The position numbers were made by a program, and so were the translations under genes. A stretch of 39,258 bases of DNA, taken from contig JAHJJB010000177.1 of NCBI GenBank assembly GCA_018823005.1, positions 1 to 39,258 of the forward strand, read 5' to 3'. The stretch is from Pseudomonadota bacterium (GTDB lineage Bacteria > Desulfobacterota > Desulfobacteria > Desulfobacterales > RPRI01). The notes beneath the pieces are model-generated. The model was not told the origin of the DNA and made no database searches. It saw only the letters and a program-made list of their open reading frames with translations. The first letter of the stretch is position 1. Every line of letters starts with the position of its first letter. This document shows, piece after piece, positions 1 to 39,258 of the stretch.

Positions 1-411
1 AAAGCCGATGAGCAGGCCGGTCACTTTTTGAGGAGTCATTTTATCGTCGTGAAGCCATAAGTGTGAAATGCCGATTGTGAATAGCGGGACTGTGGCATTC
101 AGAACAGACGCCACTGCCGAGTCGATTGTCTGCTCGCCCCATGAGATGAGGAAGATTGGAATGGCAAGGCTTGTGGGTCCGATTATGGCAAAGTTGGCCA
201 GAGTCTTTAAATCGGTCGGCCATTCCGATTTTAGATAGAGTGCAATTGCCCCTGCCGTAACAGCCCCGAATAACACACGAAAGGCAACCAGTGATGTTGG
301 ACCGATTTCCTGCACCCCGATTTTGATCCAGAGAAATGATGAACTCCATATGAGGCCGAGGGTGATGAAGGCGATCCAGTGTTTTGTTTTCAATTTGCTC
401 CAATTCGTCAC
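1..411 (-). CDS. EamA/DMT-family transporter, N-terminal part (runs off window start)
   Basis: Reverse-strand translation gives VTNWSKLKTKHWIAFITLGLIWSSSFLWIKIGVQEIGPTSLVAFRVLFGAVTAGAIAL...LNATVPLFTIGISHLWLHDDKMTPQKVTGLLIGF, typical of the EamA repeat. It is in a different frame from listed ORF 41..550. GTG start at 411 is a guess. Confidence 0.8.
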   Translation of the reverse strand, partial: MTNWSKLKTKHWIAFITLGLIWSSSFLWIKIGVQEIGPTSLVAFRVLFGAVTAGAIALYLKSEWPTDLKTLANFAIIGPTSLAIPIFLISWGEQTIDSAVASVLNATVPLFTIGISHLWLHDDKMTPQKVTGLLIGF

Positions 412-870
412 AGTAAGTTTTTTTTGAGGTGGAACAGCTATCACAGTTTAAATCATGAGGCAAGGCAAAGAAATCTCTGTTCAAGTTCTCTGTTAGCTCA
501 ATATAAAACTCCCTTTTATACACCTGTTTTTCTTGCTCACTTGAACCCACGGCCCCTTGACCCCTATCCCTTTAAAATTCATTGACAAATCAGGTGCTTT
601 ATGGTTCTTTAAGTTCGCATTTCGACAGTCCAATCAAAATTCCCATGCGTCCCGCAGGACGTATTATATATATGGATCAGTTCGTTAAATAGAGATTATT
701 ATTTATCATCGCCATAAAGGCGGGTTATACGTGCCGAAAATGGAATTTCGCCAACACACCCTGAAGCAGAGCAAAATGCCTGCGTTTTTATAAATCAAAT
801 CAGAATTGAGCATGGCGTCTGGACTTTGGCGCAAAGAGATCTCAATGTTTCGGGATACTGGAGGTGGTGG

Positions 871-1428
871 ATGAAGGTGAATAAAACAAAAGCATTGATA
901 TCCGATGATCTCATTGAAACAAAAATTTTCCAGATTCGCGGACAGAAGGTAATGCTGAGCCTGCACCTTTCAGAGCTATATGATGTGGAAACAAAGGCCC
1001 TGATCCAAGCAGTAAAAAGAAACAGAGAGCGGTTTCCTGAAGATTTTATGTTTCAGCTTACAAATCAGGAATTTATAAACTTGAAGTCACAAATTGTGAC
1101 TTCAAGTTGGGGTGGAATCCGCCGCGCTAATCCATATGCGTTCACTGAACAGGGCGTCGCAATGCTTTCAAGTGTCCTTAACAGTAAACGCGCCATTCAG
1201 GTAAACATTCAGATCATGAGAGCCTTTACCCAACTCCGGCAGATGTTGACAACTCATAAAGACCTGAAGAAACAGATTGAGGCAATGGAGGAAAAATACG
1301 ACCAGCAGTTCCAAATTGTATTCGAGGCTATCAAACAACTTTTAGAAACTGACTCAAAACCAAGGAAACAGATAGGTTTCACCGTTAAAGAGAAACAAAG
1401 GATTTATGGTAGGTTAAAACGCAAATAA
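871..1428 (+). CDS. ORF6N-domain (KilA-N-like) DNA-binding protein
   Basis: Protein contains IFQIRGQKVMLSLHLSELYDVETKALIQAVKRNRERFPEDFMFQLT...RRANPYAFTEQGVAMLSSVLNSKRAIQVNIQIMRAF, the classic ORF6N pattern. ATG at 871 preferred over 826. Confidence 0.85.
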   Translation: MKVNKTKALISDDLIETKIFQIRGQKVMLSLHLSELYDVETKALIQAVKRNRERFPEDFMFQLTNQEFINLKSQIVTSSWGGIRRANPYAFTEQGVAMLSSVLNSKRAIQVNIQIMRAFTQLRQMLTTHKDLKKQIEAMEEKYDQQFQIVFEAIKQLLETDSKPRKQIGFTVKEKQRIYGRLKRK

Positions 1429-1607
1429 AATACAGACTGTTGCACGTGATATGAATTCTCTGGGCGTGAACAGAACTTTGTTACTGCTGGACCAGATAAG
1501 CTTGCGGAGCGGGCTGCTCCACTATTCATGCTTTGCAAGAGGGGTAATGGGGACATCCCATGAAATTATGCGTTTTCTATATTTTTAAAGTATATTATGG
1601 AAAGAGC

Positions 1608-1664
1608 ATGCCAAGACAATCAAGGGAAAGTATAGGGGGACATCTATTTTATATGAAACGTTAA
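1608..1664 (+). pseudogene. Possible N-terminal remnant of a REP-associated (Y1/IS200-like) transposase
   Basis: Reads MPRQSRESIGGHLFYMKR*, similar to the MPRQ-R-------HH/Y start of RAYT proteins; no continuation. Flanked by GGGGACATC motifs. Confidence 0.35.
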
Positions 1665-1748
1665 ACATGACGCATGAAAAATTAAGGATGGACTGTCGAA
1701 ATGCGGGCTCAAACAATCATATTTATCTGATTTATCATCGGATTTTAG

Positions 1749-1850
1749 GTGGTTGCCAATCTGCCCGGTGAGCTTGAGGATGGAATAGCCTTAACCGATG
1801 AATTTGCCCCTGTTGAACATTATCTGCTTGAAGTGATTCAAGATTTCTGA
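1749..1850 (+). pseudogene. C-terminal remnant resembling spermidine synthase-like proteins
   Basis: Frame reads VVANLPGELEDGIALTDEFAPVEHYLLEVIQDF*, with the LTD-(D/E)-(F/Y)-APVE tail typical of spermidine synthase-like proteins; in-frame TAG immediately upstream. Confidence 0.4.
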
Positions 1851-1954
1851 AAAATCAGGTTGTAAAAGACAATTTCCATGACTGCCAATAAGAATTTATT
1901 ACAACTTCCTGTAATATCAAGCCAAATCCATATCGAAGCCTCATTAAAAATCTA

Positions 1955-1981
1955 TTGACGATACTCTCAATAACTTATAGT
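1955..1981 (+). promoter_or_regulatory. Weak sigma70-like promoter upstream of the cluster
   Basis: TTGACG (1955-1960), 15-bp spacer, TATAGT (1976-1981); ATG at 2017. Spacing is suboptimal. Confidence 0.3.
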
Positions 1982-2016
1982 AAATATAGTTCCAAAAGGG
2001 GAAAGGATTATCGGAC

Positions 2017-2751
2017 ATGAACGGCAAAGCAGGAAAAACAGCGCTTGTCATTGGAGGCAGCCGGGGGATCGGGCGGGCCATAGCCCTTCGTCTTGCCCGG
2101 TCAGGATTAGATATATGGCTGACTTATCAGGGAAATCATTCTGCCGCAAGCGAGGTTAAATCCGAAATAGAAAAAAAAGGCGTTAAATGTGAGACAATAT
2201 CTTTTGATATCTCAAATTACGATGCCACTAAAGCCGCTCTTGAAAAAAGGGCTGATGAACACCCTCCCCATATTGTGGTATATAATGCCGGCATAGCCAA
2301 AGATAACCTTCTGATATGGATGACAAAAGAGGAATGGGAATCGGTTATTTCCGTTAATCTTACCGGATTCTATAATGTCATTAATGCTGTTCTTTTTCCC
2401 ATGCTGCGGGAAAAAAGAGGCCGTATCGTTGTAGTTTCATCCGCTTCAGGCCAGACCGGGCAGGCAGGACAGGTCAACTACTCGGCCTCAAAAGCAGGTT
2501 TGATAGGAGCAGTAAAGGCTCTCGCAAGGGAAATCGGGAAGAAAAACATTCTTGTCAATGCTGTGGCACCGGGACTCATAGAGACGGATATGACCGCATC
2601 TCTTAAAAATGATAACCTTCTGCCTCTTATTCCCTTAAAAAGAATTGGAAGCCCGGAAGATGTGGCTTCTGTTGTAAATTTCCTTTGCACCGAGGAGAAT
2701 ATGTATATTCACGGACAGGTTATAGGCATTAATGGTGGTCTTGTGATATAA
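2017..2751 (+). CDS. 3-oxoacyl-ACP reductase (FabG-like SDR)
   Basis: Rossmann GGSRGIGRAIAL, NAG, and YSASKAG catalytic motifs. Confidence 0.95.
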   Translation: MNGKAGKTALVIGGSRGIGRAIALRLARSGLDIWLTYQGNHSAASEVKSEIEKKGVKCETISFDISNYDATKAALEKRADEHPPHIVVYNAGIAKDNLLIWMTKEEWESVISVNLTGFYNVINAVLFPMLREKRGRIVVVSSASGQTGQAGQVNYSASKAGLIGAVKALAREIGKKNILVNAVAPGLIETDMTASLKNDNLLPLIPLKRIGSPEDVASVVNFLCTEENMYIHGQVIGINGGLVI

Positions 2752-2841
2752 AGATATTTTTTGGATGCAGGAAACAGGCAGGTAAAAATCCGGACTTTTT
2801 ATTACGCAAACATATTTTAAAAAAACTATGGCAGATCTTAA

Positions 2842-4347
2842 ATGAAAAAATATGACGATATTGTTGTAGGAAGCGGTATAAGCGGAATGACCCTGGCCCT
2901 TCTCCTTGGCATGAACGGTCATTCTGTGCTGCTTCTCGAAAAAAACAGGAATATCGGCGGATGCATGACCCGTTTTTACAAACAGGGAATACCGTTTGAT
3001 ACAGGTTTTCACTTTACAGGCGGTTTTTACAAAAACGGAATTTTAAATGATATGCTGAATGTTCTCGGGATAAGCGATCAGATTCAGCCATTATTCATAA
3101 CCGGTGAAGAAGGAAACAGGCTTATATTTGAACAGGAAAATGCTGCTTACGATTTCCCTTTCGGTTTTACTGAAATTATTGCCAAAATGAAGAGTTACTT
3201 TCCGGGAGAGCAGAATGGTATCGACAGGTATTTTGAAATGCTTTTGGATGTCTGTAACAAAACAGTGGCAATGGACCTGCGCAACCTCTCCCTTGCCCAG
3301 GACTCGATAGATGAAGATTATATCAGCCTGGATGATGTGCTGAACAAGCTTACACAAAACAGCATGCTGAAAGGACTCCTTTCAAAATACAGCATGTGTT
3401 ACGGAGTAAAGCCTTCCGAAATTTCTTTTGCCAATCACAGCAGGGTAAGTTTCGGTCTGTATGAATCGGTCGCAAGGGTGAAAGACGGGGGCGACGCTTT
3501 CATCAGGGCTTTTAAAAAGCGATTCGGCGGGTATGACATCGACATCCGCTGCCAAAGCTATATAGTTGAATGTTCAGATATAACAAACAATATTGTAGGA
3601 CGGTTCGTCTTGAACACGGGTGAAGAGGTTTTTGCCGACCGGTGCACTTTTACCATTCATCCGAAGGCTGTTCTGGACGTTCTTCCCAAAAAATATCTCT
3701 CAAAGGCTTTTATCGACAGGGTGAGTGCCTTCGAACCGACACCCGGTTTCTTTACCGTATTCGGAATCCTGGAAAACAACAAACAGCCCGGCGATGACCT
3801 CGATCCGACAATTCTCTCCCTGTTTCCGACAGCCGATATCAATAAGCTTATGGACCCGTCTTATACGGGAGATTCGGCATTGGTTATACTCAAAAACATG
3901 GATGAGGTAAATGGAAATACCCGCATTGTTCTGACCGCTCTTGAGCTCTCTTTTTCCGAACATGTCAGGCAGTGGCATGATTCAAAATCGGGAGCCCGGC
4001 CGGAAGGGTATATTGAGTACAAGAAAGAACGGACTGAAAGCATCAAAAACAGAATATTAAATGTATATCCTGAATACAAAAACTCGCTTAAGATAGTAGA
4101 CTCGGCATCTATTTTAACTTTCAGGGATTATCTCAATGCACCATTCGGGTCAGCGTACGGTATAAAACAGAAAATCGGTCAGTTTAATCTTTTTGGAAAA
4201 CTTCCCCTGCGAAACTTATATGCCGCCGGACAAAGCTCGGTGCTTCCGGGAATAGTCGGTGCAATGCTTTCTTCTTTCATTATAGGACGTGTTATTGCGG
4301 GCAGGGACAGTTACCTTGACTTCATAAAAGAGAGGTTGGACTCTTGA
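2842..4347 (+). CDS. NAD(P)/FAD-dependent oxidoreductase, phytoene desaturase (CrtI)-like
   Basis: N-terminal DDIVVGSGISGMTLALLLGMNGHSVLLLEKNRNIGG; C-terminal LYAAGQSSVLPGIVGAMLSS. Confidence 0.88.
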   Translation: MKKYDDIVVGSGISGMTLALLLGMNGHSVLLLEKNRNIGGCMTRFYKQGIPFDTGFHFTGGFYKNGILNDMLNVLGISDQIQPLFITGEEGNRLIFEQENAAYDFPFGFTEIIAKMKSYFPGEQNGIDRYFEMLLDVCNKTVAMDLRNLSLAQDSIDEDYISLDDVLNKLTQNSMLKGLLSKYSMCYGVKPSEISFANHSRVSFGLYESVARVKDGGDAFIRAFKKRFGGYDIDIRCQSYIVECSDITNNIVGRFVLNTGEEVFADRCTFTIHPKAVLDVLPKKYLSKAFIDRVSAFEPTPGFFTVFGILENNKQPGDDLDPTILSLFPTADINKLMDPSYTGDSALVILKNMDEVNGNTRIVLTALELSFSEHVRQWHDSKSGARPEGYIEYKKERTESIKNRILNVYPEYKNSLKIVDSASILTFRDYLNAPFGSAYGIKQKIGQFNLFGKLPLRNLYAAGQSSVLPGIVGAMLSSFIIGRVIAGRDSYLDFIKERLDS

Positions 4348-5567
4348 AAAGGGTTGTTATTACAGGTTTAGGGGCTGTTTCTCCTCTTGGGGCTGACGTT
4401 CCTGCCCTGATTCAGGGAATTGAAGAAGGAAAAAGCGCCGTCAGGTACATGGACGGATGGAATCAGTATACCGGATTAAGAAGCCTTGTGGGCGCTCCGG
4501 CAGTGATTGTTAATGAAAAATCGATTCCCCGCACCAGCAGGAGATCGATGGGAAGAATGAGCATCTTTTCCGTTCAGGCCGCTGACGAGGCTCTGGCCGA
4601 TTCAGGCATAAACCGTGAAATGATTTCATCAGGCGGAATCGGATGTGTAGTTGGCTCAACAATGGGAAGCGCCAAAAGCCTCAATGAGGTTTTTGAATTA
4701 ATGCTCCCGGAAAAAGACTTGAGCTGTCTGCCCTCAATGAAGTTTTTCCAGTGTGTTTCCCACACTGCAGCAATGAATGTGGCTCAATATCTTGGACTGA
4801 CAGGTTATGTCATGGCAACATCAGCGGCCTGTGCTTCCGGCCTGCAGGCAATCGGAGCCGGATATGACCTCATCAGGCTTGGGAAGCAGGAAGCCATGCT
4901 GTGCGGCGGAGCAGAGGAGCTCCATCCTACAGTTACCGGCTCCTTTGATATCCTTTTTGCGACATCAGCGAACTTTAATCATGAGCCGGAAAAAACACCG
5001 CGCCCTTTTGATGCGAAAAGAGACGGCCTTGTGTGTGGGGAAGGAAGCGGCATACTTCTCCTGGAAGAATATGAACATGCCGTAAAACGAAAAGCCAGGA
5101 TATATGCTGAAATAATCGGATACCACACATGTGGAAGCGGAGTTCATGTGAGCCAGTCAAATAAAGATTCGATGGTCGGGTGCTTCAGGTATGCACTGGA
5201 AGATGCCGGTATCCGCCCGGAAGATGTTGATTACATAAATGCACATGCAACAGCGACAATACACGGAGACAAGGAAGAAGCCGAAGCCATCCGGGAGGTT
5301 TTTGGCGATTCAGTTCCGGTCAACAGCCTGAAAGGATACATCGGGCACACATTGGGAGCATCCGGTTCTATTGAACTGATAGCATCCCTCATCATGATGG
5401 ATAAGGGATGCATATATCCGACCCTGAATCTTGAATCGGTAAGCCATGACTGTGAAGGCATTTACCACGTTATGAACAAATTAGATAAAGAAATCAGGGT
5501 ATTGTTTAAAAACTGTTTCGCCTTTGGCGGAATAAATGCCTCGATTGTTTGCAAAAAAATTATATGA
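4344..5567 (+). CDS. beta-ketoacyl-ACP synthase (KS, FabF-like), catalytically complete
   Basis: TSAACASG (Cys), NAHATAT (His), KGYIGHTLGASG (His). Overlaps the preceding stop. Confidence 0.95.
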   Translation: MKRVVITGLGAVSPLGADVPALIQGIEEGKSAVRYMDGWNQYTGLRSLVGAPAVIVNEKSIPRTSRRSMGRMSIFSVQAADEALADSGINREMISSGGIGCVVGSTMGSAKSLNEVFELMLPEKDLSCLPSMKFFQCVSHTAAMNVAQYLGLTGYVMATSAACASGLQAIGAGYDLIRLGKQEAMLCGGAEELHPTVTGSFDILFATSANFNHEPEKTPRPFDAKRDGLVCGEGSGILLLEEYEHAVKRKARIYAEIIGYHTCGSGVHVSQSNKDSMVGCFRYALEDAGIRPEDVDYINAHATATIHGDKEEAEAIREVFGDSVPVNSLKGYIGHTLGASGSIELIASLIMMDKGCIYPTLNLESVSHDCEGIYHVMNKLDKEIRVLFKNCFAFGGINASIVCKKII

Positions 5568-5597
5568 AAGTAAAAAACAATTAAGACGGGATATAAA

Positions 5598-5864
5598 ATG
5601 ACAGAGCAGGAAATCATTACACTATCGAATCAGGTTTTTGAAGAATCGTTTGAAATAGAAAAAGAAAAATTAAAGCCGGAGATGAATATTTTTCTGGATC
5701 TCGGACTTGACAGTCTCGATATAGTTGACCTTGTGGTCGCCCTGCAGGAAAAGTTCGGCGTAAAAATAAGAAACGATGACAGGATCAAGAATATACGGAC
5801 GCTTGGGGACATATACAAATTTATCCTCTCATTGAAAGCAGAAGGGGCGTCATCTTCACTTTAG
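5598..5864 (+). CDS. acyl carrier protein
   Basis: 88 aa, LGLDSLDIVDL phosphopantetheine site. Confidence 0.95.
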   Translation: MTEQEIITLSNQVFEESFEIEKEKLKPEMNIFLDLGLDSLDIVDLVVALQEKFGVKIRNDDRIKNIRTLGDIYKFILSLKAEGASSSL

Positions 5865-5872
5865 CATCAGAA

Positions 5873-6634
5873 ATGAAAGAAACTTTGAAACTGATATGTT
5901 TTAACTTTATTTTTTATATTCTCTTTCTTCTTTTTTCAATTATCGGAATTCCGGTTTTTTCAGCAATTGTAGCTTTCCAGGCCATCTTTATCTCTCACCG
6001 GAATGGCATGAAAAAATTCCGCAGAGCCATTGCCTGGTACGGGCTGGGTGTTATCAAGGTTCTTCCATTCCCTTTCGTTCGTGTATTTTATAAAAATCTT
6101 GATACCACAGCCGAAAAAGGCCCTTTTATATTTGTCTGCAACCACAGATCTGCCTCCGACCCGTTTTTAATGGCCTGTCTTCCGTATGAGCTCGTGCAGA
6201 TTGTAAATATATGGCCTTTTAAACTCCCTGTTCTTGGTTTTATGGCAAGAGCTGCAGGATATTTGAGCGTAAGAGAATTGCCTTTTGAGGAATTCTCTAA
6301 AAAAACAACAGATCTACTACATGAAGGAGTTTCAATTGTCGCTTTTCCCGAAGGGACCCGCTCGGCAGACGGATCTCTGGGTCAGTTTCACAGCTCGATT
6401 TTCAGGGTGGCTTTGAGCTCGGGATACCCTATTTCACCCATATGTATTACCGGAAATGAAAATATCCCGGCAAGAGGAACTCTCCTGCTGAAGCCTGGAA
6501 CAATAAAAATACACAAACTTCCTCATTTAAAGTTCGAGGATTATAAAAACCTGACCCCTTTCAAATTAAAAAACAGTGTCCGTCAGATAATTGCTGAAGG
6601 GATCGAGGTCATGAAGGGAAAAAAGAGTCTGTGA
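5873..6634 (+). CDS. 1-acyl-glycerol-3-phosphate acyltransferase-like (PlsC family)
   Basis: VCNHRSASDPF (HX4D) and FPEGTRSADG. Confidence 0.93.
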   Translation: MKETLKLICFNFIFYILFLLFSIIGIPVFSAIVAFQAIFISHRNGMKKFRRAIAWYGLGVIKVLPFPFVRVFYKNLDTTAEKGPFIFVCNHRSASDPFLMACLPYELVQIVNIWPFKLPVLGFMARAAGYLSVRELPFEEFSKKTTDLLHEGVSIVAFPEGTRSADGSLGQFHSSIFRVALSSGYPISPICITGNENIPARGTLLLKPGTIKIHKLPHLKFEDYKNLTPFKLKNSVRQIIAEGIEVMKGKKSL

Positions 6635-7725
6635 TGCACTGCAGTGACATATTCGGTTCCGGACATACTAAAGATTCAATGAATGAGTCTGTACAAAAAA
6701 CCGTGCTCCTTGCTATTGAAATAAATTTTGACTCCTGCCGGGCCTTTGGATTCTCTACGATATTCATAAATGACGGCTATTTTTCTGATACAAGGCTTAC
6801 GGAGGAAGAGCTGCGCGATGTGATTACCCAGTCAAAGGCTCTCGGTGTCAGGGAAATCGTTTTTTCAGGAAAAGAGGTTTTATCTTATACCTCCATAAAC
6901 GAACTTATATCATTTGCCCGTAATCTTGATTTAGAAACTGCTTTGTTAAAAGATGGCTATTTATGCTTAGCCACTTCCGGAAAAAATGATCCGCCATTTT
7001 GTATGCGGCACAGATTTTCCTGTGTTGTTACCTCTTACGGTTATGTATTACCCTGCCCCGGCCTTGAAATACCTTTGGGAAACGTGCGCAGTCAGAAACT
7101 TGCCGATATAATTAAAGACAGTGAAATCCTTTCTGATTTAAAGGATCCAATAAATAAAATAAAAGGCCCGTGCCGCTATTGCGAAAATATCGGAATATGC
7201 TGCGGATGCAGGGGAAGAGCTTACCTTGCAACTGGTGATTACCTTGCATCTGATCTAATGTGCATCAAAAATAAATCCGGAGAGCATGATACTGTTTCGC
7301 TGCCCCTTCCGGTTGACGGGATAATACCGCAAAAGCCGCCTATGCGCATAATAGATACTCTCGACACATTGGCTGAACGGTCAGCCTCCTGTTCTGCATT
7401 GATAAAAAAGGATATGCCGTTTATTGAAGATGACGGATCAGTTGATAATGTTGCGTATCTTGAAATGATAGCCCAGTCTATTGCCGCATTAAATGGGTTC
7501 AGGAACATGAATGAATCAGGATCCTCTCCTGAAGGATATCTGCTGGGTGCAAAAAACCTCGTAATACTGGGCAGGGCAACAGAGGGAGACCGGCTTTCCA
7601 TCATGGTTTTCAAATATGCGCGCTACGGAGGTTTTGGAATTGTCAAAGGAATCGTGTCAAAAAACAACGAAGTCCTTGCAAGGGGAGAAATCAAGGTCTG
7701 GCATAAAACAGATGAATCAGATTAA
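6631..7725 (+). CDS. Degenerate radical-SAM remnant + SPASM domain fused to a FabA/FabZ-like hotdog domain
   Basis: N-terminal LLAIEINFDSCRAFGFSTIFINDG...LTEEELRDVITQSKALGVREIVFSGKEVL resembles a radical SAM start but lacks CxxxCxxC. SPASM-like CVVTSYGYVLPCPGLEIPLGN...GPCRYCENIGICCGCRGRAYLATGDYLASDLMC is followed by IPQKPPMRIIDTL...VAYLEMIAQSIAA...LLGAKNLVILGRA, typical of hotdog dehydratases. Confidence 0.75.
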   Translation: MMHCSDIFGSGHTKDSMNESVQKTVLLAIEINFDSCRAFGFSTIFINDGYFSDTRLTEEELRDVITQSKALGVREIVFSGKEVLSYTSINELISFARNLDLETALLKDGYLCLATSGKNDPPFCMRHRFSCVVTSYGYVLPCPGLEIPLGNVRSQKLADIIKDSEILSDLKDPINKIKGPCRYCENIGICCGCRGRAYLATGDYLASDLMCIKNKSGEHDTVSLPLPVDGIIPQKPPMRIIDTLDTLAERSASCSALIKKDMPFIEDDGSVDNVAYLEMIAQSIAALNGFRNMNESGSSPEGYLLGAKNLVILGRATEGDRLSIMVFKYARYGGFGIVKGIVSKNNEVLARGEIKVWHKTDESD

Positions 7726-7734
7726 GGAGAAACA

Positions 7735-8403
7735 ATGATAATCAGGATTCTTACTATTTTTCTGCTTCTTTTTTTCAATGCTGCTTACGGATATTCTCAG
7801 AATTCACAGGCCCCTGAAAAGATCCGAACGGAATTGACCGATGTTTTGAGCAGGCTTGAAAAAAAGATGTCGGGAATAAAAACCTTGAAAACCGGTTTTG
7901 TTCAGGAGAAAGAGCTTGCTGTATTCAAACAGAAAGTTGTCCTGAAAGGAACCATCTACATAGAAAAACCGGCACGGCTTGCCTGGCATGTAAATGAACC
8001 TATGAAATATATCATGGTTATTTCACACGACATGATCAGCCAATGGGATGAGGATACAAATAAAGTTCAGAAAATATCCCTTTCCAAGAATCCTGCTTTT
8101 GAAGCCGTGATAGGCCAGATGCAGAAATGGTTTTCCGGCGCATACACTCCCCTTCTGAAAGAATATGAAATAACACTGTTAAAAGAAAATCCGGCGTCCC
8201 TGAAATTTACCCCGAGGGCAGCAACCTTTGCAGGCAATGTGATAAAAAGCGTGACAGTCGATTTCAGAAAAGATGAACAGTACATTAACAGGATATTCAT
8301 TGAAGAAAAGAGCGGTGACACAACAAAGCTTTCTTTTGTCGATACTCAACTGAACATTCCTCTTGAAGATTCAGTCTGGAAGGTTAATCCCGGTGTCAAA
8401 TAA
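7735..8403 (+). CDS. LolA-like outer-membrane lipoprotein carrier
   Basis: Signal peptide, then LSRLEKKMSGIKTLKTGFVQEKELAVFKQKVVLKGTIYIEKPARLAWHVNEP, typical of LolA. Confidence 0.88.
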   Translation: MIIRILTIFLLLFFNAAYGYSQNSQAPEKIRTELTDVLSRLEKKMSGIKTLKTGFVQEKELAVFKQKVVLKGTIYIEKPARLAWHVNEPMKYIMVISHDMISQWDEDTNKVQKISLSKNPAFEAVIGQMQKWFSGAYTPLLKEYEITLLKENPASLKFTPRAATFAGNVIKSVTVDFRKDEQYINRIFIEEKSGDTTKLSFVDTQLNIPLEDSVWKVNPGVK

Positions 8404-10789
8404 TTCTTCCTTAATTCAGGCGAAAGCAAATGTTCGGACAAAAGTGCTTATCTCTATAGCCTTTCTTATTGTTATTGCTGCTTCTGTAACAGGTATTTTC
8501 CTTATCTCTTTCGACAATGATATAGAGCTGATGCTTCCGGACAATAATGAAATCCGCAGGAGCATGCGTTTTTTGCGCGAATCAAGTTTTTCAGATAAAA
8601 TTATAATATCTCTGGGGCTTAACGATTCCGCACGTACAGAAACCGATCTCATAAGAGAAGTGGACCGGCTTGCACAATCTCTGAAGCCCCCCTTTATAAG
8701 TGATGTAATGAGCAGCGTTTCGGAAAGTGAAACGGCCAATGAAATGTTTGCTTTTCTCCAATATACTCCACATCTTATCGATGAAAAAACTCTGGAAAAA
8801 ATCGATTCACAGTTAAACGACGACGGAATAAAATCGATCCTTCAGAAAAATTACAGACAGCTCCTTTCCCCTTCAAGCATGTTTATAACACCTATATTAA
8901 GAAGCGATCCTCTTGGCATAAAAACAGGTCTGCTTTCAGCATTGCAAAAACTTTCTTCTTCAACAGGTTATGAAGTCACCATAAAGAATGGCCACTTTAT
9001 AAGTAAGGACGGGAAACACGCTCTTTTGATCCTTAAAACCCCCGTATCCGTTACAGACGGTTTCGGTTCAAGGAATTTGATATCTTATCTGAATAAAGAA
9101 ATAGGTGCCCTGCCACCATATCTTTCCGCAGATATAATAGCAGGCCATCTCCATACTGTCAGCAATGAAAATGTTATAAAAAGAGACATTAAGATAGTGT
9201 CGATAATTGCCGCCATTGCCTTTTTCTTCATATTTTTCTTTTTTTTCAGGGATATCAAAGCAGTATATATTTTTCTTATACCTCTTGCGTCAGTTGCCGT
9301 TTCAATGAATCTTTCATATTTTATTATAGGCAATCTTTCATATTTTATTATAGGCATGGGCGCAGTTATCGCCGGAATTTCAATTGATTACGGGATACAT
9401 ATCTATATTGCGGTACGCACGGGTTCAAACCGGAAAGAGGCTGTAAAAAATGTTACAAGGCCGATTGTAACAGGAGCCTTGACAACCATAAGCGTTTTTG
9501 CCGCATTTTTTTTCTCGGATGTTCGGGGATTCCATCAGCTTGCTGTATTTTCGATCTTAAGCATTGTTTTTTGTCTTTCATGCTCTTTGTACATACTGCC
9601 GGTTTTCATAGAAGGCAAAACAGCACGTACTTTTCCCGCTCTTTTTGATAATATCTCAACTGTGCCCGAACTTATAACGGACAAAGCAAGGGTTTCCTGC
9701 TGGGTTATATTGCTGATTATTTTACTATTCTTATCTTCCAAAACAGCATTTAACAGCGATATAAAGCAATTTGACGGAAGCGAGCCATATATATTCAAGG
9801 CAGAAGATAATTTTCAGAGTGTTTGGGGGGAAAAAGATAATCCTGCGATACTTGTTGTACAGGAAGAGAGCCTTGAAAAAGCATTATTAACCAATGAACG
9901 CATATATCGGGATCTGGCAAACAAATTCGGAAATGAAGATATTTCTAATTTTGCAGCAATATGGCCTTCAAATCAAACAAGAACGGAAAACTCGGCAAGA
10001 TGGATCAGCTTCTGGAAAGAAAGGGCGGGGAAACTTAAAAGTCTGCTCGCAAAACACGGCCCGTCATACAATTTTTCAGACGGCGCCTTTTCACCATTTT
10101 TTGAGAATCTTTATGGTGAAGTGAATGCATCCGGATTGTCTGAAGATAACCTCTTTCTCAGAAGATTAAAGGAGCGCTTCGTGCTTGAAAGCGGGGTTGG
10201 ATTTCAGATATTAACCTATTTCCCTGATCAAGATCGGTATATTACAGCTTTTACGGAGTTTTGCCGGAATTATCCCGGATCATTTATAGTATCAAGGAAG
10301 AGTCTTTCAAAAGCCCTTTCTGATTCAATATCTTCTGAAATAATTTATCTTTCGGCAATTGCAGCCCTCTTTATCCCTTTTCTTACTCTTATATTACTAA
10401 AGGACTTGCGGTTAACCATTCTTGCCCTTATTCCGGTTTTTACAGGTATTGCTGCATCGTTAGGCATACTTCCCGTACTGGGTTTAACCTTGAATGCCCC
10501 TACTATAATTGCTATTATGGTAGTAACAGGCCTGTGCATCGACTATGGAATATTTATGGCTTATACCTGCCGCTACCATTTTAAAACCGGTACCGGAATA
10601 TCCGTATTCCTGTCCGCGCTTACAACCCTGATAGGAGCTGGAGTTCTTCTTTTCGCCAGACATCCTGTACTCTTTTCTATAGGAACAACACTCTTTTCAG
10701 GCGTGCTTGCAGGATATATGGCATCAATTGCCGCCGTTCCATCAATGTACAGGCTGTGGTTTAAAAATAAAGGGAATATCTTAACTTGA
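8393..10789 (+). CDS. MMPL/RND-family exporter
   Basis: Two TM bundles with GISIDYGIHI and GLCIDYGIFM motifs. GTG at 8393 overlaps the LolA gene; ORF track start 8363 also possible. Confidence 0.9.
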   Translation: MSNNSSLIQAKANVRTKVLISIAFLIVIAASVTGIFLISFDNDIELMLPDNNEIRRSMRFLRESSFSDKIIISLGLNDSARTETDLIREVDRLAQSLKPPFISDVMSSVSESETANEMFAFLQYTPHLIDEKTLEKIDSQLNDDGIKSILQKNYRQLLSPSSMFITPILRSDPLGIKTGLLSALQKLSSSTGYEVTIKNGHFISKDGKHALLILKTPVSVTDGFGSRNLISYLNKEIGALPPYLSADIIAGHLHTVSNENVIKRDIKIVSIIAAIAFFFIFFFFFRDIKAVYIFLIPLASVAVSMNLSYFIIGNLSYFIIGMGAVIAGISIDYGIHIYIAVRTGSNRKEAVKNVTRPIVTGALTTISVFAAFFFSDVRGFHQLAVFSILSIVFCLSCSLYILPVFIEGKTARTFPALFDNISTVPELITDKARVSCWVILLIILLFLSSKTAFNSDIKQFDGSEPYIFKAEDNFQSVWGEKDNPAILVVQEESLEKALLTNERIYRDLANKFGNEDISNFAAIWPSNQTRTENSARWISFWKERAGKLKSLLAKHGPSYNFSDGAFSPFFENLYGEVNASGLSEDNLFLRRLKERFVLESGVGFQILTYFPDQDRYITAFTEFCRNYPGSFIVSRKSLSKALSDSISSEIIYLSAIAALFIPFLTLILLKDLRLTILALIPVFTGIAASLGILPVLGLTLNAPTIIAIMVVTGLCIDYGIFMAYTCRYHFKTGTGISVFLSALTTLIGAGVLLFARHPVLFSIGTTLFSGVLAGYMASIAAVPSMYRLWFKNKGNILT
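9308..9355 (+). repeat. Perfect 24-bp tandem duplication inside the MMPL gene
   Basis: AATCTTTCATATTTTATTATAGGC at 9308-9331 and 9332-9355; encodes NLSYFIIG twice. Confidence 0.97.
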
Positions 10790-11451
10790 AACATCTGATA
10801 ATCACTGGAATAATAATGTTATGTCTGGCCGGATGCAGCACAATTCCGTTTCAGGCAGCTCCCGGTATGTTAATGGAAAATGCCGAGTCCGGCACGGTAA
10901 AAGAGAATTTTTCGCTCTTGCTTCCGGACAGGTTTCAAATCATAAGTACTATTGCTTTTGAATATAAGGGACAATCCGTGTCCTTTATAGGGTATTCCGA
11001 TATAGATACCAAGGGGAAAACATTTATCGTGGCAGGTATACACCAATCAGGTATGAAAATATTTGAAATAACTGGTGATAGCGATAAAACCGAATTAAGG
11101 TTTGCAATCGAAGACTTTACAAAAAAAGGAAATTTTGCTGAAGCTGTCGGCGGAGATATCAGAAAGATATATTTTGACCGGTTGCCATCTGACAGTTCAA
11201 AAGCATATAAGAAAAAACACGAAATTGTTTTTGTTCAGGAAGAACCTAAGGCAATCATGGAATTTGTTTTTGCCGGGCCCGGCAATCTTCTCGTTGAAAA
11301 GCGCTGCATTGTGGATAACCAGGCCATATGGAGAGTAAATTATTATGAATACCGCATAGAAAACGGGAAATTGCATCCGGCAGGAATCATTCTTGAAAAT
11401 ATAAAATATGGCTATAAATTGACAATGAGGTTAAAAGAAATCCGGTCATGA
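10786..11451 (+). CDS. Small lipoprotein, probably DUF3261-like as in APE clusters
   Basis: Lipobox LAGC at the N-terminus; ~220 aa; position directly after the MMPL gene. TTG start. Confidence 0.65.
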   Translation: MKHLIITGIIMLCLAGCSTIPFQAAPGMLMENAESGTVKENFSLLLPDRFQIISTIAFEYKGQSVSFIGYSDIDTKGKTFIVAGIHQSGMKIFEITGDSDKTELRFAIEDFTKKGNFAEAVGGDIRKIYFDRLPSDSSKAYKKKHEIVFVQEEPKAIMEFVFAGPGNLLVEKRCIVDNQAIWRVNYYEYRIENGKLHPAGIILENIKYGYKLTMRLKEIRS

Positions 11452-11825
11452 ATATCCTTATGCAGGAAATAAAGAATTCTATATCCAATCTTGAGGAAAG
11501 CGGGGATAAAATAAAAGCCAGGTTTCTTTTTCCGCCTGATTTTACCGGATTTAAAGGCCATTTTCCCGGCAGACCTGTTTTGCCGGGCGTGTGTAAGATT
11601 CAGGCGGTAATAGCAATGCTTGAAATATGGCATCAAAAAAATATTTGTATAAAAGAGATTTCAATGGCAAAATTTTTTGCTCCTGTATTTGACAATCAGG
11701 AAATTGTTGTTACAACTAGTAAAATGACCGGATTTCATGAAACATCCGGCGGAATAAAGATAAAAGCATCCGTGACAAGTAACGGAAAAAAGATTTCTGA
11801 CCTTCAGTTGTTATTGAGAGCATAA
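11448..11825 (+). CDS. FabZ-like 3-hydroxyacyl-ACP dehydratase (hotdog)
   Basis: GFKGHFPGRPVLPGVCKIQAV motif; ATGA overlap with the previous CDS. Confidence 0.88.
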   Translation: MNILMQEIKNSISNLEESGDKIKARFLFPPDFTGFKGHFPGRPVLPGVCKIQAVIAMLEIWHQKNICIKEISMAKFFAPVFDNQEIVVTTSKMTGFHETSGGIKIKASVTSNGKKISDLQLLLRA

Positions 11826-11841
11826 CCTCTGATTAAATGGC

Positions 11842-12061
11842 CTGGCATGGGTAATGGGTTTTGGCATTTCGCAAGAAATTTTTAAGGAATCATATCAACG
11901 CCCCTTGATTGTCAACAAAGAGACACAGGCAGAGACGAAATCACGGCTTCGTGGGCTTATATCCACTGGGGCTGCCCGGATTTCATGGGAGCAAATTTGC
12001 TGCCGTTGGCGAAGTTAGGGTCGCATTCTTGCGGAATGCCAAAACCCATTACCCATGCCAG
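11842..12061. repeat. Intergenic element with ~36-bp near-perfect terminal inverted repeats and ~148-bp interior
   Basis: Left arm TGGCATGGGTAATGGGTTTTGGCATTTCGCAAGAA (11843-11877); right arm TTCTTGCGGAATGCCAAAACCCATTACCCATGCCA (12026-12060); one mismatch, plus one outer C-G pair. Confidence 0.85.
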
Positions 12062-12162
12062 ACTCGAACGGGATATATTCAAAGATCTCTTGTTATTGAA
12101 GGTATCATAACAAAGCTTTTGAGGATCATAATTTTTTTTACCGGCTAAAGTAACCAGAAACC

Positions 12163-12678
12163 ATGAACCAGAAACCAGAAACCATAGACCAGAAACCGGC
12201 AACTTTTCGCCGTAAGAAAACCGGCTATTTTGAACGTCTTGAAGGAATGCCGGGGCCTGTTTCGTTCAGCGTGAAAAGACGCGTCAATTTCAGTGAAGCA
12301 GATGTGATGGGGATTGCATGGCATGGCAGATACCTCATATTTTTTGAAGACGCTTCAGCCGAGCTTGGAAGGCGTTGCGGCCTTTCGTATATAGAATTTT
12401 ATGAGGCAAACCTCCGCGCTCCGATAGTCCAGCTTCATATAGATTTTTTTCAGCCGCTTTTACTCGACGAAGAATTTACTGTCACAGCATCACTGATGTG
12501 GAATGAGGGAGCAAGACTCAATACGGAATACTCGATAATTAAAAATGACGGAAGCATAGCAGCAACGGGGTACACGGTACAAATGTTTACGGATGGCGCA
12601 AGCGGCGAAGTTTTGATAGCATCTCCGGAACTCCTTGAAAGATGCCGGAAAAAATGGAAATCAGGAGAACTGAAATGA
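12163..12678 (+). CDS. 4HBT-family acyl-CoA/ACP thioesterase
   Basis: RVNFSEADVMGIAWHGRYLIFFEDASAELGRRCGL, typical of 4HBT. The N-terminal ~15 aa derive from a low-complexity repeat, so the start is uncertain (ATG 12247 possible). Confidence 0.85.
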   Translation: MNQKPETIDQKPATFRRKKTGYFERLEGMPGPVSFSVKRRVNFSEADVMGIAWHGRYLIFFEDASAELGRRCGLSYIEFYEANLRAPIVQLHIDFFQPLLLDEEFTVTASLMWNEGARLNTEYSIIKNDGSIAATGYTVQMFTDGASGEVLIASPELLERCRKKWKSGELK

Positions 12679-13814
12679 CCTCGTTAAAAGCGGTTTCAGT
12701 GGCATTCGAGATGGTAACTCCATACGGGTGGGGAACCGATTCCTGCTGGGAAGGGCTTTTATCCGGAACAAGCGCCATTCGCCGCATAGACCGCTTTTCA
12801 ACGAGTCTCATGCAAACCGATAATGCGGCAACAGTGCCGTATCTTAAGCCGAGCAGGGATGAATCTCTTGTAATGCAGATGCTGACGCCGCTTCTGGAAA
12901 AAATTGCCCCTGAAATACCCTCCGATACTTTTGTTATTCTGGCAACGACTACAGGTGAGATAGAGTTTTTACAAAGATCCGTAATAAACATGGAACATGA
13001 AGCAATAAAAAGCAGACCTGATCATTTGCTGAACAAGATCATGCTCCTTGCCGGAACCTGTGGCAGCGGAATGGTTGTTTCAGCAGCGTGTGTCTCCTCC
13101 AGTGCGGCAGTCTCAAGAGCAGCATCCATGATACGCAATAAAGAGCGTGATTCTATCCTTGTTGTGGCATGTGACTCTGTATCGGAGTTTGTTACCGCAG
13201 GATTTTCTTCCCTGATGGCACTTGACAGGCATATGGCAAAGCCTTTTGATAAGAACAGGGGCGGCTTAAGCCTTGGTGAAGCAGCAGGTTTCATGCTTCT
13301 TATGAGCGAAGAGAGAGCTGTGAGGGAAAAAAGAGATGTGCTGGGAGAAATAGCGGGCTGGGGACTGACAAATGACGCGAATCATATAACAGGCCCTTCA
13401 AAGGACGGGAGCGGCCTTTCAAATGCCGTTTTGAATGCCATGAAATCAGCCGGAATTTCCGAAAAGGAAATTGGTTGCATTTCAGCCCATGGAACCGGAA
13501 CACTTTACAATGATTCAATGGAAATGAAAGCGATAAAAAAGGTTTTCGGCAATAATCCGGTGCCCGTTTATTCAGTAAAGGGTGGAACCGGCCACACAAT
13601 GGGAGCCGCAGGTCTCCTTGAAATCATAATCGGATTCGAAACCTTGAATAAGAAGATAGTTCCTCCTACCGTGAATCTTCGTGATACTGACCGGGAAGCT
13701 GAAGATTGGGTTTTTCCCGAATCACAATCCTTTTACGGCAATGTAACGCTTTCAACCAATTCCGGTTTCGGCGGAATTAATTCCGCCCTTGTATTGAAAG
13801 CATTTGAAAGCTGA
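12675..13814 (+). CDS. beta-ketoacyl-ACP synthase (KS), catalytically complete
   Basis: VSAACVSSSAA (Cys), SAHGTGT (His), KGGTGHTMGAAG (His); ATGA overlap with the thioesterase. Confidence 0.93.
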   Translation: MTSLKAVSVAFEMVTPYGWGTDSCWEGLLSGTSAIRRIDRFSTSLMQTDNAATVPYLKPSRDESLVMQMLTPLLEKIAPEIPSDTFVILATTTGEIEFLQRSVINMEHEAIKSRPDHLLNKIMLLAGTCGSGMVVSAACVSSSAAVSRAASMIRNKERDSILVVACDSVSEFVTAGFSSLMALDRHMAKPFDKNRGGLSLGEAAGFMLLMSEERAVREKRDVLGEIAGWGLTNDANHITGPSKDGSGLSNAVLNAMKSAGISEKEIGCISAHGTGTLYNDSMEMKAIKKVFGNNPVPVYSVKGGTGHTMGAAGLLEIIIGFETLNKKIVPPTVNLRDTDREAEDWVFPESQSFYGNVTLSTNSGFGGINSALVLKAFES

Positions 13815-13934
13815 TGAAGAAGACTTCGCATGTCCGGATTTTTTACGTAAAGAAACAAAGACTTGAATCCTCGAATCCTGGAATCCCGGAACCCTTTCTC
13901 CCGGCTAATTGGGGGAAGAATCGAATATAAATAT

Positions 13935-14597
13935 ATGATCGTAATTACAGGCATAGGGTGGCTCACCCGGCAAGAATACGGCTGTTTAATAAGCAAACTC
14001 AATAAACCTCATGAAGGTTTTGGCAGTCTTTATTCTTACTTTAAGCATAAATCCTATTTTTCCTGTCCTGTAAAAAACTTCAGCAGGTTTGACGCAATAT
14101 CCAAAATGACATGCTTTAGTGCGGCTCTTGCACTAAAAGATGCAGGCATCTCTTATTCAGTGAAGCATAAACAGGATATCGGCATTTATGGCGCAAACAA
14201 AGCAGGGTGCCTTGATTCAAATCTGAATTACTTTCAGGACTACATAAGCAGCGGCAGAATTCTTGCGAGGGGCAACCTGTTCATCTACACACTTCCGTCC
14301 ATACCACTGGCTGAAGCTTCAATTCACTTTGGATTGAGCGGCCCCCTGCTTCATATGTCTTTTCATGAGAAAAGGATACCTTGCCTTCTCAGTTTTGCCG
14401 GAGACAGCATCACGGGAGGCGAAACCCCATCAATCCTTGCGATAAGCGCAGAAGAAAATGATGCGATCTGCTTTGTTTTAAAACAGGAAGCTGATATTTC
14501 GCCCGGGAAAAATGTTGGCCTTCAAAAGGTAATTTCCGCAACAGGGAACACATATACTTTTGATGAAATGATAAATGCTATTAACGGTATTGTGTAA
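13935..14597 (+). CDS. Half-length KS N-terminal-like protein, catalytic residues absent
   Basis: MIVITGIGWLTRQEYG...FSRFDAISKMTCFSAALALKDAGI...FGLSGPLLHMSFHEK; no active-site Cys and no C-terminal His domain. ATG 13935 preferred over 13863. Confidence 0.75.
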   Translation: MIVITGIGWLTRQEYGCLISKLNKPHEGFGSLYSYFKHKSYFSCPVKNFSRFDAISKMTCFSAALALKDAGISYSVKHKQDIGIYGANKAGCLDSNLNYFQDYISSGRILARGNLFIYTLPSIPLAEASIHFGLSGPLLHMSFHEKRIPCLLSFAGDSITGGETPSILAISAEENDAICFVLKQEADISPGKNVGLQKVISATGNTYTFDEMINAINGIV

Positions 14598-14635
14598 TCT
14601 TCATTATGCAACCGGATTGTTAAAAGAGGATTTTT

Positions 14636-15910
14636 GTGAAAATAAAACTTGTTTACCCCAGATGGCCCAAATTAAAAAACCAGCCCGAATTTAATCTTCC
14701 TCCTCACGGGCCTGTCGTTTTTGCAGCCGCTGTAAGCGATAATACTGAAATATCATTCTGTGACGAAAATGTTGAGCAGCTTGATTTCGGCGAAGAGGCC
14801 GATTTAATAGCCATCTCTGTCATGCTGACATGCCAGATGCCCCGTGCCTGGGAAATAGCGGACGAATACAGGGCTCGCGGCAAAAAAGTGATATTTGGCG
14901 GAATTGCGACAATGCTCCATGCCGAAGAGACAACCATGCACGCCGATTCGGTCTTTATCGGCGAGGCTGAAGGACGTTTTGATGTAGTTATAAATGATTT
15001 AAACAACGGTAATCTGAAAAAAATCTATGATTTCCACCTTGATTTTCCGGAGACATCTCTTATAGGAACAGCGCGCAGGAGCATATTAAACCGGGATCTG
15101 TATAATTTTCGCGGAGTCCAGATGGTCGATCTTATTCACGCGTCCCGCGGCTGCAGGTTTAACTGTTTTCCGTGCTGCACACCATATCTCGGGGGAAGAA
15201 ATTTCAGGCCGCGCCCCATAGATGCTGTTGTCCGCGAAATAGAAAGTATTGAGAACAACCGCCTGTTCTTTGTCGATAATTCTCTGGCACAGAATGACGA
15301 GTGGGAAAAAGCCCTGTTTAAGGCCATTGCCCCTTTGAAAAGGAAATGGATATCCCATCCCATAAAGGACGATGATGAAATACTCGATCTGGCGGCTGAA
15401 GCGGGCTGCTGGTACGTTTACCAGGCAATTGTTGACACATCAGACCATATCCGCAAAAGGGTCAAACGGCTCAAAGACCGCGGCATAGGTGTTGAAGGAA
15501 CCATAATACTTGGAACCGATGACCACGACGAGGATTATATAAAAAGGCTTGTAGATTTCCTTCTGGAAATCGACCTTGATCTTGCAGAATTTACGATACT
15601 TACACCGTTCCCGCACACTCCCATAAGAAGCCAGCTGGAAAAAGAGAACAGAATTCTGCATAATGACTGGACCCGTTATACGGCAGGTGAGGTGGTCTTT
15701 AAACCTGCAAAGATGAGCGTTGATTCACTTCAGAAAATGTATGAGTATGCATGGGAAGCCTTCTATGCCAGCCTGTGCAAGGAAATTCAGATGGCCAGGC
15801 TGTACATAAAGGTAATTGAAAAGGAAAAACATGACGGCACATATAAAAAAGGAACTCCCGCCTCAGGCCGCACCAGAAAGTTATCAAAAAGCGGGGTTAT
15901 AACTCAATGA
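14636..15910 (+). CDS. B12-binding-type radical SAM protein
   Basis: N-terminal cobalamin-binding-like fold (VIFGGIATMLHAEETTMHADSVFIGEAEG) and CRFNCFPC cluster motif; GTG start after AGAGGA. Confidence 0.92.
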   Translation: MKIKLVYPRWPKLKNQPEFNLPPHGPVVFAAAVSDNTEISFCDENVEQLDFGEEADLIAISVMLTCQMPRAWEIADEYRARGKKVIFGGIATMLHAEETTMHADSVFIGEAEGRFDVVINDLNNGNLKKIYDFHLDFPETSLIGTARRSILNRDLYNFRGVQMVDLIHASRGCRFNCFPCCTPYLGGRNFRPRPIDAVVREIESIENNRLFFVDNSLAQNDEWEKALFKAIAPLKRKWISHPIKDDDEILDLAAEAGCWYVYQAIVDTSDHIRKRVKRLKDRGIGVEGTIILGTDDHDEDYIKRLVDFLLEIDLDLAEFTILTPFPHTPIRSQLEKENRILHNDWTRYTAGEVVFKPAKMSVDSLQKMYEYAWEAFYASLCKEIQMARLYIKVIEKEKHDGTYKKGTPASGRTRKLSKSGVITQ

Positions 15911-17280
15911 AGGTATTGCTGATCGGAGCAAATGTTGCCAGCACACCATATTATGTATATCCGCTGGGACTCAGCATGGTTGCCGCTGCACTCAGAAAAG
16001 CCGGACATGTTGTCAACCAGTTTGACTTTTTAAGAAACGGTATGTCCCTTGAAGCATTGGACAATGAGTTAAGATCGTTTGAGCCTGGCATTATTGGCAT
16101 ATCCATGAGGAACATAGATAATGTAAACCTTATGAATGAGCAGAGATATATTGTTGCCGTAAAAGATGTTGTCAGAAATATCCGCGATGTCACAAAGTCA
16201 CCGGTTGTATTGGGGGGGTCAGCTTTTTCAATAATGCCTGAAACAATTTTAAGAGAAGTCGGCGCCGACTATGGAATCGTTGGAGAAGGCGAATCACTGA
16301 TGGTCGATCTCGTCAATAAAACCGCCCTGGGAAAGTTTCCCGAAAAGGGGTGTATCCGGTCTTCAAACTACATGGCCGGTCAGGATATACCTGCAGCCTG
16401 CTATGATCGGGACATCATGCAGTTTTATCTTAAAAGCGGGAGCATCGCCTCTTTACAGACAAAACGCGGCTGCACCCACAAATGTATTTACTGTTCATAT
16501 CCTGTTTTGGAAGGCTCTGAGATTCGCCCCAGAAATCCCGGCGCAGTGGTTGATGATATTGAAATTCTGACAAATGATCACAATGCAAAGTATATATTTT
16601 TTACCGACTCAGTGTTTAACGACGATGAAGAATCTTATCTTGAAGTTGTGACAGAAATGAAAAAGAGGAACGTTTATATACCATGGACCGCCTTTTTCAA
16701 GCCTGAAGGATTAAATGACAAACATGTAGAACTTATGAAACAGACCGGGCTCAAAGGGGTTGAAATAGGCGCTGACGCATCGACTGATACAACATTGATG
16801 AGACTGGGGAAAAGGTTCAGGTTTAATGACATAGTTGACTGCAATGATTTGTTCGTAAGGCATGGCATTGCAACTGCGCATTTCTATATGTTTGGAGGCC
16901 CCGGAGAAACAAAAGAGACGGTAATACAGGGCATCGAAAACATAAAGAGCATCGACAAAACCGTCTCTTTTATTTTCATGGGTATACGGATCCTGCCCGA
17001 CACGATTCTTCACGGGATCGCGATAAGGGAAGGCATTATCTCCCCGGAAAATACCCTGCTTGAATCGGCTTATTATATTGCTCCAGAACTGGAAAAAGAA
17101 TGGCTGGAAAAAACCCTGACGGAAGGGTTCTCAGGAATCAGGCATTGTGTTTTTCCTCCTGATGCCATGGACGGAAGTCTTCAGTTTCTGCACAAACTCG
17201 GGTATTCGGGTTCCCTGTGGGATATGCTTATACCGGCTGATAAAAAACCCGGCAGGCGAAGAGTCCATGGAACAAATTAA
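15907..17280 (+). CDS. B12-binding-type radical SAM protein
   Basis: VVLGGSAFSIMPETILREVGADYGIVGEGE and CTHKCIYC motif. Confidence 0.93.
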   Translation: MKVLLIGANVASTPYYVYPLGLSMVAAALRKAGHVVNQFDFLRNGMSLEALDNELRSFEPGIIGISMRNIDNVNLMNEQRYIVAVKDVVRNIRDVTKSPVVLGGSAFSIMPETILREVGADYGIVGEGESLMVDLVNKTALGKFPEKGCIRSSNYMAGQDIPAACYDRDIMQFYLKSGSIASLQTKRGCTHKCIYCSYPVLEGSEIRPRNPGAVVDDIEILTNDHNAKYIFFTDSVFNDDEESYLEVVTEMKKRNVYIPWTAFFKPEGLNDKHVELMKQTGLKGVEIGADASTDTTLMRLGKRFRFNDIVDCNDLFVRHGIATAHFYMFGGPGETKETVIQGIENIKSIDKTVSFIFMGIRILPDTILHGIAIREGIISPENTLLESAYYIAPELEKEWLEKTLTEGFSGIRHCVFPPDAMDGSLQFLHKLGYSGSLWDMLIPADKKPGRRRVHGTN

Positions 17281-18010
17281 CCATATAAATAGTGATGGCA
17301 TCTGGTGTGTTATTCCGGTTTATAACAACGGAAATACTGTAAAATCAATTGCCGCCGGATGCCGTTTCTACTTAAAAAAAATTCTTGTCGTTGATGACGG
17401 CAGCACGGACGCCGATCTTTTCAGGCTATTTCAGGATACTGACATAAAAGTTATCCGCCATGAAAAAAACATGGGTAAAGGCAGAGCGATCATGACTGCC
17501 GTGAATTTCATAGCGGAAAATAGCGGCCTTTTCATGATAACCATAGACGCAGACGGACAGCACTATCCTGAAGACTTAAAAAAATTCATCCCCCTCCTGT
17601 CAGGTGATGATTCCTCTATAATTATAGGTTGCAGGAATTTTGAAACAAATAATGTTCCGGCATCAAGCCGGTTCGGAAGAAAATTTGCCAATTTCTGGTT
17701 GCGCGTTGAAACCGGAATTTCAATCGGAGACTGCCAGAGCGGATTCAGGGCATATCCTGTAAAATACCTCTCGATGATTAAGATGTATGGATCACATTAC
17801 GATTTTGAGGCGGAAATACTTGCAAGAGGAGCATGGGCAGGACTTAAATTAAAAACGGTCCCGATAGAAGTCTGGTATCCTGAACCGCAATCAAGGGTGT
17901 CATCCTTTAAACCATTTATGGACAATTTCCGTATTTCAGTCATGCACGCAAGGCTTGTCGCAAGGCGCCTTCTACATAAAATAGGGGGTGTTACCCTTGC
18001 AAACGGATAG
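17267..18010 (+). CDS. Family 2 glycosyltransferase
   Basis: WCVIPVYNNGNTVKSI...ILVVDDGSTD...NMGKGRAIMTA...DADGQHYPED. ATG 17267 overlaps the upstream stop. Confidence 0.92.
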   Translation: MEQINHINSDGIWCVIPVYNNGNTVKSIAAGCRFYLKKILVVDDGSTDADLFRLFQDTDIKVIRHEKNMGKGRAIMTAVNFIAENSGLFMITIDADGQHYPEDLKKFIPLLSGDDSSIIIGCRNFETNNVPASSRFGRKFANFWLRVETGISIGDCQSGFRAYPVKYLSMIKMYGSHYDFEAEILARGAWAGLKLKTVPIEVWYPEPQSRVSSFKPFMDNFRISVMHARLVARRLLHKIGGVTLANG

Positions 18011-18908
18011 CCAGGCTGATAAAAAGGGCTCCCGAAAAAGAGGAAACAGGCTTGGTTTCTGGTTTTTTGAAATATTTCTCCGCATCTTCGGACTTCGTGG
18101 CGCATATGGCTTTTTATACTTTGTCTGCCTTTACTATCTGATTTTTGACAGGCAGGCCGTATCATCCGCCATGTCTTATATTGACAAAAGATTCCCTGAT
18201 AGTGGTATGTTGACAAGAAATTTTCATACATACAGGCTTTTTATAAGCCAGGGAAGACAGCTCGTGGACCGGTTGGCCGCTGTTGTTTCAAAGAAGCAGC
18301 TATTTGATATAAAGCTTAATGGTTACGATAAACTCATGGCGCTCTTTCAAAAGGCAGACAATGGAGTCATACTGCTCACATCCCATTTTGGAAACTGGCA
18401 GATTGCTCTTACCTCTCTGAACAAACTGGGGAAAAGAGTGTATCTTTTGATGCGGGAAGAGGAAAATCCGGCTGTAAAGGATTCCTTAAATGTTGGAAAT
18501 GAAAAAGGAGACATAAGGATTATATCCCCTGAACAGGCATTCGGGGGAGTTATTGAAATCATGAACGTTCTCAAAAAAGGGCATGTAGTCTCTATAATGG
18601 GTGACAGGAGCTATGGTGCAAAAGCATTTAAAATTGATTTTCTGGGTGAAAAAGCCCTTTTCCCGTTCAGTGCCTTTACCATAGCTGCGGCAGCAGAATG
18701 CCCCGTTGTGATTCTGCTTGCCGCAAAAGACTCTGTTTACAGCTATACTGTTGATGTAACTAACATACTTGTTCCCTGCTGCAAAAGCAGCAGGAAAAGA
18801 AATGAACAACTTATTCCATGGGTCCAGGAATACGCCAATATTCTTGAAAAATATATTCACAAGTACCCATACCAGTGTTTTCTTTTTCATGATATATGGA
18901 AAAGCTGA
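17988..18908 (+). CDS. LpxL/HtrB-like lysophospholipid acyltransferase (LPLAT)
   Basis: ILLTSHFGNWQIAL block and VSIMGDRSYG; GTG start overlapping the GT2 gene. Confidence 0.88.
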   Translation: MLPLQTDSQADKKGSRKRGNRLGFWFFEIFLRIFGLRGAYGFLYFVCLYYLIFDRQAVSSAMSYIDKRFPDSGMLTRNFHTYRLFISQGRQLVDRLAAVVSKKQLFDIKLNGYDKLMALFQKADNGVILLTSHFGNWQIALTSLNKLGKRVYLLMREEENPAVKDSLNVGNEKGDIRIISPEQAFGGVIEIMNVLKKGHVVSIMGDRSYGAKAFKIDFLGEKALFPFSAFTIAAAAECPVVILLAAKDSVYSYTVDVTNILVPCCKSSRKRNEQLIPWVQEYANILEKYIHKYPYQCFLFHDIWKS

Positions 18909-18922
18909 TAAAAAATGATAGA

Positions 18923-19042
18923 CTCATAAAAAGTTAATTTTTCACACGAAGACACAAAGGCACGAAGAATGGCCTATTGAAAACATTCAGGTTTGTCTTT
19001 GTGTTCTCAGTGATTTTTGTGTGAAAACGACTTTTTACGAAG
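18923..19042. repeat. Dispersed palindromic repeat, copy 1
   Basis: Core TTCACACGAAGACACAAAGGCACGAAGAATGG...TTTGTGTGA (18941-19024) with outer CTCATAAAAAGT / ACTTTTTACGAAG inverted ends. Confidence 0.8.
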
Positions 19043-19068
19043 GTATCAAAAACTAAGGAGAATGGTTG

Positions 19069-19353
19069 ATGGAAGAAAGTAAGGAAAAAAATCTGGCTGA
19101 AATCAGAAAACTCCTGAAAGAGCTGCTGGTTGAGAATTTATCCCTTGAAGATATCCGGCCGGAAGATATTAAGAATGATGAAATACTTTTCGGCGACGGG
19201 TTGGGCCTTGACTCTTTGGATGCCGTTGAAATTGTTGTGCTGCTCCAGAGAAACTTCGGTCTTGAAGTGAAAGATATGAAGCAGGGAAGGGAGATTTTTT
19301 ATTCTATAGATACCCTTGCAAGATACATATATGAAAACAAAAAAGCAACTTAA
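19069..19353 (+). CDS. acyl carrier protein
   Basis: GLGLDSLDAVEIVVLLQ; AAGGAG upstream. Confidence 0.94.
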   Translation: MEESKEKNLAEIRKLLKELLVENLSLEDIRPEDIKNDEILFGDGLGLDSLDAVEIVVLLQRNFGLEVKDMKQGREIFYSIDTLARYIYENKKAT

Positions 19354-19382
19354 CCTTTTTGCTCGAATCTATATTGTCTTTT

Positions 19383-20546
19383 ATGAAGGTAGTCATATCA
19401 GGAATTGGAATAATATCAGCTGCGGGTTTTAATCTTGAACAAAACCTTGACGCGATAAAAAACGGAAAAAGAAACGCCGGTCCGGCCTCTGTTTTTTCCA
19501 CTATTCTGCCCTATCCGGTATTTGAAGTAAAAGCCCTGCCTGAAAAACTGGAAAAAGAAGAGATGCGCACCCAAAGCCTGGCTTTTGCCGCCTTGAAGGA
19601 GGCATTGGACGACGCAGGGTTGCAAGCTCCTCTTTCCGGATTTAGAACCGGGGTTTGCCTTGGAACGACGGTCGCAAGCCAGCTTAATGACATTGCGTTT
19701 TACACCGCATTCCGGAAATCCGGAAGCGCAGACTTAAAACCTGTTGACCTCTTTTTAAGCGGCAATCTCGCAGAATCTGTGGCATGCTCTGTCAATGCCT
19801 CCGGGCCGTCCATAACAGTTGTAAATGCCTGCTCCTCGGGGACCGATGCTATCGGAATAGCTCTTTCATGGTTAAAGTCAGGGCTTTGTGATATAGCCAT
19901 AACCGGAGGCGCCGATGAAATAAGCCGCGTTCCATTGTGCGGTTTTGGCTCCCTCGGGATACTGAGCAACTCCCTTTGTGCTCCCTTTGACAAAAACAGG
20001 TCCGGACTGAACCTGGGTGAAGGTGCGGGGATTCTTATTATCGAAAGAGAAGATTTTTATATTAAAAGATGCGGAAAACCATCCTTGTACCTTACAGGAT
20101 ACGGATCATTTGCCGATGCATACCATCTGACAGCCCCAAGGCCTGACGGAACAGGGCTTGAGTCAGCCATCAGAAAGGCGTTATCCGATGCAGGAGTATT
20201 ACCGGCGGATATCTGTTTCGTAAATGCCCACGGAACAGGCACCACTGATAACGACAAGGTTGAAGGATCCGTTCTTTCAAGAGTTTTCGGCAATAAAATA
20301 AAATTTCTTTCTACAAAGGGTTACACGGGTCACACCCTTGGCGGAGCGGGGGGTATTGAAGCCGCATACACGGCAGCCGCCCTGAAAGAGGGATGGATAC
20401 CTGCAAGCGCAGGATTTGCTTGCAGGGACGATGAAATTTCCATAAGCCCTGTTACGGAGAATACGGCCATAAACGGATCCTTTGCGGTGTCGACTTCCCT
20501 TGCCTTCGGCGGGAACAATGCCGCAATAGTTATCGAAAGAGCATAA
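19383..20546 (+). CDS. beta-ketoacyl-ACP synthase (KS), catalytically complete
   Basis: VVNACSSGTDA (Cys), NAHGTGT (His), KGYTGHTLGGAGG (His). ATG 19383 preferred. Confidence 0.94.
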   Translation: MKVVISGIGIISAAGFNLEQNLDAIKNGKRNAGPASVFSTILPYPVFEVKALPEKLEKEEMRTQSLAFAALKEALDDAGLQAPLSGFRTGVCLGTTVASQLNDIAFYTAFRKSGSADLKPVDLFLSGNLAESVACSVNASGPSITVVNACSSGTDAIGIALSWLKSGLCDIAITGGADEISRVPLCGFGSLGILSNSLCAPFDKNRSGLNLGEGAGILIIEREDFYIKRCGKPSLYLTGYGSFADAYHLTAPRPDGTGLESAIRKALSDAGVLPADICFVNAHGTGTTDNDKVEGSVLSRVFGNKIKFLSTKGYTGHTLGGAGGIEAAYTAAALKEGWIPASAGFACRDDEISISPVTENTAINGSFAVSTSLAFGGNNAAIVIERA

Positions 20547-20624
20547 GACTTATAAAGAACCGGGCTTTGAAGTCCGCCTTTTTATTAAGTAATCATATTT
20601 GATGGACCAGGAAAAAGTCATTTT

Positions 20625-20708
20625 TTCACACGAAGGCGCAAGGGCACGAAGAAAGGCCCATAGAAAACATTCAGGTTAGTCTCTGTGTCCTCCGTGATCT
20701 TTGTGTGA
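20625..20708. repeat. Dispersed palindromic repeat, copy 2 (same orientation as copy 1)
   Basis: TTCACACGAAGGCGCAAGGGCACGAAGAAAGG...TTTGTGTGA; by eye 73 of 84 positions match copy 1 without gaps. Confidence 0.8.
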
Positions 20709-20754
20709 GAATTATTTATTGCGAATTCGTCATATTTGTTTTTCAGGTTTTTAT

Positions 20755-21798
20755 ATGTTTATCTCCGGAATTGGAATTGTTTTTACGCGCGGGCGCGGCA
20801 TTGATTCTTTCGAAAATGCCTTGAAAGAGGGATGGCGAGCGCCTTCATGGACAGGCTCGTTTCCGGCATACCGGGTCGGTCAGGAAATTCTTATAGACGC
20901 CTCCTTGTCAAAAAAGATAAGACGTGCGGACAGGTTCAGCAGAATGGCGGTTCTTTCCGCTGTTGATGCATACAGAGACAGCGGCATTACCGTTAATCAA
21001 AGTGAAAATCTCGGAATTATTCTTGCAACGGCTTTCGGACCCCATGCTACAACTTTCAGTTTTATAGACGATATACTCGATTACTCGGATGCAAATGTTT
21101 CTCCTACTAAATTCTCAAATTCTGTTCATAATGCGGCGGCATCATACATATCTGCCATTCTTGACAGCCGCGGGCCGACAGTAACGGTTACACAGTTTAA
21201 GCTTGCGTTTCAAAACGCCCTTATTCTTGCCGGCTCATGGATAGCTGAAGGCCGATGCGATCATGTTCTGTGCGGATGCGCTGACGAACTTGGCACGGTA
21301 ATGGAGTATGCATGTAAAATGAAACTGAATATTGCAAAAGACGGAAAAATCAATCCATTTGCCTTTTCTGATTCTCCTGTTTCTGTTCCAGGCGAAGGAT
21401 CGGTATTTATCATGCTGTCTAAAGAAAAAGGCAGCAATAATTACGGAAAAGTTACTGAAACATCCTTTTTTCAAAACATCACCGGCAAACCCGATCTTTT
21501 TATAATTGATACTGATGGAATGTCCGGAAACGAAAAGGACTACAAAGATATAATCAATTATGGTTCATTGATCGCAGGATATTCTCCTGTTTTCGGGAGC
21601 ATGCTGACCGGAAGCGCACTCAATTTTGCTGCCGCTGCACTTATGTTAAAAAATCAGGTTGCTTACAAATGCATTTTTCAGGATAATCCTTTTGGAGCAA
21701 AATTGTGTGCTGAAACTTATGCAAAAAACCTTGATGAGATATACTGCATTAAAATATGCAGGCCGGAAATAAAGACAATTGTAAAACTGCAAAAATAA
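20755..21798 (+). CDS. KS-like chain-length-factor (CLF)-type protein, active site lost
   Basis: MFISGIGIVFTRGRG...RGPTVTVTQFKLAFQNAL (Lys at the Cys position); no catalytic His motifs. ATG 20755 preferred. Confidence 0.85.
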   Translation: MFISGIGIVFTRGRGIDSFENALKEGWRAPSWTGSFPAYRVGQEILIDASLSKKIRRADRFSRMAVLSAVDAYRDSGITVNQSENLGIILATAFGPHATTFSFIDDILDYSDANVSPTKFSNSVHNAAASYISAILDSRGPTVTVTQFKLAFQNALILAGSWIAEGRCDHVLCGCADELGTVMEYACKMKLNIAKDGKINPFAFSDSPVSVPGEGSVFIMLSKEKGSNNYGKVTETSFFQNITGKPDLFIIDTDGMSGNEKDYKDIINYGSLIAGYSPVFGSMLTGSALNFAAAALMLKNQVAYKCIFQDNPFGAKLCAETYAKNLDEIYCIKICRPEIKTIVKLQK

Positions 21799-21808
21799 GG
21801 AGTCGCCC

Positions 21809-22459
21809 ATGAAAAAAAATTACAAAGTTATTATAAGCCTTGTTCTCATGTTTGTTTTGGCCTTAGCTTGTTCCTCCCTCTACGCGGCAAGTTTTTCAGG
21901 TAAAACATATTATACGAGGACAAATATCTGGTATGAAAAGGCAAACGACATCTTGTCCACAAATTACCACAGGGGAGCCATTTTGCCTATAGGGACAAAG
22001 GTCAGTATTCACAATATTAATAACAGGAGAATTCAGTTTACCCCTGACGGAAGCACGCAGATGTTTGCGATCATAAACGATAAAAAGACAAATACGATTG
22101 GCATCGAAGAGCTTTTCAACAGGTATTTTTCCACAGAACCTGTGGAAATAGGAACAGGCGATTACTACCAGGCAAGCGAAGCCGACCGTGAAAACATTAA
22201 ATCCGGTACAATAGCTTTGGGGATGAGCAAGAAGGCGGTTCTTATGGCGTATGGATATCCGCCCACTCACAGGACTCCCCTTTTAACCAGTAATATCTGG
22301 TATTACTGGTATGCACGCCTTCACAAGGTAAATGTATTTTTCAAAGATGACAAGGTCTTTAAAATTGAAAAAATAGAACCAACAAGATACCCCGGATTTG
22401 CCAGGTCAACCGTAGATTCTGAAGGCGGCATAAAATCGAAGAATAAAATTAAGGAATAA
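21809..22459 (+). CDS. Secreted/lipoprotein with BamE/SmpA-like C-terminal domain
   Basis: Signal peptide; IALGMSKKAVLMAYGYPPTHRTP...IWYYWYARLHKVNVFFKDDKVFKIE resembles SmpA/OmlA. Confidence 0.65.
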   Translation: MKKNYKVIISLVLMFVLALACSSLYAASFSGKTYYTRTNIWYEKANDILSTNYHRGAILPIGTKVSIHNINNRRIQFTPDGSTQMFAIINDKKTNTIGIEELFNRYFSTEPVEIGTGDYYQASEADRENIKSGTIALGMSKKAVLMAYGYPPTHRTPLLTSNIWYYWYARLHKVNVFFKDDKVFKIEKIEPTRYPGFARSTVDSEGGIKSKNKIKE

Positions 22460-22460
22460 T

Positions 22461-22712
22461 ATGGATCAAGAAAGCTATAAAGTTATTGAAGAATCGCTTA
22501 TACGGGAAGTTGCCGCAATACTTTCCATGGATCAGGGCTCGGTCGGACCCGAAGTTCCCCTTCATGAGATGGGATTGGATTCCCTCGGTTTTGTAGAGCT
22601 TCTTGTAATTATAGAAAATAAATTTAAAATCAAGCTGATGGAGTCTGGGCTTACTAAGAATGATTTCAGGACGATAAGATCTCTTTCATCAAAAATCGGG
22701 GCTATGAAATAG
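22461..22712 (+). CDS. acyl carrier protein
   Basis: EMGLDSLGFVELLVIIE. Confidence 0.93.
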   Translation: MDQESYKVIEESLIREVAAILSMDQGSVGPEVPLHEMGLDSLGFVELLVIIENKFKIKLMESGLTKNDFRTIRSLSSKIGAMK

Positions 22713-22717
22713 AGTCG

Positions 22718-24040
22718 ATGATAGCTTTGCCGTATTCCAGAAACAAACGCTATTTAACCGGAATCGACTGGATTGTTCATGTCTTAAACTACATGACCAT
22801 GAGGGAGACCGGAGCCGGATTCATGTCCCAGGTGGTCATAGAGGTTGCAGGCGATTTAAACGCCTTTGTGGTCGATAATGTCTTGAATACCTTTATAAAA
22901 AAGCACCCCATAGTAAATGGCTGTTTTTCAAGAGACATAAATCTTGCTCCTTACTGGAAAATTTCCCTGGATAAAAAATCTGAAATCTCTCTTGATACCA
23001 TGACGTTAAAGGGGGATGAATCTTTTGATGTTATTATCAACAGTCTTGAAAAAGGAATAAATACTCTTTTTAATAACAAAAAAGAGCACATCGCCTTTCA
23101 TATTCTTACAGGCGGCGGTAAAAGCTATATAGCCATGACCTTCGATCATCTTCTTTTCGATGCAAGAAACGCCGAGGCTTTTCTCAACATGTTCCAGAAG
23201 GGCTGGGAAGGCGTGGAGGATTCAGGCAACATGACGATTACCGAGCCGGCCCATCTTTCCATGTGGATGGATAAGTTTAAGGCCGGACAGCGCGTAAACA
23301 GGGCTTTTCTTCAGATAGCGGACAGAATTCCTCCCCGCGTATTGCCCCTTCCTCCCGGCAAAAAAAATGGTTTTAAATTCAAAATTCTTTCTTTCAGCAG
23401 GAAGGTGGCGGAAGCAATAACTGAAAATGCATTTAATCAGGCAGGCTACCTCATGCTGATGCCATATGCTCTTTCAGCTTCCGTCTCTGCCCTGCATGAA
23501 ATCTTTGCCGGACGGGGATTTGCATCCGGAAATTATGTTATTCCGGTTTCGATTGACACAAGAAAGAAGGAAGAAGTTAAGCGGCAGGTTTTTTTCAACA
23601 ATGTGTCTTTTTTTATTTTCAAGGTTGAGGCTGCTTTGGCTGACAAGTTTCCGGAACTGCTGAAATCCGTGAAAGAACAGATGTACAACCAAGTGAAGGC
23701 CGATCTTCCCGGAGATATATGCAAGGCAAGCCTTTTAATGCGGATAGCGCCCCTTCCTCTTCTTGGCAGCCTTATGAAAATCTATTTAAAAGGTCAGATA
23801 GCCTCTTTCTCTTTTTCCTACGTGGGCGAAACTGCTTATGAGTCATCGTGTTTCATGGATAATAAAATAATAAACATATTTCACATGCCCAGAGTTCCTG
23901 TTCCACCGGGTATAGGAATCTTTTTCCAGCAGTCAAAAGAGAGCCTCAATGTAATTCTTTCCTATTTAGACGGCATGCTGACCGATGAGGAGTCCGGAAA
24001 AATATTAAACTTGTTAAAATCCCGCCTGGGAGTGGAATGA
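22718..24040 (+). CDS. Condensation / WS-DGAT-like (CoA-dependent acyltransferase superfamily) protein
   Basis: AMTFDHLLFDARNAEAFL gives an HxxxD signature; overall layout of ~440 aa with FASGNYVIPVSIDTR and FSFSYVGET segments. Confidence 0.7.
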   Translation: MIALPYSRNKRYLTGIDWIVHVLNYMTMRETGAGFMSQVVIEVAGDLNAFVVDNVLNTFIKKHPIVNGCFSRDINLAPYWKISLDKKSEISLDTMTLKGDESFDVIINSLEKGINTLFNNKKEHIAFHILTGGGKSYIAMTFDHLLFDARNAEAFLNMFQKGWEGVEDSGNMTITEPAHLSMWMDKFKAGQRVNRAFLQIADRIPPRVLPLPPGKKNGFKFKILSFSRKVAEAITENAFNQAGYLMLMPYALSASVSALHEIFAGRGFASGNYVIPVSIDTRKKEEVKRQVFFNNVSFFIFKVEAALADKFPELLKSVKEQMYNQVKADLPGDICKASLLMRIAPLPLLGSLMKIYLKGQIASFSFSYVGETAYESSCFMDNKIINIFHMPRVPVPPGIGIFFQQSKESLNVILSYLDGMLTDEESGKILNLLKSRLGVE

Positions 24041-25219
24041 ATGATTCAAATATCCTGCGATATCCTTGTTGTCGGCGGAGGCATGGCCGGCATATCTGCT
24101 GCCGTTAAGGCGGCGCGTGAAGGCGCATGCACCCTTCTTGTCGAAAAAAACGGATTCCCCGGAGGGATCCCCGTTTCCGGCATGCATCGTTATATCTGCG
24201 GATTATTTTCAACCGGAGCTCATCTTCCCGTCAAAACCCTGAATGGAGGAATAGCAGAAGAAATCTGCTCGGGATTAAAAAAGCTCTCGTCTGATACCGG
24301 TATCGTTCAGATGGGAAAAGTCTATGTCCTTTCCTTCAGGACAAAAGATCTTGTCGGCATTTTACAGTCATTGAGCGAAAAGCAGGTCGGCCTTGGGATT
24401 CTTTACGGGGAAAAAGTTGTTTCCGTTAAGAAAAAAAACTCGTTTATAAAGAGTGTGACGGCAGAAGGCCAAACCGGAAAGATCAGGATAATACCCCGTC
24501 AGGTAATCGACTGCAGCGGAGACGGAACTGTGATACTCAGGAGCCGGGCAGCACACCAGGTTTCAACGCCCCGTGAGCGCCAGTTGGCTGGTTTTTGTTT
24601 TAAAATAAAAGGCATAAATGACCCCGGAAAGATGGCTCCCATAGGTGTTCCGTATTTCATATCCAGGGCTGTCAGAAGAAAAAAACTCCCCCCATATCTG
24701 AAGTATATAAAATTTTCTTCCGGAGATGTTTCAGATGAAGGCTTTTGTCTCATCAGCATCCCTGCGGGCGGAGGTCAGGGGAAAATATCAAAAGCCATAA
24801 ACTACGCGGCAAAAGTTCACGCTGTTTTGTCAGAGTCTCTTTCCTCGTTCAGCAACTCATATATGGATGAACTATCTCCTGTGATAGTTGAACGTGAAGG
24901 CTTGCGCATGACCGGCGAGTATACTCTCACAAAAGATGATATTCTGTCAGCCCGTAAATTCAGTGACGGCGTTGTAAAAAGCGCATGGCCGATAGAGATA
25001 TGGGATCGGGAAAAGGGCCCTTCTTTCCGGCATCTTGAGCCAGGCACATATTATGAAATTCCATTGCGCTGCCTTAAGTCACGTGACATAAAGAATCTTT
25101 ACTGTGCCGGACGCTGTATATCGGCATCCCCTGAAGCTCTTGGATCAACAAGGGTCATGGGAACCTGCATATCCCTCGGCGAACAGGCCGGGCTTGCTGC
25201 AGCAAAAGAAATGATTTAG
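24041..25219 (+). CDS. FAD-dependent oxidoreductase
   Basis: CDILVVGGGMAGISAAVKAAREGACTLLVEKNGFPGG; C-terminal LYCAGRCISASPEALGSTRVMGTCISLGEQAGLAA. Confidence 0.9.
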   Translation: MIQISCDILVVGGGMAGISAAVKAAREGACTLLVEKNGFPGGIPVSGMHRYICGLFSTGAHLPVKTLNGGIAEEICSGLKKLSSDTGIVQMGKVYVLSFRTKDLVGILQSLSEKQVGLGILYGEKVVSVKKKNSFIKSVTAEGQTGKIRIIPRQVIDCSGDGTVILRSRAAHQVSTPRERQLAGFCFKIKGINDPGKMAPIGVPYFISRAVRRKKLPPYLKYIKFSSGDVSDEGFCLISIPAGGGQGKISKAINYAAKVHAVLSESLSSFSNSYMDELSPVIVEREGLRMTGEYTLTKDDILSARKFSDGVVKSAWPIEIWDREKGPSFRHLEPGTYYEIPLRCLKSRDIKNLYCAGRCISASPEALGSTRVMGTCISLGEQAGLAAAKEMI

Positions 25220-25267
25220 AAAACCCTCGCCTTTTTCCGGTTTTTTTTGAAACTGAATAGGATTATT

Positions 25268-26701
25268 ATGAAGATATTGCTTGTAAAACCACACCCTGAA
25301 CTACTGGTGGCAAAGCGGTTGCAGGAAGGCTTCCTTCATCTTGAGCCTCTTGAGCTTGAAATAGTTGCAGGGGGTGTGCCTGATGAAGATGATGTTTTAA
25401 TTATTGATCTCAGCGTTTAACACGAGCCAATCTCGGCTTTCAGAAATACTTTAGCGGAATATTCTCCTGATATGGCCGGTTTTTCGGCGTACAGCACGAA
25501 TGTCGATGCTGTAAAAAATCTCGCAAAGATGGTTAAGGATTTCAACCCCGGTATAGTTACTGTCGTTGGAGGAGTTCATGCTACACTTCTCCCCAAAGAT
25601 TATGCGGTTGAACAGATAGATATCATTGTCCGTGGTGAAGGAGGAACCGTGATGCGGGAACTTGTACGCAGGTTCAAAAACGGTGACTCTCTGCATTATG
25701 AAGACCGCGCTCTTTCCCCGCAAGACCCCCTGTTTAACGGAAAAGCCGAGCTTGCGCCGCCGGTATATCCGTCAGCAGGCGGAATACCTCGTCCCAGAAG
25801 GGATCTTGTGGACAGGTCGAGATACTTTTGCGTCTGGACTTCAAGCCCGACAGGAAGGCTTGACACAATGTTCCCGAGAGTCGCAAGCATGCGCACTTCA
25901 ATCGGGTGCGCTTTTTCCTGTTCTTTCTGTGTTATACCGCATCTTATGCACGGAAGATACCTGCAGAGAAGCCCGAAAGATGTTGTTGATGAGATAGAAA
26001 ACATTCGTGAAGAGCATATTTATTTTGTAGATGATGAGATGTTTCTGAACCCGGAAAGAGTTACCAGGATTGCAGAGCTTCTTATCGAGCGCGGAATTAA
26101 AAAGAAATACATAAGCTGGGCGAGAAGCGACACCATAGTTAAATATCCCGAAGTCTTTACAATATGGAAAAAAGCCGGCCTCGATCTGGTCTATGTTGGC
26201 CTTGAGTCCATGGATAAATCACGCCTCGATGAATACTCGAAGAGGACAAGCGTTGAAACAAATAGAAAAGCCGTGGACCTTTTACGGGAACGGGGAATAA
26301 CCCTTCATGCCGCCTTCATTGTTCATCCTGACTTTACTGTCGAGGATTTCAGGAGACTTGAAAAAGAGGTTTATAATGTACGCCCGGCAGAAGTGACGTT
26401 TACGGTTCTCTCCCCCTCTCCCGGAACAAAATTCTGGCATGACAACAAGCACAGATTTATATGTGATCCCTACCGCTTTTATGACTGCATGCACTCCGTG
26501 CTTCCAACCCGCCTTCCTTTAAAACGCTTTTACCAGCATTTCGGAAGATTAAACAGCCTTGCATTGCGCGCAAACCCCCTTCGGGTCAATAAAGTTAAAG
26601 TTCCTTTTAAGGATCTGGTAAGGGCAATATCCGGAGGAACAAAATATATTTTCTCACTCTACACCATATACAAGGATTACTTGCCGGAGAAAAGCAGGTG
26701 A
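25268..26701 (+). pseudogene. B12-binding-type radical SAM protein interrupted by in-frame TAA (25418-25420)
   Basis: ATG 25268 gives MKILLVKPHPELLVAKRLQEGFLHLEPLELEIVAGGVPDEDDVLIIDLSV*HEPISAFRNTLAEYSPDMAGFSAYSTNV..., in frame with ORF 25472..26701; CAFSCSFC motif present downstream. Confidence 0.8.
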
Positions 26702-28131
26702 ACATATTTGAAACCATAAAAAAAGAGACTGCCGGTTACGGCGATAAAATCGCGGTTATCGAGGATAATCAGAGCATATCATACCGCGAACTTCTTGATG
26801 CCTCTGAAAACCTGGCTTCTCGGCTGAAAAATCACGGGATGAAACCGGGAGACAGGATCGCCCTGCTCTGTAACGACTCTCTTGATTATATCATTATAAG
26901 CCTTGCAATACTTGCTGCAAAAGCGGCAGTCGTTCCGGTTTCATCCTCTCTTTCATGGGATGAAACTGATGCTGTTTTAAACAGGATAGATGTCAATTGC
27001 CTCATTTTTGACAAGCCGTCTTATACCATAGCTGATGCTGAGCCATTCTTTTCAGGGTTTAACGTCAGCAGGGAGTTTTTCCTGCTCAGCAGAAAAGCGA
27101 GGGATCTTCTTCCGGAAGAATATTATGCCCTGAATCCTGCATTCATAAGATTCTCTTCAGGCACAACCGGTGCGAGCAAAGGCGTTCTTCTGTCGCACGA
27201 ATCGATAATTGAAAGAACGGACGCCGCAGACATGGCGCTTCGCGTGACTCCTGAAGATGTCGTCATATGGGTGCTTTCCATGAGCTACCATTTTGTTGTG
27301 ACCATTCTCCTTTTCTTAAGAAGGGCTTCAACCATTATTCTTTGCGGCAATGATTTTCCTGAATCGTTTATTGAGAATATAAAAAAAAGAGGCGGAACAT
27401 TCACATACGCATCTCCCTTTCATTATCATTTGCTTTCCAATTCGGGCGATATTCCGTCGGACCTTTTCTCCGGTGTCCGAATTGCAATTTCTACGGCGAT
27501 GAAATTGCCGCAGTCAACGGCCGGTGAATTTTCCGACAAGTTCGGTCTCGATCTTTCCGAAGCTTATGGGATAATTGAAGTCGGGCTTCCATTTATCAAC
27601 CTTTCGAGAAACCCTGCAAAAAGAGGTTCCGCAGGAAAGGTTTTGCCCGATTATGATATAAAAATCGAAAACCGGGATAAAAATGGCGTCGGCGAGCTGC
27701 AGGTTAAGGGAAAAGGAATGTTTGATGCCTATTTCTCACCATGGCAAAGCAGAAAAGACGCCATTAATGACGGATGGTTTAATACCGGAGATCTTGGAAA
27801 AGTTGATGATGACGGTTTTCTGTTTATTTCCGGCCGGGATAAAAACGTAATAAATTTTGCCGGCATGAAAATATTCCCCGAAGAGGTGGAATTTGTATTA
27901 AACCGGCATCCTGCCGTAAAGGAATCCCTCGTATACGGAGTTTCCCATCCAAGATACGGGGAACTCCCCTGCGCGAAGATCGTATTTAAGAAAGGAATAA
28001 ATTCCGGATTCGACACAAATGAAATCCGCAGGTTTTGTTACCCTCTTTTAACGTCATATAAAGTCCCAAAGGAGATCCTTCCTGTAAACGAACTTGAAAA
28101 AACTGCAAGCGGAAAAATCAAAAGATGGTAA
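26698..28131 (+). CDS. AMP-dependent acyl-CoA/ACP synthetase (AMP-ligase)
   Basis: FSSGTTGASKGVLLSHE, GWFNTGDLGKVDDDGFLFISGRDKNVI, KTASGKIKR; GTG start overlapping the previous stop. Confidence 0.93.
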   Translation: MNIFETIKKETAGYGDKIAVIEDNQSISYRELLDASENLASRLKNHGMKPGDRIALLCNDSLDYIIISLAILAAKAAVVPVSSSLSWDETDAVLNRIDVNCLIFDKPSYTIADAEPFFSGFNVSREFFLLSRKARDLLPEEYYALNPAFIRFSSGTTGASKGVLLSHESIIERTDAADMALRVTPEDVVIWVLSMSYHFVVTILLFLRRASTIILCGNDFPESFIENIKKRGGTFTYASPFHYHLLSNSGDIPSDLFSGVRIAISTAMKLPQSTAGEFSDKFGLDLSEAYGIIEVGLPFINLSRNPAKRGSAGKVLPDYDIKIENRDKNGVGELQVKGKGMFDAYFSPWQSRKDAINDGWFNTGDLGKVDDDGFLFISGRDKNVINFAGMKIFPEEVEFVLNRHPAVKESLVYGVSHPRYGELPCAKIVFKKGINSGFDTNEIRRFCYPLLTSYKVPKEILPVNELEKTASGKIKRW

Positions 28132-28228
28132 AAGGAATAAAGCAGACGTCTGAAAAACATAAAGCTGTCTCATCAGTTTGGATAAATTTTTGTGTCACTA
28201 TAAACCATATTTTGTGGCCAAAATCCTC

Positions 28229-28257
28229 TTGACACACAAAATCCTTGTTCATATACT
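28229..28257 (+). promoter_or_regulatory. Strong sigma70-like promoter
   Basis: TTGACA (28229-28234), 17-bp spacer, TATACT (28252-28257), in the ~290-bp gap before the dehydratase-activase module. Confidence 0.65.
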
Positions 28258-28424
28258 CCCACCGTGAAAAAGCAATGCCTTATCAAAAATATCAAATATC
28301 AAAAACTTTGCACCACGTGCTGAAGTGACGATGGAGACAGATCATAATTTATGAAATCGCACCAGCATGGCTGTGGAAATCAGCCTCTCCGGATCACCGT
28401 TCGCTCAGGATAGGGATTCCTCGA

Positions 28425-29282
28425 ATGTTCTTCTACTATATCTACCCCGGTCTGTGGGAGACCTTCTTCAGCGGACTGGGAATGGAACCGATTATTTCCA
28501 GGCCGTCCACCATCAAGACGGTTGAGAAAGCCTCTCAAATATCCGAAACAGAACACTGTCTGCCGAATAAACTGTTTGATGCTCACCTTGCCGAACTTGT
28601 CGGGAAGGTGGACATGGTTTTTGTGCCCCGTGTCCTGTCCACCATAAAGAACCATCTCTCCTGTCCAAAGTTTGGTCCGCTTCCCGACGCGGCAAGGGCG
28701 GATATCGCCAGGGAAACGAAAGTCCTGTCTATTGAAATTGACGAAAGCAGGCGACCCTTATCCGAGAGCCTGATGCTTCTTGGAAAACAGTTAAAGAGTC
28801 AAAAGAGTCAAATCAGGTCCGCCATTAACAGCTCATTGAGAGCCATGGATTCGGCAAAGAATCAGCGTGTTCGATCCCAGAAGAAAAAAGGGGGGCTGCA
28901 TTTCCTGCTTATTGGACACCCCTATGTCATTTATGACAACTTTATCGCTGGACCGATTCTACAGAAGCTGGAAAAGATGGGCTGTGAAGTCGAACTGATC
29001 TCTTTTGCGGAGGACGCTCCGGCAAAGAGTTATATCCTGTGGAGCACAGCCAATCTGATTTATCACACGATGAAGACCCTCTCCCGTGAAGAGTATGATG
29101 GGGTGATTCAGATTACGGTATTTAATTGCGGATGTGATTCAATGATGATTGATACATATCGAAGTCTGATGAAAGAAAAGAACATCCCTTTCATGTATCT
29201 CATGGTCGATGAGCATTTGGCCCAGTCCGGGATGGATACACGGGTGGAGGCGTTTGTTGACTCGCTCGGGTGGCGTCCATGA
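28425..29282 (+). CDS. Acyl-CoA dehydratase activase-related protein (DUF2229-like)
   Basis: (GIPR)MFFYYIYPGLWETFFSGLGMEPIISRPSTIKTVEKASQISETEHCLPNKLFDAHLAELVGKVDMVFVPRVLS; the frame is open upstream of the ATG. Confidence 0.75.
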   Translation: MFFYYIYPGLWETFFSGLGMEPIISRPSTIKTVEKASQISETEHCLPNKLFDAHLAELVGKVDMVFVPRVLSTIKNHLSCPKFGPLPDAARADIARETKVLSIEIDESRRPLSESLMLLGKQLKSQKSQIRSAINSSLRAMDSAKNQRVRSQKKKGGLHFLLIGHPYVIYDNFIAGPILQKLEKMGCEVELISFAEDAPAKSYILWSTANLIYHTMKTLSREEYDGVIQITVFNCGCDSMMIDTYRSLMKEKNIPFMYLMVDEHLAQSGMDTRVEAFVDSLGWRP

Positions 29283-30382
29283 CGTATATGGCTATCCCTA
29301 ACATCGGCAACTACACCATCGCCCTCGCCACAGCGGTCGAATCTCTCGGGATTAAGGCCTGGGCTTCAACCGCCACGACGCCTGAAGCCCTGAAGTTAGG
29401 CATCGAGGCGGCCCCGGAGTCTGTCTGTCTGCCTCTCAAGGCCCATCTGGGCCACTTCATTGAAGCGGACAAGGCCGGTGTAGAATATGCTTTCATGATC
29501 AACAGTGTCGGGACATGCAGACTTCGATACTATCGCCACATGATAGACCAGATCCTCAAGGATCTGGGACTGAAAATAAAGATCTTCGGTCTGGGCTTTG
29601 ATGGATTCAAACCGCCAATCGTACGCCATTTTAATCCCGGACCGATCACGTTTATCAAACCCTTATTCCATTCGGTCTTGAAGATCAAAGTGATTGATGA
29701 ATTGGAGGTGGCCGCCTGGCGAACAAGACCCATCGAAATAACTCCCGGAGAGACCACGCGGATCATGAACAAGTTGCTGGTGGAACTCAGTGAGTCAAAA
29801 ACCATGGCTCAGACCCGGTCCCTCCGAAAAAAGGTTGCCGGGAGTTTCGCAGACATTCCAGTGGATAAAGAGAAACAACCGCTCAAGGTGGGGCTGGTCG
29901 GCGAAATATCTTTTTTGCGCGACAAGTGTTTGAATAAGAACATTGAATATATATTGGGTAGCCAGGGGATTGAGCTGAAAAACTTCTTTCTGCTTGGAGA
30001 AGAGTTAGAGAACATAACGCGAATCATATTCCTCAATCAGAGCCGGAGAAAGTCCCTGTCCCGAATCGCGGACAGATATTTGCAGAATTCGGTTGGGGGC
30101 CATGCCCTCGATTCCGTTGCGAACTCGATCCATTGTGCGGATGAGGGGTATGATGGCATGATTCATCTGTGTCCCTCCGGATGCATGCCTGAAGTCAGCG
30201 TACGACCGATCCTGAAGCGTGTCAGTAAGGACATGGACATTCCCATACTGGAAATGTCTTATGACGAACATACCTGTGCCGTCGGGATTTCGACCCGTCT
30301 GGAAGCCTTTGCCGATGTCCTCATGGAAAGAAGAAAAAACGGCTCCGTCGCCTTTCGCAGGGAGAAGGCCCGCCGTGGGTAA
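29279..30382 (+). CDS. 2-hydroxyacyl-CoA dehydratase (HgdB-like)/CoA-activase-related protein
   Basis: PESVCLPLKAHLGHF...HLCPSGCMPEVSVRPILKRVSKDMDIPILEMSYDEHTCAVGISTRLEAFADVL; ATGA overlap with the preceding CDS. Confidence 0.72.
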   Translation: MTYMAIPNIGNYTIALATAVESLGIKAWASTATTPEALKLGIEAAPESVCLPLKAHLGHFIEADKAGVEYAFMINSVGTCRLRYYRHMIDQILKDLGLKIKIFGLGFDGFKPPIVRHFNPGPITFIKPLFHSVLKIKVIDELEVAAWRTRPIEITPGETTRIMNKLLVELSESKTMAQTRSLRKKVAGSFADIPVDKEKQPLKVGLVGEISFLRDKCLNKNIEYILGSQGIELKNFFLLGEELENITRIIFLNQSRRKSLSRIADRYLQNSVGGHALDSVANSIHCADEGYDGMIHLCPSGCMPEVSVRPILKRVSKDMDIPILEMSYDEHTCAVGISTRLEAFADVLMERRKNGSVAFRREKARRG

Positions 30383-30386
30383 TCCA

Positions 30387-31490
30387 ATGAAAAACTCCTG
30401 TTACATGGGAATTGATGTCGGCTCCATCAGTACAAATTGTGTTGTCATTACACCAGAGGGTGGAGTCCTTTCTGAAATTTACAGGCGGGGGGATGGCCAT
30501 CCGATCGAGTCGGTGCAGAAGTGTCTGTCCCAACTCACGGCACAGTTGTCTGACGAGTATTGCGTCAAGGGTGTTTGCACAACAGGAAGCGGAAGAGTTC
30601 TTGCCGGCGCGGTCGTCGGCACAGATGTGATTAAAAACGAAATATCGGCCCATGCCCGTGCGACGATACATCTCTATCCTGACGTGCGCACGATATTCGA
30701 AATCGGCGGACAGGACAGTAAGGTCACGATTGTCAGGGATGGAGTTGTTGTCGATTTCTCAATGAACCTGCTTTGTGCTGCGGGCACAGGAAGCTTTCTC
30801 GATTCGCAGGCCAGACGATTGAATATTACGATTGAAGAATTGAGCACCAGGGCGATGACATCGGAAGATCCCACGGACATAGCTGGTCGTTGTACGGTCT
30901 TTGCGGAGTCGGACATGATTCACAAACAGCAGGGCGGGCATGAACAGAAAGACATCATGATGGGACTGTGTCATGCACTTGTCCGAAACTATCTTTCAAA
31001 TGTGTGCAATGGAAAGGAGATCAAACCGCCTATTGTTCTTCAGGGCGGTGTGAGCGCAAACAAGGGAATATGTCGGGCTTTCAAAGAAGCGCTGCAGTGC
31101 GATATCGTGGTTCCACCTTACAATATGGTCATGGGGGCTTATGGGGCCGCCCTGATTGCGTCAAAATCCGGCATCGAAAAGACAAAATATCGGGGAAAAG
31201 AAGCTTCCACGCACATCATTATTACAAAGGGTTTCGAATGCGGGGATTGCCCCAATTGTTGTGAAATTATCGAGGTCCTCGATGCGGATGAAGTCATCGG
31301 AAGAACCGGCGGGCGGTGCGGTAAATGGGAGGGAAGGACGGAACCGCGGGAAGCCCTCAAGGGAACAGGCCCGATTGGTACTGTTTTCGGAACTTCCGCA
31401 GGCGGTCTAACGGAATATGATACCTGCCGACTGCTGGACAATGTCCCTGACCTTATTCAAATAGGCGTTTCCAAAAAGAGAAGGTCGTAA
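30387..31490 (+). CDS. BadF/BadG/BcrA/HgdC-family ATPase, 2-hydroxyacyl-CoA dehydratase activator
   Basis: CYMGIDVGSISTNCVVI, GVCTTGSGR, IFEIGGQDSK, CAAGTGSFLDSQARRLNI motifs; ATG 30387. Confidence 0.92.
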   Translation: MKNSCYMGIDVGSISTNCVVITPEGGVLSEIYRRGDGHPIESVQKCLSQLTAQLSDEYCVKGVCTTGSGRVLAGAVVGTDVIKNEISAHARATIHLYPDVRTIFEIGGQDSKVTIVRDGVVVDFSMNLLCAAGTGSFLDSQARRLNITIEELSTRAMTSEDPTDIAGRCTVFAESDMIHKQQGGHEQKDIMMGLCHALVRNYLSNVCNGKEIKPPIVLQGGVSANKGICRAFKEALQCDIVVPPYNMVMGAYGAALIASKSGIEKTKYRGKEASTHIIITKGFECGDCPNCCEIIEVLDADEVIGRTGGRCGKWEGRTEPREALKGTGPIGTVFGTSAGGLTEYDTCRLLDNVPDLIQIGVSKKRRS

Positions 31491-31495
31491 ATATC

Positions 31496-33064
31496 ATGCA
31501 GGATGACGGATTACCTTCCGAATGCGACGTTATCGTCATAGGAGCAGGCATAGCAGGTCTGACGGCCGCAACCCTCCTTTCGAAATCAGGTCTTAAGGTC
31601 GTGCTGCTGGAAAAGCAGTCAAGACCGGGCGGATACTTCATGGGTTTTAAAAGAAAGGGGTTCACTTTTGACAGTTCCATTCAATGGCTTAACGGGTTCA
31701 ATGAGAGCGGCTTTGCCGGCAGAATATTTGGATACATAGGCCCGGATTTTCCGAAATGCAAAAAATCCGATCGTATCCGCAGATACAAGGGTGAATCCTT
31801 CGACTATCTTCTTACCGGTGATCCTTATGAACTCCGCGATCGGCTTATAAAAGACTATCCCGGCGAGACCGACGGCATAAAAACGTTTTTTGAAGACAGC
31901 AGAAGAATAGGCATTCACTTCGATAAAATAAACTGTTGTCTGCGCGCAAAGGAAACCATGCCGGCCGCTGAAAGATTGATTTTCGGAATCAAAATGCTCC
32001 TGTGGGTTATTCCGGTATGGAAATATTTATGGATTTCGGCTGAAAAAGGGCTGAATAAGTATTTCAAAAATAATGAGATAAAAAAAATATTCTGTGGTGA
32101 AGAAAAGTTCATGTCCATAATTATGCCGATAAGCTGGGTTTTTGTTAAAGACTTTCTATTTCCGCCGGAGGGTGGAGCGGAAAGTTTTATAAAATGGCTG
32201 TCCGGAAAAATTCAAAATTCTTCCTCGCAGATATTTTTAAACAGCTGCGTTAAAGAGGTGCTGGTGAAAAACAAAACGGTTGCCGGAGTATCCCTTTCCG
32301 ATGGCAGGGTTATTCATTCAAAATACATAATTGCGGCCTGCGATGTTGAAACTCTCTATGAGAGGATGCTTCCTGAAGGCGCAGTGCCGGTAAAACTGAT
32401 ACACCGTTTGAGAGAAGCCGATCTGTATTGTTCAAGCTTAACGGTATTTGTAGGTCTTGATTGCGATGCGTCCGCCCTCGGATTACACGAAGAATTGATA
32501 TGCCTGACCATCGATGATATTCCGAGAAAAGATCATACGGCGGGAGATCCATATAAAAGCTCTCTTGTTGTCCAGACTCCTTCAGCAAGAGATAAGTCAC
32601 TTGCCCCTGAAGGAAAATCGACAATGATAATACATTGTTCAGCCCGCTACGATTATGGAAATTTCTGGAAAACGGATAAAAACCGGGAGCGTGGAAAAGA
32701 ATACAGGGAATTCAAGCAAAAATATGCGGATGTCCTGATCGAAAGAGTTGAAAAGGGACTCGGCGTAAACATTAAAAAGCATATTGAATTGCTTGAAATT
32801 GCGACTCCGGTCACATACTGGAGGTATACCGGCAATCGCAACGGAACCACTATGGGAGCAAGACCGACGGACAAAAATATTAAAAACCGGCTTGCCCATT
32901 ACAAAACACCGGTTAAAAATTTATTTCTGGGAGGACACTGGGCTGAATATGGAGGAGGTATGCCGATGGCCGTGAAAGCGGCTTCAAACGCGAGCCTGAT
33001 GATCCTGGAAAAAACAAACAAGGAAGAATTCAAAAAACTGCGGGATGTCATGGATTTCAAATAA
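31496..33064 (+). CDS. NAD(P)/FAD-dependent oxidoreductase, phytoene desaturase (CrtI)-like
   Basis: CDVIVIGAGIAGLTAATLLSKSGLKVVLLEKQSRPGGYF; C-terminal NLFLGGHWAEYGGGMPMAVKAASNAS. Confidence 0.9.
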   Translation: MQDDGLPSECDVIVIGAGIAGLTAATLLSKSGLKVVLLEKQSRPGGYFMGFKRKGFTFDSSIQWLNGFNESGFAGRIFGYIGPDFPKCKKSDRIRRYKGESFDYLLTGDPYELRDRLIKDYPGETDGIKTFFEDSRRIGIHFDKINCCLRAKETMPAAERLIFGIKMLLWVIPVWKYLWISAEKGLNKYFKNNEIKKIFCGEEKFMSIIMPISWVFVKDFLFPPEGGAESFIKWLSGKIQNSSSQIFLNSCVKEVLVKNKTVAGVSLSDGRVIHSKYIIAACDVETLYERMLPEGAVPVKLIHRLREADLYCSSLTVFVGLDCDASALGLHEELICLTIDDIPRKDHTAGDPYKSSLVVQTPSARDKSLAPEGKSTMIIHCSARYDYGNFWKTDKNRERGKEYREFKQKYADVLIERVEKGLGVNIKKHIELLEIATPVTYWRYTGNRNGTTMGARPTDKNIKNRLAHYKTPVKNLFLGGHWAEYGGGMPMAVKAASNASLMILEKTNKEEFKKLRDVMDFK

Positions 33065-33079
33065 TATAGGAGCTTTAAA

Positions 33080-33574
33080 TCAGATCAGATACTTCTGCAG
33101 GGCTGAATAAGCGTGGAAATCAGGGTTTGTTAAGGATGCTCCGATCTGTACCACCTCTTCAGAATCGATAACCCGCCGGGGAGATATTTTGACGTTGACA
33201 GGCCAATGATAGTCAGGGATGCGGAAGATTACGCTGAACTTATCGTTTTCTTCAGCATTCTCGATTTCCACTTTTGTCCCCTTTGGAATAGACATCCGGA
33301 TTCCACCGAAGGAAATGTCCAGTATAGTCCCCGCAACAAAATCATGACGCTGCCACCGTGGGTCACCGATATAGGCCGGAATACTGACTTCTTTCCGTTC
33401 ATAACGGCGGCGATTCTGAAATACGCCTTCAAGGGACTTATCGTTCTTAAGGTAATGACAGATTATTGTTTCTACTAATGAAGAGACACTCTGGCTTTCT
33501 TTCTCGGCGATCTTCGCCAAGAGGCTTTTGATTTCTGAACTGGTTTGAAAGCAGATGGTATTATCTTTATTCAT
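33080..33574 (-). CDS. RHH-like N-terminus fused to PilZ domain
   Basis: MNKDNTICFQTSSEIKSLLAKIAEKESQSVSSLVETIICHYL is CopG/Arc-like; RRRYERKEVSIPA...DISFGGIRMSI carries the PilZ RxxxR and DxSxxG motifs. Confidence 0.8.
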   Translation of the reverse strand: MNKDNTICFQTSSEIKSLLAKIAEKESQSVSSLVETIICHYLKNDKSLEGVFQNRRRYERKEVSIPAYIGDPRWQRHDFVAGTILDISFGGIRMSIPKGTKVEIENAEENDKFSVIFRIPDYHWPVNVKISPRRVIDSEEVVQIGASLTNPDFHAYSALQKYLI

Positions 33575-33946
33575 CTGTATTACTCCATGGATATCCCTTA
33601 ACACTTTTTATTGAAATAATCAAGAAATTATAACAAGCTCGCAGAAAGAGATGTTTATTTACATCATTAATAAAATAATTGCACGCAATAATCATACCCA
33701 TTATAAACATATTGTCGCCGCAATATTATATTTATCATTATAACACTCTGGTTTTATATTATTTTATATTTATAAATAAGAACTGATCCGTTTCTGCTTA
33801 TTCTTTTTCTTTTTAGAAAATGTAAACAATCCCGACATATTTTTACCCATAAACAGGGCCATAAGCTTTATCCCCTTAAAATCATTGAATTAGAACAAAA
33901 TAACCAAACGTAAAGTAACCCGACACTATTATGTTTCTTTGATTTA

Positions 33947-33979
33947 CTCATAAAAAGTCGCTTTGTAATTTTTTATGAG
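33947..33979. repeat. Short hairpin CTCATAAAAA...TTTTTATGAG
   Basis: 10-bp arms at 33947-33956 and 33970-33979; shares CTCATAAAAAGT with the end of the 18923 repeat. Confidence 0.6.
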
Positions 33980-34122
33980 GTCATTAAGCTTGGAATGTTG
34001 TATAGGTATTGAGGGTCACATCTTGAGAGCTTTGAATAACTCACATTCGTCATGTCAGGGGAAAAATAGAAGGGGCCGGGCGGGGTATGGGTTCGCTGTT
34101 TCGGCTCAATAAGGAGATGGTT

Positions 34123-34578
34123 ATGGAAAATCTGACGGAAGGATACCCGGTAGTCATCGAGATTCCAGTCGCATGGGGAGAGATGGATGCCTTTCAGCAT
34201 GTCAACAACATCGTTTATTTCAGGTATTTTGAATGTGCGCGGATCGCTTACTTTGAAAAGCTGAACCTTCTCGATCTGATGAACAGGACAGGCATAGGGG
34301 TTATTCTTGCCTCCACATCATGCAAATTCAGGATACCCTTGAAATATCCCGACAAAGTCCTTGCCGGGGTGCGTGTAACGAGTATCGAGGAAGACCGGTT
34401 TATCATGAATTATATTGTTGTCAGCACCAAACATGAAAAAATAGCCGCAGAGGGTGATGGCGTATTAGTAGCCTTCAACTACAGGGAGAACAGGAAGACC
34501 TTGATTCTTGAAGAATTGCGGCAGCGTATACAGGATATTGAACCGAAACTGCGGGCGAATCAAAAACAGGCCTTATAG
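34123..34578 (+). CDS. 4HBT-family acyl-CoA thioesterase
   Basis: IPVAWGEMDAFQHVNNIVYFRYFECARIAYFEKLNL; AAGGAG upstream of ATG 34117/34123. Confidence 0.9.
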   Translation: MENLTEGYPVVIEIPVAWGEMDAFQHVNNIVYFRYFECARIAYFEKLNLLDLMNRTGIGVILASTSCKFRIPLKYPDKVLAGVRVTSIEEDRFIMNYIVVSTKHEKIAAEGDGVLVAFNYRENRKTLILEELRQRIQDIEPKLRANQKQAL

Positions 34579-34692
34579 TAAATGTCATAAATCTATTCCG
34601 ACAATCGCTATATTTCCTGCGGTTGAAGTGAAACTTACAGCCCTGAAGCCCGGAAATATAACACCATTGTTGAGTAAAGCAGAATTATTCCT

Positions 34693-37600
34693 TCAGACAA
34701 ACCGTTTCATTTCTTCCAGATATTCCGGATAACGGGACAAGTAAAAGGAAAGCGCACGAGCAAAATCGGGCCCGAGGACACCGTTTATGAACATCTGGCT
34801 TATCTCCTTTTGCCGCAGAAGAGTAGACTGGGAGGTAACCCAGATATGGCGCTCTTCCTCTGATATAGAATTCATGAGTTGATTGATAGCGCTTCGGGCA
34901 CGCGGCTGATACATCCAGAAATAAAGTGCGTCAAGTGCGTGAATACAGATAATTTTTTCCATATCCTGAGCTTCAGCATTGGCTTTTTCCCTGAATTTCT
35001 GGGGATGCCCGAGCAGTTCAAGAGTATTGGTCTCCGGAAACAGAAGCTCTATTTGTGCATATATATCCATCAGGTCCGACAGCTTTTTCCGGTACTCCCT
35101 GAACCGCATCCGTACATTAGCATAACGGTCAGCAGTACCTTCTATGATTCCGGCCATAATGTCCGAGGCTGTCTTGGAAATAATCGCGGCCCACTTCTGA
35201 AGCACGCTGGTTGCAGCCTCTACCCCGTAAGCAGTCATTATCGATCCGGCACTATAATTAAGCAACACGGCAATTGGAATGGACAGAATGGTGCGAAAAA
35301 AGTTGCCGAAAATTGCACTTTTCGGCAACCCGCGGAACGCATTGTGACTCGAGAGATATATCCCATTGGCTAGCGCCATAACCGAAAATAATAGAACCGG
35401 TTGAGTGGCAGTTGTAATATCAAACATCCGGTCCAGGATGACCGTTTTTACAAGATAATCGAGCAACGGAACCGAAAATCCTGTATAAAGCAACGAATCG
35501 GCGGTTCGGTCCCAGTTAACAAAGGCATTCCATCTGAGCAGGGGAGATCGGCGAAAGCCGCCGCCGCCCAGAACCGACTGGAGAACATTGCGGATCCCCG
35601 TGATACCGAACCAGATAAAAGCGCCGAAATAAGCCAGCAGCCACCAGTCCTTGGTAAGAACAAATGTGGTAAATGCCGGAATGAACCCGATAATAACCTT
35701 TAACAGGTTTTTCAAGTGGGAATTAACATAAGTCCAGGGAATGCCCTTCTTTTCGTCTCTGGAAACAGGAGGCTCCAGATACAGATCGTTGGTAATGACC
35801 TTCTCTGTTCCGCCAAGTGTTATGACATTTCCTTTTTGAGTCATGCGGGCGGCATTACCCAGCACTTCCCAATCCTCTTTTTGTGTATAACCCATCCATC
35901 GGATAAAGGGCAGAGTCTCGGCTATATCCAGAAAAGCCTTTCGCACATTATCGCGGGCCATGAATGTGTGCCGTTTACGGACGTGAAGATATATGGGAAT
36001 AATGTCCCTGCCGGTGCCAATATCCTTTCTGATCTGTTTGCGCGCTCTTCGGGGCAGGGTATCAATAACCGCGAGACCCATGCCGTGAGATCGCCTGGAT
36101 CGTCCGGTAGAGTCACTTCCAAGGCGTGCTTTGAGCGGCCTGCTCTTGTACATGATCTGAAGATTGATTATATCGTGGAGTATGGCCGTCAGTTTTTCGA
36201 TCTGTTCTTTTTTTTCAGGAAGATCCCTGGCCGCCACTTTCTGAATGATCTCAAGAATCAATCGCTTCAGCGCTATCGGGCTCTGTTCGTTGATGGCTTC
36301 CTGAAGCTGGCTGATGGCTTGAATATGGTCGGTTATGCCGGCAGCCCAATCCTTGAGGTTAAAGAGTTCCAGCCTTGAGATCCTGCCGTCGCAGTCGTAA
36401 ATCAACTCCAGCACTTCTTCTACTTCAACATTGGACAGGTTAAGCGTAATCCTGTATCCTGACTGCAGGGCAGCCAGACGGTCGAGAAGCTCTGCCGGAG
36501 AGAGCTTCAGTAATTCCGGAACACCGGGATCATCGACGGGTTCTGAAGGATTTGGAATATCGGGGTTGCTTGAAGGTCTGAGGTAGCCGGCAACCAGAGC
36601 TTCCAGATCGAGGCGATTCATTTCTTCGAACCACTTTTCAATCCGGTCCCGTTCGTCAGTGCCGGCAGTGCAATAGGTTGTTCGCAGTTGTTCAGCCTTT
36701 TTCTGCAGTGCATGCAGAATCTTCTGATGAATAAATTTCCCCAGATGCAGCGTCGACTTCTGACCGATGCCGACAAAAGCGAGGAACTCCGTTTCATCCA
36801 TAGGTTTCAGATCGACGTCGTATTCACTCCTCAAGTCTGACAAATGCCTGTGATTGAAGGCTCTGAAAAGTTCCATCACGTAAGCCTGCTGGTAAGCAGA
36901 AACCTTCCTCCCTTCATTCATGAGCCTCACAACCGCCGGCTCCTCAAGAAAGCAGAGAAATGCCTGGGAGTCAGGGAATCCCCTTGGAACCCAGATAAGA
37001 TTTATGTACTTGTTTCGAAACCGGGATGAAAACTCAATTCCGATCCGTACGTCGATATCCATTATCCGGGCAGCTTCAAGAAGTTCGGTCGCAAAACGCG
37101 GTTCGATATAATTGTAGTGGACAACCCTCAAACGTCTGATACCCTTTATCCAGGCATCCATTATAAGGTGTGTGGAAGACTTGCGCCCCTTTGTGTTAGC
37201 GTCATGCACGTGATCGTCAAATGAAACCTGATTCCATTCTTCCGGCATTTCAAGAAGATGATATCGTTTGAGCTGCTTTCGGACAACCCGGGGTTTGCCC
37301 GAGACGGTAATACGGAAATCGTGAGCCAGTTCGAGTTGTTGTCTGTAATTGTCCCTGGTTCGAACGACTTCCTTCATGATTTGCATCAAAATCCGGGCGG
37401 TGTTTTTCGGCATCGGCCCTTCGGCTGTATCAAGAACTTCATCGCGCAAAGAGCGGAGCGCTACAAGACGGTCATCCATTCCTCCGATCTCGAGAGAGGT
37501 CAGCAGATGAACCATTGCATATGCAATCCGCAACCTTTTAGTTTCGGCCATTTCTTTAATGCCATTAGGATGGAAATAGCCTGAATATTGCCTCCGCGTA

Positions 37601-37767
37601 TATTCAAAATCCTGGCCTCTGGAGAAGGCATCGTTGACAATCCGAATCAGCCTGTAATCTCCACGGTCGAAAAGAATGCGGCTGTGCCGAGAAGATGGCT
37701 TAGGTCCGCATATTTTCTCGATTTCTTCTATACGCGATTTATTTATAACGCTCCCGGTTTTACTCAT
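34693..37767 (-). CDS. 1024-aa uncharacterised protein with PHP-like region and C-terminal membrane segments
   Basis: VSFDDHVHDANTKGRKSSTHLIMDAWIKGIRRLRVVHYNYIEPRFATELLEAARIMDIDVRIGIEFS looks like a derived PHP domain; hydrophobic stretches LLKVIIGFIPAFTTFVL and PVLLFSVMALANGIYL. Confidence 0.65.
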   Translation of the reverse strand: MSKTGSVINKSRIEEIEKICGPKPSSRHSRILFDRGDYRLIRIVNDAFSRGQDFEYTRRQYSGYFHPNGIKEMAETKRLRIAYAMVHLLTSLEIGGMDDRLVALRSLRDEVLDTAEGPMPKNTARILMQIMKEVVRTRDNYRQQLELAHDFRITVSGKPRVVRKQLKRYHLLEMPEEWNQVSFDDHVHDANTKGRKSSTHLIMDAWIKGIRRLRVVHYNYIEPRFATELLEAARIMDIDVRIGIEFSSRFRNKYINLIWVPRGFPDSQAFLCFLEEPAVVRLMNEGRKVSAYQQAYVMELFRAFNHRHLSDLRSEYDVDLKPMDETEFLAFVGIGQKSTLHLGKFIHQKILHALQKKAEQLRTTYCTAGTDERDRIEKWFEEMNRLDLEALVAGYLRPSSNPDIPNPSEPVDDPGVPELLKLSPAELLDRLAALQSGYRITLNLSNVEVEEVLELIYDCDGRISRLELFNLKDWAAGITDHIQAISQLQEAINEQSPIALKRLILEIIQKVAARDLPEKKEQIEKLTAILHDIINLQIMYKSRPLKARLGSDSTGRSRRSHGMGLAVIDTLPRRARKQIRKDIGTGRDIIPIYLHVRKRHTFMARDNVRKAFLDIAETLPFIRWMGYTQKEDWEVLGNAARMTQKGNVITLGGTEKVITNDLYLEPPVSRDEKKGIPWTYVNSHLKNLLKVIIGFIPAFTTFVLTKDWWLLAYFGAFIWFGITGIRNVLQSVLGGGGFRRSPLLRWNAFVNWDRTADSLLYTGFSVPLLDYLVKTVILDRMFDITTATQPVLLFSVMALANGIYLSSHNAFRGLPKSAIFGNFFRTILSIPIAVLLNYSAGSIMTAYGVEAATSVLQKWAAIISKTASDIMAGIIEGTADRYANVRMRFREYRKKLSDLMDIYAQIELLFPETNTLELLGHPQKFREKANAEAQDMEKIICIHALDALYFWMYQPRARSAINQLMNSISEEERHIWVTSQSTLLRQKEISQMFINGVLGPDFARALSFYLSRYPEYLEEMKRFV

Positions 37768-37799
37768 AAATATATTGGGTCGATTGCAACTAAAAAATT

Positions 37800-37898
37800 T
37801 TATTTATTCTTCTTATCCCGCTTTTCCTGCTTCTTTTCCTTTAATGATTTGGCCGGCTTCTTTTTGGTGTCTTTTTTAACGTCTTTTGATTTTGACAT
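37800..37898 (-). CDS. 32-aa lysine-rich small protein
   Basis: Reverse strand: GGGAGGGATACCT-ATG; MSKSKDVKKDTKKKPAKSLKEKKQEKRDKKNK*. Absent from the ORF track because of length. Confidence 0.55.
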   Translation of the reverse strand: MSKSKDVKKDTKKKPAKSLKEKKQEKRDKKNK

Positions 37899-37994
37899 AG
37901 GTATCCCTCCCGAATAAAATTATTGCCATTAAAACTCATTATATACTTCCTTGGGTATCACAGTGCATCTGGCGGGTCAATCAGAAACAAGCAT

Positions 37995-38032
37995 CCTGAA
38001 TTCCTGTACAATTGAACTGGCAGGAATTCAGG
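37995..38032. repeat. 12-bp perfect inverted repeat (hairpin) between minus-strand genes
   Basis: CCTGAATTCCTG (37995-38006) and CAGGAATTCAGG (38021-38032); no T-tract. Confidence 0.75.
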
Positions 38033-38081
38033 GATGGGAGCACGGAGAGAGGGTATGTTTATGGGCTGAAGAGAGGAGCAT

Positions 38082-39258
38082 CTATTTGTTCTTTTTGGAT
38101 TCCATTGCCAGTTTCAGTTTTTCGGCAAGGTCACTTACGGGTCCAGGAGTTGCTGCCTGTGCAAAACTTTTCCAGGCGCCCTCTTCTTTTGCATCGCCGG
38201 GGGCAAGGGTAATTTTCCGGTCAAGGGGATGGATCTCCTCCACGGTCACGGCAATAGGGTCCCCTGCCTTTAGCTGTTCGATCAATCCGGGCTTTTCGGC
38301 CCCGCTGAATTTCGATTTAGGCAGAAGCCCTGTAATACCGGGAGCAAGTGAAACAAAATAGCCGAATTTTTCTTTTTTTTCCAGGGTCCCGATGATGACC
38401 TGTCCAACACTGAATTTGTCCGACACTTCCAGCCACGGGTCTCCCAGGGCATCCCGGATGCTGAGGGATATACGCCGCCCTTTCGCATCGACTTCCTTTA
38501 TCATAACGGAAACCGTTTCACCCGGTTTTACAACATCTGCCGGGTTGATGACCCTCTTAAGATAGCTCATCTCGCTGATATGGACCAGTCCCTCTATACC
38601 AGGGGCTATTTCCACAAAAACGCCGAAATTCATACACCGGGTGACTTTCCCTCTCACCTTCGTACCCGAATGAAAATTATCTGTCACCTTATCCCAAGGA
38701 TCTGTGTCAACCTGCTTCATGGACAGGGATATTTTTTTCTGATTCTTCTTCTCTCCGTCCGCTACTGCAACAACCTTAACCGAAACCGTGTCATTGGCGC
38801 TCACAACTTCTTCGGTTTTTTCCGCCCTGGACCAGCTCAGTTCAGAAATGTGGACCATGCCTTCGACTCCCGGAATCAACTCGACAAATGCGCCGTAAGG
38901 CATGAGCCTTGTGACCCGGCCCTTAAAAATATCACCTGTTTTTAATGTGCTGAAAAACGCTTCTTTTTCTTTTTCTATAGCCTTGGCAAGAAGTTTCCTG
39001 CGGGAGACAATGATGTTCCTGCCTCCTTCCCCGAACTGGGTGATTAAAAACTCGCAAGTCTGCCCCACATGATCTTCCGGTGTTTCAGTATAGTTGACAT
39101 CAATCTGGCTGATGGGGCAAAAAGCGCGTCTCTGAAGTATCTCCACATGGAAACCGCCTTTGCAGGTTGCGCTTATTTTTCCTTCAACGGGAATCGCATT
39201 TTCAAATGCTTCTTTCAGAAGTTCAAGCCCTCCGATACCTGAGATCGCTCTTGAAAGG
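38082..39258 (-). CDS. S1 RNA-binding-domain protein (ribosomal protein S1-like), runs off window end
   Basis: Repeated S1 motifs: [99 protein letters not shown]; the frame stays open to 39258. Confidence 0.9.

Follow-up and report, generated by a model that had tools for sequence, protein, structure and literature searches.

A half-barrel radical SAM remnant with a retained SPASM domain and an ApeP-like hotdog domain in a Desulfobacterales lipid gene cluster

Introduction

The auxiliary clusters of SPASM domains have almost always been studied within radical SAM enzymes that are active, which makes it difficult to tell what the clusters themselves contribute. In AhbD, the SPASM ligands have been assigned to AuxI and AuxII (PMC10452713). 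The aryl polyene dehydratase ApeI/ApeP has been described as a heterodimer with one active site (PMC8041823). Equally, the parts of ladderane-type clusters, an acyl-CoA ligase included, have been noted in Desulfotalea and Kuenenia (PMC2649909). Here, a protein is analysed that combines half of a radical SAM barrel, a SPASM domain and an ApeP-like hotdog domain; it is encoded in a stretch of 39,258 nucleotides from a Desulfobacterota bacterium (GCA_018823005.1, contig JAHJJB010000177.1), hereafter the window. In the reading that we prefer, and to which we give an even chance, the protein would be the ApeP half of a heterodimeric dehydratase of the ApeI:P type, to which a SPASM domain is attached as an Fe-S scaffold without radical function; the lipid cluster around it would be a hybrid of the ladderane and aryl-polyene types.

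Domain layout and the erased SAM site

The open reading frame extends over 6631-7725 on the plus strand, on which all features named below are located unless indicated. Its conserved start is the ATG at 6634, and the gene (6634-7725) encodes a product of 363 aa. This ATG overlaps the TGA stop of the acyltransferase gene in front of it, which leaves no room for further barrel sequence 5' of the reading frame; an assembly error or a frameshifted barrel is excluded by this overlap and by independent genomes, which concur. The N-terminal Cys3 (6640-6642), located outside all known motifs, is invariant across 15 aligned sequences, short and complete fusions taken together.

The barrel remnant, β1-α1-β2-α2-β3 (residues 27-105; 6712-6948), is recognized in the AF2 model, with pLDDT mostly 70-90, and in the alignment with complete relatives. 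Of the six strands of a radical SAM barrel only β1-β3 are present and β4-β6 are gone, in agreement with the original prediction of a barrel far short of full length. In comparison with the complete relatives, approximately 125 residues before the SPASM domain, from α3 through α6, have been deleted, so that α3-β6-α6 is absent at the junction (6949-6999). A complete relative was modelled by AF2 with all six barrel strands, with SkfB, PqqE and anSME as Foldseek neighbours. The loss of CxxxCxxC and the change of GGEP into GKEV, equally predicted, are borne out by the alignment: CNFRCPYC of the complete relatives reads RAFGFSTI in the window protein (6739-6762), with none of the three motif cysteines left, and GGEP reads GKEV (6868-6879). 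The lone Cys35 precedes the position of the first motif cysteine by one residue and is hence none of the three. Pfam Radical_SAM (PF04055) scores 13.1 bits, below its gathering cut-off of 29.5. By motif, by six-strand partial barrel and by Pfam score, the window protein falls outside the radical SAM superfamily, and SAM radical chemistry by this protein can, with high probability, be dismissed.

That the half barrel still takes part in radical SAM catalysis, with a second protein supplying the missing portion, is very improbable. The half-barrel proteins L100-L102 from outside the genus, in which CxxxCxxC is retained, would fit this explanation, but the genus lacks any cysteine of the radical SAM cluster, none of the 12 half-barrel forms has GGEP and the strands β4-β6 are missing.

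Relatives and repeated loss of the barrel

The short form is encoded in seven of ten genus genomes examined, the window's included, and the other six copies are stop-free and 60-93% identical to it. Complete fusions of approximately 490-505 residues, with CxxxCxxC, GGEP, SPASM and hotdog all intact, were found in other families of the same order of Desulfobacterota and, in a survey beyond this phylum that consisted of one pattern scan, in Nitrospirota, Verrucomicrobiota and PVC genomes. A hotdog-free version of the same enzyme is widespread across the phylum. In addition to the genus copies, the half barrel was identified in five proteins (L099-L103), and two other proteins (L010, L104) are of full length but decayed. 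The reduced set thus comprises 14 proteins, 12 half-barrel forms (seven from the genus and L099-L103) and two decayed ones, to be compared with 15 complete fusions. The fusion of the hotdog domain preceded the loss of the barrel.

In a tree calculated on the shared SPASM-hotdog columns, the genus is separate from the half-barrel proteins L099-L102. Forcing these two groups together is rejected (AU p 0.011), as is uniting all twelve half-barrel forms (AU p 0.021), so that a single origin of the half-barrel forms is rejected (AU p 0.011-0.021) and the cut arose at least two times. For L103 alone, a grouping with the genus is compatible with the data (p 0.095), and L103 may or may not represent a third event. 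The ends of the deletion match within approximately 10 residues between the half-barrel forms, and L100-L102, with half a barrel yet with CxxxCxxC retained, possibly represent an intermediate state.

The original prediction had named full-barrel homologues as a potential sign of a recent deletion. Such homologues with intact CxxxCxxC do exist; a recent deletion is nevertheless excluded, because fixation of the short form extends, within the genus, to copies of approximately 60% identity, and because this form evolved at least twice and shows a low SPASM dN/dS in most pairs.

The SPASM domain and its cysteines

The SPASM domain (7000-7272) is detected by Pfam (PF13186) at residues 124-184 with E 1e-7 and 32.5 bits, above the cut-off of 21.5. 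As predicted, its cysteines are retained: positions 123, (130), 141, 180, 183, 189, 192 and 210 are all occupied, and their spacing, CX17C ... CX2CX5CX2CX17C, is identical to that of AhbD. The seven core cysteines are preserved in 12 of the 12 half-barrel proteins. In the decayed proteins L010 and L104, exactly 123, 141 and 192 are lost and exactly 180, 183, 189 and 210 remain, sets that correspond to AuxI and AuxII, respectively, by the ligand assignment of PMC10452713. From its cysteine pattern, the SPASM domain is predicted to bind Fe-S clusters; no cluster geometry is claimed, because this region of the AF2 model of the window protein is of low confidence.

Complete fusions, half-barrel forms with CxxxCxxC, half-barrel forms without it and decayed forms with only AuxII ligands represent a natural series, in which SAM site, AuxI and AuxII have been separated by evolution and can be tested one protein at a time.

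Within the genus, the short form is under purifying selection. The dN/dS of the SPASM domain is 0.07-0.17 in most pairs, with 0.36 in the closest pair, in which changes are few; the same range of 0.07-0.17 is found for the hotdog domain, and 0.27-0.96 for the barrel remnant, with 0.96 in the closest pair. The proposal that SAM chemistry was lost and the SPASM domain kept is supported. One could imagine SPASM domain and half barrel as slowly decaying passengers of a needed hotdog domain, a relic of the kind that the dN/dS of the barrel remnant, which reaches 0.96 in the closest pair, and the further decay of two relatives might suggest. We regard this as unlikely; the constraint on the SPASM domain equals that on the hotdog domain in most pairs, and the core cysteines are all retained in at least two independent lineages.

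The hotdog domain and its proposed partner

A FabA/FabZ-like hotdog domain had been predicted, and the hotdog fold is real (7297-7707), with matches to FabZ and to ApeP (6qsr_B, E 4.7e-9); the domain is, however, ApeP-like instead of a standard FabA/FabZ and without the catalytic His. The best fold match of the modelled domain is the YcsD-FabZ heterodimer (PDB 9a6k, E 2.2e-9). By sequence, it matches ApeP (PF22817) with E 1.9e-8, with 13.5 and 16.1 bits staying below the gathering cut-off of 27. Where FabZ carries its catalytic His, the window protein has Ser, so that the FabZ-type pair of His and Glu is not found in one chain. The position of Glu277 is occupied by Glu in 29 of 29 hotdog domains, and His occurs at the FabZ position in none of the 29.

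An ApeI-like hotdog protein with the His of a GHFPG motif and with Gln at the acid position is encoded further downstream (11448-11825; PF22818, 29.7 bits, cut-off 28.5) and is the proposed partner. An ApeI-like protein was found in 16 clusters, and in all 16 it has the His and lacks the acid. As the Glu of the window hotdog and the His of the ApeI-like protein are complementary, and as the ApeI/ApeP heterodimer provides a precedent, the window protein is best read as an ApeP half, and its hotdog domain is probably functional only when paired with the ApeI-like protein in a heterodimer.

According to the scaffold model, the ancestor was a SPASM radical SAM enzyme of full length that had a PaaK-like ligase as its partner and was fused to an ApeP-type dehydratase subunit. 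In the genus, the ligase gene is absent, half of the barrel has been lost and nothing of the SAM site is left. The remaining protein would be the ApeP half of a 3-hydroxyacyl-ACP dehydratase that works as a heterodimer, with the SPASM domain as an Fe-S scaffold; the ApeI-like protein may give the catalytic His and the window protein the Glu of one composite active site. SPASM cluster or clusters, with the half barrel as a cap, may keep the subunit in shape and may aid docking of the acyl carrier protein or of other enzymes of the cluster. Against this model count the decayed forms, which retain the hotdog domain despite the loss of AuxI, the stretches searched around two complete fusions, L034 and L040, in which an ApeI-like gene was not found, and the association with the ligase (see below), which represents only two or three independent events.

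Gene cluster, ligase and B12 radical SAM enzymes

Upstream of the gene are located an acyl carrier protein gene (5598-5864) and the PlsC-type acyltransferase gene (5873-6634), and downstream LolA, MMPL and DUF3261 genes (7735-11451), an export block of the aryl-polyene type, all assigned by Pfam. This aryl-polyene-type block comprises LolA, MMPL, DUF3261, ApeI-like, thioesterase and ketosynthase genes. The ladderane-type set consists of CrtI-like genes, ketosynthases and B12-binding radical SAM enzymes; among the latter are the enzyme encoded at 14636-15910 and a lipid biosynthesis enzyme of TIGR04072 (15907-17280; 628 bits, cut-off 360). In G588 and G631, the syntenic clusters lack the aryl-polyene-type block and encode a SPASM enzyme without hotdog domain, from which we infer that the fusion lies at the seam of the ladderane-type and aryl-polyene-type blocks. 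At L144:8836-9717, a gene for a PagL-type lipid A deacylase occupies the place of the window's aryl-polyene-type block.

Further genes in and around the cluster were observed. A short ketosynthase-like protein without Pfam match and with a weak FabF match (13863-14597) has a gene order beside the radical SAM gene that is conserved in many clusters. Genes of the 2-hydroxyglutaryl-CoA dehydratase-like type (DUF2229/HGD-D) and a BadF/BcrA-type ATPase activator are present within the lipid cluster at 28425-31490; G006 has HgdB-like homologs at the corresponding place, and G005, G007 and G009 have none there. An ORF6N-domain (phage-type regulator) gene (826-1428) is located upstream of the cluster, and the minus strand encodes a 1024-aa protein without Pfam match (34693-37767).

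As the main rival to the scaffold model, the two auxiliary clusters might form an electron relay that serves an enzyme encoded nearby, be it a CrtI-like oxidoreductase, an FAD oxidoreductase or one of the B12 radical SAM enzymes; hotdog domain and acyl carrier protein would then be the docking platform. All 12 half-barrel forms have kept both cluster sites, the gene cluster also encodes three radical SAM enzymes and several FAD enzymes, and the auxiliary clusters of other SPASM enzymes have been proposed to transfer electrons (PMC10452713). On the other hand, a fused or demonstrated partner is lacking and decayed relatives without AuxI still have the cluster genes, and we consider such a relay a possibility of rather low probability.

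In the complete fusions, a PaaK-like ligase gene, missing in the window, sits between the acyltransferase and the radical SAM gene. The ligase is part of the locus in 15 of 15 complete fusions, directly upstream except in L039 (approximately 6 kb off), and is found directly upstream of hotdog-free relatives of the same phylum, too (among L134-L142). It is absent from that place in the clusters of all 14 half-barrel and decayed proteins, and no match was obtained in any genus genome examined at the threshold used. The ligase probably acts together with the SPASM radical enzyme in one pathway. Equally, a close ortholog of a third B12-binding radical SAM enzyme of the window (25472-26701) is carried by 13 of the 14 reduced-form genomes with 58-93% identity, the window's own copy excluded, the sole genome without it being G189, which is 81% complete; the genomes with complete fusions contain no more than a paralog of 44-45% identity. 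No significance is claimed for the association of ligase and barrel, because it rests on one to three independent contrasts.

A broader proposal combines these observations: a radical SAM enzyme would repeatedly have become an Fe-S subunit, with a regulatory or electron-relay role, of a fatty-acid-type dehydratase by excision of the same half barrel, with the auxiliary clusters as the working part, coinciding with a change from a PaaK-linked route to the B12 radical SAM enzyme. We put it forward as speculative and rather unlikely in this full form.

A diverged PaaK-like ligase gene is accompanied by an aromatic amino acid lyase gene in G267 and G044 (L100:2716-5684, L058:4850-9667); the pair resembles an aryl-polyene starter route, and these lineages have reduced SPASM proteins. 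An aromatic ammonia-lyase starter route was considered for the window's genus as well and was not found in the genus genomes.

Comparison with known systems

SPASM-like proteins without SAM motifs are an already known kind. TIGR04347, TIGR04304 and TIGR04193 match the SPASM region of the window protein weakly and TIGR04150 its barrel remnant, and none reaches its cut-off (TIGR04347, pseudo-SAM/SPASM: 35.4 bits, equivalog cut-off 525). Some of these four families retain a SPASM domain without SAM motifs; to our knowledge, none of them has a half barrel or is fused to a fatty-acid dehydratase. In the literature searched, no report of half-barrel SPASM proteins or of pseudo-SPASM families was found, nor was the fusion to an ApeP-type hotdog domain, the repeated excision of a half barrel or the AuxI/AuxII split.

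The SPASM region most resembles AhbD and NirJ2-type proteins, with matches to TIGR04545 and TIGR04055 (E 1.7e-21 and 3.3e-22), far under the equivalog cut-offs of both. Compared to AhbD and NirJ2, the window protein lacks the radical SAM motif, has lost half of the barrel and has gained a hotdog domain. In the YcsD-FabZ heterodimer (9a6k), a hotdog protein is paired with a FabZ-type partner as proposed here, but the pathway differs from that of the window, and we know of no Fe-S domain in that heterodimer.

The cluster shares ApeI-like, LolA, MMPL and DUF3261 genes with the aryl polyene ApeI:P system; in contrast to ApeP (6qsr_B, PF22817), the window hotdog stays below the Pfam cut-off, is devoid of the catalytic His and has SPASM domain and half barrel in front. 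With the ladderane-type and Desulfotalea FASII clusters (PMC2649909) it has in common the TIGR04072 enzyme, CrtI-like genes, multiple ketosynthases and radical SAM genes, but differs from these by the aryl-polyene-type insert and by the reduction of the SPASM enzyme. The window protein links ladderane-type with aryl-polyene-type lipid clusters.
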